Source: Sediminicoccus rosea (GTDB taxonomy: Bacteria; Pseudomonadota; Alphaproteobacteria; Acetobacterales; Acetobacteraceae). Taken from it: a stretch of 64,000 bases of DNA. The translations under genes and the position numbers were made by a program. Location: the NCBI RefSeq assembly GCF_033547095.1, contig NZ_CP137852.1:496001-560000 (forward strand), read 5' to 3'. Positions within the stretch are counted from its first letter, which is position 1. Every line of letters begins with the position of its first letter. Shown piece after piece: positions 1-64,000 of the stretch. Below the pieces are notes generated by a model. That model was not told the origin of the DNA, ran no database searches, and was given only the letters and a program-made list of their open reading frames with translations.

Positions 1-59
1 TCGTGCCAGCCGGGAAAGCCTTGGGAAAACCCTTGCGGGACCGAGTCTTGCGCGTGGTG

Positions 60-86
60 CTGCACAATTTGCGGGCAATTGTGCAG
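60..86. promoter_or_regulatory. Perfect inverted repeat upstream of the UbiH-type gene
   Basis: Two 10-base arms (CTGCACAATT and AATTGTGCAG) flank a 7-base centre, about 75 bases before the next start codon. There is no T-run after it, so a terminator is unlikely. It could be a repressor operator or a leader hairpin. Its function is not known. Confidence 0.45.
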
Positions 87-160
87 GCGCGAAGGCGAGT
101 CTTTCGGCCCTCGCGCCCCCCGTCTCTTGCGTTACGCGGGAATGGCCTAAGCTCTGGGGC

Positions 161-1423
161 ATGAACCTCATCGCCGCCCCTGACCTGATCTCGACTCCCA
201 GCCTCACGGTCGCCGTCGCCATCATCGGCGCGGGGCCGGTGGGCGCCACGCTGGCCGCGGCCCTGGCCGCCCGCGGCGTCCCGGTGGCGGTGGTGGATGC
301 GGCGCCGCTGCCGCCCATGGAGCTCGCCGGATTCGACGGCCGCGCCTATGCCATCGCGCTCGCCTCCAAGCGGCTGCTGGAGCAGGCGGGCATCTGGGAG
401 CGCCTGCCCGGCGCGCCCTGCCCGATCGAGGGCATCAAGGTGGCCGATGGCCGCGTGGGCGAGGCGCCCTCCTCGCTCGACCTGGATTTCGAGGCGTCAG
501 AGGTGGCGGACGAGCCCTTCGGCTGGATGGTGGAGGCCCGCGCCCTGCGCGTCGCGCTCAATGCGCGGCTGCCGCATCTTGCGCATCTGCAGGCCTTCGC
601 GCCGATGACGGCGAAGGTGACGCGCGGGCCGGAGGGCGCCGTGGTGACGCTGGCCGATGGGCGGGTGATCCATGCCGCCCTGGTGGTGGGCGCCGAGGGG
701 CGGGGCAGCCCGCTGCGCCAGCAGGCCGGCATCGGCACGGCGCGGCATGATTACGGGCAGATCGGCATGGTCGGCGCCTTCGCGCATGAGAAGCCGCACC
801 ACAACCGCGCGCTGGAACTCTTCCTGCCGGCCGGCCCCTTCGCGCAATTGCCGCTGGCGAGCCTCGGCAGCTATGGCACCGGCACGCTGCCTCATGCTTC
901 CTCCTTCGTCTGGACCGAGCGGCGCAGCGTGGCGACGCGCATGCTGGCGCTGTCGGATGCGGATTTCGCGCGCGAATTGCGGCGCCGCATCGGCGACCAC
1001 CTGGGCGCCATCGAGCCCATCGGCCGCCGCTGGCACTACCCGCTGACGGCGATGCACGCGACGCGCTACGTGGCCGAGCGCCTGGCCCTGGTGGGGGATG
1101 CGGCGCATGGCATGCACCCCATCGCCGGGCAGGGACTCAACATCGGCTTCCGCGATGTGGCGGCGCTGACCGAGCTGGTGGCGGATGCTCATGCGGCGGG
1201 CGAGGATGTGGGCAGCGCCGCGCTGCTCGCGCGCTACCAGGCGAGGCGGCGGCCGGATGCGCTGATGATGATCGGCGCGACCCATGTGCTGGAGAAGCTG
1301 TTCGGCAACGATGTGGGCCCGGTGCGCTGGGCGCGGCGCCTCGGCATTGCGGCGGTGGATCGGATTCCCGGCCTCAAGCGCGCCTTCGCGCGGCAGGCGA
1401 TGGGGCTGCCGCTGCGCGGCTAG
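161..1423 (+). CDS. FAD-dependent hydroxylase, UbiH/UbiF/VisC/Coq6 family
   Basis: This is a flavoprotein monooxygenase that probably hydroxylates the ring of a ubiquinone precursor at the inner membrane. A dinucleotide-binding GAGPVGATLA motif lies near residues 23-32, and the second FAD signature, LVGDAAHGMHPIAGQGLN, lies near residue 310, as expected for the UbiH/COQ6 group. At 420 residues it has the usual family length. The chosen ATG keeps a short N-terminal extension before the first beta strand. It stands alone and is followed by a tRNA on the opposite strand. The exact ring position (C5, C6 or C1) cannot be told from sequence alone, because alphaproteobacterial family members such as UbiL and UbiM differ in regiospecificity. 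Confidence 0.88.
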   Translation: MNLIAAPDLISTPSLTVAVAIIGAGPVGATLAAALAARGVPVAVVDAAPLPPMELAGFDGRAYAIALASKRLLEQAGIWERLPGAPCPIEGIKVADGRVGEAPSSLDLDFEASEVADEPFGWMVEARALRVALNARLPHLAHLQAFAPMTAKVTRGPEGAVVTLADGRVIHAALVVGAEGRGSPLRQQAGIGTARHDYGQIGMVGAFAHEKPHHNRALELFLPAGPFAQLPLASLGSYGTGTLPHASSFVWTERRSVATRMLALSDADFARELRRRIGDHLGAIEPIGRRWHYPLTAMHATRYVAERLALVGDAAHGMHPIAGQGLNIGFRDVAALTELVADAHAAGEDVGSAALLARYQARRRPDALMMIGATHVLEKLFGNDVGPVRWARRLGIAAVDRIPGLKRAFARQAMGLPLRG

Positions 1424-1442
1424 GCGATGTCGGGAGGCGGAG

Positions 1443-1518
<76 letters not shown>

Positions 1519-1687
1519 GCACCACATCACCGGCGCTGTCGCACCGGCTGCGGGGCGCGTCATGCGGGATGAGGGCGGGGGTGTCAAGCGTCCCCCCGGG
1601 GGCGGCAACCGCACTCCCCCTTGCCGGTTCAGCGACCTTCCGCGACAAGGAACCCTTCACGCCGTCCCTTTCGGAGCGCCGACGTCC

Positions 1688-1999
1688 ATGATCCTCGACG
1701 CCTTGTTCTTCCTGGTCCAGGCGGGGCTCACCCTGTTCTTCTGGGCCATCCTGATCGCGGCGGTGCTCTCGCTGCTCATCGGCTTCAACGTGCTGGACAC
1801 GCGCAACCGCGTGGTCTGGACCATCTCCGACTTCTTCTACCGCGTGACCGAGCCCGCCATGCGCCCGGTGCGGAACAGGCTTCCAAATCTGGGGGGCATT
1901 GATCTCTCGCCGCTGGTCGTCCTGCTGCTGGTCCAGGCCGCCATGCTGCTGGTCGCGGCCATCAAGGGCTACATGATCGCCTTCGGCCTGTATTTCTGA
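1688..1999 (+). CDS. YggT family integral membrane protein
   Basis: This small, 103-residue protein has two hydrophobic spans, one near residues 5-32 and one near 75-100, separated by a polar linker. The linker contains a segment (VTEPAMRPVRN) typical of the YggT/YlmG family, whose members are linked to cell-envelope or division functions and, in some bacteria, to K+ tolerance. The ATG at 1688 gives the family's usual N-terminus directly at the first membrane span, while longer in-frame starts add an arginine-rich, non-conserved leader. It ends three bases before folD, so the two are probably co-transcribed. Confidence 0.85.
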   Translation: MILDALFFLVQAGLTLFFWAILIAAVLSLLIGFNVLDTRNRVVWTISDFFYRVTEPAMRPVRNRLPNLGGIDLSPLVVLLLVQAAMLLVAAIKGYMIAFGLYF

Positions 2000-2002
2000 A
2001 CC

Positions 2003-2881
2003 ATGGCGAAGATCCTTGACGGCAAGGCGGTGGCCGAGCGCCTGCGCGGCCAGCTCGCCACCCGGATTGCGGCGCTGGACTTCCGGCCCGGCCTGGTCGT
2101 GCTCCGCGTGGGCGAGGACCCGGCGAGCGGTGTCTATGTCCGCAACAAGGACAAGGCGGCGACGGCGGCCGGCTTCGCCTCCCGCACGCGGCATCTGCCC
2201 GAGAGCACGACGGAAGCCGAGCTGCTGGCCGAGATCGCGGCCCTGAACGCGGACCCGGCGGTGGATGGCATCCTCGTCCAGCTCCCGCTGCCCGCCCATA
2301 TCCGCGCCGAGGCGGCGATCGCGGCGGTGGACCCGGCGAAGGATGTGGACGGCTTCCATCCGATCAATGCCGGGCGGCTCGCCTCCGGCCTGCCGGGACT
2401 TGTTCCCTGCACCCCGCGGGGCGCGATGCACCTGCTGGCCGAGGCCGGGGCCAGCCTGCGCGGCGCCCGGGCCGTGGTGGTGGGCCGCAGCCAGATCGTT
2501 GGCCGGCCCATGGCGCAGCTGCTGCTGGCGGCCGACTGCACCGTGACCATCGCCCATTCCCGCACGCGGGACCTGCCGGAGGAATGCCGCCGCGCGGACA
2601 TCCTGATCGCCGCCGTGGGCCGGCCCGAAATGATCCGCGGCGACTGGGTGCGCGAGGGCGCGATCGTCATCGATGTCGGCATCAACCGCCTGCCGGATGG
2701 CAGGCTCGTGGGCGATGTCGCCTATGCCGAGGCGCTGCCGCGCGCGGCCGCCATCACGCCGGTGCCGGGCGGCGTCGGCCCCATGACCATCGCCTGCCTG
2801 CTCGAGAACACGCTCGAAGCGGCCCTGGCGCGGCGTGGGCGCAGGGTTGGTGTGGCGGCTGCGCCCCAGGGAAGACCATGA
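2003..2881 (+). CDS. folD: Bifunctional methylenetetrahydrofolate dehydrogenase / methenyltetrahydrofolate cyclohydrolase FolD
   Basis: FolD interconverts 5,10-methylene-, methenyl- and 10-formyl-tetrahydrofolate using NADP in the cytoplasm, supplying one-carbon units for purines and formyl-Met. Diagnostic motifs are the catalytic YVRNKDKA segment (Tyr/Lys pair near residues 50-56), [17 protein letters not shown], the Rossmann GRSQIVGRP, and [12 protein letters not shown] near the C-terminus. The 292-residue length is normal. Its stop overlaps the next ATG (ATGA), indicating translational coupling to the small membrane protein that follows. Confidence 0.97.
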
Positions 2882-3120
2882 TCCTGCACCGCGCCTTGCA
2901 GGTGTTTGGCGGCCTGGCCTTGCTGGCCTGCCTGCATCTGGCCTGGGGGGCCACGCCCTGGGGCGGCGAGGGCTGGTCCCGCGCGCGCATGCTCTATGCC
3001 GGGGCGGGGGGGGTCTCCTCCCTCGCGCTGATCGCCATCGGCGGCCTCGGCATCACGCTGCGCCGCCAGCAGGAGGCACTGGCCCGGATCGAGGCCCTGC
3101 TGCGCCAGAAGCAGGGCTAA
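2878..3120 (+). CDS. Small two-span membrane protein of unknown function
   Basis: This 80-residue protein starts inside the folD stop codon. It has two hydrophobic segments (residues 6-24 and 38-60), then a charged helical tail rich in Gln, Arg and Glu ([19 protein letters not shown]) that could be a short coiled coil. I do not recognise a family. The ATGA overlap with folD makes it a real coupled gene rather than a chance reading frame. Confidence 0.6.
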
Positions 3121-3158
3121 GGCCGGCTTCCATCAACCTCCTTCTCGCCACGCTCTAC

Positions 3159-3986
3159 GTGCTGATGTGGGGCTCCGCCTTCAATGCGGCGCGCCTCGTC
3201 GCGCTGGAATGGCCGGCCCTCTGGGCCCTGGCCATCCGTTTCGTCGCGGTGGTGCCGCTGCTCTGGCTGATCTGGCGCTGGCGGCGCGTGCCCTTCCCGG
3301 TGGGCGAGGATCGCTGGCGCCTCGCGCTGATGGGCGCCTTCGGGATGGGCGGATACCTGGCCTGTGCCTGGGTCGCCTCGGCGCATGTGCCTTCGGGGCT
3401 GGTGGCGCTGCTGGCCGCCTGCGCGCCGCTCTTCGTGGCGCTGGGCGAGGCCTGGCGCGGGCAGCGACTGAGTCCGGGCGGGTGGCTTGGCCTGGCCCTC
3501 GGCTGGATCGGCGTCGCGACGCTCGGCTTCCTGCGCTCGGCCGACGGGCTGGAGGCGGCCGAGGCCTGGGGCATCGGCCTCGCGCTCTGCGGCGCCTTCC
3601 TCCAGGCGGTGGGCGTTCTGGCCTATGCCCCGGCGCGCGCCCGGATGGATCCCTGGGCCGCCAATCTCGGCCAGACGGCGGTGGCGAGCCTGGTGCTGAT
3701 CCTGCTCACCGTTGGCCTGGGCGGGCCGCCGCCCAAGGAGGCCAGCGGCACGCTGATCCTTGCCATGGTCTATTCCTGCCTCGCGGTCGGGATCGCCGGC
3801 TATGGGCTGTTCTTCGTGGTGATCCGCCGCTTCGGCGCCTCCAACGCGGCGGCGCTGCAGCTCATGGCGCCGCCCGTCGCGGCCGTGCTCGGCTGGGCCT
3901 TCATGGGCGAGCGGCTGGCCTGGGGTGACCTGCTGGGGGGTGCGATCACGCTGGCCGGCCTGTTGCTCATGTTCCGGGCGCGCTGA
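3159..3986 (+). CDS. DMT-superfamily (EamA) metabolite transporter
   Basis: About ten hydrophobic spans in two repeated EamA halves mark an inner-membrane drug/metabolite exporter. The MWGSAFNAARL segment at the N-terminus and the second-half ending LLGGAITLAGLLLMF are typical. The start is uncertain. The homologous N-terminus appears to begin a few codons earlier (about 3132), where no ATG, GTG or TTG exists but an AAGG ribosome-binding-like sequence precedes an ATC codon. The first ordinary starts are GTG 3159 and ATG 3165. The substrate cannot be predicted. Confidence 0.8.
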   Translation: MLMWGSAFNAARLVALEWPALWALAIRFVAVVPLLWLIWRWRRVPFPVGEDRWRLALMGAFGMGGYLACAWVASAHVPSGLVALLAACAPLFVALGEAWRGQRLSPGGWLGLALGWIGVATLGFLRSADGLEAAEAWGIGLALCGAFLQAVGVLAYAPARARMDPWAANLGQTAVASLVLILLTVGLGGPPPKEASGTLILAMVYSCLAVGIAGYGLFFVVIRRFGASNAAALQLMAPPVAAVLGWAFMGERLAWGDLLGGAITLAGLLLMFRAR

Positions 3987-4040
3987 GCCGGGCGCGCGGT
4001 GACTTTGCCCTTTCGCCGGATCCCGGCCTAACTTCGCGTC

Positions 4041-5222
4041 ATGCTTCACGGCCGCAAGATCCTGCTGATCGTCTCGGGCAGCGTCGCCGCCTTCAAGGCG
4101 CTGATGCTGGTCCGCCTGCTCCGCGCCGAGGGCGCCACGGTGCGCGCCGTGCTGACCGCGGGCGGCGCCCGCTTCGTTACGAAGGAGTCGCTCGCCGCCA
4201 TCACGGGCGAGCCGGTGCAGGACGACCTCTGGGCGGCCGAGGCCGAGATCGGCCATATCCGGATGGCGCGCTGGGCCGACCTTGTGGTGGTCGCCCCCGC
4301 CTCGGCCAACCGCCTGGCGCAGATGGCCCAGGGCCTCGCCCCCGATCTCGCCGGCTGCATCCTGCTGGCGACGCGCGCGCCCGTGCTGGTGGCGCCGGCG
4401 ATGAATCCCGCCATGTGGGCGCACCCCGCCACGCGCGCGAACATGGCCACACTCCTGGCGCGCGGCGTGCGGGTGGTGGGGCCCGAGGATGGCCCGATGG
4501 CCGAGCCGGAATCCGGGCCGGGGCGGCTGGCCGAGCCCGAGGCCATGGCGGCGGCGATCCGCGCCGTCTTTGCCACCGGTCCGCTCTCGGGCCTGCACGC
4601 GCTGGTGACGAGCGGGCCGACGCATGAGCCGATTGATCCGGTGCGCTACATCGCCAATCGCAGCAGCGGCAAGCAGGGCCACGCCATCGCGGCGGCGCTG
4701 GCCGCCCTCGGCGCGCGCGTGACGCTGGTGAGCGGCCCCGTCGCCCTGGCCGACCCGCCCGGCGTCACGGTGCGGCGCGTGGAGACGGCGCGCGAGATGC
4801 TGGCCGCCTGCGAGGCCGCCCTGCCGGCCGAGATCGCCATCTTCGCCGCCGCCGTCGCCGATTGGCGCGTGGCACGGGAGGCCGGGCAGAAGCTGAAGAA
4901 GCAGCCGGGCGAAGCCGCGCCCACGCTCGGCATGGCGCTGAACCCGGACATCCTGGCCACGCTCTCGCGCCACGCGCAGCGCCCGCGGCTCGTCATCGGC
5001 TTCGCCGCCGAGACCGAGCATGTCGTGGAGCACGCGCGGCAGAAGCTGGCGCGCAAGGGCTGCGACTGGATCGTGGCGAATGACGTTTCCGGCGATGTGA
5101 TGGGTGGTGCGGAGAATGCCGTGCACCTGGTCACCGCCGCCGCCGTGGAGGACTGGCCGAGGATGCCCAAGGAACAGGTCGCGGCGCGGCTCGCCGCCCG
5201 CATCGCGGAGCAGCTCGCATGA
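4041..5222 (+). CDS. coaBC: Bifunctional phosphopantothenoylcysteine decarboxylase / phosphopantothenate-cysteine ligase CoaBC
   Basis: CoaBC carries out two steps of coenzyme A synthesis: CTP-dependent joining of cysteine to 4'-phosphopantothenate, then FMN-dependent decarboxylation. The N-terminal CoaC flavoprotein domain has the [12 protein letters not shown] segment and the MNPAMW substrate-clamp motif near residue 117. The CoaB domain begins near residue 185 with [16 protein letters not shown] and NRSSGKQG. At 393 residues the fusion is full length. The last four bases overlap the dut start, and a coaBC-dut pairing is common in proteobacteria. Confidence 0.96.
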
Positions 5223-5656
5223 AGGTCCTGGTCCAGCGCCTGCCGCATGCCGAGGGCCTGCCGCTGCCCGCCTATGCCACGCCCGGCTCGGCCGGGATGG
5301 ACCTGCTGGCGGCGCGCGAGATGGTGATCCCGCCCGGCGGCCGCGCCCTGGTGCCGACGGGCCTGGCCGTGGCCATCCCGGATGGCTTCGAGATGCAGGT
5401 GCGCCCGCGCTCCGGCCTCGCACTCAAGCATGGCGTGACGGTGCTGAACGCGCCGGGCACGGTGGACAGCGACTATCGCGGCGAGGTGGGCGTGATCCTG
5501 CTCAACACGGCGGCCGAGCCCTTCGCCATCGCGCGGGGCGAGCGCATCGCCCAGGCGGTCTTCGCGCCGGTGACGCGCGCCGTCTGGGAAGAGGTGGTGG
5601 TGCTGCCCGAGACGCAGCGCGGCACGGGCGGCTTCGGTTCGACCGGGCGGGGCTAG
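5219..5656 (+). CDS. dut: Deoxyuridine 5'-triphosphate nucleotidohydrolase
   Basis: The trimeric dUTPase hydrolyses dUTP to dUMP and pyrophosphate, keeping uracil out of DNA and supplying thymidylate synthesis. All five motifs are visible: the GSAGMDLLA start motif, [11 protein letters not shown], the catalytic-Asp segment [22 protein letters not shown], and the glycine-rich C-terminal [10 protein letters not shown] that closes over the nucleotide. The 145-residue length is typical. Its ATG overlaps the coaBC stop (ATGA). Confidence 0.97.
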
Positions 5657-5742
5657 AGGAAGACGCGTTGAGGCGGAATCGCCGAAGCGCGGAATTATCC
5701 GCCCAGGAGAGGCCTGACCCTGCGGCGTGAACGCAGCGTGGT

Positions 5743-6261
5743 CTATCGCCTGCGGGGGAGCATCCGCTCCAGCAGCCCGTCGCGCAGGATGTACTGGTGG
5801 AAGATCGCCGCCGCGGCATGCAGCAGGGCGAGGATCACCAGCGCGTTGGAGGCGAGCTCATGCGCGCCCTTCAGCGTGCGGGAGAAGGCGCGGTCCGGCG
5901 TCATCGGCGAGGGCAGGGGGATGAAGCCGAGGAAGGACATCTCCGACCCGCGCGCCCAGAGCGCCGCGAGGCCGAGCGCCGGCGCCAGCAGCATCGTCAC
6001 GTAGAGCGCCACATGGGCGAGATGCGCCGCGCGCGCCATCCAGGCGCCCATCGGCACCGGCGCGGGATGCGGGGCGAGGCCGCGCCAGAGGATCCGGATC
6101 AGGCTCAGCCCGAACACGGCGAGGCCGAGCGAGCCGTGCAGGTTGGTGCCCGGCCCGCCCCGCCCCTGGGCGAGCTCGCTGGTCACATAGGCGCCCAGGA
6201 TCAGCAGCGCGATCAGCCAATGCAGGGCGAGCGTCAGGGGGTCGTGGCGGGGGTGGGCCAT
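5743..6261 (-). CDS. Cytochrome b561 family protein
   Basis: This 172-residue, four-helix membrane protein probably binds two haems b and passes electrons from quinol, as in the YodB/CybB group. His residues expected as haem ligands are near the start of helix 1 (LALHWLIALL), in TNLHGSLGLA, in the LAHVALY region, and in LLHAAAAIFHQY in the last helix. The start at 6261 (MAHPRHDP) puts the first His at the canonical place, and longer in-frame extensions are not membrane-like. It is divergent from the cysteine desulfurase gene. Confidence 0.86.
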   Translation of the reverse strand: MAHPRHDPLTLALHWLIALLILGAYVTSELAQGRGGPGTNLHGSLGLAVFGLSLIRILWRGLAPHPAPVPMGAWMARAAHLAHVALYVTMLLAPALGLAALWARGSEMSFLGFIPLPSPMTPDRAFSRTLKGAHELASNALVILALLHAAAAIFHQYILRDGLLERMLPRRR

Positions 6262-6375
6262 GGGGTTTTTTTCTCCGGCCCGGAGGGATTGGCACGGCGC
6301 GGGCGGCCGCGCCTTGATCGGGCGCAAGCCGCATGGCTTGCCGAAGCGGCCGCGCCGGGCCACCTCTGTGCCATC

Positions 6376-7554
6376 ATGCGCCCGAACCGCCCGATCTACC
6401 TCGACCACCACGCCACCACCCCGCTCGACCCGCGGGTGCTGGCCGCCATGCGCCCCTGGTGGGAGGAGAATTTCGCCAACCCCCATTCCGTCGAGCACGC
6501 CATGGGCCGCGCGGCGGAGGAGGCGGTGGAGGCGGCCCGCGCCCAGGTGGCGGAGCTGATCGGCGCCGACGCGCGCGAGATCATCTTCACCTCCGGCGCC
6601 ACCGAGGCGAACAACATCGCCATCAAGGGCGCCGCGCGCTTCGCCGCCGCCGATGGCCGCGCGCCGCGCCGCATCATCACCCTCGCCACCGAGCACAAAT
6701 GCGTCCTCGAATCCGTGCGCGACCTCGCGGCCGAGGGCTTCGAGCCGGTGATCCTGCCGGTGCGGCCCGATGGCCTGCTCGACCTCGACCTGCTGCGGGC
6801 GGCGCTGGAGGTGCCCACGCTGCTCGTCTCGGTCATGGCGGTGAACAACGAGACGGGCGTGGTGCAGGACCTGGCCGCCATCGGCGCCCTGGCGAAGGAG
6901 GCGGGTGCCCTCTTCCACACCGACGCCGCCCAGGCGGCCGGCCGCATCCCGCTCGACGTGGAGGAAATCCGGGCCGACCTGCTCTCGCTCTCGGGCCACA
7001 AGATGTATGGGCCGAAGGGGGTGGGCGCGCTCCATGTCCGCCGCCGGCCGCGCGTTCGCCTCGCCCCGCTCTTCAGCGGCGGCGGGCAGGAGCGGGGGCT
7101 GCGCAGCGGCACGCTGCCGGCGCCGTTGCTGGTCGGCATGGGGGAGGCGGCGCGCATCGCCGCCGCCGAGGGGATGCTGGATTCCGGCCGCATCACCGGC
7201 CAGCGCCAGCGCCTGCTGGACGGGTTGATGGCCGCCATCCCGGGCCTGCGGATCAACGGCACGATGGAGAGCCGGGTCGCCGGCAATCTGAACCTGACCT
7301 TCCCCGGCGTGGAGGCGCAGGCCCTGCTGGCGGCCCTGCCCGATCTCTGCCTCTCCACCGGCTCGGCCTGTTCCTCGGCCGAAATCGCCCCCTCCTATGT
7401 GCTGGGCGCGATGGGAATTCCCGATTCCGAGGCTCGGGCCACCTTGCGGATTGGGCTGGGGCGTTTTACCTCGCCCGCCGAGATGGACCGTGCGGCCGCC
7501 CTGATCGGCGCCGCCTGGCAGCGCCTTTCCTCAACCCAGCACGCCGCGGAGTAG
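6376..7554 (+). CDS. Cysteine desulfurase (IscS/NifS-like)
   Basis: This PLP enzyme converts cysteine to alanine and passes the persulfide sulfur to Fe-S clusters or tRNA thiolation enzymes. The Schiff-base lysine is in SGHKMYGPKG (about K209). The sulfur-carrying cysteine is in STGSACSSAE (about C332) on the long mobile loop typical of the IscS class. It is full length at 392 residues. Only nine bases separate it from a 2Fe-2S ferredoxin gene, and mnmA lies downstream in the same direction, which suggests it supplies sulfur locally. No iscU, iscA or hscA is visible here. Confidence 0.93.
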   Translation: MRPNRPIYLDHHATTPLDPRVLAAMRPWWEENFANPHSVEHAMGRAAEEAVEAARAQVAELIGADAREIIFTSGATEANNIAIKGAARFAAADGRAPRRIITLATEHKCVLESVRDLAAEGFEPVILPVRPDGLLDLDLLRAALEVPTLLVSVMAVNNETGVVQDLAAIGALAKEAGALFHTDAAQAAGRIPLDVEEIRADLLSLSGHKMYGPKGVGALHVRRRPRVRLAPLFSGGGQERGLRSGTLPAPLLVGMGEAARIAAAEGMLDSGRITGQRQRLLDGLMAAIPGLRINGTMESRVAGNLNLTFPGVEAQALLAALPDLCLSTGSACSSAEIAPSYVLGAMGIPDSEARATLRIGLGRFTSPAEMDRAAALIGAAWQRLSSTQHAAE

Positions 7555-7563
7555 TATCGAACC

Positions 7564-7890
7564 ATGCCGAAGATGACCTTCATCGAGCGCGACGGCACGC
7601 GCCGCGAAGTCGAGGCGGCGCTCGGCCTGTCCGTGCTGGAGATCGCGCATCGCCATGGCGTGGACATCGAGGGCGCCTGCGAGGGCAGCCTCGCCTGCTC
7701 CACCTGCCATGTGATCGTGGACGCCGCCTGGTTCCCCAAGCTGGCGGAGCCGACCGAGGATGAGGAAGACATGCTCGACCTCGCCTTCGACCTGCAGGAG
7801 ACCTCGCGCCTCGGCTGCCAGCTCATCATGACCGAGGCGCTGGACGGGCTGGTGGTCAAGCTGCCCGCCGGCAGCCGCAATGCCGGCTGA
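7564..7890 (+). CDS. 2Fe-2S ferredoxin (adrenodoxin type)
   Basis: This small cytoplasmic electron carrier has the adrenodoxin-type ligand pattern, with cysteines near residues 39, 45, 48 ([10 protein letters not shown]) and 85 (RLGCQL). It is similar to the ISC-system ferredoxin Fdx, which delivers electrons for cluster assembly. The acidic stretch TEDEEDMLD before the last ligand is typical of the partner-binding helix. At 108 residues it is full length. It sits directly after the cysteine desulfurase gene and overlaps the tenA start by 11 bases, so the genes are probably one transcript. Confidence 0.94.
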
Positions 7891-8605
7891 CCTGACCACG
7901 GCCGATCCGCTGGCCTTCGGCGCCGAAGGCGGCCTGTTCCGCAGGCTGCGTGACGCCTCGGGCGCGGATTGGACGGGCTACACCTGGCATCCCTTCGTGC
8001 AGCAGCTTTCCGCCGGAACGCTGCCGCTGCCGGCCTTCCAGCACTACCTGATCCAGGACTACCTCTTCCTGATCCATTTCGCGCGCGCCAAGGCGCTGGC
8101 GGTTGTGAAGGGCGAGAGCCTGCAGGCGATGCGCGACAAGGCGGCCGCCGTCCTCGCCATCCTGGACGAGACGCTGCTGCACCTGAAGTATTGCGCGGAA
8201 TGGGGCCTCTCCGAGACGCAGGTCACGCAGATCCCGGAAACGCTGGAGACGGTGTCCTACACCCGCTGGGTGCTGGATCGCGGCCTCGCGGGGGACATCC
8301 TGGACCTTGAGATCGCGCTCGTGCCCTGCACCGTGGGCTATGCCGAGGTGGCGCGGCGCATCATGGCCGATCCGAAGCGGATGGTGGCGGGCAACCCCTA
8401 CCAGTCCTGGATCGAAAGCTATGCCGGCGAAGGCTACCAGAGCATGGCCGAAGCCGCCGCGCGGCGCATTGACGCGCTGGGCGTGAGCCATGGCGGGGAG
8501 GCGCGCTTCGCCTCGCTGCTGCGCGACTTCTCGATGGCGGCGCGGCTGGAACAGGGCTTCTGGCAGCAGGGGCTGGATGCCGCTGGGCTTGCCAAGACCC
8601 CATGA
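7880..8605 (+). CDS. tenA: TenA family aminopyrimidine aminohydrolase / thiaminase II
   Basis: TenA proteins hydrolyse amino-HMP from degraded thiamin so the pyrimidine can be salvaged, and they can also cleave thiamin. The all-alpha fold is indicated by the [12 protein letters not shown] helix. The catalytic cysteine of the TenA-C subclass is present in [12 protein letters not shown] (about C150). The length of 241 residues is slightly longer than the usual 220-235. It overlaps both the ferredoxin gene (11 bases) and mnmA (ATGA), so it is embedded in a sulfur-transfer transcription unit rather than a thi operon. Confidence 0.9.
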
Positions 8606-9666
8606 AAATCCTCGTCGCCATGTCGGGCGGCGTGGACAGCAGTGTGGTCGCCGCACTGCTGCATGAGCAGGGGCATGAGGTCGTCGGCGCCACCCTTCAG
8701 CTCTACGACCACGGTGCCGCCGTGCAGAAGAAGGGCGCCTGCTGCGCCGGGCAGGACATCCATGACGCGCGCAACGTGGCCGAGCATCTCGGCATCCCGC
8801 ATTACGTGCTGGACCGCGAGCAGCGCTTCCGCGACGCGGTGATCCAGGATTTCGCCGACAGCTACGCGCGCGGCGAGACGCCCATTCCCTGCATCCGCTG
8901 CAACCAGACGGTGAAGTTCCACGACCTGACGGAGCTCGCCGCCGATCTCGGCTGCGAGATGCTGGCGACCGGCCATTACGCCCGCCGCCTGGACGGGGCG
9001 CAGGGGGCGGAGCTGCACCAGGCGGTGGATCCGGTGCGGGACCAGAGCTACTTCCTCGCCCACACCACCCGCGCGCAGCTGGAACGCACGCTGTTTCCGC
9101 TCGGCGGCTTCGCCAGCAAGGCCGAGGTGCGCGCCCACGCGGCGCGGCTGGGCGTGGCGGTGGCCGAGAAGCCGGACAGCCAGGACATCTGCTTCGTGCC
9201 CACCGGCAGCTACGCCGATGTGGTCCAGAAATTCCGCCCCGAGGCGCTGGAGCCCGGCGAGATCGTGGACACGGAAGGCCGCGTGCTCGGCCAGCATCGC
9301 GGCCTCGCGCGCTACACGGTGGGGCAGGGGCGGGGCCTCGGCCTCTCGCGGCGCGAGGATGAGGAAGCGCTCTATGTGGCGCAGCTTGATGCGCCGCGCC
9401 GCCGCGTGGTGGTGGCGCATCGCCCGGCGCTCGCCCGCGCCAGGATTGCCGTGGGCGAGGTGAACTGGCTGATCGCGCCGCCCGCGGGCGCCTTCCGCTG
9501 CGAGGCGAAGCTGCGTGGGCGCGAGCAGCCCGCGCCGATGATGGCCGAATGGGACGGCGCGACGCTGGCGCTGACGCCCGATGAGCCCGCCATCGCGGCG
9601 CCGGGCCAGGCGGCGGTGCTCTATGACGGCGCGCGCGTCCTGGCGGGTGGCTTCATCCGCGCCTGA
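8602..9666 (+). CDS. mnmA: tRNA-specific 2-thiouridylase MnmA
   Basis: MnmA installs sulfur at C2 of wobble U34 in tRNA Lys, Glu and Gln, using ATP and persulfide sulfur. The ATP-pyrophosphatase P-loop SGGVDSSVVAALL starts near residue 8. The two catalytic cysteines are in PIPCIRCN (C97, just ahead of C100) and DSQDICFVP (about residue 196). The family motif DQSYFLAHT is also present. At 354 residues it is full length. It is coupled to tenA by an ATGA overlap. IscS is the usual sulfur donor, which fits the desulfurase gene 2.2 kb upstream. Confidence 0.96.
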   Translation: MKILVAMSGGVDSSVVAALLHEQGHEVVGATLQLYDHGAAVQKKGACCAGQDIHDARNVAEHLGIPHYVLDREQRFRDAVIQDFADSYARGETPIPCIRCNQTVKFHDLTELAADLGCEMLATGHYARRLDGAQGAELHQAVDPVRDQSYFLAHTTRAQLERTLFPLGGFASKAEVRAHAARLGVAVAEKPDSQDICFVPTGSYADVVQKFRPEALEPGEIVDTEGRVLGQHRGLARYTVGQGRGLGLSRREDEEALYVAQLDAPRRRVVVAHRPALARARIAVGEVNWLIAPPAGAFRCEAKLRGREQPAPMMAEWDGATLALTPDEPAIAAPGQAAVLYDGARVLAGGFIRA

Positions 9667-9698
9667 GGGCGCTTCTTTGCCCGCCGGCATTCATGCTT

Positions 9699-9763
9699 TC
9701 GCAACCAGCGCGCGCGCAATCTGCCCGTGCGGGGGTCCGTCCCCCCGCGCTGGCCGGTTGCGA
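9699..9763 (+). terminator. Long imperfect hairpin after mnmA
   Basis: The outer arms TCGCAACC and GGTTGCGA pair perfectly. The next six bases on each side (AGCGCG and CGCGCT) also pair, with a four-base bulge, and a G-rich/C-rich inner hairpin (GCGGGGG/CCCCCGC) fills the centre. It lies 33 bases after the mnmA stop and ends about 40 bases before the next start codon. No T-run follows, so it may be a 3' stabiliser or a leader structure rather than an intrinsic terminator. Confidence 0.45.
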
Positions 9764-9804
9764 TTCTGGCCAGCCTCGCGGTTTGTCAGGAAAGGATTTC
9801 CGGC

Positions 9805-10170
9805 ATGAACTTGGCCAATACGGCCCCCGGCCCCGTGCCCTGGGGCGGCGCCCCGCCGCTTGCCCTGCCGGCATCGGCTTTCGTGTCGCTCCAGCTCAGC
9901 TTCGACCTGGCGGCCCCGCCGGAGCCCGCCTCCGGGGCGCCCCCTTCCTGGTTCGCGCTGAGCGAGGTGCGCGACAGCTCCCGCCATGGCGCCGAGGTCG
10001 CGGCGCTGCTCGTCATGCTGCAGCCGGTCGAGAGTGGCTTCGCGCCCCTGCTGGCCGAGGCCGCGCCCCCCGCGCTGGAGCAGGCGCCCCCCCTTCCGCC
10101 GCCCGAGCCGGCGGCCTGGATGCCGCCCCCCGCGGTCAGCCTTCCCCCGCCCGACTGGCTGATGCTCTGA
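9805..10170 (+). CDS. Hypothetical proline-rich protein
   Basis: This 121-residue protein has a good ribosome-binding site (GGAAAGG, about ten bases before the ATG at 9805). It is low in complexity and rich in Pro and Ala, with repeated PPP and PPA clusters in the C-terminal third. It has no signal peptide, no membrane span and no recognisable domain. It sits just upstream of the type I secretion genes but is separated from them by a promoter-like region, so a link is only possible. Its stop lies 45 bases before that promoter. Confidence 0.5.
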   Translation: MNLANTAPGPVPWGGAPPLALPASAFVSLQLSFDLAAPPEPASGAPPSWFALSEVRDSSRHGAEVAALLVMLQPVESGFAPLLAEAAPPALEQAPPLPPPEPAAWMPPPAVSLPPPDWLML

Positions 10171-10477
10171 CCCATCGCGGGCCGGCGGATCACCTGGCCG
10201 GGAAGTGGATTTCCTGGACAGGAGCCGTCCAAAATTGTTTAATAGTTAAAGTGCCCTGCACACGCCCCAGGCGGTCTCCCGGCCGGGTTCCCCCCCGTCG
10301 GACGGTATGCATCCTGGCAGGTTTTCATGTAATCCGCTCGGGCGGGTGGCGGCCCGGCAGGCCGTGGGGCGCGCTGACAGGTCATGGCCCAAGGGCTTTC
10401 GATTCCACGCGGTGTGGAAAAGGTGCGCAAGTGATGTCTCGACGGGATCCGAAGGCCATGCAGACGGGCCACGGCGC
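10171..10477. other. 307-base non-coding region before the type I secretion genes
   Basis: This stretch contains one AT-rich block (about 10229-10250) with a promoter-like sequence. The rest is a roughly 230-base leader with no convincing small ORF. A continuous reading frame from ATG 10307 is in frame with the secretion ATPase, but it would add a 57-residue arginine-rich extension that does not resemble the family. Confidence 0.5.
10215..10243 (+). promoter_or_regulatory. Sigma70-like promoter for the type I secretion operon
   Basis: TGGACA (10215-10220, five of six matches to TTGACA), a 17-base spacer, and TTTAAT (10238-10243, five of six to TATAAT) lie in the only AT-rich block of the region. 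A short inverted repeat, TGGAC/GTCCA, overlaps the -35 element, and TTTAA/TTAAA overlaps the -10. The predicted transcript has a leader of about 230 bases. Confidence 0.55.
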
Positions 10478-12220
10478 ATGAGCGGCACCCAGGCCGCCCG
10501 CGGGGCCGTGCCGCTCGCGGAGACGCCGCTCGGCAAGGCGCTCGCCGTCTGCCGCCGCCAATTCTGGCTGGTCGCCGCCTTCTCGGGCGTGGTGAACCTG
10601 CTCCAGCTCACCGTCTCGATCTACATGATGCAGGTGTTCGACCGCGTGCTCGCCACGCGCAACACCGACACGCTGCTCTACCTCACCCTCGTCGCGATCT
10701 TCGCGCTGATGATCCTCGCCATGCTCGAGGCGGTGCGCAGCGTCATCATGCAGCGCATCGCCGCCTGGGTGGAGCATCGCGTGGCGCCGGAGGGCTTCAT
10801 GCGCGCCGTGGAGGGCCAGCTGCGCGGCGGCAACTACCGCATGGAGGCGCTGCGCGACCTCGGCATGTGCCGCGCCTTCCTGGGCTCGCCCGGCATGCTC
10901 GCGTTGTTCGACCTGCCCTGGGTGCCCGTCTATATCGGCCTCGTCTTCCTGCTGCACCCGATGCTGGGCTGGCTCGCGCTCGGCGGCGCCATCATCCTCT
11001 TCATCCTGACGCTGACGAACGAGGCCATCACCTCCAAGGCGCTGCAGACGGCCGGCGTCGCCGCCATGCAGGGCCATCGCCGGGCCGAGGCCATCGCCCG
11101 CAACGCCGAGGTGATCGACAGCATGGGCATGATGCCCGCCGTGCTGCGGCGCTGGCGCGGCGTGCTGGCCAATGCCCAGGAACCGCAGGAGACGGCGGCC
11201 GATCGCGCGGCCATCATCCTCTCGCTCATCAAGTTCTTCCGCCTTGCCGTGCAGCTGGCCGTGCTCGGCCTCGGCGCCTGGCTGGTCCTCCAGCAGGAGC
11301 TGACCTCGGGCGCCTCCATCGCCGCCTCCATCGTGATGGGCCGCGCGCTGGCGCCGGTCGAACAGGTGGTGGGCTCCTGGAAGCAGCTGGTGCAGGCGCG
11401 CTCCGCGCTGCGCCGCCTCAAGGTCTTCCTGACCATGCCGCGGCTGCGCCCGGCCGGCATGCCGCTGCCTGCCCCCCGCGGCGACCTCTCCGTCGAGCGG
11501 GTGAGCTACAATTTCCCGGGCCAGAACGTCTCCATGATCAAGGGCGTCAGCTTCGCGCTGGCCGCCGGCGAGAGCCTCGCCATCATCGGCCCCTCGGCCG
11601 CGGGCAAGACGACGTTGGTCCGCATGCTGATCGGCACGCTGCCGCCCACGGCGGGCGCCGTGCGCCTCGACGGCGCCGACGTCTTCCTCTGGCAGCGCGA
11701 GGATTTCGGCCGCTACCTCGGCTACCTGCCGCAGGATGTGGAGCTGTTCGAGGGCACCGTCTTCGACAACATCGCCCGCCTTTCCGAGGCCGAGCCCGAG
11801 GCCGTGTTCGAAGCCGCGAAGCTTGCCGGCTGCCATGAGATGATCCTGCGCCTGCCCGCCGGCTATGAGACCGAGATCGGCGATGCCGGCGCGCATCTCT
11901 CGGGCGGGCAGCGGCAGCTCGTCGGTCTCGCGCGCGCGCTGTTCGGCGCGCCGCGCCTCGTCGTGCTGGACGAGCCCAACAGCAACCTCGATGGCGACAG
12001 CGAGGCCGCGCTTGGCCGCGCGCTCCAGCGCCTGAAGGCGCAGGGCGTCACCGTCGTCCTCGTCTCCCACCGGCCGGCCCTGGTGCAGGAGGTGGACAAG
12101 GTCCTGGTCATGAAGGACGGCGCGGCCGAGCTCTTCGGCCCGCGCGCCGAGGTGCTCAAGCGCCTTTCCGGCCCGCCGCGCCCGGTGCAGCTCGCCTCCG
12201 CCGGAGGGAGTGGCGCCTGA
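10478..12220 (+). CDS. Type I secretion ABC transporter, permease/ATPase (PrtD family)
   Basis: This inner-membrane exporter energises one-step secretion of proteins lacking N-terminal signal peptides. Membrane spans fill residues 30-320. The nucleotide-binding domain has Walker A GPSAAGKTT, the signature LSGGQRQ, and Walker B LVVLDEPNSNLD (Asn-Ser-Asn-Leu-Asp, as in PrtD/AprD/LipB). The start at 10478 gives 580 residues, the normal PrtD length without a C39 peptidase domain. The stop overlaps the next start by one base (TGATG). No TolC-like gene is in the window. Confidence 0.93.
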   Translation: MSGTQAARGAVPLAETPLGKALAVCRRQFWLVAAFSGVVNLLQLTVSIYMMQVFDRVLATRNTDTLLYLTLVAIFALMILAMLEAVRSVIMQRIAAWVEHRVAPEGFMRAVEGQLRGGNYRMEALRDLGMCRAFLGSPGMLALFDLPWVPVYIGLVFLLHPMLGWLALGGAIILFILTLTNEAITSKALQTAGVAAMQGHRRAEAIARNAEVIDSMGMMPAVLRRWRGVLANAQEPQETAADRAAIILSLIKFFRLAVQLAVLGLGAWLVLQQELTSGASIAASIVMGRALAPVEQVVGSWKQLVQARSALRRLKVFLTMPRLRPAGMPLPAPRGDLSVERVSYNFPGQNVSMIKGVSFALAAGESLAIIGPSAAGKTTLVRMLIGTLPPTAGAVRLDGADVFLWQREDFGRYLGYLPQDVELFEGTVFDNIARLSEAEPEAVFEAAKLAGCHEMILRLPAGYETEIGDAGAHLSGGQRQLVGLARALFGAPRLVVLDEPNSNLDGDSEAALGRALQRLKAQGVTVVLVSHRPALVQEVDKVLVMKDGAAELFGPRAEVLKRLSGPPRPVQLASAGGSGA

Positions 12221-13584
12221 TGCTCGACACCACCGAGACCCGGCTCCCCGTGCCGCGCCCCGCGGTGCAGCCCGCGCGCATGCCGCCCGAGATCGAGACC
12301 GAGGCGCCGCGCACGCGGGGCGTGGTCCTGTTCGGCCTCATCGTCATGTTCGGCTTCTTCGGCGGCTTCATGGCCTGGGCCGTCTTCGCCCCCCTCTCCG
12401 AGGCGGCGATCGCGCCGGGCATGATCAAGGTGGAGGGCACCCGCCGCACGCTGCAGCACCTGGAAGGCGGCATGGTGCGCGAGATCCTGGTGCGCGATGG
12501 CGACCAGGTGCGCGAGGGCCAGGTGCTGATGCGGCTGGATGACGTGCAGTCGGGCTCGGCGGTGGCGGGCCTCGTCGCGCAGCGCGATGCCTTCCTGGCG
12601 CAGCAGGCGCGCCTCGTGGCCGAGCTGGAGCGCGCCGAAAGCATCACCTTCCCGCCGGAGCTGCTGGCCTCGCGCGAGCCGCGCGCGGCCGAGGCCATGG
12701 CCGGGCAGCGCAACCTCTTCCAGGCGCGCCAGGCGAGCCTCTCCAGCCAGCTGAACGTGCTGACCAACCGGCGCGACCAGGCGCGGGGCACCATCGCCTC
12801 GGCCGAGGGGCAGATCGAGGCGGCGCGCCGCCAGCTCACGCTGCTGGTGCAGGAGGAGGCGATGCGGCGCGGCCTCGTCCAGCAGGGCCTGGCCCGCCTG
12901 CCCGAACTGCTGGCGCTGCAGCGACAGCTCGCCGCGACCGAGGGCCTGATCGCCGACCTGACCGGCCAGATCCGCCGCGCCAATGCCGCCGTCGAGGAGG
13001 CCGAGAGCCAGACCCGCCAGGCGACGGACCAGCGCCTGCAGGAGGCCGGGACCGAACTGCGCGAGGTGGTGGGCCGCCTCGCCGAGGTGGAGGAGCGGCT
13101 GCGCGCCGCGGCCGACATCTCCACCCGTCGCGACATCGTGGCCCCCGAGGACGGGACCATCGTGAACCTGCGCGTCTTCAACCTGGGCGCCGTGCTCCGC
13201 CCGGGCGACCCGGCGATGGAGCTGGTGCCGGTGCGCGACCGGCTGATCGCCGAGGTGCATGTGCAGCCCATGGACATCGACGTGGTCTTCACCGGCCTGC
13301 CGGCGGAAATCCGCCTGCCCGCCTTCAAGCAGCGCCTCGTGCCCTACCTGCATGGCGAGGTCACCTTCGTGGCGCCGGACATCACGGTGGACCCGCAGAC
13401 GCGCGCCAGCCACTACCGCGCGCATATCCGCATCGATGCCGAGCAGCTGGCCCGGCTGCCCGCCGTCTTCCTGACGCCGGGCATGCCGGTGGAGGCGCAT
13501 ATCCAGCTCGGCAGCCGCACCTTCTGGCGCTACATCACGCAGCCCGTGGTGGACAGCTTCCACCGCGCCTTCCAGGAGCCCTGA
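12220..13584 (+). CDS. HlyD/PrtE-type membrane fusion protein for type I secretion
   Basis: This periplasmic adaptor joins the ABC exporter to an outer-membrane TolC-type channel. A single membrane anchor (residues 28-55) follows a Pro-rich cytoplasmic N-terminus. A lipoyl half-motif, LQHLEGGMVREILVRDGD, lies near residue 75. The protein then has long coiled-coil regions rich in Gln, Arg and Glu (about residues 120-300) and a beta-barrel ending with VEAHIQLGSRTFW. At 454 residues it fits the PrtE class. It is translationally coupled to the ABC gene. Confidence 0.93.
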   Translation: MLDTTETRLPVPRPAVQPARMPPEIETEAPRTRGVVLFGLIVMFGFFGGFMAWAVFAPLSEAAIAPGMIKVEGTRRTLQHLEGGMVREILVRDGDQVREGQVLMRLDDVQSGSAVAGLVAQRDAFLAQQARLVAELERAESITFPPELLASREPRAAEAMAGQRNLFQARQASLSSQLNVLTNRRDQARGTIASAEGQIEAARRQLTLLVQEEAMRRGLVQQGLARLPELLALQRQLAATEGLIADLTGQIRRANAAVEEAESQTRQATDQRLQEAGTELREVVGRLAEVEERLRAAADISTRRDIVAPEDGTIVNLRVFNLGAVLRPGDPAMELVPVRDRLIAEVHVQPMDIDVVFTGLPAEIRLPAFKQRLVPYLHGEVTFVAPDITVDPQTRASHYRAHIRIDAEQLARLPAVFLTPGMPVEAHIQLGSRTFWRYITQPVVDSFHRAFQEP

Positions 13585-13661
13585 GCCGGCCAGACCAGGC
13601 TGCGTTCACTGCGCATGGTCCAGGCTTGGCTGGGAGGATGCTTCGGCGATTCCGCCCCGAT

Positions 13662-13934
13662 CTAACCGCCGCGCGGCGCCTCGGCCCGGGTGGCGCGCAG
13701 GGCGCGGCGAAGCTTGGCGATGCCGGTCCGCACATGGCCCGAGGCGCAGAGCCGCTTGCCCTCCTCGGCCAGCTCGCGCGGGGTGCCGCTGACCGGTGTC
13801 GGGCTCGCGGCCAGGCGGGCGGCCAGCGCCTCGCAATACTCGGCATTGTCGGTGGTGGTGCGCGACGTGCCCTCATCGGCCCGCGCGGGGCCGAACGACA
13901 GCAGGATGACAGCGAGGGTGGCGAGGCGACGCAT
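13662..13934 (-). CDS. Small exported protein of unknown function
   Basis: This 90-residue protein has an N-terminal signal peptide (basic MRR, hydrophobic ATLAVILLSFG, cleavage after PARA). The mature part contains two cysteines about 28 residues apart (EYCEAL and RLCASG) that could form a disulfide, within a predicted helical region. It lies between the secretion genes and the two-component operon, 71 bases upstream of the kinase stop. No family is recognised. Confidence 0.6.
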   Translation of the reverse strand: MRRLATLAVILLSFGPARADEGTSRTTTDNAEYCEALAARLAASPTPVSGTPRELAEEGKRLCASGHVRTGIAKLRRALRATRAEAPRGG

Positions 13935-14005
13935 GGCCCAGACATGCGCCGCGCGGCGTCTCGGGGGGATGGGCCGGCCGTGAAGCCTTGGTCATGGAGG
14001 GCGAG

Positions 14006-15412
14006 CTATTCGGCCGGGGCGTCGAGTCCGGCCCCGGGCAGGAGCAGCGCCACCTTGAGCCCGGGCGGCTCGGCGCCGGGTTTCGCATCGGCCAGCATCA
14101 CCTCGCCCGCATGCAGCTGCGCCACCGCCCGCACCAGCGCGAGGCCAAGGCCGGAGCCGGGCAGGTTGCGGGAGGCATCGGCGCGGAAGAAGCGGTCCAT
14201 GGCCCGCGCGCGGTCCTCGGGCGAGAGGCCGGGGCCGGAATCGCTCACCGCGATCTCGATGCCCCGTTCGTCCTGGCGGGCGGTCAGCCGGACCACGCCG
14301 CCCACGGGCGTGAACTTGATGGCGTTGTCGAGCAGGTTCGCCACCGCCTGCAGCAGCAGGTCGCGGTCGCCCAGCATGGGCAGGTGCTCGGGCATCCCGG
14401 TCTGAAGGGTCTGCTCGCGGGCCTCGGCCATCACCTCGTAGAATTCGGCGGCGTCGCGCAGCACCTCGGGCAGGTCGAGCGGCGCGAAGGCGGCGCGGCG
14501 GGCGCCGGCCTCGGCCTCGGCGATGCGCAGCAGGGCCTGGAAGATACGGGTGATGTTGTCGAGGTCGGCGATGCCCTCCTCCACCGCGGCGCGCAGCTCC
14601 TCCTCGGTGGCGGCGGTGGCGAGGCTGCCTTCCAGCTTGCCGCGGGCGCGGGCGATGGGGGTGCGAAGGTCATGCGCGATGGCATCCGCCACGCCGCGCA
14701 TCCCCGCCATCAGCGCCGCGATCCGGTCCAGCATGGCGTTCATGGTCGCGCCCAGCCGGTCGAACTCGTCACCCTGCGGGGAGAGGGGGACGCGCTGCGA
14801 GAAATCCCCCGCGGCGATGCCCTGCGCGGTGGCGACGGCCGGGCGCATGCGGTTCTGCAGCGCCCGGCGGATCACCGCCGCGCCCATGACCGCGAAGAGC
14901 AGCACGGCGCCGAGCGACCAGGCGACGCCCTCGGTCAGCAGCAGGCGGAGCTGCACGCGCTCGCTCTCGTCCCGGCCGACGAGCAGGCGCAGCCCCGGCA
15001 GGTCGCGCCGGTGGACGCGCGCCTCGGCAGTCGCGCCGTCATGCAGGATGCGGGTGCGGAACCAGGCGCCCTCCTCGCCGATGGCGGTGGGCCAGGTGGT
15101 AAGGTTGCCGGCCAGCTTCACGCCTTGCGCGTTCACCAGCAGGTAGATGGTCTCGTTCTCGGCATCGAGGGCGAGGCGCTCCTCGATCGCGTCGATCAGG
15201 CCCTGGGCGCCGGCATCGCGATAGCGCTCGACCAGGGCCGAGGCATCGGTGCGGATGGCGGCGATGGTCTGCCGGTCCAGCGCGCCCGCCGTCGCCCACC
15301 AGAGCACCGCCACCAGGAAGGCGGCGGCGACCGAGAAGATGCCGACGAACAGCAGGGCGAAGCGGAACCCGGCCGATTGCAGCAGGCGGGGGGCCTGCGC
15401 CGCGCGCGGCAT
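14006..15412 (-). CDS. Sensor histidine kinase (HAMP, OmpR-partner class)
   Basis: This inner-membrane sensor has a first membrane span near residues 14-36, a periplasmic region of roughly 120 residues, a second span near 160-185, a HAMP linker, and the HisKA phospho-acceptor in IAHDLRTPIARARG. The ATPase domain has the N-box NLLDNAIKFTPVGG, G1 DSGPGLSPED and G2 GSGLGLALVRAV. At 468 residues it is full length. The start at 15412 is 12 bases from the response-regulator stop. An htrA-regulator-kinase order like this resembles the rhizobial degP-feuP-feuQ arrangement, which senses envelope conditions, but the signal here is unknown. Confidence 0.92.
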   Translation of the reverse strand: MPRAAQAPRLLQSAGFRFALLFVGIFSVAAAFLVAVLWWATAGALDRQTIAAIRTDASALVERYRDAGAQGLIDAIEERLALDAENETIYLLVNAQGVKLAGNLTTWPTAIGEEGAWFRTRILHDGATAEARVHRRDLPGLRLLVGRDESERVQLRLLLTEGVAWSLGAVLLFAVMGAAVIRRALQNRMRPAVATAQGIAAGDFSQRVPLSPQGDEFDRLGATMNAMLDRIAALMAGMRGVADAIAHDLRTPIARARGKLEGSLATAATEEELRAAVEEGIADLDNITRIFQALLRIAEAEAGARRAAFAPLDLPEVLRDAAEFYEVMAEAREQTLQTGMPEHLPMLGDRDLLLQAVANLLDNAIKFTPVGGVVRLTARQDERGIEIAVSDSGPGLSPEDRARAMDRFFRADASRNLPGSGLGLALVRAVAQLHAGEVMLADAKPGAEPPGLKVALLLPGAGLDAPAE

Positions 15413-15423
15413 CAGGCGGCCGG

Positions 15424-16107
15424 TCAGGCCTCGGCCCGGATCATGTAGCCGGCGTTCCGGACCGTGTGGATCAGCGGCTTGTCGAAGCCCTTGTCGAGCT
15501 TCTGGCGCAGGCGGCTGACATGCACGTCGATCACGTTGGTCTGAGGGTCGAAATGGTAATCCCACACCTTCTCGAGCAGCATGGTGCGCGTCACCACCTG
15601 GCCGGCATGGCGCATCAGGTGCTCCAGCAGGCGGAATTCGCGCGGCTGCACGTCAATCTTGCGGGTGCCGCGCATCACGGTGCGGCTGAGCAGGTCCAGC
15701 TCGAGATCGGCAACGCGGAGCTTCGTCACCGGCGCCTCGGAGGAGGGGCGGCGGCCCAGCGCCTCGACGCGGGCGAGCAGCTCGGCGAAGGCGAAGGGCT
15801 TCACCAGATAGTCGTCGCCGCCGGCCTTGAGGCCCTTCACCCGCTCATCCACGCCCGAGAGGGCGGAGAGGAAAAGCACCGGGGTGCGGTTGCCCTGCTG
15901 GCGCAGCGTCTCGACCAGGCGGACGCCGTCCACCCCGCCGGGCAGCATGCGGTCCAGCACCAGCATGTCGAAGGATTCCGAGGCCGCGAGGAACAGGCCA
16001 TCCCGCCCGTTCGCCGCATGCTCCACCGTGTGGCCGGCCTCCTGCAGGCCCTTCTTCACGAAGCGGGCCACCTCGACGTCATCTTCCACGAGAAGGATGC
16101 GCATCAT
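15424..16107 (-). CDS. OmpR/PhoB-family response regulator
   Basis: This is a DNA-binding response regulator. The receiver domain has the acidic pair in LLVEDDVE, the phosphorylatable Asp in LVLDRMLP (about D52), and the conserved Lys in YLVKPFAF. A winged-helix domain occupies about residues 130-225 (REFRLLEHLMRHAGQVVTR and VIDVHVSRLRQKLD). It is full length at 227 residues. The preceding gene is htrA (33 bases away) and the following is its kinase, so the three form an operon whose protease is a plausible regulatory target. Confidence 0.95.
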   Translation of the reverse strand: MMRILLVEDDVEVARFVKKGLQEAGHTVEHAANGRDGLFLAASESFDMLVLDRMLPGGVDGVRLVETLRQQGNRTPVLFLSALSGVDERVKGLKAGGDDYLVKPFAFAELLARVEALGRRPSSEAPVTKLRVADLELDLLSRTVMRGTRKIDVQPREFRLLEHLMRHAGQVVTRTMLLEKVWDYHFDPQTNVIDVHVSRLRQKLDKGFDKPLIHTVRNAGYMIRAEA

Positions 16108-16140
16108 GTTGTCTTGTCCTTCAATCGGGCCCGGGCTTCC

Positions 16141-17280
<1,140 letters not shown>

Positions 17281-17343
17281 TACAGTCCTTATCATCTGGC
17301 CAGAGCGGGGCCGGATGCAAGCAGGCCCGCGCGGGTGCCCGGC

Positions 17344-18519
17344 CTAGAGGTCCTTCAGTACCGCCCAGAGGTCGTTCTTCACCTCGAAGCCGATGCCCGG
17401 CACGTCGGGCATGGCGACGCGGCTCTTCTCGACCGGCACGCCGCTGGCGAAGCCGCCGAAGGGCGCGAAGACCTCGGGATAGCTCTCATTCCCGCCCAGG
17501 CCGAGGCCGGTCGCGATGTTCAGCGCGAACTGGTGGCCGCCATGCGGCACGCAGCGGCGGGGCGACCAGCCATGCTCCCGCAGCATGGTCAAGGTGCGGA
17601 GATACTCGACCAGGCCGTAGGACAGGGCCGGGTCGAATTGCAGGATGTCGCGGTCGGGGCGCAGGCCGCCATGGCGGATCAGGTTCCGCGCATCGAGCAT
17701 GCTGAACAGGTTCTCGCCGGTGGCGAGCGGCGGCGCGTAGTGCTCGGCCAGCGTCGCGTGGGTGGAATAGTCCAGCGGGTCCAGCGGCTCCTCGTACCAG
17801 CGCAGGCCGAAGCCCTGGATGGCGGCGGCGTAGCTGAGCGCCGCATGCAGCCCGAAGCGGCCATTCACGTCCACGCAGAGGCGCGAACCGTCGCCATCCA
17901 GCAGCTTCAGCACCGCCTCGATGCGGCTGAGATCGAGCAGCAGGGCCTCGCGCAGGGGCATGCCGGGCGAGCCGCCGATCTTCATCTTCACGACCGAATA
18001 GCCCATGCCGAGGTAGCGCTTCATCTCCTCGACCAGGCCATCCACATCCTTGCCGGGGTGGTAGTAGCCGCCCGCCGCATAGACCCAGGCGGTCGCGTCG
18101 CTGCGGCCGCCATTGAAGCGGTTGGAGAGAAGCTTCCAGAGCGGCAGGCCGGCCAGCTTCGCCGTCGCGTCCCAGAGCGCCATGTCGAGCACGCCGACGG
18201 CGACCGAGCGGTCGCCATGGCCACCGGGCTTCTCGTTCTTCATCATCGCCGTCCAGGCGGGGACGGGATCGAAGCCGCCATCCTCATGGGCGGGCAACTC
18301 GCCCGCCTCTTCCAGGCGGGGGATGAAGCGCTCGGCCAGCAGGCCGGGCTGCGCGTAGCGGCCATTGCTGTTGAAGCCATAGCCCGTGGCCTTGCGGCCA
18401 TCGCCGGATTCCACCGTGATGGCGACGACGCTCGCCGTCATCTTGGAGAAGTCGATATAGGCGTTGGCGATGGCGCTCATGATGGGCAACACGCCCTGGC
18501 GGATCGAGGTGATCTTCAC
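17344..18519 (-). CDS. Mandelate racemase/muconate lactonizing enzyme family dehydratase (D-tartrate dehydratase-like)
   Basis: This enolase-superfamily enzyme abstracts a proton alpha to a carboxylate. It has the KxK motif in VVKMKIGG, the metal-binding Asp in VDVNGRFG, Glu in WYEEPLDP and Glu in ATGENLFS, and a general-base His in CVPHGGHQ. The lone PHGGHQ motif and the overall segment pattern recall D-tartrate dehydratase, so an acid-sugar or hydroxydiacid substrate is likely, though unproven. It is 391 residues long. It lies two bases after the CoA-transferase gene and is probably co-transcribed with it. Confidence 0.84.
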   Translation of the reverse strand: MKITSIRQGVLPIMSAIANAYIDFSKMTASVVAITVESGDGRKATGYGFNSNGRYAQPGLLAERFIPRLEEAGELPAHEDGGFDPVPAWTAMMKNEKPGGHGDRSVAVGVLDMALWDATAKLAGLPLWKLLSNRFNGGRSDATAWVYAAGGYYHPGKDVDGLVEEMKRYLGMGYSVVKMKIGGSPGMPLREALLLDLSRIEAVLKLLDGDGSRLCVDVNGRFGLHAALSYAAAIQGFGLRWYEEPLDPLDYSTHATLAEHYAPPLATGENLFSMLDARNLIRHGGLRPDRDILQFDPALSYGLVEYLRTLTMLREHGWSPRRCVPHGGHQFALNIATGLGLGGNESYPEVFAPFGGFASGVPVEKSRVAMPDVPGIGFEVKNDLWAVLKDL

Positions 18520-18521
18520 CG

Positions 18522-19694
18522 TCAGATCGCCTTCTGCGCGCGCAGCGCCGCGATCTCATCCGCCGAGAAGCCGAATTCGGCCAGCACCTCCTCCGTGTGC
18601 TCGCCGCGCTCGGGCGTGGGGCGGCGGGCGCATTCCACGCCCTCGATCTGCATGGGCGCGCGCACCGTCTTGATCTGGCCCAGCAGCGGGTGCTCCACCG
18701 GCATCTCCATGCCCAGATGCTGCACCTGGCGGTCGGCGAAGACCTGGTCCATCGAATAGACCGGGCCGCAGGGGACGCCGGCCTCGTTGAAGCGGCTCAC
18801 CCAGTACTCGCTGGTGTTGGTGCCGATCACGGCCTGCAGCATGGCGTTGGTCTTGGCGCGGTTCTTCGTGCGCAGCTTGTCGTTCGCCACATCGGGGTCC
18901 TTGGCCTCCTCCTGGATGCCGAGGACGGCGACGATGCGCTCCCACATGTTCTGGCCGCCGCCGGCGAGATTCACCACGCCGTCGGTGGTTTGGAAGAGGC
19001 CGGTGGGGGTGGTGGTCGGGTGGTCATTGCCGGCCTGCTTCGGCACCTCGCCCTTCATGGTCCAGCGGGTGGCCTGGAAGTCCATCATGCCGATCATCGC
19101 CTCGAGCAGGCTGACATGGACCCAGCGGCCCTTGCCCGTCTGCTCGCGCTCCAGCAGCGCCACCAGGATGCCGATGGCGCAATAGAGCCCGGAGGTGAGG
19201 TCGGCCACCGGGATGCCGACGCGCACCGGCCCCTGGCCGGGCAGGCCGGTGACCGACATCAGCCCGCCCATGCCCTGGGCGATCTGGTCGAAGCCCGGGC
19301 GCTTGGCATAGGGGCCGGTCTGGCCGAAGCCGGAGATGGAGCCCAGTACGATGCGCGGGTTGATCTTCGACAGAGTGTCATAATCCAGGCCGAGGCGCGC
19401 CTTCACGTCGGGGCGGTAGTTCTCGACCACCACATCGGCCTTTTCCACCATGCGGTGGAGCGTGGCGCGGCCCTCGGCGGACTTCAGGTTCAGCGTCATG
19501 CCGCGCTTGTTGCGATGGACCAGCTGGAAATCGGGGCCATGGCGCTCGCCGCCCATGCCCTTGCTGGTGTCCACCTCGTCCGTCGCCTCGATCTTGATGA
19601 CATTGGCGCCCCAATCGGCGAGCTGCCGCACGCAGGTCGGACCGGAACGGACGCGGGTGAGGTCGAGGACGGTGAAGCGGCTGAGCGGCATCAT
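18522..19694 (-). CDS. CaiB/BaiF (family III) CoA-transferase
   Basis: This enzyme exchanges coenzyme A between carboxylic acids. Family motifs include LDLTRVRSGPTCVRQLADWG at the N-terminus, RNKRGMTLNLK, the catalytic Asp region VADLTSGLYCAIG (about residue 170), and GVPCGPVYS near the C-terminus. The start at 19694 (MMPLSRF) is supported by a GGAG site, and 390 residues is the normal length. It is followed closely by the enolase-superfamily gene and is divergent from the crotonase, which suggests activation of a carboxylate for beta-oxidation-like breakdown. Confidence 0.93.
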   Translation of the reverse strand: MMPLSRFTVLDLTRVRSGPTCVRQLADWGANVIKIEATDEVDTSKGMGGERHGPDFQLVHRNKRGMTLNLKSAEGRATLHRMVEKADVVVENYRPDVKARLGLDYDTLSKINPRIVLGSISGFGQTGPYAKRPGFDQIAQGMGGLMSVTGLPGQGPVRVGIPVADLTSGLYCAIGILVALLEREQTGKGRWVHVSLLEAMIGMMDFQATRWTMKGEVPKQAGNDHPTTTPTGLFQTTDGVVNLAGGGQNMWERIVAVLGIQEEAKDPDVANDKLRTKNRAKTNAMLQAVIGTNTSEYWVSRFNEAGVPCGPVYSMDQVFADRQVQHLGMEMPVEHPLLGQIKTVRAPMQIEGVECARRPTPERGEHTEEVLAEFGFSADEIAALRAQKAI

Positions 19695-19826
19695 GGTGGG
19701 AGGTCTCCGGAGGGGTCCGATCGCCGCAGGCGTGAATCGGCCGCCCGGCATCGGTTGGCAGGCATCTTCCACCGGAGGGCTTTCGCTGCAACCCTCCCCG
19801 CCACAGGAACTTGAGAGGAACCCGCC

Positions 19827-20621
19827 ATGTCCGATGAACTTCTGCCCAAGGAGCTTTTGGTCGAACGCCGCGACGGCATCGTCTTCGTCACGCTCAACCG
19901 GCCCCAGGCCCGCAATGCGCTGACCTTCCCGATGTATGAGGGGCTGGCGAAGCTCGCCACCGAGGCCAACACGGATGACAGCGTGAAGGTCATCGTCATC
20001 ACCGGTGCGGGCGAGAAGGCCTTCGCGGCGGGGACGGACATCAGCCAGTTCACCAATTTCCGCACGGCGGCGGATGCGCTGGCCTATGAGGAAAAGATCG
20101 ACCGGATCATGACCGCGCTCGAGACCTGCGTGAAGCCGACCATCGCGGCCATCGCTGGCGCCTGCACGGGCGGTGGGGCGGGCATCGCCTCGGTCTGTGA
20201 CCTGCGCATCGGCGCGGCCAATGCGCGCTTCGGCTTCCCCATCGCCAAGACGCTGGGCAATTGCCTCTCCATGGCGAATTACGCGCGGCTGGCCACCATG
20301 ATGGGGCCGACGCGCGTGATGGACCTCGTCTACACCGCGCGGCTGCTGGATGCGGAGGAGATGAAGGCGGTGGGGCTGCTGAGCGAGATCCTGCCGGACC
20401 ATGCGACCCTCCAGGCGCGCGCGGCGGAGTTGGCGGAGACGCTGACGCGCCACGCGCCGCTCACCATGCGCGCGACGAAGGAGGCGATGCGCCGCCTGCG
20501 CGCGCCGCTGCGCGAGATCCATGGCGATGACCTGGTGGAGATGTGCTTCACCAGCGCCGATTTCGCGGAGGGCGTTTCGAGCTTCCTGGCCAAGCGCCCC
20601 GCGGAGTGGAAGGGGAAGTGA
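19827..20621 (+). CDS. Enoyl-CoA hydratase/isomerase (crotonase) family protein
   Basis: This crotonase-fold enzyme acts on acyl-CoA esters. The oxyanion-hole segments are AFAAGTDISQF and GACTGGGAGIAS, with the typical C-terminal helix VSSFLAKRPAEW. The acidic residue normally found in the FPE motif of true hydratases is not evident: the sequence reads GFPIAKTLGN. The reaction may therefore be a different crotonase chemistry, such as isomerisation or hydrolysis. A GAGAGGAA site supports the ATG. The gene is divergent from the CoA-transferase, with 132 bases between them. Confidence 0.88.
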   Translation: MSDELLPKELLVERRDGIVFVTLNRPQARNALTFPMYEGLAKLATEANTDDSVKVIVITGAGEKAFAAGTDISQFTNFRTAADALAYEEKIDRIMTALETCVKPTIAAIAGACTGGGAGIASVCDLRIGAANARFGFPIAKTLGNCLSMANYARLATMMGPTRVMDLVYTARLLDAEEMKAVGLLSEILPDHATLQARAAELAETLTRHAPLTMRATKEAMRRLRAPLREIHGDDLVEMCFTSADFAEGVSSFLAKRPAEWKGK

Positions 20622-20628
20622 TGGGGAA

Positions 20629-20649
20629 GGGGGCGCGCTGAGCGCCCCC
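20629..20649. terminator. GC-rich hairpin between convergent genes
   Basis: GGGGGCGC and GCGCCCCC pair perfectly around a GCTGA loop, seven bases after the crotonase stop and seven bases before the BKACE stop on the other strand. The symmetric placement suits a bidirectional terminator, although there is no T-tract. Confidence 0.5.
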
Positions 20650-20656
20650 GCCCGGA

Positions 20657-21586
20657 TCAGAAGGCGACCTGGTCGCCGCCCTTGAGCTGGAGCATTTCGC
20701 GGGCCTCGTCCGGGCTCGCGATCTCCAGGCCCAGGCCCTCGATGATCTGGCGCACCAGGCGCACCTGTTCGGCATTGCTGGTGGCAAGGCGCCCGGGGCC
20801 GGCCCAGAGGCTGTCCTCCAGCCCCACACGGACATTGCCGCCCATCGCCGCCGCCATGGCGGCGATCTTGAGCTGGTTGGCGCCCGCACCCAGCACGGAC
20901 CACTGGTAGTTGTCGCCAAAGAGGCGATCGGCCGTGCGCTTCATGTGCATCACATCATCCGGATGCGCGCCGATGCCGCCTTGCAGGCCGAACACGGTCT
21001 GGATGAAGAGCGGCGCCTTCACCAGGCCCTGATCGAAGAAATACTTCAGGTTGTAGAGGTGCGAGGTGTCGTAGCACTCGAACTCGAAGCGCGTGTTGTT
21101 CCCGGCGCAGGTGGTCAGGATGTACTCGATGTCCTGGAAGGAATTGCGGAAGATGATGTCCTTGTTCGCCAGGTAGGCGGGCTCCCAGTCATGCTTGAAC
21201 TCCTTGAAGCGGTTCAGCATGCCGAAGAGGCCGAAATTCATCGAGCCGAGGTTGAGCGAGGCGACCTCCGGCTTGTGCAGGGCGGCGGGGCGCACGCGCT
21301 CCTCGATGGTCATCGTCGGCGCGCCGCCGGTGGTGATGTTCACCACACAATTGCTGGCCTGCTTGATGATGCCGAGGAAGGGCGCGAAGGCCTCGGGCGA
21401 CTGGTCGGGCCGGCCATCCTCGGGGTTGCGCGCGTGCAGGTGGACGATGGCGGCCCCCGCCTCCGCCGCGCCGATGGCGGCTTCGGCGATCTCGGCCGCG
21501 GTGATGGGCAGGTGCGGCGACATGCTGGGCGTGTGGATGGCGCCGGTGACGGCGCAGGTGATGATGACGCGGCGCGGCTTGGCCAT
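20657..21586 (-). CDS. BKACE family (beta-keto acid cleavage enzyme, DUF849)
   Basis: These Zn-dependent aldolase-type enzymes cleave beta-keto acids with acetyl-CoA to give acetoacetate and a CoA ester; the lysine-degradation enzyme Kce is the prototype. The metal-binding HxH is in AIVHLHARNPEDG, with further family motifs NITTGG, FGLQGGIGAHPDD and VRVGLEDSLWAG. It is 309 residues long from ATG 21586, which has an AGGGGAAA site. It is likely part of the same catabolic set as the neighbouring CoA-transferase and TctC, but the substrate is unknown. Confidence 0.92.
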   Translation of the reverse strand: MAKPRRVIITCAVTGAIHTPSMSPHLPITAAEIAEAAIGAAEAGAAIVHLHARNPEDGRPDQSPEAFAPFLGIIKQASNCVVNITTGGAPTMTIEERVRPAALHKPEVASLNLGSMNFGLFGMLNRFKEFKHDWEPAYLANKDIIFRNSFQDIEYILTTCAGNNTRFEFECYDTSHLYNLKYFFDQGLVKAPLFIQTVFGLQGGIGAHPDDVMHMKRTADRLFGDNYQWSVLGAGANQLKIAAMAAAMGGNVRVGLEDSLWAGPGRLATSNAEQVRLVRQIIEGLGLEIASPDEAREMLQLKGGDQVAF

Positions 21587-21632
21587 GATGCGTTTCCCCT
21601 TTGGATGTGCGTGGAGTTTGGGCGAAGCGCCG

Positions 21633-22037
21633 CTAATCGGAAATAGGCCCCGAGCGGAGTTTCTTCGTGGCGCCCCGCTTGGTCTTGCTGTCCATGCGGC
21701 GGATCTGCGAGCCCTTGGTGGGCTTGGTCTTGCGGCGCTTGGGGGGCGGCGGCTTCGCGGCCTCGTCCAGGAGTTCCTGCATGCGGGCCAGCGCATCCTC
21801 GCGGTTGCGCTCGCGCGTGCGGTGGGCCTGGGCCGCGATGATGACCACGCCCTCCTTCGTCATCCGCCGCCCGGCGAGCGTCTTCAGGCGGGCGAAGACG
21901 CGCTCATCCAGGCCCGCCTCGGCGGCGCGCCAGCGGAGCTGGACGGCGGTCTCCAGCTTGTTGACGTTCTGCCCGCCCGGGCCCGAGGCGCGGAGGAAAT
22001 CCTCCTCCAGCAGCAGGGGATCGAGCGTGCGCGCCAT
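21633..22037 (-). CDS. arfB: Alternative ribosome-rescue factor ArfB (peptidyl-tRNA hydrolase)
   Basis: ArfB (YaeJ) releases peptides from ribosomes stalled on broken mRNA. It has the GGQ motif in SGPGGQNVNKLET near residue 21. Its Lys/Arg-rich C-terminal tail (KRRKTKPTKG onward) inserts into the empty mRNA channel. It lacks the codon-recognition domain of RF1/RF2. At 134 residues it is the usual length. Its ATG shares one base with the stop of the TctC gene upstream (TAATG), an unexpected pairing of a translation gene with a transport gene. Confidence 0.95.
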   Translation of the reverse strand: MARTLDPLLLEEDFLRASGPGGQNVNKLETAVQLRWRAAEAGLDERVFARLKTLAGRRMTKEGVVIIAAQAHRTRERNREDALARMQELLDEAAKPPPPKRRKTKPTKGSQIRRMDSKTKRGATKKLRSGPISD

Positions 22038-22984
22038 TACTGTCTCTGAATGCCGAGATCGGCCAGCAGCGCGCGGTTCACCTGGGATTCCGCGATGAAC
22101 CGGGCGCGGAATTCGGCGCCCGTCTGGAAGCTCGGCACGGCGTTCAGCCGCTCGGCGATGGTGCGGAAGCCCTCGCTGGTGACGGCGGTGCGGCAGGCGC
22201 GCTCGATCGTCTCGGCGATGGCGTCGGGCAGGCCGGCGGGCGCGATCAGCCCGCCATAGGTGGTGCCGGCCATGGGGTAGCCGAGCTCACCTGTGCTGGG
22301 CACGTCCGGCAGCGCCGCCATGCGCCGCGTGCCCAGCACCGCCAGCACCGGCAGGCCGGTGGAGGCGGGGATGGAGGCGGCCTCGACGAAGGCCATGATC
22401 TGCCCGGCGAGGGCGGCCTGCGACATGGGGCCCGCGCCGGTGAAGGGCACGTTCAGCCCATCCACGCCGGCGGCGCGCAGCAGCTGCGCGATCAGGATGT
22501 GCTGCGTGCTGCCCACGCCGGGCGAGCCGAAGACCAGCGCCTCGCGCCCCGAACGCGCATGCGCGATCATGCCCGCGAAGTCGCGGAAGGGCGCGTTGCG
22601 GCCGAGGATCAGCACCTGCGGATTGTCATAGACGAGGCAGAGGTAGCGGAAGCTCTCGGGCGTATAGGTCACGTTCTGCAGGAAGGGCTGCGTGGTGATG
22701 GCGTTGTTCGGCGAGATGCCGATGGTGTAGCCATCCGGCCGCGCGCGCGCGAGTTCCGCATTGCCGATCGCCCCCGCCGCGCCGCCGCGATTCACCGCCA
22801 CCACCTGCTGGCCGAGCGCCTTGGACAGCTCGGCCTGGAGTGCCCTGGCCATGAGGTCCGTGTTGCCGCCGGGTGGGAAGGGGATGATGAGCTGGACGGC
22901 GCGGCTGGGGTATGCCTCCCCTTGGGACTGCGCCGCTGCGGGCAGGGCCAGCATGGCGGCCAGCATGAGGGTGATCCAGCGCAT
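22037..22984 (-). CDS. Tripartite tricarboxylate transporter solute-binding protein (TctC/Bug family)
   Basis: This periplasmic binding protein of 315 residues has a signal peptide (residues 1-19, cleavage after LPAAAQS). It then has the Bug-family ligand-binding start YPSRAVQLIIPFPPGGNTD and the typical VNRGGAAGAIG and VTYTPESFR segments. No TctA or TctB membrane partners are encoded here, as is usual for the many orphan Bug proteins of Acetobacteraceae and Burkholderiales. Its place next to eutBC suggests that it captures a carboxylated or amino substrate of this locus. Confidence 0.93.
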   Translation of the reverse strand: MRWITLMLAAMLALPAAAQSQGEAYPSRAVQLIIPFPPGGNTDLMARALQAELSKALGQQVVAVNRGGAAGAIGNAELARARPDGYTIGISPNNAITTQPFLQNVTYTPESFRYLCLVYDNPQVLILGRNAPFRDFAGMIAHARSGREALVFGSPGVGSTQHILIAQLLRAAGVDGLNVPFTGAGPMSQAALAGQIMAFVEAASIPASTGLPVLAVLGTRRMAALPDVPSTGELGYPMAGTTYGGLIAPAGLPDAIAETIERACRTAVTSEGFRTIAERLNAVPSFQTGAEFRARFIAESQVNRALLADLGIQRQ

Positions 22985-23015
22985 TCTTGCCTCCCTGGGA
23001 TTGTTGCGGGGAAGG

Positions 23016-23714
23016 CTACTCCAGAAGCGGCGCCGCCGTCATGTCGTCCTTCAGCGCCACACCGGTCGCCCCCAGGGCGCGGGCGCCGCGCAGCAGCCAA
23101 TGCACCTTGGCGGCGGCATCCCGCAGGCTGATCCCGCCGGGGCGGATGTTGCTGATGCAGTTGCGCTCGGCGTCCGTGCGGCCGCGGCGGGGCTGCCAGG
23201 TGAGGTAGATGCCCATGCTGTCCTGCGCGGAGAGCCCCGGCCGCTCGCCGATCAGCACCACCACGGCCTCCGCGCCCATTGCCTCGCCGATGTCGTCGCC
23301 GATGGCGACGCGCGCCTGCTGGACGATCACCACCGGCCATTCGGCCTCCAGCGCGCGCACCATCGCCGCTGCCTGGCGCTGCACGCCGGAGGCGCAGAGA
23401 CCGTCCGCCACCACGATCACGGTGCTGCCGGTGCGGGGCAGGCTCTCGCGGTCGGCGGCGCGCATCCGGCGACCGAGATCGGGGCGGAGGAGGTAGGTGC
23501 GGCGATCCTCGGCCTCGCTGTGCAGGACCGGCACGGGGCCGAGTTCGGCGCGCAGCGCCTCCACATCCAGCGCGGACCAGACGGCATCGCGCGCCGCCGC
23601 ATGCGCCTCCTGGAAGTCGAGATGCGCAGCCGTGGGCACCGCATTGCCGGCGCGGCCCAGGCCGACGCGGGCCTCGGTGAAGCGGCGGAGGTCGGACCAG
23701 CGGGTGATGCTCAT
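23016..23714 (-). CDS. eutC: Ethanolamine ammonia-lyase small subunit EutC
   Basis: This is the small subunit of the adenosylcobalamin enzyme that converts ethanolamine to acetaldehyde and ammonia. It has the family segments RVGLGRAGNAVPT, VVVLIGERPGLSAQDSMG and the CISNIRPGG loop. At 232 residues it is shorter than the roughly 295-residue enterobacterial protein. The missing N-terminal extension is the part associated there with microcompartment targeting, which agrees with the lack of shell genes here. Its start overlaps the eutB stop by four bases. Confidence 0.93.
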   Translation of the reverse strand: MSITRWSDLRRFTEARVGLGRAGNAVPTAAHLDFQEAHAAARDAVWSALDVEALRAELGPVPVLHSEAEDRRTYLLRPDLGRRMRAADRESLPRTGSTVIVVADGLCASGVQRQAAAMVRALEAEWPVVIVQQARVAIGDDIGEAMGAEAVVVLIGERPGLSAQDSMGIYLTWQPRRGRTDAERNCISNIRPGGISLRDAAAKVHWLLRGARALGATGVALKDDMTAAPLLE

Positions 23715-25072
23715 GACAGGCCGATCAACGCGGGCGACAGGCTGGCGGGAATCGCCTCTCCCGGCCCGATCCCCATCCGCTCCAGCCAGGCGGCGAATTC
23801 CGGCGCGGGCGTCTTGCCGAGGGCCGCGCGCGCATAGAGCCCGTCATGGAAGGAGGTGGACTGGTAGGCCAGCATCACGTCATCCGCGCCCGGCACGCCC
23901 ATGATGTAGGTGACGCCCGCCACGCCCAGGCTGGTCAGCAGCGTGTCCATGTCGTCCTGGTCGGCCTCGGCGTGGTTGGTGTAGCAGATGTCCACCCCCA
24001 TCGGCAGGCCGAGCAGCTTGCCACAGAAGTGATCCTCCAGCCCTGCGCGGATGATCTGCTTGCCGTCGAAGAGGTATTCGGGGCCGATGAAGCCGACCAC
24101 GGAATTGACCAGCAGCGGCGCATGGGCGCGCGCCACGCCATAGGCCCGCGCCTCGATGGTCTGCTGGTCCACGCCGTGATGCGCCTCGGCACTCAGCGCG
24201 CTGCCCTGGCCGGTTTCGAAATACATCACATCCTGGCCGAGCGTGCCGCGCTTCAGGCTGAGTGCCGCGTCCTCCGCCTCGCGCAGCAGGGCGAGCGTCA
24301 CGCCGAAGCTCTCATTCACGCCTTGCGTGCCGCCGATGGACTGGAACACCAGGTCCACCGGCGCGCCGCGCTCCATGGCGAGCAGCGCGGTCGTCACATG
24401 GCAGAGGACGCAGCTTTGCGTCGGGATGTCGAAGCGGGTGCGGACCTCGTCCAGCATGGTCAGCAGGCCCAGCACCTGCTCGATATTGTCGGTGGCCGGG
24501 TTCACGCCGATCACGGCATCGCCGGCCCCCATCAGCAGCCCATCCAGCGTACTGGCGGCGACGCCGCGCAGGTCATCCGTCGGGTGGTTGGGCTGCAGGC
24601 GGATGGAGAGCGTCCCTGCAAGCCCAATGGTGTTGCGGAAGCGCGTCACCACACGGCACTTCTGGGCCACGGCGATCAGGTCGCTGATGCGCATGATCTT
24701 CGACACGGCCGCCACCATCTCGGGCGTCAGGCCGCGGCGCAGCGGCGCCAGCACCTCGGGCTCGGCGGCCAGCAGCCAGTCGCGGAAGCCGCCGACGGTG
24801 AGGTGCGCGATGGGCGCGAAGGCGGCGGCGTCGTGACTGTCCTGGATGAGGCGCGTCACGTCATCCTTCTCGTAGGGGATGACGGCCTCGTTCAGGAAGT
24901 GCCTGAGCGGCAGGTCGGCCAGGGCCCGCTGCGCGGCCACGCGCTCGGCCGCGCTGGTGGCCGCCACGCCGGCCAGCGCATCGCCCGAGCGGAAGGGGGT
25001 GGCGCGGGCCAGCAGCGTCCGGAGGTCGTCGAAGACGTGCGTGGTGCCGCCGATGGCGTGACGGAAGGGCAT
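23711..25072 (-). CDS. eutB: Ethanolamine ammonia-lyase large subunit EutB
   Basis: This is the catalytic B12-binding TIM-barrel subunit. It aligns along its whole length with known EutB, for example SGDALAGVAATSAAERVAAQ near the start, GAGDAVIGVNPATDNIEQ, YFETGQGSALSAEAH and VVGFIGPEYLFDGKQII. ATG 25072 gives 453 residues, matching the enterobacterial protein at both ends and preceded by a weak GAGAG site. An in-frame ATG at 25135 would add 21 non-conserved residues. No eutA reactivase, shell or aldehyde dehydrogenase gene is visible nearby. The TPP gene is divergent 95 bases away. Confidence 0.95.
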   Translation of the reverse strand: MPFRHAIGGTTHVFDDLRTLLARATPFRSGDALAGVAATSAAERVAAQRALADLPLRHFLNEAVIPYEKDDVTRLIQDSHDAAAFAPIAHLTVGGFRDWLLAAEPEVLAPLRRGLTPEMVAAVSKIMRISDLIAVAQKCRVVTRFRNTIGLAGTLSIRLQPNHPTDDLRGVAASTLDGLLMGAGDAVIGVNPATDNIEQVLGLLTMLDEVRTRFDIPTQSCVLCHVTTALLAMERGAPVDLVFQSIGGTQGVNESFGVTLALLREAEDAALSLKRGTLGQDVMYFETGQGSALSAEAHHGVDQQTIEARAYGVARAHAPLLVNSVVGFIGPEYLFDGKQIIRAGLEDHFCGKLLGLPMGVDICYTNHAEADQDDMDTLLTSLGVAGVTYIMGVPGADDVMLAYQSTSFHDGLYARAALGKTPAPEFAAWLERMGIGPGEAIPASLSPALIGLS

Positions 25073-25167
25073 GCGTCTCTCAATCACGGGGAATGCGTTG
25101 AAATCAAGGGTTGATGACTTGTCAGCCGCCGTCATGCGGCGGAAACTTGCCGCAACGGAGGATGTCC

Positions 25168-25719
25168 ATGAACCAGCACCAGGTGGAGAGCGCGCCGGAT
25201 GCGGCGGCCGATTGGCCGGATCGCATCTATGATCTGCTCAAGCAGTACAACGTCCGGCAGGTGGCGCTCGTGCCCGATGCCGGCCATTCGCGCCTCATCA
25301 AGCGCTGCCTCGCTGACAACACGCTGCGCGTCGTCACGCTGACGACGGAGGAGGAGGGCATCGCCCTCATGCAGGGCGCCTGGCTGGGCGGGGATCGCTC
25401 GGTCCTGCTCATGCAGTCCTCGGGTGTGGGCAACTGCATCAACATGCTGTCGCTCTCGGGCATCCATCGCACGCCGATGCCGATGATCATCACGATGCGC
25501 GGCGACTATGGCGAGTTCAACCCGGCGCAGATCCCCATGGGCCAGGCGACGCAGGCGGTGCTGGAGGCGATGGGCACCATCGTCCATCGCGCCGATGCGG
25601 CGGAAGACGTCGCCTCCACGGTGGAAGCCACGCTCAAGCTCGCCTTCAACACGTTCCGGCCGACGGCAACGCTGCTCGGCCAGCGCCTGCTCGGCGCCAA
25701 GACCTTCGGGAAGGATTGA
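25168..25719 (+). CDS. TPP-dependent decarboxylase, PYR-domain subunit (sulfopyruvate decarboxylase alpha-like)
   Basis: This 183-residue protein is equivalent to the N-terminal (PYR) third of thiamin-diphosphate enzymes. The activating Glu is in TTEEEGIALMQGAWLGG, followed by LMQSSGVGNCINM and the TMRGDYGEFNP segment typical of ComD and phosphonopyruvate decarboxylases. The central DHP_DH domain is absent. ATG 25168 follows GGAGG by six bases. Five bases separate it from the PP-domain subunit, so the two form a split enzyme that would decarboxylate a 2-oxo acid to an aldehyde. The substrate is unproven. Confidence 0.88.
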   Translation: MNQHQVESAPDAAADWPDRIYDLLKQYNVRQVALVPDAGHSRLIKRCLADNTLRVVTLTTEEEGIALMQGAWLGGDRSVLLMQSSGVGNCINMLSLSGIHRTPMPMIITMRGDYGEFNPAQIPMGQATQAVLEAMGTIVHRADAAEDVASTVEATLKLAFNTFRPTATLLGQRLLGAKTFGKD

Positions 25720-25724
25720 TCGCC

Positions 25725-26330
25725 ATGGTGGGTGTGGGCGCTTCCGGGAAGATCGACCGGCGGGATCTGGCGCGCGTGCTGCTGGAGGATCGCGGCGGCA
25801 TGCTGGTGGTGGCGGGGCTTGGTGCGCCCGCCTGGGACATCACGGCCGTCGGCGACGGGCCGCAGAACTTCCCGCTCTGGGGCGGCATGGGGGGCGCGGC
25901 CATGATCGGCCTCGGCCTCGCGCTCGCGCAGCCGGAGCGGCAGGTGCTGGTGCTGACCGGCGATGGCGAGATGCTGATGGGCATTGGCAGCCTCGCCACC
26001 GTCGCGCACCAGGCGCCGAAGAACCTCGCCATCGTCGTGCAGGACAACGAGCATTACGGCGAGACCGGCATGCAGGAGACGGCGACGCGCCACGGCACGG
26101 ATCTCGTGAAGATGGCCGAGGGTGCGGGCATCAAGCGCACCATGCTGGTGACGGAGCCGGGGCAGGTGACGGCACTCAAGGCTGCCATCCACCGACAGGA
26201 AGGGCCGTTCTTCGCGGTGGTGAAGATTGATCCCGCGAGCAAGCCGCTGGTCCTGCCGCCGCGCGAGGGCGCGATCCTGCAGGCGCGGATGCGCGAGCAC
26301 CTGATGGGCCCGGCGGCGCATCTCGCATGA
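25725..26330 (+). CDS. TPP-dependent decarboxylase, PP-domain subunit (sulfopyruvate decarboxylase beta-like)
   Basis: This 201-residue protein supplies the pyrophosphate-binding half of the split enzyme. The Mg/TPP motif runs from GDGEMLMG to VVQDNEHYGETG (GDG, then about 27 residues, then Asn). FPLWGGMGGAAMIGLGLALA is the typical preceding segment. ATG 25725 follows AAGGA by nine bases; the in-frame TTG at 25716 is an alternative. Pairing with the previous gene resembles ComD/ComE of coenzyme M synthesis, but the neighbours here are catabolic. Confidence 0.88.
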   Translation: MVGVGASGKIDRRDLARVLLEDRGGMLVVAGLGAPAWDITAVGDGPQNFPLWGGMGGAAMIGLGLALAQPERQVLVLTGDGEMLMGIGSLATVAHQAPKNLAIVVQDNEHYGETGMQETATRHGTDLVKMAEGAGIKRTMLVTEPGQVTALKAAIHRQEGPFFAVVKIDPASKPLVLPPREGAILQARMREHLMGPAAHLA

Positions 26331-26332
26331 CA

Positions 26333-26447
26333 GCGAGGGGCTTTGCCCCTCGCACTCCCCAGCAGGGAACGTGTTCCCTGCACCCATATTCGATCGAAGG
26401 TGCAGGAAACTGAGTTTCCTGCCGGGGTCCAGGGGCGGAGCCCCTGG
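26333..26447. repeat. Cluster of four perfect intergenic hairpins
   Basis: Four separate stem-loops stand in a row between the TPP-enzyme and hydroxyacid dehydrogenase genes. The first is 26333-26353 (GCGAGGGGC, loop TTT, 9 bp). The second is 26362-26381 (GCAGGGAAC, loop GT, 9 bp). The third is 26402-26422 (GCAGGAAAC, loop TGA, 9 bp). The fourth is 26429-26447 (CCAGGGGC, loop GGA, 8 bp). All stems are perfect. This looks like a REP/BIME-type composite element. The last stem ends six bases before the next ribosome-binding site. Confidence 0.75.
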
Positions 26448-26464
26448 CTTTGAAGGGAAACAAA

Positions 26465-27439
26465 ATGCCGCACGTCGTCCTCCTCCGCTCCCTCCATCCC
26501 GACGCCGAAGCGGCGCTGAAGGCCGAGCCCGGCTTCACCGTCGAGACGGTGCACGACACCAGCCGCGAGAACCTGGTGAAGGCGATGGAGCGCGGCGAGG
26601 CGATCATCGTGCGCGCCACGCCGATCAACGCGGATTTCCTCAGCTTCTCGCCCAAGCTCGCCATCGTGGCGCGGCATGGCGTGGGCTATGACCAGGTGGA
26701 CGTGCCGGAGCTGACCAAGCGCGGCATTCCGCTCACCGTCACGGCGGACGCGAATGCGCTGAGTGTCGCCGAGCACGCGATGATGCTGATGCTCACCATC
26801 GCGCGCCAGGTGCAGACCTATGACGCCAACACCCGCGCCTTCAAATGGAGCAGCGTGGAGGCGCCCACCACCTGGGACCTGGCGGGGATGACGTTGCTGG
26901 TGGTGGGCTTCGGCCGCATCGGCGGGCGCGTCGCGCGGCTGGCGGCGGCCTTCGGGATGGATGTGGTGGTGCATGACCCCTATGTGGCCATGAACACCGT
27001 GAAGGGCGCGGGCTTCCGCTACGCGAAGACCTTGCAGGAAGGACTGGCGCAGGCGGATTGGGTGACGATGCATTGCCCGTCCAACGCCGAGAATCGCGGC
27101 ATGGTGAATGCGGAATTCCTCGCCGCCATGAAGCCCGGCGCCCGCTTCGTGAACACGGCGCGCGGCACGCTGGTGCAGGAACAGGCGCTGGCGGGCGCCC
27201 TGCGCAGCGGGCATGTGGCGGCCGCGGGGCTGGACGTGTTCTGGGACGAGCCCGTGGTGAAGGACAACCCGCTGCTCGGCGTGCCCAATGTGGTGATGAC
27301 GCCGCACACGGCGGCCGCCACGGTGCAGGGCATGCGGCGCATGGGCCTCTCCTGCGTCGATTCCATCATCCGCCACTTCAAGGGCGAGATCGATGTGGAC
27401 ATGGTGATCAACAAGGAAGTGCTGCGGAGCAACCGTTGA
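26465..27439 (+). CDS. D-2-hydroxyacid dehydrogenase (phosphoglycerate dehydrogenase-like)
   Basis: This NAD-dependent oxidoreductase interconverts a 2-hydroxy acid and a 2-oxo acid. The Rossmann glycine motif is VVGFGRIGGRVARL. The catalytic Arg is in NTARGTLVQEQAL, the Glu in FWDEPVVKDNPLL, and the His in MTPHTAAATVQG. At 324 residues it lacks the C-terminal ACT domain of SerA. ATG 26465 follows an AAGGGA site. In context it could feed a 2-oxo acid to the TPP decarboxylase upstream. It overlaps the next gene by four bases. Confidence 0.9.
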   Translation: MPHVVLLRSLHPDAEAALKAEPGFTVETVHDTSRENLVKAMERGEAIIVRATPINADFLSFSPKLAIVARHGVGYDQVDVPELTKRGIPLTVTADANALSVAEHAMMLMLTIARQVQTYDANTRAFKWSSVEAPTTWDLAGMTLLVVGFGRIGGRVARLAAAFGMDVVVHDPYVAMNTVKGAGFRYAKTLQEGLAQADWVTMHCPSNAENRGMVNAEFLAAMKPGARFVNTARGTLVQEQALAGALRSGHVAAAGLDVFWDEPVVKDNPLLGVPNVVMTPHTAAATVQGMRRMGLSCVDSIIRHFKGEIDVDMVINKEVLRSNR

Positions 27440-28779
27440 ACCCTCTGCCCATCCTGGCCGAGCACGCGGCCTCCTGGCGCACGGCGCCGCTCAGCTCGGA
27501 TGTGGAGCACGCCGCCCGCCGCGCGCTGATCGACTGGTTCGCGGCGCTGCTGCCCGGCTGCCGCCAGCCGCCCGCCACGCTGATGGCCCGCGCGCTGGCG
27601 GATGAGCGTGGATCGGGCCGCGCCGTCTCCTACGTGGATGGTGCGCGCACCGGGTTGCGCCATGCCGCGCTGATCAACGGCACGGCCAGCCATATCGTCG
27701 AGTTCGACGACATCTGGCGCTGGGGCGTCTATCACCCGGGCTGCCCGACGGTGGCCGCCGCGCTGGCGGCGGCGCAATCGCGCGGCACCGACATGGCGGC
27801 GCTGCTGCGCGCGCTGGTCGCGGGCTATGAGGTCTCCTGCCGCATCGCTCAGGCGGTGCAGCCCTCGCATTACGATTACTGGCACACCACCGGCACGGTC
27901 GGCACCTTCGGCGCCGCCGCCGCCGTCGCCGTGCTGCTGGATTGCGATGCGGCGCAAACCGCGCATGCCATCGCCACCGCCGCCACCATGGCGGGCGGGC
28001 TGCAGCAGGCCTTCCGCGGCGATGGCATGAGCAAGCCGCTGCACCCCGGCCACGCGGCGGAGGCGGGCGCCTTGGCCGCCATGGCCGCGCGCGAGGGGAT
28101 GACCGGCGCGCTTGACGTGCTGCACGGCCCGGCCGGCTTCGCCGCGGCCACCAGCGCGGATACCGGGAAGTGGGACAAGGCCATCGCCGCCATCGGCAAG
28201 CCGCTCACCATCACGCAGATGACGGTGAAGAACCATGGCTGCTGCGGCCATATCTTCGCGGCGCTCGACGCCACGCGCGACCTGCAGCGCGAGCACGGCT
28301 TCACGGCGAATGACGTCGAGAGCCTGCATGTCGGCGGCTATGCCGCCACGAAGAATGTGTGCGACCGCCCGCATGCGACGACGGAGCAGGAGGCGCGCTT
28401 CTCCACGCAGTTCACCATCGCGAGCATCATGCTGTACGGCGGCGTCCGGCTCGATGCCTTCATGCCCGCCCGCCTCACCGATCCCGCGATCCGCGCGGTC
28501 ATGCCGCGCATCACGGTCAGCCTGGATGAGGAATGCGAGGCGGCCTTCCCCGGCGCGCGCAGCGCCAAGGTGACGATCCGCCTGCGCGACGGGCGGGAAC
28601 TGTACCGCCACCAGCCGACCCGCAAGGGCGACCCGGATGCCCCGCTCTCCGACCTCGAACTGGACGAGAAATTCCTGGAGCTGGCCGGGCCGGTGCTGGG
28701 CGAGGCCGAGGCGGCGCATTTCCTCGGGCAGCTGCGCGGTAGCGACGAATTGCCGGGTGAACTGAAGCTGCGCGGCTGA
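27436..28779 (+). CDS. MmgE/PrpD family protein
   Basis: The family includes 2-methylcitrate dehydratase and cis-aconitate decarboxylase, both acting on tricarboxylates. Recognisable segments are NGTASHIVEFDDIW near residue 80, KPLHPGHAAEAGALAA, and VKNHGCCGHIFAALDA. The start appears to be TTG 27436, overlapping the previous stop as TTGA; the first downstream ATG would lose about 50 conserved residues. At 447 residues the length is normal. It is the last gene of the run of TPP subunits, hydroxyacid dehydrogenase and PrpD. Confidence 0.85.
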   Translation: MNPLPILAEHAASWRTAPLSSDVEHAARRALIDWFAALLPGCRQPPATLMARALADERGSGRAVSYVDGARTGLRHAALINGTASHIVEFDDIWRWGVYHPGCPTVAAALAAAQSRGTDMAALLRALVAGYEVSCRIAQAVQPSHYDYWHTTGTVGTFGAAAAVAVLLDCDAAQTAHAIATAATMAGGLQQAFRGDGMSKPLHPGHAAEAGALAAMAAREGMTGALDVLHGPAGFAAATSADTGKWDKAIAAIGKPLTITQMTVKNHGCCGHIFAALDATRDLQREHGFTANDVESLHVGGYAATKNVCDRPHATTEQEARFSTQFTIASIMLYGGVRLDAFMPARLTDPAIRAVMPRITVSLDEECEAAFPGARSAKVTIRLRDGRELYRHQPTRKGDPDAPLSDLELDEKFLELAGPVLGEAEAAHFLGQLRGSDELPGELKLRG

Positions 28780-28824
28780 GCCGGGCCCGCGGTGTGGCCA
28801 CCACGGGAAACGCCCGGCTGAAGC

Positions 28825-29463
28825 CTATTGGCGCGCCTGCATCTGCTGGAGCTGGCCGCGCATCGCGGTCAGCAGGGCGGAGACCTGGTTGCCGCCGCGC
28901 TGCACCACCGCGCTGTATTCGCTGCGCTGGGTGAGGCGGAGCGAGGTGCCCTCCGCCACCAGATCCACCACGCGGGGCTGGCCGTTCACGTCGGCCACGC
29001 GCCAGTCGAGGTTCACGACCGGCGTGCCCGGGCGCTCGACGATGGTGGTGACCAGCACGTCCTCCTCGGTGCGCTGCTGGCTGCGGCCCAGCGTGAAGCG
29101 CACGCCCTGATACTCGCCGAGGCGGGTGGCCAGGTTGCGGATCAGCGTCTCCTCGAAGAGGCGGAGATATTCCTGCTGCTCGGCCGGGGTGGCCACGCGC
29201 CACCAGCGGCCCAGGATGAAGCGGCCCGTGCCCTCCATGTCCACCGCCTGGCGCAGGATGTTGGCCACGCGCTCGCGCCGCTGGGCGGGGTTCATGGTGG
29301 TGCTGTTCAGAGCCTCGACCAGGGCGTTGCCGGTGGTCTGGATGAAGGCCACGGCGCGCGTCGCGTCCATCTGCGCGGCGGCGGGGCGGGGCAGGGCGAA
29401 GGGGGTGGCCAGCGCGAGGCCGGCCAGGAGGGCGGCGCGGCGACCGACGGAGAGGGTTTTCAT
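28825..29463 (-). CDS. mlaC: MlaC/Ttg2D-type periplasmic phospholipid-binding protein
   Basis: MlaC ferries phospholipid between MlaA in the outer membrane and the inner-membrane MlaFEDB complex. It has a signal peptide (residues 1-30, ending RPAAAQ), then the family pattern AVAFIQTTGNALVEALN, MEGTGRFILGRWWR and VVDLVAEGTSLRLTQRSEY. The length of 212 residues is normal. The gene starts 11 bases after the mlaA stop. HpnM proteins of hopanoid loci belong to the same family, so a hopanoid-related role is an alternative. Confidence 0.9.
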   Translation of the reverse strand: MKTLSVGRRAALLAGLALATPFALPRPAAAQMDATRAVAFIQTTGNALVEALNSTTMNPAQRRERVANILRQAVDMEGTGRFILGRWWRVATPAEQQEYLRLFEETLIRNLATRLGEYQGVRFTLGRSQQRTEEDVLVTTIVERPGTPVVNLDWRVADVNGQPRVVDLVAEGTSLRLTQRSEYSAVVQRGGNQVSALLTAMRGQLQQMQARQ

Positions 29464-29474
29464 CGGAAGATCAC

Positions 29475-30290
29475 TCAGCGGGAGGGTTGGGGCGTCGTCG
29501 CGGGCGGCAGCGTCACGCCGAGGCCCACGCCGAAGCCCGTGCTGCCGGCGGCGTCGGGCGCCACGGGGCCGGTGTTGCTGATCTCGTTCTGGCGGCGCTG
29601 GCGATAGGCGCTGCGCAGCGTGGAATAGGGATCGAGCGAGGTGGCATAGAGCGTGTCGAGCGTGTCGAGCACGCCCTCGCGCGCATCGAGCACGGTCATG
29701 CCGGCGCGGACCCAGCGCAGCGCCTCGACCACCTCGCCCTGGCCGAACCAGAACCAGGGGCTGGCCACCGCATCCACACCGGCACCCGTCAGGTCACGGA
29801 AGTTGGAGGGACCGAGCACGGGGATGAAGAGATAGGGACCTTCGCCGACGCCCCAGGTGGCCAGCGTCTGGCCGAAATCCTCGCCATGGCCGGGGATGCC
29901 GAACTGCCAGGCGGCGACATCCACGAGACCGCCGATGCCGAGGGTGGAGTTGATCAGGAAGCGGGCGGCGGTGCGGCCGGCGCGGTCCATCTCGCCCTGC
30001 AGGATGTCGTTCATCAGGATGGTGGGGGCGCGCAGATTGCCCAGGGCATTGCGCACGCCCTCGCGCACCGGCGGCGGCACGGCGGCGCGATACACCACGG
30101 CGGCCGGGCGCAGCACGACCGCGTCGATCACGTTGTTCACGTCATAGAGGCCGCGGTTCAGCGGCTCCAGCGGGTCATTGTTCGCCTCATATTCGGCGAG
30201 CGCCTCCGGATCGGAGGCATCGGGGCGCGTGGCGCAACCCGCAAGCCCGATCACGATCAGGGCGGTAGCCAGGAGAGGGCCGAAGCGCAT
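29475..30290 (-). CDS. mlaA: MlaA/VacJ outer-membrane lipoprotein
   Basis: MlaA sits in the inner leaflet of the outer membrane and removes misplaced phospholipid. The lipoprotein signal ends with the lipobox LAGC (about Cys19). Family motifs are NDPLEPLNRGLYDVNN, FLINSTLGIGGLVDVAAW, and the GEDFGQTLATWGVGEGPYL segment. It has 271 residues and a Pro/Gln-rich tail. It is followed by mlaC, while the inner-membrane components are not in the window. It is divergent from metF. Confidence 0.94.
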   Translation of the reverse strand: MRFGPLLATALIVIGLAGCATRPDASDPEALAEYEANNDPLEPLNRGLYDVNNVIDAVVLRPAAVVYRAAVPPPVREGVRNALGNLRAPTILMNDILQGEMDRAGRTAARFLINSTLGIGGLVDVAAWQFGIPGHGEDFGQTLATWGVGEGPYLFIPVLGPSNFRDLTGAGVDAVASPWFWFGQGEVVEALRWVRAGMTVLDAREGVLDTLDTLYATSLDPYSTLRSAYRQRRQNEISNTGPVAPDAAGSTGFGVGLGVTLPPATTPQPSR

Positions 30291-30377
30291 GGGTTGAACC
30301 GGACCTTTCTCGACGGTGCCGAAAGCGGCGACGGCGGCGAATCCCTACGCCGCGGGTGAGATGCACCCTAAGAAGCA

Positions 30378-30446
30378 CAACCTGCCCCATTGGGGCAAGT
30401 TGCTGGCGTGTCACGAAAAGTCACCAAGGGGTCAGCAACACCCTTG
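30378..30446 (+). promoter_or_regulatory. Structured leader upstream of metF
   Basis: A hairpin at 30378-30402 has 10 pairs with one C-A mismatch (CAACCTGCCCC, loop ATT, GGGGCAAGTTG). A second one at 30425-30446 pairs CAAGGG with CCCTTG. The base of hairpin 1 (GTTGCTG, 30399-30405) can instead pair seven bases with CAGCAAC (30433-30439), in the loop of hairpin 2. The structures are therefore mutually exclusive or form a pseudoknot. metF has no clear ribosome-binding site. This could be a regulatory RNA, but no known riboswitch class was matched. Confidence 0.4.
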
Positions 30447-30479
30447 CGAAAACCCCGGACCGACGCCAAACCCTGGCCC

Positions 30480-31415
30480 ATGGACACCGCCCCGAACAAC
30501 ACGCTCGAACGCTGGCTGACCGGCCCCCGCTTCGGCTCCCTGCCTTCGCCCAGCAGCCTGCCGGCGCCGAAGCTGTCCTTCGAGTTCTTCCCGCCGAAGA
30601 ACGAGAAGCTGGAGGCGGATCTCTGGACCTGCATCCGCCGGCTCGAGCCCCTCGGCCCGCGCTTCGTCTCCGTCACCTATGGCGCGGGCGGCTCCACGCG
30701 TGCCCGCACCCATGACACGGTGGCCCGCCTGGCGCGCGAGACCAGCCTGACGCCCGCCGCCCACCTGACCTGCGTGGGCGCGACGCGCGAGGAGGTGGAC
30801 GAGGTGGCCCGCGCCTATTGGGAAGCGGGCGTCCGCCACATCGTGGCCCTGCGCGGCGATCCGCCGGCCGGCGCCAGCCAGTACACCCCGCATCCGGGCG
30901 GCTACGCCCAGGCCGAGGACCTGGTGCGCGGCCTGCGCCGCATCGCCGATTTCGACATCAGCGTCGGCGCCTACCCCGAGGTGCACCCGGCCGCGCTCTC
31001 GGCCGACGCCGACCTTGATTTCTTCAAGCGGAAGATGGATGCCGGCGCCAACCGCGCCATCACGCAGTATTTCTTCGACACGGATGTCTATCTGCGCTTC
31101 CTCGACCGCTGCCACGCGGCCGGGATCACCCTGCCCATCGTGCCGGGCATCATGCCGGTCACGAATTTCGCCAGCGTGAAGCGCTTCTCCGCCATGTGCG
31201 GCGCCTCGGTCCCAGCCTGGCTGGAAAAGCTCTTCGAGGGGCTGGACGAGGATGAGGGCACGCGCCGCATGGTGGCGGCGACGGTGGCGGCCGAGCAGGT
31301 GCGGATCCTCCAGGCCAATGGCGTGGACGAGTTCCACTTCTACACGCTGAACCGGCCGGACCTGACCTACGCCATCGCGCATATCCTGGGCGCGCGGCCG
31401 ACCGCCGCGGCCTGA
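30480..31415 (+). CDS. metF: 5,10-methylenetetrahydrofolate reductase MetF
   Basis: MetF is a flavin-dependent enzyme reducing methylene-THF to 5-methyl-THF for methionine synthesis. It has the motif LSFEFFPPKNEK near residue 30, the TYGAGGSTR loop, HIVALRGDPPAG, and the active-site region GANRAITQYFFD. At 311 residues it is the normal bacterial length. The ATG at 30480 was chosen because sequence similarity begins shortly after it. It lies behind a 189-base divergent region shared with mlaA that contains a possible structured leader. Confidence 0.95.
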   Translation: MDTAPNNTLERWLTGPRFGSLPSPSSLPAPKLSFEFFPPKNEKLEADLWTCIRRLEPLGPRFVSVTYGAGGSTRARTHDTVARLARETSLTPAAHLTCVGATREEVDEVARAYWEAGVRHIVALRGDPPAGASQYTPHPGGYAQAEDLVRGLRRIADFDISVGAYPEVHPAALSADADLDFFKRKMDAGANRAITQYFFDTDVYLRFLDRCHAAGITLPIVPGIMPVTNFASVKRFSAMCGASVPAWLEKLFEGLDEDEGTRRMVAATVAAEQVRILQANGVDEFHFYTLNRPDLTYAIAHILGARPTAAA

Positions 31416-31423
31416 GCCGCGGC
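31404..31423. terminator. Hairpin over the metF stop codon
   Basis: Two copies of the self-complementary octamer GCCGCGGC flank CTGA, so the metF TGA stop lies in the loop. The hairpin sits between the convergent metF and small membrane protein genes and may act as a weak terminator. No T-run follows. Confidence 0.4.
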
Positions 31424-31442
31424 AATCCCTGGCGGGCTGGCC

Positions 31443-31580
31443 TCAGAACTTCAGCCCGGCCAGCCAGAAGACGAAGACCAGGAAGGCGAGGCAGGCGAGG
31501 CCCGTGCCCCAGTAGGAGAGGGCCGAGGGCTGCTCGGGCTGCTGGCGCTGGCGGCGGATGGCGGCGTAGCTCTGGGACAT
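31443..31580 (-). CDS. Small C-terminally anchored membrane protein
   Basis: This 45-residue protein has a polar, Arg/Gln-rich N-terminus (YAAIRRQRQQPEQ) and a single membrane helix near residues 24-43 (TGLACLAFLVFVFWLAG). ATG 31580 follows a GGAG ribosome-binding site by seven to eight bases, which supports translation. An upstream ATG at 31631 lacks such a site. No family is recognised. It lies between metF and pdxJ on the pdxJ strand, 63 bases downstream of the pdxJ stop. Confidence 0.55.
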   Translation of the reverse strand: MSQSYAAIRRQRQQPEQPSALSYWGTGLACLAFLVFVFWLAGLKF

Positions 31581-31643
31581 GATCCAACTCCTGGTCTGGG
31601 TGGGTTGTGACCAGGTCGTTGCATCCGCCATGCCAGGGCCGGA

Positions 31644-32363
31644 TCAGCCCCGGGCGGCGGCGATCAGCCCCTTCATGCGCCGGATCGCGGTGGGCAGCCC
31701 CTCGAAGACCGAGGTCGAGATCAGGAAATGGCCGATCGAGACCTCGCTGATTTCGGCGATGGCGGCGATGGGCGTGATGGTCTCGTAGCTCAGGCCATGG
31801 CCAGCATGGCATTGAAGATCCAGGGTTTTTGCATAGCGCGCCGCCTCAGCGAGCCTGGCCGCCAGCGCCGGCCTGGCCTCGGCCGGGGCATCGGCATAGG
31901 TGCCGGTGTGCAGCTCGATCGCCTGGGCGCCCAGCTCCGCCGTCCTTGCAATTTGCAATGCGTCCGGCTCCACAAAAAGCGAGACCTCGATGCCGAGGCC
32001 GGCCAGGCGGCGGATCGCCTCGGCCAGGAAGGGACCGGCGCGCAGCACGTCGAGCCCGCCCTCGGTGGTGAGTTCGGCCCGCTTCTCGGGGACGATGCAG
32101 ACGGCGGGCGGGCGCAGCCGCTCGGCCAGCGCCACCATCTCCTCCGTCGCGGCCATCTCGAAGTTCAGGCGGGTCTCGACCTCGGTCGCCACCCGTTCCA
32201 GGTCGCGGTCGCGGATGTGCCGGCGATCCTCGCGCAGATGCATGGTCACGCCATCGGCGCCCGCCGCCATGGCGAGGCGCGCGGCCTCCACCGGGCATGG
32301 GAAATGGCCGCCGCGCGCGTTCCGCAGCGTCGCCACATGGTCCACGTTCACGGAGAGGCGCAT
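31644..32363 (-). CDS. pdxJ: Pyridoxine 5'-phosphate synthase PdxJ
   Basis: PdxJ condenses 1-deoxyxylulose 5-phosphate with 3-amino-2-oxopropyl phosphate to make PNP in the DXP-dependent vitamin B6 route. The N-terminal NVDHVATLRNARGG and the catalytic HLREDRRHI and ELHTGTYADA segments are diagnostic. The C-terminal phosphate-binding region, SIGHFLISTSVFEGL, is intact. Length is 239 residues. Its start overlaps the pdxA stop by one base (TGATG), so the last two steps of PNP synthesis are translationally coupled. Confidence 0.97.
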   Translation of the reverse strand: MRLSVNVDHVATLRNARGGHFPCPVEAARLAMAAGADGVTMHLREDRRHIRDRDLERVATEVETRLNFEMAATEEMVALAERLRPPAVCIVPEKRAELTTEGGLDVLRAGPFLAEAIRRLAGLGIEVSLFVEPDALQIARTAELGAQAIELHTGTYADAPAEARPALAARLAEAARYAKTLDLQCHAGHGLSYETITPIAAIAEISEVSIGHFLISTSVFEGLPTAIRRMKGLIAAARG

Positions 32364-33325
32364 CAGCGGCGGTTCCTTCGATGATCTGCGAGTTGGGCGG
32401 CGAGGCGGATGGCCGCGATGAGGCTTTCGGCGCTGGCCACGCCCTTTCCGGCGATATCCAGCGCCGTGCCGTGATCGGGGCTGGTGCGGATGATGGAGAG
32501 GCCGAGCGTGACGTTCACGCCGCCCGCCATGTCCAGCGTCTTGATCGGGATGAGGGCCTGGTCGTGATAGAGGCAGATGGCGGCGTCATACAGCGGACGG
32601 GCATGCGCCGTGAACATGGTGTCGGGCGGCCAGGGGCCGGTCGCGGCGATGCCCAGCGCCTTCAGCTGCGCCACGGCCGGGGCGACGATGGCCTGGTCCT
32701 CATGGCCCAGCGTGCCGGCCTCTCCCGCATGCGGGTTGAGCCCGGCGACGGCAAGGCGGGGGGTGGCGATGCCGAAATCCCTCACCAGCGCATCATGCGT
32801 GATGCGGGCATGCTCCACGATCAGTTCGGGCGTCAGCCGGGCGATGGCGCGGGCCAGCGGCTCATGCACCGTGACCGGGACGACGCGCAGTTGCGGGCAG
32901 GCGAGCATCATCACGGGCGGCACGCCGGTGCCGGCCAGCTCGCCCAGGAACTCGGTATGGCCCGGATGGGCGAAGCCCGCCGCGGTGAGGACGGATTTCT
33001 GGATCGGGTTGGTGACGACGCCGTCCACCGCGCCGGATTGCGCCAGCGCCACCGCCTCGCGGATCGCGGCGATCACGGCGGGCGCGGTGGCGACGCTGGG
33101 GCGGCCGGGCGTGGCGGGTGTGGGGAGCGGGCGATGCAGCACGGGCAGGGCCTCGGCGAAGCGCGCCTCGGCGGGGGCCGTGATGCGCTGCACCGGGGCG
33201 CCGGCGATCCGGTCCGCGTCGTCCAGCAGCAGGAAGGCGGGGCCGGTGGCGCGCAGCGCGTGCCAGGCCTTCACGGCGATCTCGGCGCCGATCCCGGCGG
33301 GTTCGCCCATGGTCAATGCAAGCAT
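32363..33325 (-). CDS. pdxA: 4-hydroxythreonine-4-phosphate dehydrogenase PdxA
   Basis: PdxA oxidises 4-phosphohydroxy-L-threonine with NAD, giving the amino-ketone used by PdxJ. It has LTMGEPAGIGAEI at the N-terminus, PGHTEFLGELAG, the metal-binding NPHAGEAGTLGHED and LYHDQALIPIKT, and the substrate segment IIRTSPDHGTALDIAGKG. ATG 33325 matches the family N-terminus; the frame continues upstream without similarity. It is 320 residues long. It forms a two-gene operon with pdxJ. Confidence 0.97.
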   Translation of the reverse strand: MLALTMGEPAGIGAEIAVKAWHALRATGPAFLLLDDADRIAGAPVQRITAPAEARFAEALPVLHRPLPTPATPGRPSVATAPAVIAAIREAVALAQSGAVDGVVTNPIQKSVLTAAGFAHPGHTEFLGELAGTGVPPVMMLACPQLRVVPVTVHEPLARAIARLTPELIVEHARITHDALVRDFGIATPRLAVAGLNPHAGEAGTLGHEDQAIVAPAVAQLKALGIAATGPWPPDTMFTAHARPLYDAAICLYHDQALIPIKTLDMAGGVNVTLGLSIIRTSPDHGTALDIAGKGVASAESLIAAIRLAAQLADHRRNRR

Positions 33326-33420
33326 GACCCTGCTGTAGCAGAGCCCCGCCTGGGGCACGATAGGCGAGGGGCCTTGCGGCGGCGCAAGGATGCCCTGTTC
33401 GGAGGGGGTTAGAAGGGTCC

Positions 33421-34167
33421 GTGCTCGCCAATTGCCTTCATGATCTCGCGGCCCTCGGCCCCGCCGGTGTGCCGGCCCTGATGGGCGCGCTCTTCCTCGC
33501 CGGGCTGGCGGGCGGCCTCGCGCATTGCACGGTGATGTGCGGGCCCTTCGTGCTGGCCCAGGCGGCGGCGACCGCGGATGCGAGCCTCGGCGGCGGCATG
33601 CTGCGGCGCCTCGGCGGTGCGGCGCTGCTGCCCTATCACCTGGGGCGCGGCCTTGGCTACGCGCTGCTGGGCGCGGTGGCGGGCGGGGCGGGGGCGCTGC
33701 TGGCACAGGCGAGCGGGCTGCGCTGGCTGGCCGCCATCCTGCTGCTGCTGGCGAGCCTGCTGATGCTGGCCCAGGCCTCCTCGCGCCTCGCCGCGCTGCT
33801 GCCCCGGCTGCCGGCGCCCCGCCTGCCACGGGTGCTGGAGGCGCAGCTCGGCGGCCTGCTGGCGGCGCCCACCGGCTGGCGCGGCGTGCGGCTCGGCCTG
33901 CTGCTCTCGGCGCTGCCCTGCGGGCTGCTCTATGCGGCGCTGGCGGCGGCGGCGGGCTCGGGCAGCGCGCTGGCGGGCGGCCTCGCCATGCTGGCCTTCG
34001 TGCTCGGCACCGTGCCGGCGCTGGCGGGCGTGGCCCTGCTCGGCCGCTTCTTCGGCCAGGCGGTGGGGCCGCGCTGGCGCGCGGTGGGCGGCCTGCTCTT
34101 CCTGCTGAACGCGGCGGTCCTGGCCGGCCTCGCGGTGCAGATGCTCACCCGGGGCGCCGTCCACTGA
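33421..34167 (+). CDS. SafE-like (DsbD_2/COG2836) membrane protein with HCxxMCGP motif
   Basis: This 248-residue protein has six or seven hydrophobic spans and begins at GTG 33421. The motif AHCTVMCGPFVLA in the first span and ALPCGLLYAAL in a later span place it in the 'sulfite exporter TauE/SafE, cytochrome c biogenesis region' family. The Cys/His/Met residues of such proteins suggest metal or thiol handling. Homologues are often found beside cbb3 oxidase genes, and the ccoNOQPGHIS operon starts 2.7 kb downstream. A role in copper delivery is therefore attractive but not shown. Confidence 0.75.
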   Translation: MLANCLHDLAALGPAGVPALMGALFLAGLAGGLAHCTVMCGPFVLAQAAATADASLGGGMLRRLGGAALLPYHLGRGLGYALLGAVAGGAGALLAQASGLRWLAAILLLLASLLMLAQASSRLAALLPRLPAPRLPRVLEAQLGGLLAAPTGWRGVRLGLLLSALPCGLLYAALAAAAGSGSALAGGLAMLAFVLGTVPALAGVALLGRFFGQAVGPRWRAVGGLLFLLNAAVLAGLAVQMLTRGAVH

Positions 34168-34272
34168 GCTGACCGCAGCGGCGCGCCGCGCTTCACGCTT
34201 GCTTCACCAACCGCATGGCATCTCCCCCCCGAGGCCGGACTGGCGCGGCCTGGAGCAGGAGGCTGGGACAGG

Positions 34273-35853
34273 ATGTCGCGCATCGCGGTCACGGGCTCAT
34301 TGCCCGGCTCGATCAACGAGAACACGCCCCTCTGGGACTGGATCGGCCAGTTGCGCATCAGCATCGACCCGGGGCTGATCCGCTTCGTGGAGGTGATGGG
34401 CTTCGGCGCCAACTTCTTCGATGTGTCGCTCAACCGCAGCACCGGCGTCCTCACCATCACGCCGCTGTCGCGGGCCGATCATGAATGGTTCGTCGCCAAC
34501 GGCCTCTCGGCCAACATCGCCTTCTCGCTGCGCTTCTTCATGATGGATGGCAGCGTGATGGAAAGCCTGAACGGCTGGTCCGTCGGCGTGGTCAACCTGG
34601 ACGACACGCCGCCGCAGGCCCTGCGCTTCCTGACGGGCGGGACGGTCGCGGCCGGCGCGGCCGGCGCCACCATCGGCCGCCTGCAGGTGACCGACCCCGA
34701 CACCAGCACGGGCTTCACCTTCACCATCCGCGAGGATGACGACTGGCTCTTCATGATGGTGGGCGACACGCTACGCCTGCGCCCCGGCCTCTCCATCCCG
34801 CTGGCCGACGGGCCGGAGCGCGAGCTGGTGATCACCGTCTCGGACGGGTTCCAGTCCAGCGCGCTGACACTTTCGATCGGCGTCACCGCGCTGGGCATCA
34901 ACAGCGGCGGCACAGTGGACCTGTTGGAGACGCATGAGGCCGCGCATGGCTTCCGCTGGGCCGGCCCGGGCAACCTCTTCTCGATGCGGATGAGCCACGA
35001 GATCGCCTCGATCCGTGACTATGGCTCCATCATCCACCTGCAGATGCGCGACGGCAGCGGCGTGACGGTGGAGCAGCCCTCCGTCATCGACCTGATGGAT
35101 GGCTACATCACCTTCGCGGGGAATGGCCTGCCCGCACGGGTCTGGGCGATCTACGAGACGGTGCTCAACCGTGACCCGCGACATGGCGAGATGGCGGCGG
35201 GCGTGGCGCGGCTGGCCGCCGGCGGCACCACCCAGGCCCTGGCCAATGACCTGCTGGCGAGCGCGGAATTCGCCTCCCGCTCCGGCGGGCGCAGCAACAC
35301 CGGCTTCGCCGAGCTGATGTACGCGAACAGCGTCGGCTGGATCGATTCGGGCGGGGTCGGCTTCCACGCCGCCCGGCTCGACCAGGGACGCAGCCGGGCG
35401 GACCTGGTGGATGACTTCGTGAAGTGGCGGATGGATTCGCTCGGCCATGGGCGGCAGCGGGCCGAGAATGGCGGCCTCTTCGTGCCGCGCGACTGGGTGG
35501 ACCGGCTGGATGACCTGACCCCCCGGCAGCTCGACGCGATGAGCTTCGGCCATTGGTGGGCGATCCAGATCCTCTCCGGCGACACCCGCATGCGCGACCT
35601 GCCGGACGTCTTCCACCAGGTGCAGGGCCCGCTGCCGCAATTCACGCTGTTCAGCACCCTGCTGGAGCGGCTCTTCATGACGACCACCGCCGCCCCCGCC
35701 GCCTCGCGCTGGTCGGAGGCGCTGGGGGAGGAACTGCTGAAGCGCGGCGTCTCCTCCTCGGAATACCTCATCGGCCTGGTGCGCGACCTGGAGCTGGACG
35801 AGACGCAGGCCCACATGCTGCCCCAGGGCACCGCCTTCCAGGCCGGCTGGTAG
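34273..35853 (+). CDS. Large protein with cadherin-like and DUF4214-like regions, candidate type I secretion substrate
   Basis: This 526-residue acidic protein has no signal peptide or membrane span. Residues 100-210 look like a beta-rich cadherin/Ig-like module (LQVTDPDTSTGFTF and ELVITVSDGFQSSALTLS). Residues 290-380 resemble DUF4214 (AIYETVLNRDPRHGEMAAG and LLASAEFASRSGG), a module common in RTX-type and other secreted alphaproteobacterial proteins. No clear RTX nonapeptides are seen. A strong AGGAGG site precedes the ATG. Secretion by the exporter at 10.5-13.6 kb is an inference. It stands as a single gene. Confidence 0.65.
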   Translation: MSRIAVTGSLPGSINENTPLWDWIGQLRISIDPGLIRFVEVMGFGANFFDVSLNRSTGVLTITPLSRADHEWFVANGLSANIAFSLRFFMMDGSVMESLNGWSVGVVNLDDTPPQALRFLTGGTVAAGAAGATIGRLQVTDPDTSTGFTFTIREDDDWLFMMVGDTLRLRPGLSIPLADGPERELVITVSDGFQSSALTLSIGVTALGINSGGTVDLLETHEAAHGFRWAGPGNLFSMRMSHEIASIRDYGSIIHLQMRDGSGVTVEQPSVIDLMDGYITFAGNGLPARVWAIYETVLNRDPRHGEMAAGVARLAAGGTTQALANDLLASAEFASRSGGRSNTGFAELMYANSVGWIDSGGVGFHAARLDQGRSRADLVDDFVKWRMDSLGHGRQRAENGGLFVPRDWVDRLDDLTPRQLDAMSFGHWWAIQILSGDTRMRDLPDVFHQVQGPLPQFTLFSTLLERLFMTTTAAPAASRWSEALGEELLKRGVSSSEYLIGLVRDLELDETQAHMLPQGTAFQAGW

Positions 35854-35856
35854 GCG

Positions 35857-36642
35857 TCAGCGCGCCACCAGGTCCCTGTAGGCATGCCAGGTGGCATGGC
35901 CGATCAGCGGCAGCGCGATGACGAGGCCGAGGAAGAAGGGCACCAGCGCGAGGCCGGTGAAGACCACGATCAGTCCGGCCCAGAGCGCCATGGCGCGCCA
36001 GTTCTCCATCACCGCCTGGATCGAGACCGTCACCGCCTCCAGGAAGCTGCAGTCCGGCCGGTCGAGCAGCATGGGCACCGAGACCGCGGCGACCGAGAAG
36101 GTGACCGAGGCCAGGATGAAGCCGAGGCCGGTGCCGATCACCAGGAAGGGAAACAGGTCGTCGCTGCGGAGCAGGGCGACGGGCAGCTCGGCCAGCGAGG
36201 GCGCGAAGTTGATGCCGAAGAACAGCGCGAAGAGCAGCCCCGCCACCCGCACCCAGAAGAGGTGCAGCACCAGCAGCAGCACGCCGATCATGGCGATCTG
36301 CGTCGGGTTGCGGCGGAAGCCGCCGATCGCCTCGGCCAGCGTCGCGCTCTCGCCCGCCTCGCGGCGGCGGCTCGTCTCGTAGAGGCCGGTGGCGAGCAGG
36401 GGGGCGAGGATGAAGAAGCCGGCCGTGGCCGGCAGGATGGCCCAGGCGGTGCCGACCTCGAACATGAGCCAGGCGAAGATCCAGCCGCCCAGCGCCAGGA
36501 CCGCGCCGTAGCTGAGGCTGACCGCCTTGTTGGCCATCATGTCCTGCCAGCCCAGCGTGAGCCAGGTCCAGGGGCGATCCGTGCTGACGCGCCGGATCCG
36601 GCTGGCGCTGATGCCGGTGCCGTCGATCGTTTCGCTGTTCAT
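35857..36642 (-). CDS. DUF2189 family membrane protein
   Basis: This 261-residue inner-membrane protein has about six spans. The N-terminal pattern WTWLTLGWQDMMANKAVSLSYG and the ETSRRREAGESATLAEA segment are typical of DUF2189, a family of unknown function that is often near cytochrome oxidase genes in alphaproteobacteria. ATG 36642 follows a GGA-containing site. It is divergent from ccoN, and its upstream region contains the FNR/FixK box used by the cco operon, so co-regulation is possible. Confidence 0.82.
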   Translation of the reverse strand: MNSETIDGTGISASRIRRVSTDRPWTWLTLGWQDMMANKAVSLSYGAVLALGGWIFAWLMFEVGTAWAILPATAGFFILAPLLATGLYETSRRREAGESATLAEAIGGFRRNPTQIAMIGVLLLVLHLFWVRVAGLLFALFFGINFAPSLAELPVALLRSDDLFPFLVIGTGLGFILASVTFSVAAVSVPMLLDRPDCSFLEAVTVSIQAVMENWRAMALWAGLIVVFTGLALVPFFLGLVIALPLIGHATWHAYRDLVAR

Positions 36643-36732
36643 TCCTGCGCTCCCGTGCCGGTTCGGGGCCAAGTGTAACATCCTCCGATGCGGCCCGCGC
36701 AATTGAGCACCGCCTGCCACGCAACGCGCATT

Positions 36733-36746
36733 GATCCTGATCAAGG
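36733..36746. promoter_or_regulatory. FNR/FixK (anaerobox) binding site
   Basis: TTGATCCTGATCAA is a perfect match to the palindromic consensus TTGAT-N4-ATCAA bound by FNR, FixK and Anr. It lies 85 bases before the ccoN start codon, where micro-aerobic activation of cbb3 oxidase operons is expected. It is also about 91 bases upstream of the divergent DUF2189 gene. Confidence 0.88.
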
Positions 36747-36830
36747 ACGTTGCCCCCTTTGGATGCTTCCGTCCGACCGTGGATCGGGCAAGGCGCCGCG
36801 CTGCGCCCCTATGAGGAAGGACAAAGACCG

Positions 36831-38303
36831 ATGGCCCTGGCAGGTGCCGCCCCATCTGGAGCAATGGCTGTGCGCAGCCGACCCGACTATGTGGAGGCGC
36901 CGATCCGCGCCTTCGCCGTCGCCACCATGTTCTGGGGCGTGGTGGGCTTCCTGGTGGGGGTGGTCATCGCCTCCCAGCTGGCCTTCCCGCTCCTGAATCT
37001 CGACCTGGAATGGACCAGCTTCGGCCGGCTGCGCCCGGTGCACACCAGCGCCGTGATCTTCGCCTTCGGCGGCAATGCGCTGATCGGCACCAGCCTGTTC
37101 ATCGTGCAACGGACCTGCCGCGCGCGCCTCTTCGGCGGCGAGGAGATGGGCTGGTTCATCTTCTGGGGCTACCAGTTCTTCATCGTCACCGCCGCCCTCG
37201 GCTACGTGCTGGGCGTGACGCAGGGCAAGGAATACGCGGAGCCCGAGTGGTTTGCGGACCTCTTCCTGACGGTGCTCTGGGTGATCTACCTGGTGGCCTT
37301 CGGCGGCACGATCGTCCGGCGCGAGGAGCCGCACATCTATGTGGCGAACTGGTTCCTGCTCGCCTTCATCATCACGGTCGCCGTCCTGCACATCGGCAAC
37401 AACATCTCGCTGCCGCTGAGCTGGGGCAGCACCTTCTCCTATGCCGCGCCGGCGGGCGTGCAGGGGGCGATGATCCAGTGGTGGTACGGCCACAACGCGG
37501 TGGGCTTCTTCCTGACCGCGGGCTTCCTCGGCATGATGTACTACTTCATCCCGAAGCAGGCGGACCGGCCGGTCTATTCCTACCGGCTCTCCATCGTGCA
37601 CTTCTGGTCCATCATCTTCCTCTACATCTGGGCGGGGCCCCACCACCTGCACTACACCGCGCTGCCCGACTGGGCGCAGACGCTCGGCATGGTGTTCTCG
37701 GTGATGCTGTGGATGCCGAGCTGGGGCGGGATGATCAACGGAATCATGACGCTCTCGGGTGCCTGGGACAAGCTGCGCACCGATCCCGGCCTGCGCTTCT
37801 CGGTCACCGCCGTCGCCTTCTACGGCATGTCCACCTTCGAAGGCCCCGTCATGTCCATCAAGGCGGTGAACAGCCTGTCGCACTACACCGACTGGACGAT
37901 CGGCCATGTGCATTCGGGCGCGCTCGGCTGGAACGGCTTCATCACCTTCGGCGCGCTCTACTGGCTGGTGCCGGTGCTGTGGAAGAAGCGCGAGATGTTC
38001 AGCTCGCGCCTGATCGAGTGGCACTTCTGGTTGGCCACCCTCGGCATCGTTCTCTACATCACGGCGATGTGGGTCTCGGGCATCATGCAGGGCCTCATGT
38101 GGCGCGCGTATGACGAGCTGGGCTTCCTGCAATACAGCTTCGTCGAGACCGTCGCCGCCATGCATCCCTACTACGTGATCCGCATGCTGGGCGGCCTGCT
38201 CTACCTGACCGGCGCGCTGCTGATGGCGTGGAACATGTACAAGACCATCACGAGCGACGAGGCGGTGGCCACCCTGCCCGCCCGTGCCGTCCCGGCCGAG
38301 TGA
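36831..38303 (+). CDS. ccoN: cbb3-type cytochrome c oxidase catalytic subunit I (CcoN)
   Basis: CcoN is the haem-copper core that reduces oxygen with high affinity in the inner membrane. It has 12 or more spans. The haem and CuB ligand regions include [41 protein letters not shown], and the His pair in [15 protein letters not shown]. The ATG at 36831 follows AGGAAGGA and gives 490 residues, a normal length; a longer frame from 36750 is not conserved. It is the first gene of an eight-gene operon behind an FNR-type box. Confidence 0.97.
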
Positions 38304-38314
38304 AGGAGGCTCCC

Positions 38315-39046
38315 ATGCTCAAGAAATTCTCCCATGGCATGATCGAGCGGAACGTCATCCTGCTCGGCGTGCTCACCCTCATCACCATCTCCATCGGCGG
38401 GCTCGCGCAGGTGGTGCCGCTCTTCACGGTGGAGAGCACGATCGAGCGCGTGCAGGGCGTGCGTCCCTACACGCCGCTCGAACTGATGGGCCGCAACATC
38501 TATGTGCGCGAGGGCTGCTACGCCTGCCACAGCCAGATGGTGCGCCCCTTCCGCGACGAGGCGGAGCGCTACGGCCATTTCAGCCTGGCGGCCGAGAGCA
38601 TGTATGACCGCCCCTTCCAGTGGGGCAGCAAGCGCACCGGCCCCGACCTCGCCCGGGTCGGCGGCAAGTATTCGGATGACTGGCAGGCGCAGCACCTGCG
38701 TGACCCGCGCTCGCTGGTGCCCGAGAGCATCATGCCGCCCTACTCCTTCCTGGACCGGCCGCTCGACTACCGGAACATCCAGTCGCACCTGCGCGCCCAG
38801 CGCGCGCTCGGCGTGCCCTACAGCGAGGAGATGATCGCCAATGCCCGCGCCGACCTCGAGGCGCAGGCACGGCCCGACGCGGATGGCGCGGCCTTCTCCA
38901 GCCGCTACGCTCGCGCGCGCCAGGGCGCCTTCGACGGCAACCCGGCCGTGGTCACGGAGATGGATGCGCTGGTCGCCTACATGCAGATGCTGGGCACGCT
39001 CGTGCAGTTCCGCGACGTGACGCCCGAACAGCTGCGGCAACAGTGA
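38315..39046 (+). CDS. ccoO: cbb3 oxidase monohaem cytochrome c subunit (CcoO)
   Basis: CcoO is a membrane-anchored cytochrome c that passes electrons from CcoP to CcoN. One anchor helix (residues 12-36) precedes the single haem c motif [14 protein letters not shown] (C68, C71, H72). An axial Met is likely in [11 protein letters not shown] strong AAGGAGG site precedes the ATG at 38315. It is 243 residues long, as is typical. Only 11 bases separate it from ccoN. Confidence 0.97.
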
Positions 39047-39058
39047 GGAGGGCGCGCC

Positions 39059-39217
39059 ATGCATGAGCTGCAATCCCTCTTCAACTCGCTCTGGGTCGCC
39101 TGGTTCTTCCTGCTCTTCGGCGGAATCCTGATCTGGACGCTGCGCCCCTCCAAGCGGGCGGAATGGCAACAACGCGGAAGCATGATCTTCCAGGACGATG
39201 AAGACAGGAGGCGCTGA
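39059..39217 (+). CDS. ccoQ: cbb3 oxidase small subunit CcoQ
   Basis: This 52-residue protein has one membrane helix (residues 8-28, FNSLWVAWFFLLFGGILIW) and a short charged cytoplasmic tail, RPSKRAEWQQRG. It lies exactly between ccoO and ccoP, where CcoQ is found. CcoQ stabilises the complex and its association with CcoP. A GAGGAGGG site sits just upstream. The sequence of this family is poorly conserved, so the call rests mainly on size, topology and position. Confidence 0.9.
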   Translation: MHELQSLFNSLWVAWFFLLFGGILIWTLRPSKRAEWQQRGSMIFQDDEDRRR

Positions 39218-39220
39218 GAC

Positions 39221-40090
39221 ATGCCCACCAAGATCGAGAAGGACAGCGTCTCCGGCCAGATGACCACGGGCCACGAGTGGGACGGGCTGAAGGAACTGAA
39301 CACGCCGCTGCCCAAGTGGTGGCTCTACACCTTCTACGCGACCATCCTCTTCTCCCTCGTCTGGGTCGTGCTCTACCCGGCGCTGCCGATCAGCGGCGCC
39401 ACCGGCCTGCTCGGCTGGACGGCGCGTGGCGCGCTGCCGGCGCAGCAGGCGGCGGAACGCGCGCGGATCGAGCCGATGATGGCCCGCCTGCGCGCGGCCA
39501 CGCCCGAGCAGATCGCGGCCGACCCGGAACTGCGCGCCTTCGCGCTGGCCGGCGGGCGCGTCGCCTTCGCCAACAACTGCGCCGGCTGCCACGGCGCGGG
39601 CGGGCAGGGTGCGCCGGGCGGCTTCCCGAGCCTCGCGGATGACGACTGGATCTATGGCGGCAGCTTCGACGCCATCCAGCACACCATCCGCCACGGCGTG
39701 CGCGCGAATGAGAGCGACGAGCAGCGCGGCGTCGCCATGCCCGCCTTCCAGGCGACCGGCATGCTGAACGCGGCGCAGGTGAGCGACACGGCGGAATTCG
39801 TGCTGAGCCTGACCGGCCGCAGCACCGATCCCGCCGCCGTCACCCGCGGCGAGGCGCTCTACGCCGAGAACTGCGCGAGCTGCCATGGCGACCGCGGCGA
39901 GGGCAATCGCGACCTGGGTGCGCCGCGCCTGAATGACCGCATCTGGCTCTATGGCGGCGAGAAGGCGGACATCATGCGCAGCATCGCCAACAGCCGCGCC
40001 GGCGTCATGCCCTCCTGGCAGGGCCGCCTCGACCCCGCGATGATCAACATGCTCACCGTCTACGTGCATGCCCTGGGCGGGGGAGAATAA
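39221..40090 (+). CDS. ccoP: cbb3 oxidase dihaem cytochrome c subunit (CcoP)
   Basis: CcoP is the electron-entry subunit of cbb3 oxidase. It has an N-terminal segment, GHEWDGLKELNTPLPKWW, then one membrane helix (residues 35-58). Two haem c domains follow, with CNNCAGCH-like ligands at C120/C123/H124 (NCAGCHG) and C218/C221/H222 (NCASCHG). The length of 289 residues is normal. It starts three bases after the ccoQ stop and is followed by ccoG ten bases later. Confidence 0.97.
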   Translation: MPTKIEKDSVSGQMTTGHEWDGLKELNTPLPKWWLYTFYATILFSLVWVVLYPALPISGATGLLGWTARGALPAQQAAERARIEPMMARLRAATPEQIAADPELRAFALAGGRVAFANNCAGCHGAGGQGAPGGFPSLADDDWIYGGSFDAIQHTIRHGVRANESDEQRGVAMPAFQATGMLNAAQVSDTAEFVLSLTGRSTDPAAVTRGEALYAENCASCHGDRGEGNRDLGAPRLNDRIWLYGGEKADIMRSIANSRAGVMPSWQGRLDPAMINMLTVYVHALGGGE

Positions 40091-40099
40091 GGTAGCGTC

Positions 40100-41581
40100 A
40101 TGTCCGTGATCCCGCCCCGCGCGCCGCAGATCGAGGAAGGCCCGCTCTACGCCTCGCACCAGAAGGTCTATCCGCGCGCGGTGCAGGGCGTGGTGCGACG
40201 GGTGAAATGGGCCGTGCTCATCCTGCTGCTGGGGCTCTACTACATCGTGCCCTGGCTGCGCTGGGACCGCGGACCCAATGCGCCGGACCAGGCGGTGCTC
40301 GTGGATATGGGCCATGCCCGCCTGTTCTTCTTCTGGTTCGAGCTCTGGCCGCAGGAGATCTACTTCCTCACCGGCATCCTCGTGCTGGGCGCCATCGGCC
40401 TCTTCGCGGTGACCTCGCTCTTCGGGCGGGTCTGGTGCGGCTTCACCTGCCCGCAGACGGTCTGGACCGACCTCTTCATGTGGATCGAGCGCAGGATCGA
40501 GGGCGACCGCAACGCCCGTATCAGGCTCGACCAGGGCCCGAAGGACCGCGCCTGGTGGCGCGCCAAGCTCATCAAGCACGGCGCCTGGCTCGCCATCGCC
40601 ATGGCGACGGGCGGTGCCTGGATCATGTATTTCAACGATGCGCCCACCGTGACCTGGGCGATGCTGACGGGCCAGGCGAGCCTGACCGTCTATGGCTTCT
40701 TCGCGCTCTTCACGGCCACGACCTATGTGCTGGCGGGCGCGGCGCGCGAGCAGGTCTGCACCTACATGTGCCCCTGGCCGCGCTTCCAGGGCGCCATGCT
40801 CGACGAGAACAGCCTCGTCGTCACCTATCGGGACTGGCGGGGCGAGCCGCGCGGCAAGCCGACCGACCCGGGGGCGGGCGATTGCGTGGACTGCAAGGCC
40901 TGCGTGCATGTCTGCCCGACGGGCATCGACATCCGCGACGGGCAGCAGCTCGAATGCATCGGCTGCGGGCTCTGCGTGGATGCCTGCGACGACGTGATGA
41001 AGCGCCTCGATCGCCCCACCGGCCTCGTCGCCTTCGAGACGCTGAAGAACCTCGCCGCCAGCCAGGCCGCGACCAAGGGCATGGCGCCGGGGCCCGAGCG
41101 TCTCGCGCGCGGCATGGCGGTGCGGACGCGGCAGAAGGTGATCCGTCCGCGCACGCTGGTCTATGCCGGCGTGATTGGCGCCGCGCTCATCGTCATGCTG
41201 GGCGCCTGGCTGCTGCGCGAGACGCTGACGCTGACCGTGCTGCGCGACCGCGCGCCGCTCTATGTGCGCCTCTCCGATGGCGGGCTGCGGAACGGCTACA
41301 CGCTGAAGCTCGCCAACAAGCTGCGTGGCGAGCTGGCGCTGCCGCTGGTGCTGGAAGGCCCGCCCGGCCTGCGCCTCGTCGTGCAGGATGCGGCGCTGGA
41401 CGCCGAGGGCCGCCCGCTGCTGACGACGCGCGATGACGGCATCACGCAGTGGCGCGCGCTCGTCACCGCGCCCGAGGGGCTGCGGCTGCGCGGCAGCACG
41501 CCCATCAGCTTCCGCCTGCTCGATGCGGAGGGCCGCACCCTCCTGCGCCATTCCACCGTCTTCCTGGGACCCGACCGATGA
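40100..41581 (+). CDS. ccoG: Cytochrome c oxidase accessory protein CcoG (FixG/RdxA)
   Basis: CcoG is a membrane Fe-S protein required for cbb3 assembly, reported to reduce Cu(II) for delivery to the oxidase. Five membrane spans flank two 4Fe-4S motifs, CVDCKACVHVCP and CIGCGLCVDACD. Two further motifs, WCGFTCPQTVW and CTYMCPWPRFQ, are typical of FixG. A C-terminal FixG Ig-like domain begins near residue 375. It is 493 residues long. Its stop overlaps ccoH (ATGA). Confidence 0.96.
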   Translation: MSVIPPRAPQIEEGPLYASHQKVYPRAVQGVVRRVKWAVLILLLGLYYIVPWLRWDRGPNAPDQAVLVDMGHARLFFFWFELWPQEIYFLTGILVLGAIGLFAVTSLFGRVWCGFTCPQTVWTDLFMWIERRIEGDRNARIRLDQGPKDRAWWRAKLIKHGAWLAIAMATGGAWIMYFNDAPTVTWAMLTGQASLTVYGFFALFTATTYVLAGAAREQVCTYMCPWPRFQGAMLDENSLVVTYRDWRGEPRGKPTDPGAGDCVDCKACVHVCPTGIDIRDGQQLECIGCGLCVDACDDVMKRLDRPTGLVAFETLKNLAASQAATKGMAPGPERLARGMAVRTRQKVIRPRTLVYAGVIGAALIVMLGAWLLRETLTLTVLRDRAPLYVRLSDGGLRNGYTLKLANKLRGELALPLVLEGPPGLRLVVQDAALDAEGRPLLTTRDDGITQWRALVTAPEGLRLRGSTPISFRLLDAEGRTLLRHSTVFLGPDR

Positions 41582-42048
41582 GCATCCAAGCCCATGACCC
41601 CAATCGCGGCCGCTGGATCCCCTGGGTCTTCGTCGGCGGCATGCTCGTGGTGGTGCTGGTCAATGCGGTGCTGATCACCCAGGCCATCGGCACCTTCACC
41701 GGTGTCACGGTCGGCCAGTCCTATGACCGGGGCCGCACCTACAACAACGTTCTGGCCGAGGCGGCGCGGCAGGATGCGCTGGGCTGGACGCTGAACACGC
41801 GGCTCGATGCCGGGTGCCTCGTCGTCAATGCGCGCGACCGCGGCGGCGCGCCGGTGCAGGGCGTGCTGGAGGGCCACATGCTGCGCCCGCTGGATGGCGA
41901 GCGTGTGGCCCTGCCGGAGGCCGCCGGCACCGGGCGCTTCACCGTCGAGTTGCCCGAGCTGCGCGCCGGGCTGTGGGAATTCCGCGGCCTGCTCGTCTCC
42001 CCGCAGGGCGAGCGGCATGACGTGCGGCAGCGTTTCACGCTTCCATGA
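41578..42048 (+). CDS. ccoH: cbb3 assembly protein CcoH (FixH)
   Basis: This 156-residue protein has one N-terminal membrane helix (residues 14-40) and a periplasmic beta-rich domain. A FixH-family segment, QSYDRGRTYNNVLAEAARQ, follows the helix and is the clearest hallmark. CcoH is needed for assembly and stability of cbb3 oxidase. It overlaps ccoG by four bases and ccoI by four bases, which indicates tight translational coupling. Confidence 0.93.
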   Translation: MSIQAHDPNRGRWIPWVFVGGMLVVVLVNAVLITQAIGTFTGVTVGQSYDRGRTYNNVLAEAARQDALGWTLNTRLDAGCLVVNARDRGGAPVQGVLEGHMLRPLDGERVALPEAAGTGRFTVELPELRAGLWEFRGLLVSPQGERHDVRQRFTLP

Positions 42049-44342
42049 GCCATATCGGCCGCCCCGTCTGCGCGCATTGCGGCGCGCCCAGCGTCACCCG
42101 CTTCTGCTGCACGGGGTGCGAGGGCGCGCATGCGCTGGTGCAGGGCCTCGGCCTCGATGCCTTCTATCGCCGGCGTGAGGGCGCGGAGGGCCAGCTCAAG
42201 CCACTCGATCCACCGAGCGCGGACTTCACCGGCCTCGCCCATCCCAACCGGGACGGCACGCAGACGCTGGAGCTGATGGTGGCGGGGCTGACCTGCGGTG
42301 CCTGCATCTGGCTGGTGGAGCAGGCGCTGGCGGCCGAACCCGGCGTGACGCGCGCGCGTGCCAATCTCTCCACCCGCCGGCTCTCCGTGACCTGGCGGGG
42401 CGAGGCGGCGCGCGGCAACGACCTGGCGGCGCTGGTCGCGCGCCTCGGCTTCCGCGTGGCGCCCTTCTCCCCCGCCTGCCTGCGCGCCAGCGAGGATGCG
42501 GAGGGCCGCGAACTCACGCGCGCCCTCGGCATCGCGAGCTTCGGCGCGATGAACGTGATGCTCGTCTCCGTCGCGGTCTGGGCGGGCAGCGACATGGGGC
42601 CCGACACGCGCCACATGATGCATTGGCTGGCGGCGCTGATCGGCATGCCGACCATCGCCTATGCCGGCATGCCGCTGTTCCGCTCGGCCTGGCGCGGGCT
42701 GCGCGCGGGCCGGCTCAACATGGACTGTGCGGTCTCGCTCGGCATCCTCGCCACCACGGCGATGTCGCTCAGCGAGACGATGCGCAATGGCGACTTCACC
42801 TGGTTCGACGGCGCGACCACGCTGCTGGCGCTGATGCTGGCCGGCCGCGTGCTGGACCGCGCGGCGCGGCGGCGGGCGCGGCAAAGTGCGGCCGAACTGC
42901 TCGCCCTGCAGGAAGGCAGCGTCACCGTGCTGGGCGAGGCCAATGCCGCGCCCATGGCCGTGCCGATGGAGCGCGTGCCGGTCGGCGCGCGCATCCTGGT
43001 GGCGAGCGGCGAGCGCCTGCGCCTGGATGCGGTGCTGGAAGATGCGAGCGCACTGCTCGACACCGCCGCCACCACGGGCGAGAGCCTGCCGCGCCCCTTC
43101 GCGCAGGGCGAGGCGCTGGCGGCGGGCGGCGTGAACATGGGCGCGCCCTTCGTGGCGCGCGTCACGGCGGCGGCGGGCGATGGTTCGCTGGCCGCCATGG
43201 GCCGCATGCTGGAGCGCGCGGAGCAGGCGCGCGGGCGCTACACTTCGCTCGCCGACCGCGCGGCGCGGATCTATGTGCCCATCGCGCATGTCGTCGCCCT
43301 CTGCACCTTCCTGGGCTGGTGGCTGCTGGCCGGCGCGAGCTGGCAGGCGGCGCTGGTGCCGGCGGTGGCCGCGCTCATCATCACCTGTCCCTGCGGGCTG
43401 GCCATCGCCGTGCCGGCGGTGCAGGTCGTCGCCTCTGGCGCGCTGTTCCGGCGTGGCGTGCTGCTCTCCTCGCCCACCGGGCTGGAGCGGCTGGCGAGTG
43501 CCGATCATGTGGTGCTGGACAAGACGGGCACGCTGACGGAAGGCCGCCCGCGCCTGCTGCCGGGCGGCTGGGGCGAGGATGATCTGCAACTGGCGGCGAG
43601 CCTCGCCGCCACCAGCCGCCACCCGCTGTCGCGCGCGCTCAGCCGTGCCTGCCCGGATGCGGCGCCCGCTTCGGGCGTGGTGGAGGTGCCGGGGGCGGGG
43701 CTGGTTCAGGGCGAGACGCGCCTCGGCTCGGCCGCCTTCCTGGGCCTGGCCGAGGATGCCGGCATGGCGCTGCACCTCGTGCGGCCGGGCCGTGCGCCGG
43801 TCACCTTCCGCTTCGAGGATGCGCTGCGCCCCGATGCGGCCGCGGCCGTGCAGGCCTTCCAGCGCGCGGGCCTCGGCGTCGAGCTCCTCTCGGGCGATGC
43901 GCCCGAGGTGGTGGAACGCCTGGCGCGGGAGGCGGGGATCACCCTCTTCACCGCGCGCGCCACGCCCGAGGCGAAGGCCGCGCGCATCACGGCCCTCGCC
44001 GCGCAGGGCCGCCGCGTGCTGATGGTGGGCGACGGCATCAATGACGCGGCGGCCCTGGCGGCCGCGCATGTCTCCGCGGCGCCGGCCGAGGGGACCGACC
44101 TCGCCCAGGCGGCAAGCGACTTCGTGCTGATGGGCGGCGGGCTGCTGCCGTTGGCCGAGGCGGTGGGCCGCGCGCGGCGCGCGCAATCGGCGGCGCGGCA
44201 GAACATCGCCTTCGCCTTCACCTACAACATCATCGCCGTGCCGGTGGCGGTGGCGGGCTTCGCCACGCCGCTCATCGCGGCGCTGGTGATGGCAAGCTCC
44301 TCGCTCGCCGTCATCGGCAACGCACTCAGGGTGGGACGCTGA
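42045..44342 (+). CDS. ccoI: Copper-translocating P-type ATPase CcoI (FixI)
   Basis: This P1B ATPase moves copper across the inner membrane for the CuB centre of cbb3 oxidase. The N-terminus has the FixI-type cysteine cluster CAHCGAPSVTRFCCTGC, then an HMA domain with GLTCGACIWLVEQ. Catalytic elements are TGES, the metal-site CPC (ITCPCGLAIA), the phosphorylated Asp in VLDKTGTLTEG, and GDGINDAAAL. It is 765 residues long. It is coupled to ccoH upstream and ccoS downstream. Confidence 0.96.
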   Translation: MSHIGRPVCAHCGAPSVTRFCCTGCEGAHALVQGLGLDAFYRRREGAEGQLKPLDPPSADFTGLAHPNRDGTQTLELMVAGLTCGACIWLVEQALAAEPGVTRARANLSTRRLSVTWRGEAARGNDLAALVARLGFRVAPFSPACLRASEDAEGRELTRALGIASFGAMNVMLVSVAVWAGSDMGPDTRHMMHWLAALIGMPTIAYAGMPLFRSAWRGLRAGRLNMDCAVSLGILATTAMSLSETMRNGDFTWFDGATTLLALMLAGRVLDRAARRRARQSAAELLALQEGSVTVLGEANAAPMAVPMERVPVGARILVASGERLRLDAVLEDASALLDTAATTGESLPRPFAQGEALAAGGVNMGAPFVARVTAAAGDGSLAAMGRMLERAEQARGRYTSLADRAARIYVPIAHVVALCTFLGWWLLAGASWQAALVPAVAALIITCPCGLAIAVPAVQVVASGALFRRGVLLSSPTGLERLASADHVVLDKTGTLTEGRPRLLPGGWGEDDLQLAASLAATSRHPLSRALSRACPDAAPASGVVEVPGAGLVQGETRLGSAAFLGLAEDAGMALHLVRPGRAPVTFRFEDALRPDAAAAVQAFQRAGLGVELLSGDAPEVVERLAREAGITLFTARATPEAKAARITALAAQGRRVLMVGDGINDAAALAAAHVSAAPAEGTDLAQAASDFVLMGGGLLPLAEAVGRARRAQSAARQNIAFAFTYNIIAVPVAVAGFATPLIAALVMASSSLAVIGNALRVGR

Positions 44343-44497
44343 TGGACACGCTGGTCTGGCTCATTCCGCTGGCGCTGGTGCTGGGCGGCCTCGCCCTCAT
44401 CGCCTTCATCTGGGCGATGCGCTCCGGCCAATACGAGGATCTGGACGGTGCCGCCGCCCGCATCCTCTTCGACGACGACCTCAAGAAAGGAGGCTGA
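44342..44497 (+). CDS. ccoS: cbb3 oxidase maturation protein CcoS
   Basis: This 51-residue protein starts on the last base of the ccoI stop codon. It has one membrane helix (residues 5-26) followed by SGQYEDLDGAAARILFDDD, the conserved CcoS/FixS pattern. CcoS is needed to insert haem b and copper into CcoN. It completes the canonical ccoNOQPGHIS order. Confidence 0.94.
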   Translation: MDTLVWLIPLALVLGGLALIAFIWAMRSGQYEDLDGAAARILFDDDLKKGG

Positions 44498-44501
44498 CCC
44501 G

Positions 44502-44681
44502 ATGCCGATCTCTTCCGGCTTCTTCATCGCCCTGTATCTCGTTTTCGCGCTGGTCGGCCTGTTCGGCGCGGCGCGGGCGGAGGGCTATCTCAACGCCTTC
44601 TCGCTGATGCTGCTGGCCTTCGCGCTGTGGATGGCCTTCGGCGTCATCAAGCGCCACTTCGACGCGAAGCAGCCGCACTAG
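44502..44681 (+). CDS. Small two-span membrane protein at the end of the cco operon
   Basis: This 59-residue protein has two hydrophobic helices (residues 6-23 and 31-50), then a basic tail, IKRHFDAKQPH. Its AAGGAGG ribosome-binding site lies within the end of ccoS, so it is probably the ninth gene of the operon. No family is recognised. A role in cbb3 assembly or stability would fit its place but is not shown. Its stop shares the CTAG tetranucleotide with the stop of the convergent ABC ATPase gene. Confidence 0.65.
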   Translation: MPISSGFFIALYLVFALVGLFGAARAEGYLNAFSLMLLAFALWMAFGVIKRHFDAKQPH

Positions 44682-45373
44682 GCGGGCTGGGCCGCCCGCG
44701 CCGGCTGCACGATCCGCCCATCCTCCATCGCCACGATGCGGTCGGCGATGTCGAGGATGCGGGGGTCATGCGTGACGAGCAGGATGGGCACGCCGCGCGT
44801 CTTTGCGAGGTCACGCAGCAGGCGCACCACCTCCTGCCCGCTCACCTTGTCGAGCGCCGCGGTGGGTTCGTCGGCCAGGATCAGGCCGGGTTCGCCGGCG
44901 AGTGCCCGCGCCACGGCCACGCGCTGCCGCTGCCCGCCCGAAAGCCGTGAAGGCGGCTTTTCCGCGTGATCGGCGAGGCCGACGGCGGCCAGCATCTCGC
45001 CCGCGCGGGCGAGGCGCTCGCCCTCGCTCATGCCGCCATGCAGTTCGAGCGACATGGCGACATTCTGCCGCGCGGTGAGGAAGCCCAGCAGGTTGTGGTT
45101 CTGGAAGATGAAGCCGATCCGCCCGCGCAGGCGGACGCGGTCGCTCTCGGCCGCGCCGGCGAGTTCCTGGCCCAGCACCCGCGCCTGGCCGTCCTGCATG
45201 GCGCGCAGCGCGCCGATCAGCGTCAGCAGCGTCGTCTTGCCCGAGCCCGAGGGCCCGGTGAGCAGCACGATCTCGCCGGGTGCGATGGAGAGATCCACCT
45301 CGCGCAGCACCTCGCGCCGCAGCGCGCCCTCGCCATAGGCGAAGGTGATGCCCGACAACTCGACAGGGTTCAC
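44678..45373 (-). CDS. ABC exporter ATPase subunit (DevA/LolD/MacB-type)
   Basis: This ATPase energises the adjacent permease. It has Walker A GPSGSGKTT, the Q-loop FIFQNHNLLGFLTARQNV, the signature LSGGQRQR, and Walker B LILADEPTAALD. The HNLLGFLT pattern is typical of the DevA group. GTG 45373 follows a GAGG site. Length is 231 residues. It is the last gene of a TetR-HlyD-permease-ATPase set but is separated from the permease by 163 bases containing two hairpins. Confidence 0.93.
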   Translation of the reverse strand: MNPVELSGITFAYGEGALRREVLREVDLSIAPGEIVLLTGPSGSGKTTLLTLIGALRAMQDGQARVLGQELAGAAESDRVRLRGRIGFIFQNHNLLGFLTARQNVAMSLELHGGMSEGERLARAGEMLAAVGLADHAEKPPSRLSGGQRQRVAVARALAGEPGLILADEPTAALDKVSGQEVVRLLRDLAKTRGVPILLVTHDPRILDIADRIVAMEDGRIVQPARAAQPA

Positions 45374-45444
45374 AACTCACCTCGCAGCAAAAGCGCGCCA
45401 ACCGAACGATCCGTGCCCCGCCCACTGGCCGCCCCCCGGTGGGC

Positions 45445-45532
45445 GGCGCGGCTTCGCCGCGCCAACCAGCCGAAGCGCCCAGAACCAGCACCAACCGGGG
45501 CCCCCGCAAAGACGCGAAGCGGGTTTGTGGGG
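45445..45532. repeat. Two hairpins between the exporter permease and ATPase genes
   Basis: At 45445-45463, GGCGCGGC and GCCGCGCC pair around TTC. At 45502-45532, CCCCGCAAA pairs with TTTGTGGGG (one G-T wobble) around an inner CGC-GAA-GCG loop. Together they fill the 163-base gap inside an otherwise tightly packed operon. They may be REP-like elements or partial terminators. Confidence 0.5.
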
Positions 45533-45536
45533 AAAT

Positions 45537-46808
45537 TCAAAACATATCCGCCGGATTGGCGTCCCTCAGCTTGCGCATGGCGAGCAGCCCCGCCGCCGCG
45601 CACATGGTGAAGATCATCAGGAAGACCGTCAGCGCGCGTTCGGGATACATGGCGAGCGGCAGGAAGGTCGCCGCCCCCACCCAGTCGTAGAGCCAGGCCG
45701 AGAGCAGCAACCCCGGGATGAAGCCGATGATGGCGAGGATGAAGGCCTCGCTCATCACGACGCGCGAGAGATACCCGTTGGAATAACCCATCGCCTTGAG
45801 CGTGGCGTATTCCGAGATGTGGCTCGCGATGTCGGAGAAGAGGATCTGGTAGACGATCACCATGCCGACCACGAGGCCCATCAGGCTGCCGAAGACGAAG
45901 ATGAAGCCGATGGGCGTGCCGTTCTCCCAATAGGCGCGCTCATGCGCGACGAGTTCGGCATGGGTCATCACCATCACGTCGCCCGGCAGCAGCTCGCGCA
46001 GGCGGGCCTGCACGGCGCGCGGGTCGGCGCCCTCATGCAGCTTCAGCGCGACGAGGTCGGTGTTGGAGACGCGGCGCTCGAAGACGCGGCGGAAATTCGT
46101 CTCGCTGAGGACGACATTGCCATCCGCGCCGAAGCTGGGACCGATCTCGACGAGGCCGACCAGGCGCATCTCGCGGTGGCCCACCTGCACCTGGAAGGGT
46201 CCGCGCTCGGCGAAGAGCTGGCCGATCGGGCCGAATTCCGGGCGGGAGCGGACGTCGAAGGCGACGGTGTCCGGCTGCTTCAGCGCCTCGACCAGCGGAG
46301 CGAGGCCGGTGAAGCCGACCGCGCCCGCCTCGGCATCCAGGCCGATGAGCTGCACGGCGCGGCGGCGGCCGGTCTCCGGGTTCCGCCAGCTCGCCTGGGC
46401 CAGGTAGATCGGCACGGCGACGGCGACATCGGGGTCGGCCAGCGTCTGGAAGGCGCGCGCGCGGGGCAGGGGTTCGGGCCGGAAGCTCGCATCCGTCATG
46501 GGGTGCATGAGGAAGAGGTCGGCCCGCATGGCGCCCAGCATGTTGGTCGCGCTGTCGAAGAGCGCGCCGCGGAAGCCGAGCTGCATGAAGACCAGCACGC
46601 AGGCGAACATCACGCCGGCCATGGCGGCGAGCAGGCGGGATTTCTCCGCGCGCAGCTGCCGCCAGGCGAGGCGCAGCGGCAGCAGCAGGAAGGCGGCGGG
46701 GCCGGGGGCCACGCGCGGGCGGGGCGGAATGGGCTCGCCGGTGAGTTCCGGTGCCCAGGGGAGGAGATTCCCGGGGAGGAGGCTCTCCGTGCCGCTGATC
46801 TGGTTCAT
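45537..46808 (-). CDS. ABC exporter permease subunit (DevC/FtsX-like)
   Basis: This 423-residue inner-membrane permease has one N-terminal span (about residue 60), a large periplasmic domain, and three C-terminal spans, the MacB/FtsX topology. Segments such as LAWRQLRAEKSRLLAAMAGV and ATLKAMGYSNGYLSRVV are typical of the DevC family. Its start overlaps the HlyD gene stop by four bases. DevBCA systems export lipids, glycolipids or small molecules with a TolC channel; the substrate here is unknown. Confidence 0.9.
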   Translation of the reverse strand: MNQISGTESLLPGNLLPWAPELTGEPIPPRPRVAPGPAAFLLLPLRLAWRQLRAEKSRLLAAMAGVMFACVLVFMQLGFRGALFDSATNMLGAMRADLFLMHPMTDASFRPEPLPRARAFQTLADPDVAVAVPIYLAQASWRNPETGRRRAVQLIGLDAEAGAVGFTGLAPLVEALKQPDTVAFDVRSRPEFGPIGQLFAERGPFQVQVGHREMRLVGLVEIGPSFGADGNVVLSETNFRRVFERRVSNTDLVALKLHEGADPRAVQARLRELLPGDVMVMTHAELVAHERAYWENGTPIGFIFVFGSLMGLVVGMVIVYQILFSDIASHISEYATLKAMGYSNGYLSRVVMSEAFILAIIGFIPGLLLSAWLYDWVGAATFLPLAMYPERALTVFLMIFTMCAAAGLLAMRKLRDANPADMF

Positions 46809-47860
46809 CGGGCGGCCACCGCGGGGTCATGCGCGCGGATCGCGACCTGCACCTGCATGCCGGTGCGCCGTCGCAGCAATTCGGCGCCCTCCTCCGAGAG
46901 GGCGAGGCGGACCTCCACCGTGCGGCTGTCCACCGCGGCCACGGGGTCGGTGCCGGCTTGGGTGGTGCGGCGCACCTGCCAGCCGATGTCGCGCAGCGTG
47001 GCGACGGCCCGCTGGCGCTCGCCGGGGATGATGATCTCGGCCGTCATGCCGGGGCGGAGGCGGCCGAGATCGGTCTCGAAGACGTCGGCCACCACGTCCA
47101 TGCGCGTCAGGTCGGCCAGTTCCATCAGGCCGTCATTGCCCACTTGGTCGCCGGGGCGGGCGAAGATGCGCAGGATGGTGCCGGCGATGGGTGCGCGCAC
47201 GCGGGCGAGTTCCGCATCGGCGCGGGCCTTGGCGAGCGCCGCCTCGGCGCCGGCGACGCGCGCCTCGGCGAGGCGGAGATCCTCCTCGCGCGGGGTGGAG
47301 AGGGTCTGCAGGTCGGCCTCGGCCTGGGCGCGCTCGGCCGAGAGGCGGAGCAGGAGGAAGCGGTTGCGCTCGGCCGCCGCCTCGGAGCCGGCGCCGGAGG
47401 GGACGAGGCGGTCGGTGCGGTTGGCGTCGCGCCGGGCGATCTCCTCCTGGGCGGAGAGGGCGGCGATGCGGGCGCGCTGGGCGGCGACCTCGGTGGCGCG
47501 GCCGGCCTCGCGCACGCGGGCCAGGGCGGCCCGCATCTCGGCGAGATGCGCCTCGGCCTGCTGGGCGGCAGCGTCCTTCATCCCGGCATCGGCGAATTCG
47601 GCGAGAAGCTGGCCCTCGGTGACGAAGTCGCCCTCGGTCACGAAGACGCGGGCGAGGCGCGTCACGGCCATGCCGCCCGGCTGGTTCAGCTTGCGGATGC
47701 GCGAGGCGGGCTCGACCCGGCCCAGCGCGCCGACGCCGAGCGGCACGGCCGGGGCGGCGATGACGGGCGCGGGTGGCGGCGGCGCGGCCTGGTTGGCATA
47801 GACGTAGTATCCGGCCCCGGCGGCGAGGAGGGCGGCGCCCAGCAGCAGCTTGCGGTTCAT
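46805..47860 (-). CDS. HlyD/DevB-type membrane fusion protein
   Basis: This periplasmic adaptor of 351 residues has an N-terminal anchor (residues 4-24). A Pro-rich linker, a half-lipoyl segment (GALGRVEPASRIRKLNQPGG), a long coiled coil (about residues 95-220) and the C-terminal lipoyl/barrel part (VRAPIAGTILRIFARPGDQV) follow. It links the DevC/DevA pair to an outer-membrane channel. It overlaps the TetR gene (ATGA) and the permease gene by four bases each, so all are one transcript. Confidence 0.92.
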   Translation of the reverse strand: MNRKLLLGAALLAAGAGYYVYANQAAPPPPAPVIAAPAVPLGVGALGRVEPASRIRKLNQPGGMAVTRLARVFVTEGDFVTEGQLLAEFADAGMKDAAAQQAEAHLAEMRAALARVREAGRATEVAAQRARIAALSAQEEIARRDANRTDRLVPSGAGSEAAAERNRFLLLRLSAERAQAEADLQTLSTPREEDLRLAEARVAGAEAALAKARADAELARVRAPIAGTILRIFARPGDQVGNDGLMELADLTRMDVVADVFETDLGRLRPGMTAEIIIPGERQRAVATLRDIGWQVRRTTQAGTDPVAAVDSRTVEVRLALSEEGAELLRRRTGMQVQVAIRAHDPAVAAR

Positions 47861-48447
47861 GCGCGCGCCTCCTGCACGAGGAATTCGAGCGCGGCGCGGA
47901 TGGCCTGCTGGTCCTCCGCCGTCTGCTCGTACATGCCGAAGAGGCGGCCGAAGAAGAGGCCGTCGCTGGCGGCCATCAGGGCGAGGGCGCGGCCCGGCGG
48001 CAGCTTGTCGGCGCGCAGATGGTCGCGGATGCGGGCGAAGACGGCGCGGATGGGCGCCAGCATGGCCGGGTCATGGTGGAAGACGGCGAGGAAGACGGCG
48101 CCGGCGCGCTCATGCTCCTCGCAGACCTGCTCGGGGTCGTCGAAGATCCAGGAGAGGATGGCGCGGCTGGCGGGCGCGGGGCCGGACTGGGCCGCGAGCA
48201 CCGCCTGGAAATCCTGCTCCACCGATTCCGCGAGGCGGGCGACGAGGCCGTTCAGCATCGCCTCCTTGGAGGCGAAATGATAGAGCAGCCCGCCCTTGGA
48301 GATGCCGGCGCCGCGGGCCGCCGCCTCCAGCGTCAGGGCGGGGACGCCCTTTTCCTGCACGATCCGCTCGGCGGCATCGAGGATGCGGGTCCGGGCATCG
48401 GCCAAGGGAACGGCGGGCGGAGTGGCAGGGGGTGGCGCATCAAGCAT
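47857..48447 (-). CDS. TetR/AcrR family transcriptional regulator
   Basis: This 196-residue repressor has an N-terminal helix-turn-helix: ILDAAERIVQEKGVPALTLE, then GISKGGLLYHFASKEAML, which is the recognition region with the typical YHF(x)SKE end. The C-terminal ligand domain is of the TetR_C type seen with DevBCA or RND exporters. It is the first gene of the exporter operon. Two identical 16-base sites directly upstream probably serve as its operators, giving autoregulation and inducible export. Confidence 0.93.
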   Translation of the reverse strand: MLDAPPPATPPAVPLADARTRILDAAERIVQEKGVPALTLEAAARGAGISKGGLLYHFASKEAMLNGLVARLAESVEQDFQAVLAAQSGPAPASRAILSWIFDDPEQVCEEHERAGAVFLAVFHHDPAMLAPIRAVFARIRDHLRADKLPPGRALALMAASDGLFFGRLFGMYEQTAEDQQAIRAALEFLVQEARA

Positions 48448-48459
48448 GCGCCAGAACTA

Positions 48460-48507
48460 TACCGGCTGGACGGTTTGTCAAGAATTCAGTGTACCGGCTG
48501 GACGGTT
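48460..48507. promoter_or_regulatory. Duplicated TetR operator
   Basis: The 16-mer TACCGGCTGGACGGTT occurs at 48460-48475 and again, identically, at 48492-48507. The start-to-start spacing is 32 bases, about three helical turns. Each copy has ACCG and CGGT ends in inverted orientation, as TetR operators do. The first copy is 13 bases before the TetR start codon. Confidence 0.8.
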
Positions 48508-49385
48508 CACGGCCCCTGGTTGAGCCCGGCCCGCAGCGCCCGGCCTTCCACGCCGTCGGGGTCGATCAGCCCCTCGCGCAGGAACAGGTCGATCAGCACC
48601 AGGTTCACGTTGAACTTGATGCTCTCGGTCTCGCGCAAAGCCTCCAGCAGGCGGGGGGCGGGCCAGAGCTCGAAGCGCTCCACCTCGTCATCATGCGGGG
48701 CGGGGGTGAAGCTCTCGGGCAGGTCGAGGTCGAAGACGTGCAGCACGTCCCGCCGCAGGCCTTCCTCGGCGTTGAGGATGTAGGAGATGCGTCCGGTGCG
48801 GCGCGCCTGCGCGGCCAGCTCGGCCGGGAGCGAGGCCTCCTCACCCGCTTCCTTCAGCAGGCATTGCTCCGCATCGAGCCCGGCCGGGATGCCGCCGGCG
48901 ACGAGGTTGTCGAGCTGGCCGGGGGCGATGGCCTTGTTGCGGGCGCGCACGCCGACCCAGACATGCAGGCCGCCATCCTTTCCCGGGGGACGGCGCACCA
49001 GCCCGTTCAGGTGCACGCCCTGCCCGATCACGCCGAATTGCGGGATCATCCCGCGATCGAGCGTGCCGAGCACCGGGCTTTCGGCGGTGGCGCGGATGTC
49101 GAAGAGTTCGCCCCGGACGCGGCCGAAGCCCTGCTTCGCCAGCACGCGGGCGGCCGCGGCCAGCGCATCGCTGCGCTGGGCGGCGCCGCGCAGGCGCCCG
49201 GCCATGGCGACCCCGCCGCCATCGAAGTGGAAATCGCGCGGCAGGAAGGTCAGCGCATGGGCCAGTTCCGGCGTCACCCAGCCCACCTGCTCCGTCCCGA
49301 AGCGGAAGGGCAGGAGATGCGCGGGGGAGGGCGCGTTGTTGCAGGCCTCGATGTGCCGGTACAGCGGTTTGCTCATCGCTGCCAT
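48507..49385 (-). CDS. Nudix hydrolase with DUF4743 domain
   Basis: The N-terminal DUF4743-type region begins with LYRHIEACNNAPSP. A Nudix domain follows, with the metal-binding box near residues 160-185 (GGIPAGLDAEQCLLKEAGEE). The same architecture occurs in the Nudix part of fungal thiamin pyrophosphokinase fusions and in yeast YJR142W, which acts on damaged thiamin diphosphates, so a housecleaning role is likely. Its length is 292 residues from ATG 49385, or 289 from 49376. It is divergent from the Atm1 exporter, with 61 bases between the two starts. Confidence 0.87.
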   Translation of the reverse strand: MAAMSKPLYRHIEACNNAPSPAHLLPFRFGTEQVGWVTPELAHALTFLPRDFHFDGGGVAMAGRLRGAAQRSDALAAAARVLAKQGFGRVRGELFDIRATAESPVLGTLDRGMIPQFGVIGQGVHLNGLVRRPPGKDGGLHVWVGVRARNKAIAPGQLDNLVAGGIPAGLDAEQCLLKEAGEEASLPAELAAQARRTGRISYILNAEEGLRRDVLHVFDLDLPESFTPAPHDDEVERFELWPAPRLLEALRETESIKFNVNLVLIDLFLREGLIDPDGVEGRALRAGLNQGP

Positions 49386-49446
49386 GTGGCAGCGACGGCG
49401 CCGGGCGGGAAGGGCCGTGGTTCCCAAAACCCGCCGCACGGGCCAC

Positions 49447-51333
49447 ATGAAGGGCATGAGCGCGAAGCAGCCGACGAACCACCTCCGCACCGTGCGGTCC
49501 ATCCTCCCCTACCTCTGGCCCGAGGGGGAGCGCGGGCTGAAGATCCGGGTGGTGCTGGCGGTGCTCTGCCTCATCGCGGCCAAGGCGGCCAATGTGCTGG
49601 TGCCCATCATCTATGCGCGGGCGGTGGATGCGCTGGCGCCGAAGGACGGGGTGGGGGCGATGCTCGCCATCCCGGTGGCGCTGGTCATCGGCTATGGCCT
49701 GCTGCGCGTCATGGCCTCGGCGCTCGCGGAACTTCGCAACGCGGTCTTCGCCAAGGTGCAGGCGCGGGCGGCGCGGCGGGTCGCGCTCAGCGTGTTCCGG
49801 CACATGCATGCGCTCTCCATGCGGTTCCACATGGACCGCGCGACGGGCGGCCTCTCCCGCGTGATTGAAAGAGGTACGCGTGGCATCGCAGTGGTGCTGA
49901 ACTTCATGCTGTTCAACATCCTGCCGACCATCGTGGAGATCTTCCTGGTCGCCGCGATCCTGTGGTGGATGTTCGCGCTCTCCTTCGCGCTGACCGTGCT
50001 GCTCACCATCGGCGGCTACATCACCTTCACGCTGCTCTTCACCAATTGGCGCCTCGCCTTCCGCCGCGTGATGAACGACACGGACCAGGAGGCGAACACC
50101 AAGGCGGTGGACAGCCTGCTGAACTACGAGACGGTGAAGTACTTCAACAACGAGCGGCACGAGGCGCGGCGCTACGATGAGAGCCTGACGCGCTACGAGG
50201 CCGCCTATGTGCGCTCCGAGACCACGCTGAACATGCTCAACGCCGGCCAGGCGACGATCATGGCGGCGGGGCTGACGGTGGTGATGCTGCTGGCCGGGCG
50301 CGGCATCGCGGGCGGGACCATGACGGTGGGCGATTTCGTCATGGTGAACGCCTATCTGATCCAGCTCTATCTGCCGCTGAACATCCTCGGCTTCGCCTAT
50401 CGCGAGATCAAGCAGGGCCTGACCGACATGGAGGAGATGTTCCTCCTGCTGGACGTGCCCGCCGAGATCGCGGACGCGCCCCATGCCCCCGACCTCGTGG
50501 TGACCGCCGGCGCGGTGCGCTTCGATGATGTGCGCTTCGCCTACCGGCCCGATCGCGAGATCCTGAAGGGCGTGAGCTTCGAGGTGCCGCCCGGCCGCAT
50601 GCTCGCCATCGTCGGGCCCACCGGGGCCGGGAAATCCACCATCTCCCGCCTGTTGTTCCGCTTCTACGACGTGACCGGCGGCGCGGTGCTGATCGACGGG
50701 CAGGATGTGCGGAGCGTGACGCAGGACAGCGTGCGCCGCGCCATCGGCGTGGTGCCGCAGGACACGGTGCTGTTCAACGACACCATCCGCTACAACATCG
50801 CCTATGGCCGTCCGGGCGCCACCGATGAGGAGGTGGAGGAGGCCGCGCGCCTCGCCCAGGTGCATGACTTCGTCCTCAAGCTGCCCGATGGCTACAAGAC
50901 CCGCGTGGGCGAGCGTGGCCTCAAGCTCTCGGGCGGCGAGAAGCAGCGCGTGGCGATCGCGCGCACCATCCTGAAGGACCCGCGCATCCTCATCCTGGAC
51001 GAGGCGACCAGCGCGCTCGACACCCGCACCGAGCAGGAGATCCAGGCGGCGCTGCGCGACGTCTCCCGCGGGCGGACCACGCTGGTCATCGCGCACCGCC
51101 TCTCCACCGTGGTGGAGGCGGATGAGATCATCGTGCTGGAGGAAGGGCGCATCGCCGAGCGGGGCACGCATGGCGCGCTGATCGCGGCCGATGGCCTCTA
51201 TGCCGAGATGTGGCGCCGCCAGTCCGAGGCGGTGGCGGCGGCCGAGGCGGCGGCGCTGGCCCAGGCCCAGGCGGAATTCGGCAGCGGCGTGAGCGCCCGG
51301 GCGGCGGGCGAGGCGCGGATGACAAAGCCTTAA
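49447..51333 (+). CDS. Atm1-type ABC half-transporter (heavy metal/glutathione conjugate exporter)
   Basis: This homodimeric inner-membrane exporter resembles mitochondrial Atm1 and NaAtm1, which export glutathione-linked sulfur or metals. Six membrane spans occupy residues 25-330. The substrate-site segment [16 protein letters not shown] in the fifth and sixth spans matches the Atm1 glutathione pocket. The ATPase domain has [17 protein letters not shown] and [12 protein letters not shown] short Ala-rich tail ends the 628-residue protein. The start is ATG 49447 or 49456; AAGGG lies between them. Confidence 0.93.
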
Positions 51334-51399
51334 TCCTGGCGCTCTTCCCTGGCCGCGCTCCAGGCCCCATCTGGCTGGAAAGATTGGAGTTGCCGGACA

Positions 51400-51648
51400 A
51401 TGCAAGCAGCGGATGGGGATGCCCCCGAGGATCTGAGCCACGCCGGCTCGGTGGTGGACAAGGCGATCGAGTACATGCTCGAGCAGCAGATCGCCCCGAT
51501 CTCCGCCGCGTCCGCGCTGCTGGGCGGCGCACTGGGCCTGCTGTCGCGCAGCATGGATGACCGCTCCATCGCCGGCGTGCTGCGCCAGGCGTTGGCGAGC
51601 GTGGAGGCCGGCGAGCTTCGGCAATTGCCGACGCTGCCGAAGGGCTGA
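51400..51648 (+). CDS. Small hypothetical protein
   Basis: This 82-residue protein has a hydrophobic central segment (PISAASALLGGALGLLS) and an amphipathic C-terminal helix. It starts 66 bases after the Atm1 gene stop and has a GGAG site 11-12 bases before its ATG. The codon bias matches real genes of the window. No family is recognised. It could belong to the Atm1 transcript. Confidence 0.5.
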   Translation: MQAADGDAPEDLSHAGSVVDKAIEYMLEQQIAPISAASALLGGALGLLSRSMDDRSIAGVLRQALASVEAGELRQLPTLPKG

Positions 51649-51658
51649 GCGCCGCGCG

Positions 51659-51718
51659 CGCCTGACCCGCGCCTGACCCGCGCTTGACTCAGGGGCGCGG
51701 CTGCCGCAAAAGCCGCGC
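51659..51718 (+). promoter_or_regulatory. Tandem 11-base repeats, possible promoter and hairpin before rpmB
   Basis: CGCCTGACCCG occurs twice in tandem from 51659, followed by a degenerate third copy, CGCTTGACTC. The third copy contains TTGACT (51684-51689). CAAAAG lies 17 bases later, a weak -10. A hairpin, GCGCGGCT/AGCCGCGC (51695-51718), overlaps this. Promoter and upstream terminator are both possible readings. Confidence 0.35.
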
Positions 51719-51776
51719 TCCGATTTACCGCCGCGCCGGGGGACCCCGTGCGCGCCCAGTTTGCAGGATCATCACC

Positions 51777-52076
51777 ATGGCTCGCCGCTGCGGCATCACC
51801 GGCAAGGGCGTTCAGTCTGGCAACAATGTCAGCCACGCGAACAACAAGACCCGTCGGCGCTTCCTGCCCAACCTGCAGGAAACCTCCTTCTACTCCGACG
51901 TGCTGGCCACCTCGATCCAGCTGCGGCTGACCACGTCGGGCATCCGCACCATCGAGCACAATGGCGGCATCGACGCCTTCCTGCTCACCACCAAGCCGCG
52001 CAACCTGCCGCCCGAGGCGGTGGTGCTCAAGCGCCGCATCCTGCGCGCCCAGGCCAAGAAGGCCGCGGCGGCCTGA
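51777..52076 (+). CDS. rpmB: 50S ribosomal protein L28
   Basis: This 99-residue ribosomal protein begins [20 protein letters not shown], the standard L28 N-terminus. It carries the [12 protein letters not shown] segment and the alphaproteobacterial C-terminal extension, ending in a Lys/Ala-rich tail. The first structural CxxC pair of some L28 proteins is absent apart from one Cys, as is common. It is a single gene, flanked by a promoter-like region and a strong intrinsic terminator. Here it is not paired with rpmG. Confidence 0.96.
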
Positions 52077-52135
52077 GTCCCGCCGGCCGGGGCATGGCCC
52101 CGCGCCGCGGATTCTGCACGAATTACTGAGGCTGC

Positions 52136-52180
52136 AATGCCGCGAATCGGGCCAAATGCCCGATTCGCGGCATTTGTGTT
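52136..52180 (+). terminator. Strong intrinsic terminator of rpmB
   Basis: A perfect 17-base-pair stem (52136-52152 with 52158-52174) encloses a CAAAT loop and is followed by TGTGTTT. It begins 60 bases after the rpmB stop. It is the longest uninterrupted stem I found in the window. Confidence 0.88.
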
Positions 52181-52297
52181 TGGGGCGCCCGGCCGCGGGG
52201 CCGCGCCTTGAGACGTCGGGAAATCGTTGTCTTTCCGTATCATAAAGGCCGATCGGGCAAGTCGGGCTTGGTTTTCGGGATTCGTCCCAGGGCCGTT

Positions 52298-52313
52298 TTA
52301 ACCGGCTGTTAAC
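52298..52313 (+). promoter_or_regulatory. CtrA-type binding site
   Basis: TTAA, seven bases (CCGGCTG), TTAAC matches the full CtrA consensus TTAA-N7-TTAAC of alphaproteobacteria. It lies 24 bases before the start of the kinase-like gene, where CtrA would act as an activator or repressor at the promoter. Such TTAA pairs are rare by chance in this GC-rich sequence. Confidence 0.65.
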
Positions 52314-52336
52314 CGAATCGGGCGAGAATCACTCGC

Positions 52337-53140
52337 ATGATGACCGACGCCCTCCCCGATGCCCTCCCCGCCGCCCTGGCCGTCCTCGCCGCCGCCGGCG
52401 GGCTTGCCGCCATTGCCGGTCTCGGCCGCGCGTCGCGCCTCGCGGCGGAGCTGACCACCCTGCGCGGCCTGGCCGAGGGCCGGCGCCGCAGCTTCGGCCT
52501 GCTCGCGCGGGACATGAACAGCCTGGGCCTGGCCCTGCTGGGCCGCGCCCAGCTCCTGGCCACGCAGTCCGGGGGAGAGGAAGCCGGCCGCGCCTTCGAG
52601 GGGGAGGCGCGGCACCTTCTCGCCCTGGCCGATGCCGCCGCCGAGGAAGCGGGCGGCGCCGTGCCCGCGCGCGGCCTGCAGGAGGAGCGCTTCCCGCTCG
52701 CGCCCATCCTGCGCGAGGCGGTGGCCATCGCCAGCGCGCAGCTTGGCCCCGGCAAGCGGCATTGGCGCATCGCGCCGGCCATCGAGAACCTGGCCGTGAC
52801 GGCCGACCGGCGTGCCCTGCGCGGTGCCCTGGTTCAGGTGCTGGGCCGCGCCGCCCGCGCCACGGCCGAGGCCGATGTGATCGAGATCCGCGCGGATCTG
52901 AGGCCGCATGCCGCCTCGATCATCATCGAGGATGAGGGGGTGGGCCTCGCCATCGAGGATCTGGCGCCCATCGCCCATGATGGCGGGGCCGACCGCTCCC
53001 GGGGCCTGGGCTTCGGGCTCTCCCTGGCGCGCTCGCTGCTGCGGGCCCATGGCGGGGAGCTGGTGATCGAGGCCGCGCCGGGGATCGGGGCGCGCGCCTT
53101 CCTCTCGCTGCCGCCGGAGCGGATGGCGGCGGTCGCCTGA
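52337..53140 (+). CDS. Degenerate histidine-kinase-like protein
   Basis: An N-terminal hydrophobic helix (residues 8-30) is followed by a helical dimerisation-like region and a HATPase-like domain. The G1 box (IEDEGVGLAIED, D200) and G2 box (RGLGFGLSLARSLL) are intact. The H-box position reads LLARDMNSLGLALL, so the phospho-acceptor His is replaced by Arg (about R58). The N-box reads VLGRAARAT, so the Mg-binding Asn is replaced by Arg (about R172). It is probably not an active kinase and may be a signalling scaffold or phosphotransfer partner. It is 267 residues long. A CtrA-type site lies just upstream. Confidence 0.75.
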   Translation: MMTDALPDALPAALAVLAAAGGLAAIAGLGRASRLAAELTTLRGLAEGRRRSFGLLARDMNSLGLALLGRAQLLATQSGGEEAGRAFEGEARHLLALADAAAEEAGGAVPARGLQEERFPLAPILREAVAIASAQLGPGKRHWRIAPAIENLAVTADRRALRGALVQVLGRAARATAEADVIEIRADLRPHAASIIIEDEGVGLAIEDLAPIAHDGGADRSRGLGFGLSLARSLLRAHGGELVIEAAPGIGARAFLSLPPERMAAVA

Positions 53141-53147
53141 ACCCGGC

Positions 53148-53438
53148 CTACCAGTGGCGGCGGGGGCCGCCGCGCCAGGGCCGGCCGTAATAGTGCCGGG
53201 GCGGCCCGTAATAGACCGGCGGCGCGTAGAAGCGCGGCGGCGGCGGGGGCACGAAGACCACGGGCGGCGGCACGAAGAGCGGCCGCGGCGGCGCGTAATA
53301 GACCGGCGGGGGCGGGACGTAGCGATAGGCCGGCGGGCCGAAGCCCGGCTTGTCCCAGTATTGCGCCTGGGCGCCCCCCGGCTGCAGCAGGCCCAGGGCC
53401 AGGGCGCCGGCGATGATCAGGCTGTGGAACGGTCGCAT
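53148..53438 (-). CDS. Exported Tyr/Pro-repeat protein, copy A
   Basis: This 96-residue protein has a signal peptide (residues 1-25, cleavage after GGAQA). A low-complexity mature region built from aromatic-Pro units (YVPPPP, YYAPP, FVPPP, FYAPP, YYGPP) follows, ending in an Arg/Trp-rich tail. ATG 53438 follows AAGGAGG by eight bases. A similar gene of identical length lies 69 bases upstream on the same strand. The envelope role is unknown; such Tyr/Pro repeats may bind peptidoglycan or polysaccharide or cross-link. Confidence 0.7.
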   Translation of the reverse strand: MRPFHSLIIAGALALGLLQPGGAQAQYWDKPGFGPPAYRYVPPPPVYYAPPRPLFVPPPVVFVPPPPPRFYAPPVYYGPPRHYYGRPWRGGPRRHW

Positions 53439-53507
53439 CGGAGAAGCCTCCTTCACTCGTCACAGGGAACACGGCCAGCATGGCCGAAGCGTGGCGCGAT
53501 CATGGCG

Positions 53508-53798
53508 TCAGCCGCCGCGCCAGCCCCGGTAGGGGCCGCCGCGATAGGGCCCGCCATAATAGCGCGGCGGCCCATAGAAGCGGGGCGGCGGCGCGTAGTA
53601 GCGCGGGGGCGGCGCGTAGAAGCGCGGCGGCGGGGGGGCGTAGTAGCGCGGCACGGGCGCGTAGTAGCGGGGCGCCGGCGCGACATAGGCCGGGCCGACA
53701 TAGCCGCCGCCATAGACCGGCCCGCCGACATAGCCCGGGGCACAGGCCGTGAGCGACGCCAGGGCGCCCAGGATCACACCTGGCTTCAGCCATCGCAT
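53508..53798 (-). CDS. Tyr/Pro-repeat lipoprotein, copy B
   Basis: This 96-residue protein is a likely lipoprotein, with a signal ending in SLTAC (Cys19). The mature part contains about six RYYAP/RFYAP-type units followed by a Gly/Arg/Tyr tail (GGPYRGGPYRGW). ATG 53798 follows a GGGAGGAA site. It shares length, repeat type and Arg-rich end with copy A, which is soluble rather than lipidated. Similar Tyr/Pro lipoproteins occur widely in Acetobacteraceae and Rhizobiales, with no assigned function. Confidence 0.72.
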   Translation of the reverse strand: MRWLKPGVILGALASLTACAPGYVGGPVYGGGYVGPAYVAPAPRYYAPVPRYYAPPPPRFYAPPPRYYAPPPRFYGPPRYYGGPYRGGPYRGWRGG

Positions 53799-53958
53799 GG
53801 CATGTTCCTCCCGCGTGGCCGGCAAGGCGGTGGCCACGGCCAAGACATGGTGGGGCGACCGATCCTGCCAACGCGCCTTGCGGCGTCCGGTTGCGGCCAG
53901 GGGGGATGACGCGCCCCGCTCATGGCGGAAGCAAGGCGAAACCGGGGTGATTTGAGGC

Positions 53959-54450
53959 TCAGAACCCGCCGGGCGGCACGCGCAGGCTGGGCGGGGCCGG
54001 GCGCATCGCCGCGCGCAGCAGCGTGTCCAGCTCCGAGAGGAAGCGCGAGCGATCGGCCGGCGTCATGCCCGAGGGCCCGCCGGTGCGCGCGCCGGTGGAG
54101 CGCAGATGCTCCGCCACCGCGCGGCCGGCCAGCGCATTGCCGATATTCTCCAGCGTCCAGCGGTGGCCCTTGGCGTTCAGCGCGCGCGCGCCCTTCTCCA
54201 GGCAGCGCGCGGCGAGCGGGATGTCCTGCGTCACGCAGACATCGGCCGCCGTGATGCGATCGGCGATCCAGTCATCCGCCACATCCGCGCCTTCGGTGAC
54301 GATCACGCGATGGATCAGCGGGCTCTCGGGCAGCAGGATGCCGCGCGCGCCGTTGGAGACGACATGGGTGTGCAGCTGCAGCCGCGCGGCGACCCGGAAC
54401 GCCTCCTCGCGCACCGGGCAGGCATCGGCGTCGAGGTAGAGCGCCGTCAC
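53959..54450 (-). CDS. YaiI/YqxD family (DUF188) protein
   Basis: This 163-residue cytoplasmic protein has the family N-terminus LYLDADACPVREEA, then VTEGADVADDWIADRI and VTQDIPLAARCLEKGARALN. These match the PIN-like fold of DUF188, with conserved Asp residues that could bind metal for nuclease action. No activity is established. Its GTG start overlaps the purB stop (GTGA), so it is translated with purB. Confidence 0.92.
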   Translation of the reverse strand: MTALYLDADACPVREEAFRVAARLQLHTHVVSNGARGILLPESPLIHRVIVTEGADVADDWIADRITAADVCVTQDIPLAARCLEKGARALNAKGHRWTLENIGNALAGRAVAEHLRSTGARTGGPSGMTPADRSRFLSELDTLLRAAMRPAPPSLRVPPGGF

Positions 54451-55784
54451 GCGGTTCCGAACACACGGGCGAAGATCGTCTCGACGTGGCGGAAATCGAG
54501 CTGCGGATCCATCACGCGCGAGAGCGTGGCCGCATCCATCACCGCCGCCACCTCGGGCCGCGCCAGCAGGTTCTCGGCGAAGCTCTTCACATCGGGCTGG
54601 CCGAGCTTCAGCCAGGTCGCCATCGCGGCCTGCTGCACGGCGGCGTAGCTGTCCTCGCGCGAGAGGCCGGCCTGCGTCAGCGCCAGCAGCACCTTCTGGC
54701 TGTGCACCACGCCGCCCAGGCCTTCCAGGTTCTCCGTCATCCGCACGGGATAGACGGTCAGCTTCTCCATCATGCCGGCGAGGCGCATCAGCGCGAAATC
54801 GAGCGCGATGGTGGCGTCCGGCCCGATCACGCGCTCCACGCTGGAATGGCTGATGTCACGCTCATGCCAGAGCGTGATGTTCTCGAGCGCCGGCATGGCA
54901 TAGCCGCGGACGAGGCGCGCGAGGCCCGTAATGTTCTCGCTCAGCACCGGGTTGCGCTTGTGCGGCATGGAGCTGCTGCCCTTCTGCCCGGCGTGGAAGA
55001 ACTCCTCCGCCTCGCGCACCTCGGAGCGCTGCAGGTGGCGCACTTCCGTCGCCAGCCGCTCGATCGCGCCCGCCACCACGGCGAGCGTCGCGAAGAAGGC
55101 CGCGTGGCGGTCGCGCGGGATGACCTGGGTGCTCACCGGCTCGATGGCGAGGCCGAGCGACTTCGCCACATGCGCCTCGACGCGCGGGTCCACGCTGGCG
55201 AAGGTGCCGACGGGGCCGGAGATGGCGCAGGTGGCGACCTCGGCGCGGGCGGCGATCAGCCGCTCCCGGTTGCGGGCGAATTCGCAGTAATGCCCGGCGA
55301 GCTTCAGGCCGAAGCTGGTGGGCTCGGCATGGATGCCGTGGCTGCGGCCGATGGTGGGGGTGAACTTGTGCTCCATCGCGCGCGCGCGCAGCGCCGCCAT
55401 GACGGCCTCGACATCCGCGATGAGCAGATCCGCCGCGCGCGTCATCTGCACGGCGAGGCAGGTGTCGAGCACGTCGCTGCTCGTCAGGCCCTGGTGCATG
55501 TAGCGCGCATCCTCGCCGATGCCCTCGCCGAGCCAGGTGAGGAAGGCGATCACGTCATGCCGCGTGACGCGCTCGATCTCGTCGATGCGCTCGACATCGG
55601 CGGGGCCCATCGCGGCCACGCGCGGCGCGCCGCCCTGGCGGATGGAGATGGCGGCGCTGGCGGGGATGGTGCCGATCTCGGCCATCGCCTCGGCGGCCAG
55701 CGCCTCGATCTCGAACCAGATGCGGTACCGCGTCTCGGGCGACCAGATCTCGGCCATGGCAGGGCGGGAATAACGGGGGACCAT
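54447..55784 (-). CDS. purB: Adenylosuccinate lyase PurB
   Basis: PurB splits fumarate from SAICAR and from adenylosuccinate in purine synthesis. The fumarase/aspartase-family signature GSSSMPHKRNPVLSENITG lies near residue 270. The catalytic His regions are GRSHGIHAEPTSFG and TSSDVLDTCLAVQ. It is 445 residues long, the long-standing bacterial B. subtilis-like class. ATG 55784 follows GAGAGG. A perfect inverted repeat lies 28 bases upstream. Confidence 0.96.
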   Translation of the reverse strand: MVPRYSRPAMAEIWSPETRYRIWFEIEALAAEAMAEIGTIPASAAISIRQGGAPRVAAMGPADVERIDEIERVTRHDVIAFLTWLGEGIGEDARYMHQGLTSSDVLDTCLAVQMTRAADLLIADVEAVMAALRARAMEHKFTPTIGRSHGIHAEPTSFGLKLAGHYCEFARNRERLIAARAEVATCAISGPVGTFASVDPRVEAHVAKSLGLAIEPVSTQVIPRDRHAAFFATLAVVAGAIERLATEVRHLQRSEVREAEEFFHAGQKGSSSMPHKRNPVLSENITGLARLVRGYAMPALENITLWHERDISHSSVERVIGPDATIALDFALMRLAGMMEKLTVYPVRMTENLEGLGGVVHSQKVLLALTQAGLSREDSYAAVQQAAMATWLKLGQPDVKSFAENLLARPEVAAVMDAATLSRVMDPQLDFRHVETIFARVFGTA

Positions 55785-55812
55785 CGCAGCCTCTCAACAA
55801 CGCGGGATGGTG

Positions 55813-55830
55813 TTTGCCGCCTGCGGCAAA
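55813..55830. promoter_or_regulatory. Inverted repeat upstream of purB
   Basis: TTTGCCGC and GCGGCAAA are separated by two bases, forming an 18-base near-perfect palindrome 28 bases before the purB start. It could be an operator or a leader hairpin. The terC gene lies divergently about 105 bases away. Confidence 0.45.
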
Positions 55831-55935
55831 TCCCGACAAGCGGGCTTGGCGCGCGCCGCGTCCTCTGCCAAACAAATGCGACTTCTTTGAACATTCCCCT
55901 GGATTACAATCCGTTTATTTTTGAAGGACGCTACG

Positions 55936-56745
55936 ATGCCCGAATGGTTCGTACCGCTCATGCAGGTTTTGATGATCGATATTGTCCTGGCGGGGGACAA
56001 TGCGATCGTCGTGGGCATGGCGGCGGCCGGCCTGCCGCCCGAGCAGCGCCGCAAGGCCATCTTCTGGGGTATCATCGCGGCGACGCTGATGCGCATCGGC
56101 TTCGCCAGCATCACCGTCCAGCTTCTCTCGATCGTCGGCATCACGCTGGCGGGCGGCGTCCTCCTGCTCTGGGTCTGCTGGAAGATGTATCGCGAGCTGC
56201 GCGAGGGCGGCGGCCATTCGCCCGAGGGTGAGATGGACTCCGAGACCACCAACCCGGATGGCACGCCGCGCAAGACCATGCGCCAGGCCATCACGCAGAT
56301 CCTGGTCGCCGACGTCTCGATGAGCCTCGACAACGTGCTGGCGGTGGCCGGCGCGGCGAAGGACCATCCCTATGTGCTGATCGTCGGCCTCGCCATCTCG
56401 GTCGTGCTGATGGGCGTGGCCGCGACCTTCATCGCGAACCTGCTGAACAAGCATCGCTGGATCGCCTGGGTCGGCCTCTTCATCATCCTTTATGTCGCGG
56501 GTGACATGATCTGGTCGGGCACGAATGAGGTCGCGGGCGTCGTTCCCGGCTCCTATGCCTTCCTCATGCTGCCGCTCGGCTACCTGGCCCTGCCGGGCGT
56601 CTTCCCGGCCTGGCTCTGGGCCGGTGCCACGCTGTTGCAGGTGGCGGTGCTGGCCGCCGTCGCGGCCCTGATCGGCGAGGCGGTGCTGCGCGCCCGCCGC
56701 CGTGGCGACGGGCGGTCCGAGGCGGGATCATCCGGGGGTCATTGA
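55936..56745 (+). CDS. TerC family membrane protein (YjbE/Alx-type)
   Basis: This 269-residue inner-membrane protein has seven or eight spans. The paired TerC motifs with conserved Asp/Asn are IDIVLAGDNAIVVGMAA near residue 20 and DVSMSLDNVLAVAGAAK near residue 130. TerC proteins export Mn2+ or other metals, in part to metallate exported enzymes. ATG 55936 follows AAGGA; an upstream TTG is an alternative. The leader is short, and I see no yybP-ykoY manganese riboswitch. Confidence 0.9.
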   Translation: MPEWFVPLMQVLMIDIVLAGDNAIVVGMAAAGLPPEQRRKAIFWGIIAATLMRIGFASITVQLLSIVGITLAGGVLLLWVCWKMYRELREGGGHSPEGEMDSETTNPDGTPRKTMRQAITQILVADVSMSLDNVLAVAGAAKDHPYVLIVGLAISVVLMGVAATFIANLLNKHRWIAWVGLFIILYVAGDMIWSGTNEVAGVVPGSYAFLMLPLGYLALPGVFPAWLWAGATLLQVAVLAAVAALIGEAVLRARRRGDGRSEAGSSGGH

Positions 56746-56751
56746 CCCCCG
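56733..56751 (+). terminator. Hairpin over the terC stop codon
   Basis: CGGGGGTC and GACCCCCG pair perfectly around ATT, with the terC TGA inside the structure. No T-run follows. It probably ends or stabilises the terC mRNA. Confidence 0.5.
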
Positions 56752-56785
56752 TCTGACGGCCCTTTCACAGCTTTGCAAAGACAGG

Positions 56786-56816
56786 TTCGGCGGGAGCGGG
56801 TAGCTTGCCCGCCGAA
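56786..56816 (+). terminator. Hairpin followed by TCTCTTT, possible attenuator
   Basis: TTCGGCGGG and CCCGCCGAA pair perfectly around a 13-base loop and are followed at once by TCTCTTT. It lies 19 bases before the small ORF at 56836. It could be an intrinsic terminator for upstream transcription or an attenuator in the leader of the lipoprotein gene. Confidence 0.5.
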
Positions 56817-56835
56817 TCTCTTTGGGAAAGGCAGC

Positions 56836-56925
56836 ATGACGACAATCGCCACCACATCCGCCAGGGCCAACCGGGCCGGCGCCGCGAGCTTCACCAGGCT
56901 GCCCCGGCCCGCCAAGGTCATTTGA
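56836..56925 (+). CDS. Possible small peptide upstream of the lipoprotein gene
   Basis: This 29-codon frame has a ribosome-binding site (GGGAAAGG, about five bases before the ATG). It ends two bases before the next start codon, at 56928. The predicted peptide is basic and rich in Thr, Ala and Arg (starting MTTIATTSARANR). The spacing suggests translation coupling with the lipoprotein gene. It could be a leader peptide or a small functional protein. Confidence 0.4.
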   Translation: MTTIATTSARANRAGAASFTRLPRPAKVI

Positions 56926-56927
56926 GG

Positions 56928-57542
56928 ATGCGTGACATTTCGACAGCAGCGCCGGCCCGCCGGCTGCGCCTGGCCGCCGGCCTGATGATCCCGCTGCTCG
57001 CCGCCTGCGCGAGCGAGGGCGGCGATGCGCCGGCCACGGCGCCGGTTCCCGTCGTCTCGGCGCCGCAGCGCCTGGCGGAGCGGCTGCCGGCCCAGGCGGC
57101 CAGCTTCCAGCGCGGCACCACGGCCTCGATCGACCAGCCGCTGCCGGGCGTGGAAGTGCCCTATTCCACGCAGGGGCGGACGGCGGCGGGCTTCGTGCAG
57201 GTGTTGCGGCCGCCCTCCGTCGCCCCGCCGGACGGGCCGGGCAGCCTGGTCGTGCAGGAAGAATACCAGCGTGTCGTGGCGGCCGCGCAGCGTGGCTCGG
57301 GCCCGCATCGCCGGCTGCGCCTGGTGCAGGAGAGCGACCAGCCGCCGGGCGCGCCGTTGTTCCGCTGCGCCGACCTCGAGGGCGCCTATGGCCGCACCGC
57401 CGTGACCAGCACCACCTGCGTGGGTGCGGCGGGCGGGCAATTGCTGCGCCTGCGCGTCTCCATGCCGCGGCGTGACCCGCCGGCGGCCGATCCGCGCGCC
57501 TTCATCCGCGACATCGCCGAGGCGCTGCGCCGAGGGGGGTGA
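56928..57542 (+). CDS. Hypothetical lipoprotein
   Basis: This 204-residue protein has a lipoprotein signal with the lipobox PLLAAC (about Cys27). A Pro/Ala-rich linker follows, then a globular region with two cysteines (LFRCADLEG and STTCVGAAGG) that could form a disulfide. No domain is recognised. ATG 56928 follows AAGG by ten bases and sits two bases after the small ORF. It is probably an envelope protein facing the periplasm. Confidence 0.65.
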   Translation: MRDISTAAPARRLRLAAGLMIPLLAACASEGGDAPATAPVPVVSAPQRLAERLPAQAASFQRGTTASIDQPLPGVEVPYSTQGRTAAGFVQVLRPPSVAPPDGPGSLVVQEEYQRVVAAAQRGSGPHRRLRLVQESDQPPGAPLFRCADLEGAYGRTAVTSTTCVGAAGGQLLRLRVSMPRRDPPAADPRAFIRDIAEALRRGG

Positions 57543-57669
57543 TGGCGGCGCCTGATCGGCGCCCCCGATGTCCCGCATCGAAACCGCCGACTGGCGGCGG
57601 GGCCCGTTTCGCGGATGATCTCTCCAGGGGGGCAGCGTGCTCCCCCAGCCGATCCGGAGACATCATCCC

Positions 57670-58113
57670 ATGCCCAGCCCCCGCACCCTTCTCGCCGCCA
57701 CCGCCGGCCTCGCGCTGGCCGGCCTGCTCCCGATGCAGGAGGCCGCTGCCCAGGTGGCGCGCTACTGCGGCAACACGGTGAATGCCGTCGCCTTCTACAC
57801 GAACATCAACTCGGATGGCCGTGGCTCGACCGCGGTGCATTTCGTGCAGCTGCAGAACATGGGCCCGGCCCGGCACATCCGCATCGCCTTCTTCAGCAGC
57901 GAGCCGGGGCTGACGCGCGGCGGCGGCAATTATCCGGTCCATCCGGGTGTCGCGCCCGCCTCGACCGGCGACATCGCCATTGCCAACCAGGGCTTCATCA
58001 CGGTGCAACTGGCGACGCAGCGCCTCAACAACCCCGCGGGCACCGGCGCCATCCCGGCCACGGACCCGCAGACGGGCCTGCCGCACTTCACCATGGTGAC
58101 CTGCACGCCCTGA
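57670..58113 (+). CDS. Hypothetical secreted protein
   Basis: This 147-residue protein has a clear signal peptide (residues 1-28, ending EAAAQ). The mature part is predicted beta-rich, with cysteines near each end (ARYCGNT and MVTCTP) that may join in a disulfide. Phrases such as NAVAFYTNINSDGRG are not family signatures I know. It lies convergent with the BASS-like transporter gene, 12 bases away. Confidence 0.6.
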   Translation: MPSPRTLLAATAGLALAGLLPMQEAAAQVARYCGNTVNAVAFYTNINSDGRGSTAVHFVQLQNMGPARHIRIAFFSSEPGLTRGGGNYPVHPGVAPASTGDIAIANQGFITVQLATQRLNNPAGTGAIPATDPQTGLPHFTMVTCTP

Positions 58114-58125
58114 GCGGGGCGCGCC

Positions 58126-59052
58126 CTACCAGCTCCTGATCCGCTCATAGAGCGGCTTCAGGAGAAAGGGGCTCAGGAACAGCGGGAACTGGCAGAGCAC
58201 GCAGAAGAGCAGGATGCCGGGATCTGTGTTGGCCGGCAGCACCGCCAGATACAGCGCCATGTTGCGGTTGCCGGCGAGCAGCCCGGCGGAGAGGGCGAGC
58301 TTCTGCCCGAAGGCGGTGAAGGCCAGCGCCGTCACCGCATTCATCGCCAGCATGCCGCCGAAGGCCATGGCGACGCCGGTGAGGATGAAGCCGGGCTCGC
58401 GCAGCAATTGGGCCAGCACGCCATCCATCACGCCGAAGCCGTAGAACACCACCATCAGCACCACCGCGCCGTCCACCGCGCGGCCCCAATGGTCGAGCCT
58501 GGCTGGCGCCACCACGCGGCGGATCACCATGGAGATCAGCAGCGGCAGCAGCACGACGAGGCCGAGGCGCAGCATCAGCCCCGTCATCGAGATGGCGAGG
58601 TCGATGCCCAGCAGGCCGAGGGCCAGCGGCGGCGCCGTCAGCGGGATCAGCAGGATGGAAAGCACCGCGACGACGAAGGCGATCTCGCCATCCAGCCCCA
58701 CCATCCTGGCAAAGGCCGGAGAGGAGGTGGCGGCGCAGCCCGTCGCCACGATGACGAGGCCATTGGCCAGCGGCCCCTGGATGCCGAGCGCGACGAGCAG
58801 CGCCCAGACCAGCAGCGGTGTCGCGATCAGCAGCCAGACGAGCAGGGCGGCCACCAGCAGCGGGCGGCGCAGATAGGCGATGACCTGCACGGGGTCCACC
58901 CGCAGCAGCACCAGCACCATCAGGATGAAGACCACGGGCGTGATCACGTCGCGGAAGAGGGCGGCGAGCGGCGGGAGGAACAGGCCCGCGAAGATGCTGC
59001 CGGCCAGCAGCGCCGCGCCATGCAGGGCGGACCATTCCAGGAAGCGGCGCAT
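58126..59052 (-). CDS. BASS-family (bile acid:sodium symporter-like) membrane transporter
   Basis: This 308-residue protein has about nine or ten spans and a repeat-related layout. The motif IVATGCAATSSPAFARMVG resembles the crossover helix region of BASS transporters (ASBT-type), and a second one, AGLLAGNRNMALYLAVLP, lies in the second half. The start at 59052 (MRRFLEW) is chosen because the hydrophobic region begins there. It is divergent from uvrD, with 61 bases between them. The substrate is probably a small organic anion. Confidence 0.75.
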   Translation of the reverse strand: MRRFLEWSALHGAALLAGSIFAGLFLPPLAALFRDVITPVVFILMVLVLLRVDPVQVIAYLRRPLLVAALLVWLLIATPLLVWALLVALGIQGPLANGLVIVATGCAATSSPAFARMVGLDGEIAFVVAVLSILLIPLTAPPLALGLLGIDLAISMTGLMLRLGLVVLLPLLISMVIRRVVAPARLDHWGRAVDGAVVLMVVFYGFGVMDGVLAQLLREPGFILTGVAMAFGGMLAMNAVTALAFTAFGQKLALSAGLLAGNRNMALYLAVLPANTDPGILLFCVLCQFPLFLSPFLLKPLYERIRSW

Positions 59053-59113
59053 GAGGTCCAAGGGAAGCAGGCCGTGGTTGGTGGCGTTCGCCGGATGTTC
59101 TATAGCCCTTGGC

Positions 59114-61333
59114 GTGTCCGCACCATCCTCCCCAGGGGCTGCCCCTCCCCCCGAATACCTCGCCCGGCTGAACCCGGAGCAGCGCGCCGCCGTGGAAACG
59201 CTGGATGGTCCGCTGCTCGTGCTGGCCGGTGCCGGCACCGGCAAGACGCGCGTGCTCACCACGCGATTCGCGCATCTGCTGATGACCGGCCGCGCCCAGC
59301 CGCACCAGGTGCTGGCCGTGACCTTCACCAACAAGGCGGCGCGCGAGATGCGCGAGCGGCTGGGCGCCATCCTGAACCGGCCGGTCGAGGGGCTCTGGCT
59401 CGGCACCTTCCACGCGCTCGCCGCGCGCATGCTGCGCCGGCATGCGGAGCTGGTGGGCCTCACCTCCAGCTTCACCATCCTCGACACGGATGACCAGACG
59501 CGCCTGCTCAAGCAGGTGATGGAAGCGGAAGGCGTGGACCTGAAGCGCTGGCCGCCCAATGGGCTGATGGGGATCATCCAGCGCTGGAAGGATCGCGGCC
59601 TCACGCCCGACCGCATCCCGGCGGCCGAGACCTCCGACTACGCGAACAACCGGGCGGAGAAGCTCTACGCCGCCTACCAGGCGCGGCTCATCGCGCTGAA
59701 CGCCTGCGATTTCGGCGACCTGCTGCTGCACATCACGGAGATCCTGCGCACCAACACCGAGGTGCTGGCGAGCTACCACCGCCTGTTCCGCTACATCCTG
59801 GTGGATGAGTACCAGGACACGAACCTCGTCCAGTATCTCTGGCTCAGGCTGCTCGCGCAGGGGCACAAGAACATCTGCTGCGTGGGCGATGATGACCAGT
59901 CCATCTATTCCTGGCGCGGCGCCGAGATCGAGAACATCCTGCGCTTCGAGCGCGATTTCCCGGGGGCGCAGGTGGTGCGCCTCGAAAGCAACTACCGCTC
60001 CACGCGCCCCATCCTTGCCGCCGCCGCCGGGCTGATCGCGCGCAATGAGGGCCGCCTGGGCAAGACCTTGCGCCCGGGCCGCGCCGATGCCTCGGGCGAG
60101 CGCGTGCGCGTCGTCTCGCTCTGGGACAGCGAGGAGGAGGCGCGCATGGTAGGTGCGCGCATCGAGGAGGCGCGGCGGGATGGTGTCAGCCTCGGCGAGA
60201 TCGCCATCCTGGTGCGCGCCGGCTTCCAGACCCGCGCCTTCGAGGAGCGGCTGATCACGCTCGCCATTCCCTATCGCGTCTTCGGCGGCGCCAAGTTCTA
60301 TGAGCGGGCCGAGATCCGCGACGCCATCGCCTATTTCCGCGCGATGTCGCAGCCGGCCGATGACCTGGCTTTCGAGCGCATCGTGAACACGCCCAAGCGC
60401 GGCCTGGGCGACACCGCCATGGCCGCGATGCACAAGCTGGCGCGCGAGCAGCAGATGCCGCTGCGCGTGGCGGCCGAGCGCCTCTGCCAGACCGACGCGC
60501 TGCGCCCGCGCCCGCGTGCGGCGCTGCGCGAATTGCTGGAGAATCTCTCGCGCTGGAATGCCGGCCTCGAGAAGGAGGGGCACGTCGTCATCGCCGCCCA
60601 GGTGCTGGAGGAGAGCGGCTATATCGACATGTGGAAGGCCGACCGCAGCATCGAATCCGCCGGGCGCCTGGACAACCTGAAGGAGCTGGTGCGCGCGATG
60701 GGCGATTTCGCGACACTTGGCGCCTTCCTGGAGCACATCGCCCTCGTCATGGAGAATGACGACAATTCGGAGGGCGAGAAGGTCAGCCTGATGACGCTGC
60801 ACGCGGCCAAGGGGCTTGAGTTCGACATGGTCTTCCTGCCGGGCTGGGAGGAGGGGCTGTTTCCCTCGCAGCGCAGCCTGGACGAGGGCGGCGCCAAGTC
60901 GCTCGAGGAGGAGCGGCGCCTCGCCTATGTCGGCATCACGCGGGCGCGCAGGCATTGCGTGATCAGCCATGCGGCCAACCGGCGCATCTATGGCAACTGG
61001 GTCAGCTCCATCCCCTCGCGCTTCCTGGATGAGCTGCCCGAGGGCGAGGTGCTGCGCGAGGGCGGCGTCACGCAACAGCCCCGCATGCCCTCCAGCGTGT
61101 TCGCGGCCGGCCTGCCGCTGAGTTCGCAGCGCCGCCCGCGCGTGATCGAGGCCGGCGCCTGGGAGGTGGACCAGCGGCCGGAGCGCGAGAAGGCCTTCGC
61201 GCGCGGCACCCGCGTCTTCCACCAGAAATTCGGCTATGGCCGCGTGCTGGCCGTGGATGACGACAAGCTGGAGATCGAGTTCGAGAAGGCGGGCGTGAAG
61301 CGGGTGCTGGACCGCTTCGTGGAGCCCGCCTGA
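59114..61333 (+). CDS. uvrD: UvrD/PcrA-type superfamily I DNA helicase
   Basis: This 3'-5' ATP-dependent helicase acts in nucleotide-excision and mismatch repair. It has the Q motif LNPEQRAAVE, Walker A AGAGTGKTR, motif Ia TFTNKAAREM, motif II VDEYQDTN, motif III GDDDQSIYSWRGAE, motif V SLMTLHAAKGLEF and motif VI YVGITRARR. A Tudor-like C-terminus follows (FHQKFGYGRVLAVDDDKLE). The GTG start at 59114 gives 739 residues, a normal length. There is no ATG upstream in a suitable position. Confidence 0.95.
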   Translation: MSAPSSPGAAPPPEYLARLNPEQRAAVETLDGPLLVLAGAGTGKTRVLTTRFAHLLMTGRAQPHQVLAVTFTNKAAREMRERLGAILNRPVEGLWLGTFHALAARMLRRHAELVGLTSSFTILDTDDQTRLLKQVMEAEGVDLKRWPPNGLMGIIQRWKDRGLTPDRIPAAETSDYANNRAEKLYAAYQARLIALNACDFGDLLLHITEILRTNTEVLASYHRLFRYILVDEYQDTNLVQYLWLRLLAQGHKNICCVGDDDQSIYSWRGAEIENILRFERDFPGAQVVRLESNYRSTRPILAAAAGLIARNEGRLGKTLRPGRADASGERVRVVSLWDSEEEARMVGARIEEARRDGVSLGEIAILVRAGFQTRAFEERLITLAIPYRVFGGAKFYERAEIRDAIAYFRAMSQPADDLAFERIVNTPKRGLGDTAMAAMHKLAREQQMPLRVAAERLCQTDALRPRPRAALRELLENLSRWNAGLEKEGHVVIAAQVLEESGYIDMWKADRSIESAGRLDNLKELVRAMGDFATLGAFLEHIALVMENDDNSEGEKVSLMTLHAAKGLEFDMVFLPGWEEGLFPSQRSLDEGGAKSLEEERRLAYVGITRARRHCVISHAANRRIYGNWVSSIPSRFLDELPEGEVLREGGVTQQPRMPSSVFAAGLPLSSQRRPRVIEAGAWEVDQRPEREKAFARGTRVFHQKFGYGRVLAVDDDKLEIEFEKAGVKRVLDRFVEPA

Positions 61334-61342
61334 GGTTTGCTG

Positions 61343-61391
61343 CGCGAATGATCCACCGGTTCGGCGATGCCGCCCCGGCGGATCATGCGCG
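61343..61391. terminator. Long bidirectional hairpin between convergent genes
   Basis: 17-base arms (61343-61359 and 61375-61391) form 15 pairs with two isolated mismatches around a 15-base loop. It lies ten bases after the uvrD stop and five bases before the amidohydrolase stop. Its placement suits a shared terminator for both strands. Confidence 0.7.
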
Positions 61392-61396
61392 GGGCG

Positions 61397-63196
61397 TCAC
61401 CCGAACTTCTTTTGGCCCGCCACCCACGTCTCGCTCACCTTGATGGCGGCGATCTTGGTCGGGTCCACTGTCAGCGGGTTCTCCTCCAGGATGGTGAAGT
61501 CCGCCTCCTTGCCGCGCTCCACCGTGCCCAGGCGGTCGGCGAGGCCGAGCTGCCGCGCGGCATCCACCGTGACGGACTCCAGCGCGCGCCGCACGGTCAC
61601 GGCCTGGTCGGCGCCGATGACGGAATTGTCCACCTGGCAGATGCGCGTGACCGCCGTCTGCACGAGGCGCAGCGTGCCGAGCGGCGAGCAGGGGCTGTCG
61701 GTGTGCAGCGTGAAGCGCACGCCCTCCTTCGCGCAGGCGCCGGCCGGGTCGGTGAAGGCGGCGCGCGTGGGGCCGAAGATCTGGTCCCGGTAGGCGGCCC
61801 CATAGAGCGTGACATGGTTCATCAGGAAGCTCGGCTCGATGTTGAGCCGCTTCATCCGCACGATCTGGTCCTGCCGCAGCATGGTGGCGTGCTCGATGCG
61901 GTTGATGCCGAAGGCGGTGGAATTGCCGTAGGCGGCCTCGATCGCGTCGAGCGAGAAATCGATCGTCTTGTCGCCGTTGCAATGGATCAGCACCGGCATG
62001 CCGGCGGCCTTCACCGCGGCCACCATCTGCTTCATCTGGTCGGCGTTGAAGTTGGGCTGGCCCATGTCGGTCCCGCCCAGATAGGGCTGCGTCTGGCCGC
62101 CGGTACGCGTCTGGTTCGAGCCGTCGCCCACGATCTTCACGCCGTAGAGCATGAGCAGCGAATTGGGCAGCTGCGCCGCGCGCGGGCCGAGGCCGAGACT
62201 GCGATAGGGCGCGAAGCCCGCCATGTCCTCGTACATCAGGCTCGCGCTGAGGCGCAGCGGCGCCGTCGCCGCGATCTGGCTGAAGCCCTCGATCCATTCG
62301 GACTTCATCGTGCCCGGCTCGTGCAGCAGCGTGTTGCCGGTGGCGGCGGCGGCCTGCATGTAGCGGTTGATCGCCTGGGTCGCGAGCTGCGGCGTGATGC
62401 GCGGCAGGCCGACCGAGACCACCTTCAGCATCGCGCTCATCTCGAAGACGCGGCCGTCCAGCCTGCCGTCCGGCCCGCGCCCGAAATGGCCGCCGCCGGG
62501 CAGCGCGCCGATATCCTCCGGGATGTTCGCGGCGCGCAAGGCGGCGCTGTTCACCGCCGCGTCATGGCCGTTCGTGTACCAGACGAAGATCGGCCGCGTG
62601 GTCGAGATGCCGTCCAGCTCGGTGCGCGAGAGGTCGCCGCCCTGCAGCAGGTTGTCGAAGTTCGACACCATCACCCACTGGCCTTCCGGCGTATTGGCGA
62701 CGAGCTGGCGGAGATTGGCGAGCAGGTCCGCGCGGGTGCGGTTCTTCAGGTAGCCGATGTCGGTCAGCAGCTCGAGGTAGAGCGAGGAGAGGGCCGTGTG
62801 GTTGTGCGGGTCGATCAGGCCGGGCAGCAGCGTGCGGCCCTGCAGGTTCACGATCCGCGTGTCGCGCGTGGCGAGCGCCATGACATCGGCCGCCGCGCCG
62901 ACGGCGGTGATCCGCCCTCCGGTGACGGCGATGGCCTCGGCCATGGTGTCCCCGGCCATGGTGACGATGTTGCCGCCGCGGAAGATGGTCTCGGGGCCGG
63001 TGGGGGCGGGCGCATTGGCGGGCGTATTGGCCCAGGGCACGGTCTGCGCCTGGCCGGCCAGCGGGGCGGCGGCGGCCGATACCGCGACGGCCATGAAGCC
63101 GCGGCGGGTGGGCGGCTTGAACAATCCGGCGAGCCCGCCGGGCTGGCTGAAGAGCGAGGGATGGGCGATCAGCGGGCTGACGCAGGCGCGGCACAT
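61397..63196 (-). CDS. Tat-exported metal-dependent amidohydrolase (YtcJ-like)
   Basis: This 599-residue amidohydrolase-superfamily enzyme (Amidohydro_3 group) has metal ligands in LLPGLIDPHNH (about residue 125), VLIHCNGDKTIDF and INRIEHATML, and a catalytic Asp in TLHTDSPCSP. The C-terminus returns to the small beta domain (GTVERGKEADFTIL). A twin-arginine signal with a long n-region (TRRGFMAVAVSAAAAPLAG) indicates export of the folded enzyme to the periplasm. The substrate is unknown. It is transcribed toward uvrD. Confidence 0.88.
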   Translation of the reverse strand: MCRACVSPLIAHPSLFSQPGGLAGLFKPPTRRGFMAVAVSAAAAPLAGQAQTVPWANTPANAPAPTGPETIFRGGNIVTMAGDTMAEAIAVTGGRITAVGAAADVMALATRDTRIVNLQGRTLLPGLIDPHNHTALSSLYLELLTDIGYLKNRTRADLLANLRQLVANTPEGQWVMVSNFDNLLQGGDLSRTELDGISTTRPIFVWYTNGHDAAVNSAALRAANIPEDIGALPGGGHFGRGPDGRLDGRVFEMSAMLKVVSVGLPRITPQLATQAINRYMQAAAATGNTLLHEPGTMKSEWIEGFSQIAATAPLRLSASLMYEDMAGFAPYRSLGLGPRAAQLPNSLLMLYGVKIVGDGSNQTRTGGQTQPYLGGTDMGQPNFNADQMKQMVAAVKAAGMPVLIHCNGDKTIDFSLDAIEAAYGNSTAFGINRIEHATMLRQDQIVRMKRLNIEPSFLMNHVTLYGAAYRDQIFGPTRAAFTDPAGACAKEGVRFTLHTDSPCSPLGTLRLVQTAVTRICQVDNSVIGADQAVTVRRALESVTVDAARQLGLADRLGTVERGKEADFTILEENPLTVDPTKIAAIKVSETWVAGQKKFG

Positions 63197-63514
63197 GGCG
63201 TTGGCTTTCCTTCGGCCGGATTGGCGGAGATCTGGGCGCTCCGCTCGACCATCACGCTAGATGTCGTCGCATGCGCCGCGCAACACGCGCTTGCGGGCGG
63301 CGAGATGGGGCGTACATGACGAATCGTTCAGAAAATCCCCGCAAAAGCGCCAAGACCGCGTGAAACGGGAGGTCTTCCGCCGCGGAAAACATGGCCTGCG
63401 CGTCAGTCCCCGACAAAACTCCACAATTCGCGCGGCATGGGAAGGCGCGGTTTGGGTCTGGCCGCGAATGGGTGTAGCGAGGGCGCTTCTTTCTGCCCGC
63501 CGCCCGGAATCCCC
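63197..63514. other. 318-base intergenic region before prmA
   Basis: This is a divergent region between the amidohydrolase and prmA starts, and it should hold both promoters. It is less GC-rich around 63314-63345 (CAGAAAATCC and similar). A possible 85-codon frame (63261-63518) was rejected because of poor third-position bias and Arg-rich content. I found no clear -10/-35 pair or operator. Confidence 0.4.
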
Positions 63515-64000
63515 ATGAAGAAACAGCCCGCGCCGCTCGAAACCCTGGTGCTGGACCAGCTGCCCGATGAGGCGATGCCGGCCTATGAGGCCGCGCTGCT
63601 CTCGGTCAGCGCCACCGTCGCGCTGTTCCTGGACGAGGAGACGGGGAATTGGCGCATCGAGGCGGTGCGCGAGGCGCAGGCCGACGCGGACGCGCTGCAG
63701 GCGGCGCTCGCGCTGGCCGCCGGGCTGACGGGGCATGAGGCGCCGCTGACCCGCCACGCCACGGAATCCGAGGGCTGGCTGGCCCGCACGGTGGAAGCCT
63801 TCCCCGAGCAGGAGATCGGCCGCCGCTTCCTGATCCGCCCCACCCATGTGGCGCCGCGCCCGACCTATGGCCGCATCGCGCTGACGCTGGATGCGGGCCT
63901 CGCCTTCGGCTCGGGCGAGCATGCCTCCACGCAAGGCTGCCTGATGGCGCTGGAGCGGCTGCCGAAGCGCCTGCCGCGCGTGCTGGATGTGGGCACGGGC
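63515..64000 (+). CDS. prmA: Ribosomal protein L11 methyltransferase PrmA (3' end outside the window)
   Basis: PrmA trimethylates L11 with S-adenosylmethionine. The 162 codons present include the N-terminal substrate-recognition domain and the linker. The start of the methyltransferase fold is recognised by LDAGLAFGSGEHASTQGCL and by the first SAM-binding motif, VLDVGTG, at the window edge. The rest of the catalytic domain is cut off. ATG 63515 is the first start with conserved sequence after it. Confidence 0.93.
   Translation, partial: MKKQPAPLETLVLDQLPDEAMPAYEAALLSVSATVALFLDEETGNWRIEAVREAQADADALQAALALAAGLTGHEAPLTRHATESEGWLARTVEAFPEQEIGRRFLIRPTHVAPRPTYGRIALTLDAGLAFGSGEHASTQGCLMALERLPKRLPRVLDVGTG

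Follow-up and report, generated by a model that had tools for sequence, protein, structure and literature searches.

A candidate CtrA-linked pseudo-histidine-kinase with a putative membrane anchor in Acetobacteraceae

In the 64,000-nt stretch of DNA analysed here (the window), one open reading frame encodes a histidine-kinase-like protein with arginine at the positions of the phospho-acceptor His and of the N-box Asn, and a CtrA-type site lies ahead of its start codon. This raises the question of whether a kinase without catalysis is kept within the CtrA network, as an earlier note had suggested from the DNA alone, and what it would do there. The features of the locus in the 5.14 Mb source genome are listed in Table 1. 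Two neighbouring ORFs on the minus strand (53148-53843), convergent with the pseudokinase gene, encode small exported-looking products rich in a Tyr-Tyr-Ala-Pro-Pro repeat.

Table 1. Features of the pseudokinase locus, in positions of the window.
Feature	Position	Strand	Basis
rpmB (ribosomal protein L28), upstream neighbour of pseudokinase	51777..52076	+	ORF; name by sequence recognition
CtrA-type box TTAACC-N5-TTAACC (TTAA-N7-TTAAC), -39 to -23 from ATG	52298..52314	+	sequence; orthologue footprint
-10-like element GAGAAT (inferred), fits a transcript start at or next to the ATG	52324..52329	+	sequence; A/T-enriched columns; SD rarity
Pseudo-histidine-kinase CDS, 267 aa	52337..53140	+	ORF list and translation; orthologues; dN/dS
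Putative membrane anchor, residues 9-30, hydrophobic head of the long N-terminal helix	52361..52426	+	sequence and AlphaFold helix 9-76
DHp-like two-helix hairpin, residues 45-105	52469..52651	+	AlphaFold helices 9-76 and 81-105; profile alignment with ZraS and DivL DHp
Codon 58, Arg instead of the phospho-acceptor His (H-box)	52508..52510	+	alignment with orthologues and intact kinases
Codon 171, Arg instead of the N-box Asn	52847..52849	+	alignment with orthologues and intact kinases
HATPase_c / CA domain, residues 157-261	52805..53119	+	Pfam; 58/58 members scanned match PF02518

Of the two kinase profiles proposed earlier as a check, HATPase_c was found in the window protein (E 4.8e-13) and HisKA was not detected; in the Pfam scan HATPase_c alone was above cut-off, and HPTransfase was not matched either. 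No HisKA and no PAS domain was found in any of 58 pseudokinase family members at E up to 0.01. The AlphaFold model, built from an alignment of the window protein and 57 orthologues, had a mean pLDDT of 86.6 and showed a long helix (9-76) and a second helix (81-105), followed by the CA domain, whose lid (209-224) had a pLDDT below 50. The best 50 Foldseek rows for this model were mostly DHp-CA kinase structures, including ZraS, HK853, DivL, YycG and CpxA, and ChpT was not among these 50. The model and the profile alignments indicate that the protein has a DHp-CA fold. The hydrophobic N-terminal segment is probably a single membrane anchor, beside which there is no space for a periplasmic domain.

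Among 60 relatives searched, 24 orthologue loci were found, a number that includes the window's own locus, and the closest relative found (G009) was 96% identical in the pseudokinase protein. By profile search the gene was present in 138 of 397 genomes of the family, at 139 places, and a gap separated the orthologues (E 3.8e-44 or better) from other kinases (3.9e-35 or worse). With 105 further orthologue places added to the sample, a set of 145 orthologues was obtained, consisting of ORFs of at least 140 bits with duplicates removed; it includes a second clade not associated with rpmB and leaves out two short matches at contig ends (G209 and G218). Outside the family, the search covered 24 genomes, with the single protein as query, and a named collection, with one peptide pattern. 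No published description of this pseudokinase family was found in the literature searched, the scope of which excluded most subscription journals. The second clade (L081, L082, L083, L084 and L085) was not beside rpmB where the upstream DNA was covered and keeps a TTAA-type box near -38; the records of Roseococcus sp. SKW89 carry both clades (L078 and L084).

In seven pairs of orthologues dN/dS was 0.08-0.34, indicating that the pseudokinase is under purifying selection in the pairs tested. A local mutation or a pseudogene was rejected on the strength of 145 distinct open ORFs together with dN/dS well below 1 in these seven pairs; the 145 were selected as open frames, and openness by itself is no test for a pseudogene. 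One stop within the profile match was flagged at each of four places (G131, G285, G192 and G108). At G131, G192 and G108 an ORF, either the place's own or that of a duplicate row, spans from the ATG to the normal C-terminus, and at G285 the duplicate L068 appears to do likewise.

Alignment with orthologues and intact kinases placed an arginine at codon 58, confirming the reading of the H-box as lacking its His; the N-box Asn is also replaced by Arg as proposed, at residue 171 and not 172. Both G1 (DEGVG, 199-203) and G2 (GLGFGL, 223-228) were intact in the window protein, again as first read, and nucleotide could therefore still be bound. Among the 145 distinct orthologues, position 58 was Q, R and H in 40, 38 and 22, respectively, with other residues in the rest (the replacements of His include R, Q, E, A, T and S), and position 171 was R, D and N in 91, 15 and 13, respectively, again with others in the rest. 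His 58 and Asn 171 occurred together in only one orthologue (L288), in which residue 227 is Arg, and the full set of H58, N171, D199, G201, G203, G225 and G227 occurred in none of the 145, which bears out the description of the protein as a pseudokinase. The earlier note had asked whether the two arginines are conserved and had held that an intact His in orthologues would point to a local mutation: His is present in 22 of 145, yet a complete active site is present in none, so that the incomplete site is kept across orthologues and R58 itself varies. A frozen R58 was accordingly rejected. Judged from the alignment, what stays conserved is the lack of a complete active site, not R58. In the close orthologue L009 (G007; 74-75% identical) residue 58 is His (CAC) and in its sister L008 it is Arg (CGC), a one-base difference, and His can therefore be gained or lost easily here.

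The acid at 59, next after the His position, was present in 144 of 145 orthologues; together with T, N or Q at 62, which we take to be the HisKA phosphatase motif, it was present in 18 of 145, a pattern more in keeping with a surface for binding than with an enzyme. D157, R159 and R222 were invariant (145/145), and the G1 and G2 residues D199, G201, G203, G225 and G227 were present in 142, 143, 138, 97 and 113 of the 145, respectively. On a quick tree, made with the two trait columns masked, the His position changes nine or more times and the Asn position six or more, and all six outgroup kinases have both residues. The nearest kinase of the same genome lies in an open frame that also contains several PAS-like repeats, and its HELRTP, NNA and GSGLGL are intact. 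Because the outgroup kinases have both residues and the changes at His and Asn are repeated, an ordinary kinase core appears to have been captured and its catalysis lost by routes that differ between lineages. The best other match of the pseudokinase in the genome lies in L205 (G000:C1:679500-686525), in a frame of more than 2,300 codons that carries a series of PAS-like repeats and ends in an intact HisKA-HATPase.

The 22 His-bearing orthologues could have a role in phosphotransfer. It is distinctly unlikely, in our estimate, that the family consists of phosphotransferases or receiver phosphatases where His is kept and is decaying elsewhere, in the manner of ChpT or Spo0B after the loss of ATP use. 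Such an origin would agree with the His kept as HELR in 10 of the 22, with the Asn missing in 21 of the 22 and with His plus Asn in the 6/6 outgroup kinases, but the repeated changes at the His position, to varied residues and under purifying selection in the seven pairs, argue against it, as do the profile results for ChpT. ChpT is a kinase-derived DHp-CA dimer whose kinase function is gone, and the pseudokinase resembles it as a kinase-derived DHp-CA protein that does not work as a kinase; it differs from ChpT in having no PF10090 match, in having mostly lost the His, in keeping G1 and G2 here and in carrying a putative anchor. No match to PF10090 (HPTransfase) was found in the pseudokinase at E up to 10, and the match of the genome lies elsewhere, in a ChpT candidate at 442689-443006 (46.4 bits, cut-off 22.9), about 105 kb from the pseudokinase. 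This candidate scored 45.4 and 36.6 bits against the NCBIfam ChpT models, far below their cut-offs of 225 and 240, respectively. No profile similarity was found between the pseudokinase family and this candidate, a comparison with one sequence on the ChpT side. Identity with ChpT, raised beforehand as a finding that would overturn the proposal, was rejected on these grounds. In L206 (G000:C1:440000-446000) a same-strand frame (3059-5734) begins directly after that of the ChpT candidate (2306-3055) and is CheA-like by eye, with an Hpt-like start; receiver matches lie at contig positions 445365 and 446267. In this genus, the genes for ChpT and for signalling of the chemotaxis type may belong to one operon.

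Among known proteins, DivL of Caulobacter is near to the pseudokinase by fold and profile, and it has a DHp-CA core without autokinase activity and a link to the CckA-ChpT-CtrA network, as the pseudokinase probably does. We consider it unlikely that the pseudokinase is a DivL-like adaptor that joins CckA at the membrane and, in place of DivL, shifts the balance between its kinase and phosphatase activities. In a profile search against solved structures DivL was third of 41 matched sequences (E 3.8e-16), with an alignment spanning DHp and CA, and among the best 50 Foldseek rows it took ranks 7 and 19 with the highest identity (23-24%), which favours such an adaptor, and the absence from the source genome (G000) of any codon pattern for the peptide YELRTP, which we take to be the DivL motif, would agree with it. 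On the other side, two ordinary kinases outranked DivL in the profile search, Tyr was found at position 58 in none of the 145 orthologues and PAS domains in none of the 58 members scanned, and the pseudokinase has a single short putative anchor and a CtrA-type box of its own. DivL, which has several PAS domains and carries Tyr in place of the His (in Magnetospirillum magneticum, Ala), is reported to lack kinase activity and to bind ATP weakly (PMC4211667). Vacancy of the DivL role would also be in line with a survey in which divL, cckA and chpT were identified in only 27-36% of Rhodospirillales genomes; its authors warn that divergence may hide these genes (PMC8116508).

A CtrA candidate was found at G000:C1:137520-138188. 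Its best NCBIfam match was CtrA, at 344.8 bits just below the cut-off of 350, and it was 52% identical to a query sequence that we take to be a Caulobacter CtrA. Upstream of ctrA itself there were only weak box matches: the one on its own strand scored 6 of 9 and the one on the opposite strand 7 of 9.

The TTAA-N7-TTAAC site described earlier ahead of the ATG was found at 52298-52313 (TTAACCGGCTGTTAAC). TTAA-N7-TTAA occurs only at this position in the window and in none of 100 dinucleotide shuffles of it. In the whole genome the exact TTAAN7TTAAC was found 4 times (at 3 places) and its reversed form 5 times; when as many as two mismatches were allowed, TTAACCN5TTAACC gave 38 matches and its reversed form 63. 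Genome-wide counts were rejected as evidence since the bare pattern is at chance, and the evidence for function is therefore the conserved position of the box and the genes that carry it. The other exact sites, at G000:C1:3500026 and 3504989-3505005 (L034-L036), are located in a region of reduced G+C (0.55-0.60) near response-regulator matches, and the site at 3504990 is 36 nt ahead of an ORF resembling, by eye, a cellulase-type glycosidase.

The position of the box is conserved. In a footprint of 66 orthologues, with starts picked without regard to the motif and scores out of 9, the best offset was -39, taken with -38. The 30 orthologues less than 60% identical had a mean score of 5.70 at the best offset and 14 of them scored at least 7; 300 shuffle sets averaged 2.71 at their best offsets and reached 3.07 at most. 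When any in-frame ATG was allowed as the start, a score of 6 or more at -40 to -37 was reached by 119 of 141 orthologues and one of 7 or more by 82, while only 6 and 3 of the 141 scored at least 6 at control offsets handled alike. The TTAA pair, the loss of which upstream of orthologues had been named as an argument against the site, is thus kept. Either half-site can decay while the other persists among orthologues, as would be expected for a regulator that binds two half-sites.

The ORF upstream of the box, which from its sequence we take to be rpmB, was beside the pseudokinase at 51 of 67 orthologue loci (tblastn synteny count), and two of the 16 loci without it had fewer than 500 upstream bases. 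An origin of the box from the 3' end of rpmB was rejected: the box is retained, at a score of at least 6, by 12 of the 15 scorable loci that have no adjoining rpmB. In five further genomes with the pseudokinase, four have the gene after rpmB and one (G110) has it elsewhere. In 23 genomes with rpmB (11 of the family without the pseudokinase gene and 12 of other families), no ORF matching the family profile was found within about 1.5 kb downstream of rpmB.

In the 30 divergent orthologues, columns 26-28 after the box start were A/T-enriched, and the column 27 nt past the box start was enriched in A (18/30); SD-like motifs were found in only 4 of 66 orthologues. Because of this A enrichment and the rarity of SD-like motifs, and with the box ending about 23 nt ahead of the ATG, the transcript is probably leaderless and starts at or next to the ATG. 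On that start, the box kept in orthologues would lie at about -35. Flagellar promoters activated by CtrA likewise have TTAA-N7-TTAA or near variants at -35, and the pseudokinase promoter differs in how close its box ends to the ATG. According to two studies, CtrA-activated promoters have mostly one site at -35, with degenerate half-sites in fliQ and fliL (PMC11264516), and an A at -11 is invariant in the fla2 promoters of Rhodobacter sphaeroides (PMC6180460). CtrA is the putative box-binding factor by likeness of the motif, and another factor could bind.

It is highly improbable that the TTAACC pair is part of an ordinary sigma-70 promoter, as its -35 element, with CtrA uninvolved. In several orthologues the first half-site is, by eye, about 18 nt ahead of a GCTAAG-like -10, as such a promoter would have it. 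In L003-L005, L007 and L012-L014, however, the intact half-site is the second one, 11 nt nearer the start, and a -35 role therefore cannot explain the box; the same 17-nt dyad also lies ahead of flagellar genes in several of 14 genomes.

The genes sharing the box are in part motility genes. TTAACCN5TTAACC with at most one mismatch was found at three sites in the genome, ahead of the pseudokinase gene, a MotB-like gene and a CheY-like gene, the latter two with 56 and 61 nt, respectively, from the first base of the site to the first possible start. In 14 relatives there were 47 box sites and 27 reversed-pattern sites. Thirty of the 47 (those with loci given) were counted, with the downstream ORF picked by length and GC3; 18 of these ORFs were Pfam-scanned, two (L339 and L326) were recognised by identity and 10 were judged by eye. 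Eight of the 30 sites were before flagellin (3), flgK, fliF (2), motB or a cheY-like gene, the CheY-like gene of L339 being assigned through near identity to the scanned L149. Two more were before chemoreceptor-like genes, L345 with TarH and PAS and L325 with HAMP and PAS, both clipped by the locus end. The other 20 had no recognised motility gene downstream; one of these is the pseudokinase itself, the non-motility genes include those for an EAL protein and an aminotransferase, and at the remaining sites no gene was recognised. No motility gene was found after the 27 reversed-pattern control sites, of which 4 had no ORF and the other 23 were Pfam-scanned (10) or judged by eye (13). For 10 motility-type sites among 30, with the share of motility genes set at 2%, P was about 2e-10, which is optimistic given the kinship between genomes. 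The site proposed earlier as CtrA-type thus has a fixed place among orthologues and is common to flagellar genes, and the pseudokinase probably lies downstream of CtrA, together with motility genes.

Of 40 chosen genomes with the pseudokinase gene 38 had fliF, against 30 of 40 chosen genomes without it, a weak co-occurrence (Fisher p 0.025, kinship ignored). In the genus, neither the pseudokinase gene nor fliF is present in G012 and G016, and G013 has fliF without the gene. The pseudokinase is missing from many flagellated relatives and is thus dispensable for motility. A structural factor of the flagellum or the chemotaxis array, in which the kinase fold would be merely a membrane-anchored dimer without phospho-signalling, would be in keeping with a box common to flagellar and chemotaxis genes and with the lack of a sensory domain. 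We regard it as quite improbable: the acid at 59 and most G1 and G2 residues are conserved, which a mere scaffold would not need, and fliF is present in those 30 genomes without the gene.

Conservation of the family, loss of catalytic residues, the position of the box and its presence at motility genes are direct observations. The reading that we tentatively prefer, and would put slightly below an even chance, is that CtrA drives the expression of a pseudo-histidine-kinase which belongs to the motility regulon, has a membrane anchor but no PAS domain, and binds a receiver with no transfer of phosphate. Phosphorylated CtrA would transcribe the pseudokinase gene along with flagellar and chemotaxis genes. 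The putative DHp-CA dimer would keep its shape and probably a receiver-docking surface, and its kinase cycle could not be completed. It would bind a receiver non-catalytically; candidates are CtrA, the CckA receiver and a protein like CheY or DivK. The receiver would be held or buffered at the membrane, with feedback of either sign on CtrA output or motility. Receiver binding is proposed because of two precedents. DivL is a catalytically dead kinase able to sense a receiver (PMC4211667), and Osp of R. sphaeroides is activated by CtrA, has a CtrA-type site upstream in most species examined, and inhibits CckA in a feedback loop by acting on the CckA transmitter (PMC9430884). As a CtrA-activated protein feeding back on CckA, Osp is a model for how the pseudokinase may act; Osp is a single-domain receiver-like protein, whereas the pseudokinase is kinase-like and has a putative anchor. 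A more specific proposal, of a receiver trap without enzyme activity that is widespread in Acetobacteraceae, has lost catalysis by many separate routes and provides CtrA-induced negative feedback in place of DivL/DivK in an ancestral motility circuit, seems to us doubtful.

To our knowledge, few pseudo-histidine-kinases are well studied, and DivL is the one tied to CtrA. The family described here would be a second and much simpler CtrA-linked pseudo-histidine-kinase, consisting of a putative anchor and a DHp-CA core and present in 138 of the 397 genomes searched. Its promoter can be traced, and its catalytic losses are graded, with His or Asn still present in some natural orthologues. The family opens the question of how CtrA output is controlled in early-branching alphaproteobacteria, in which DivL, CckA and ChpT are often unrecognised, and of why a kinase fold is retained after its catalysis has been lost.
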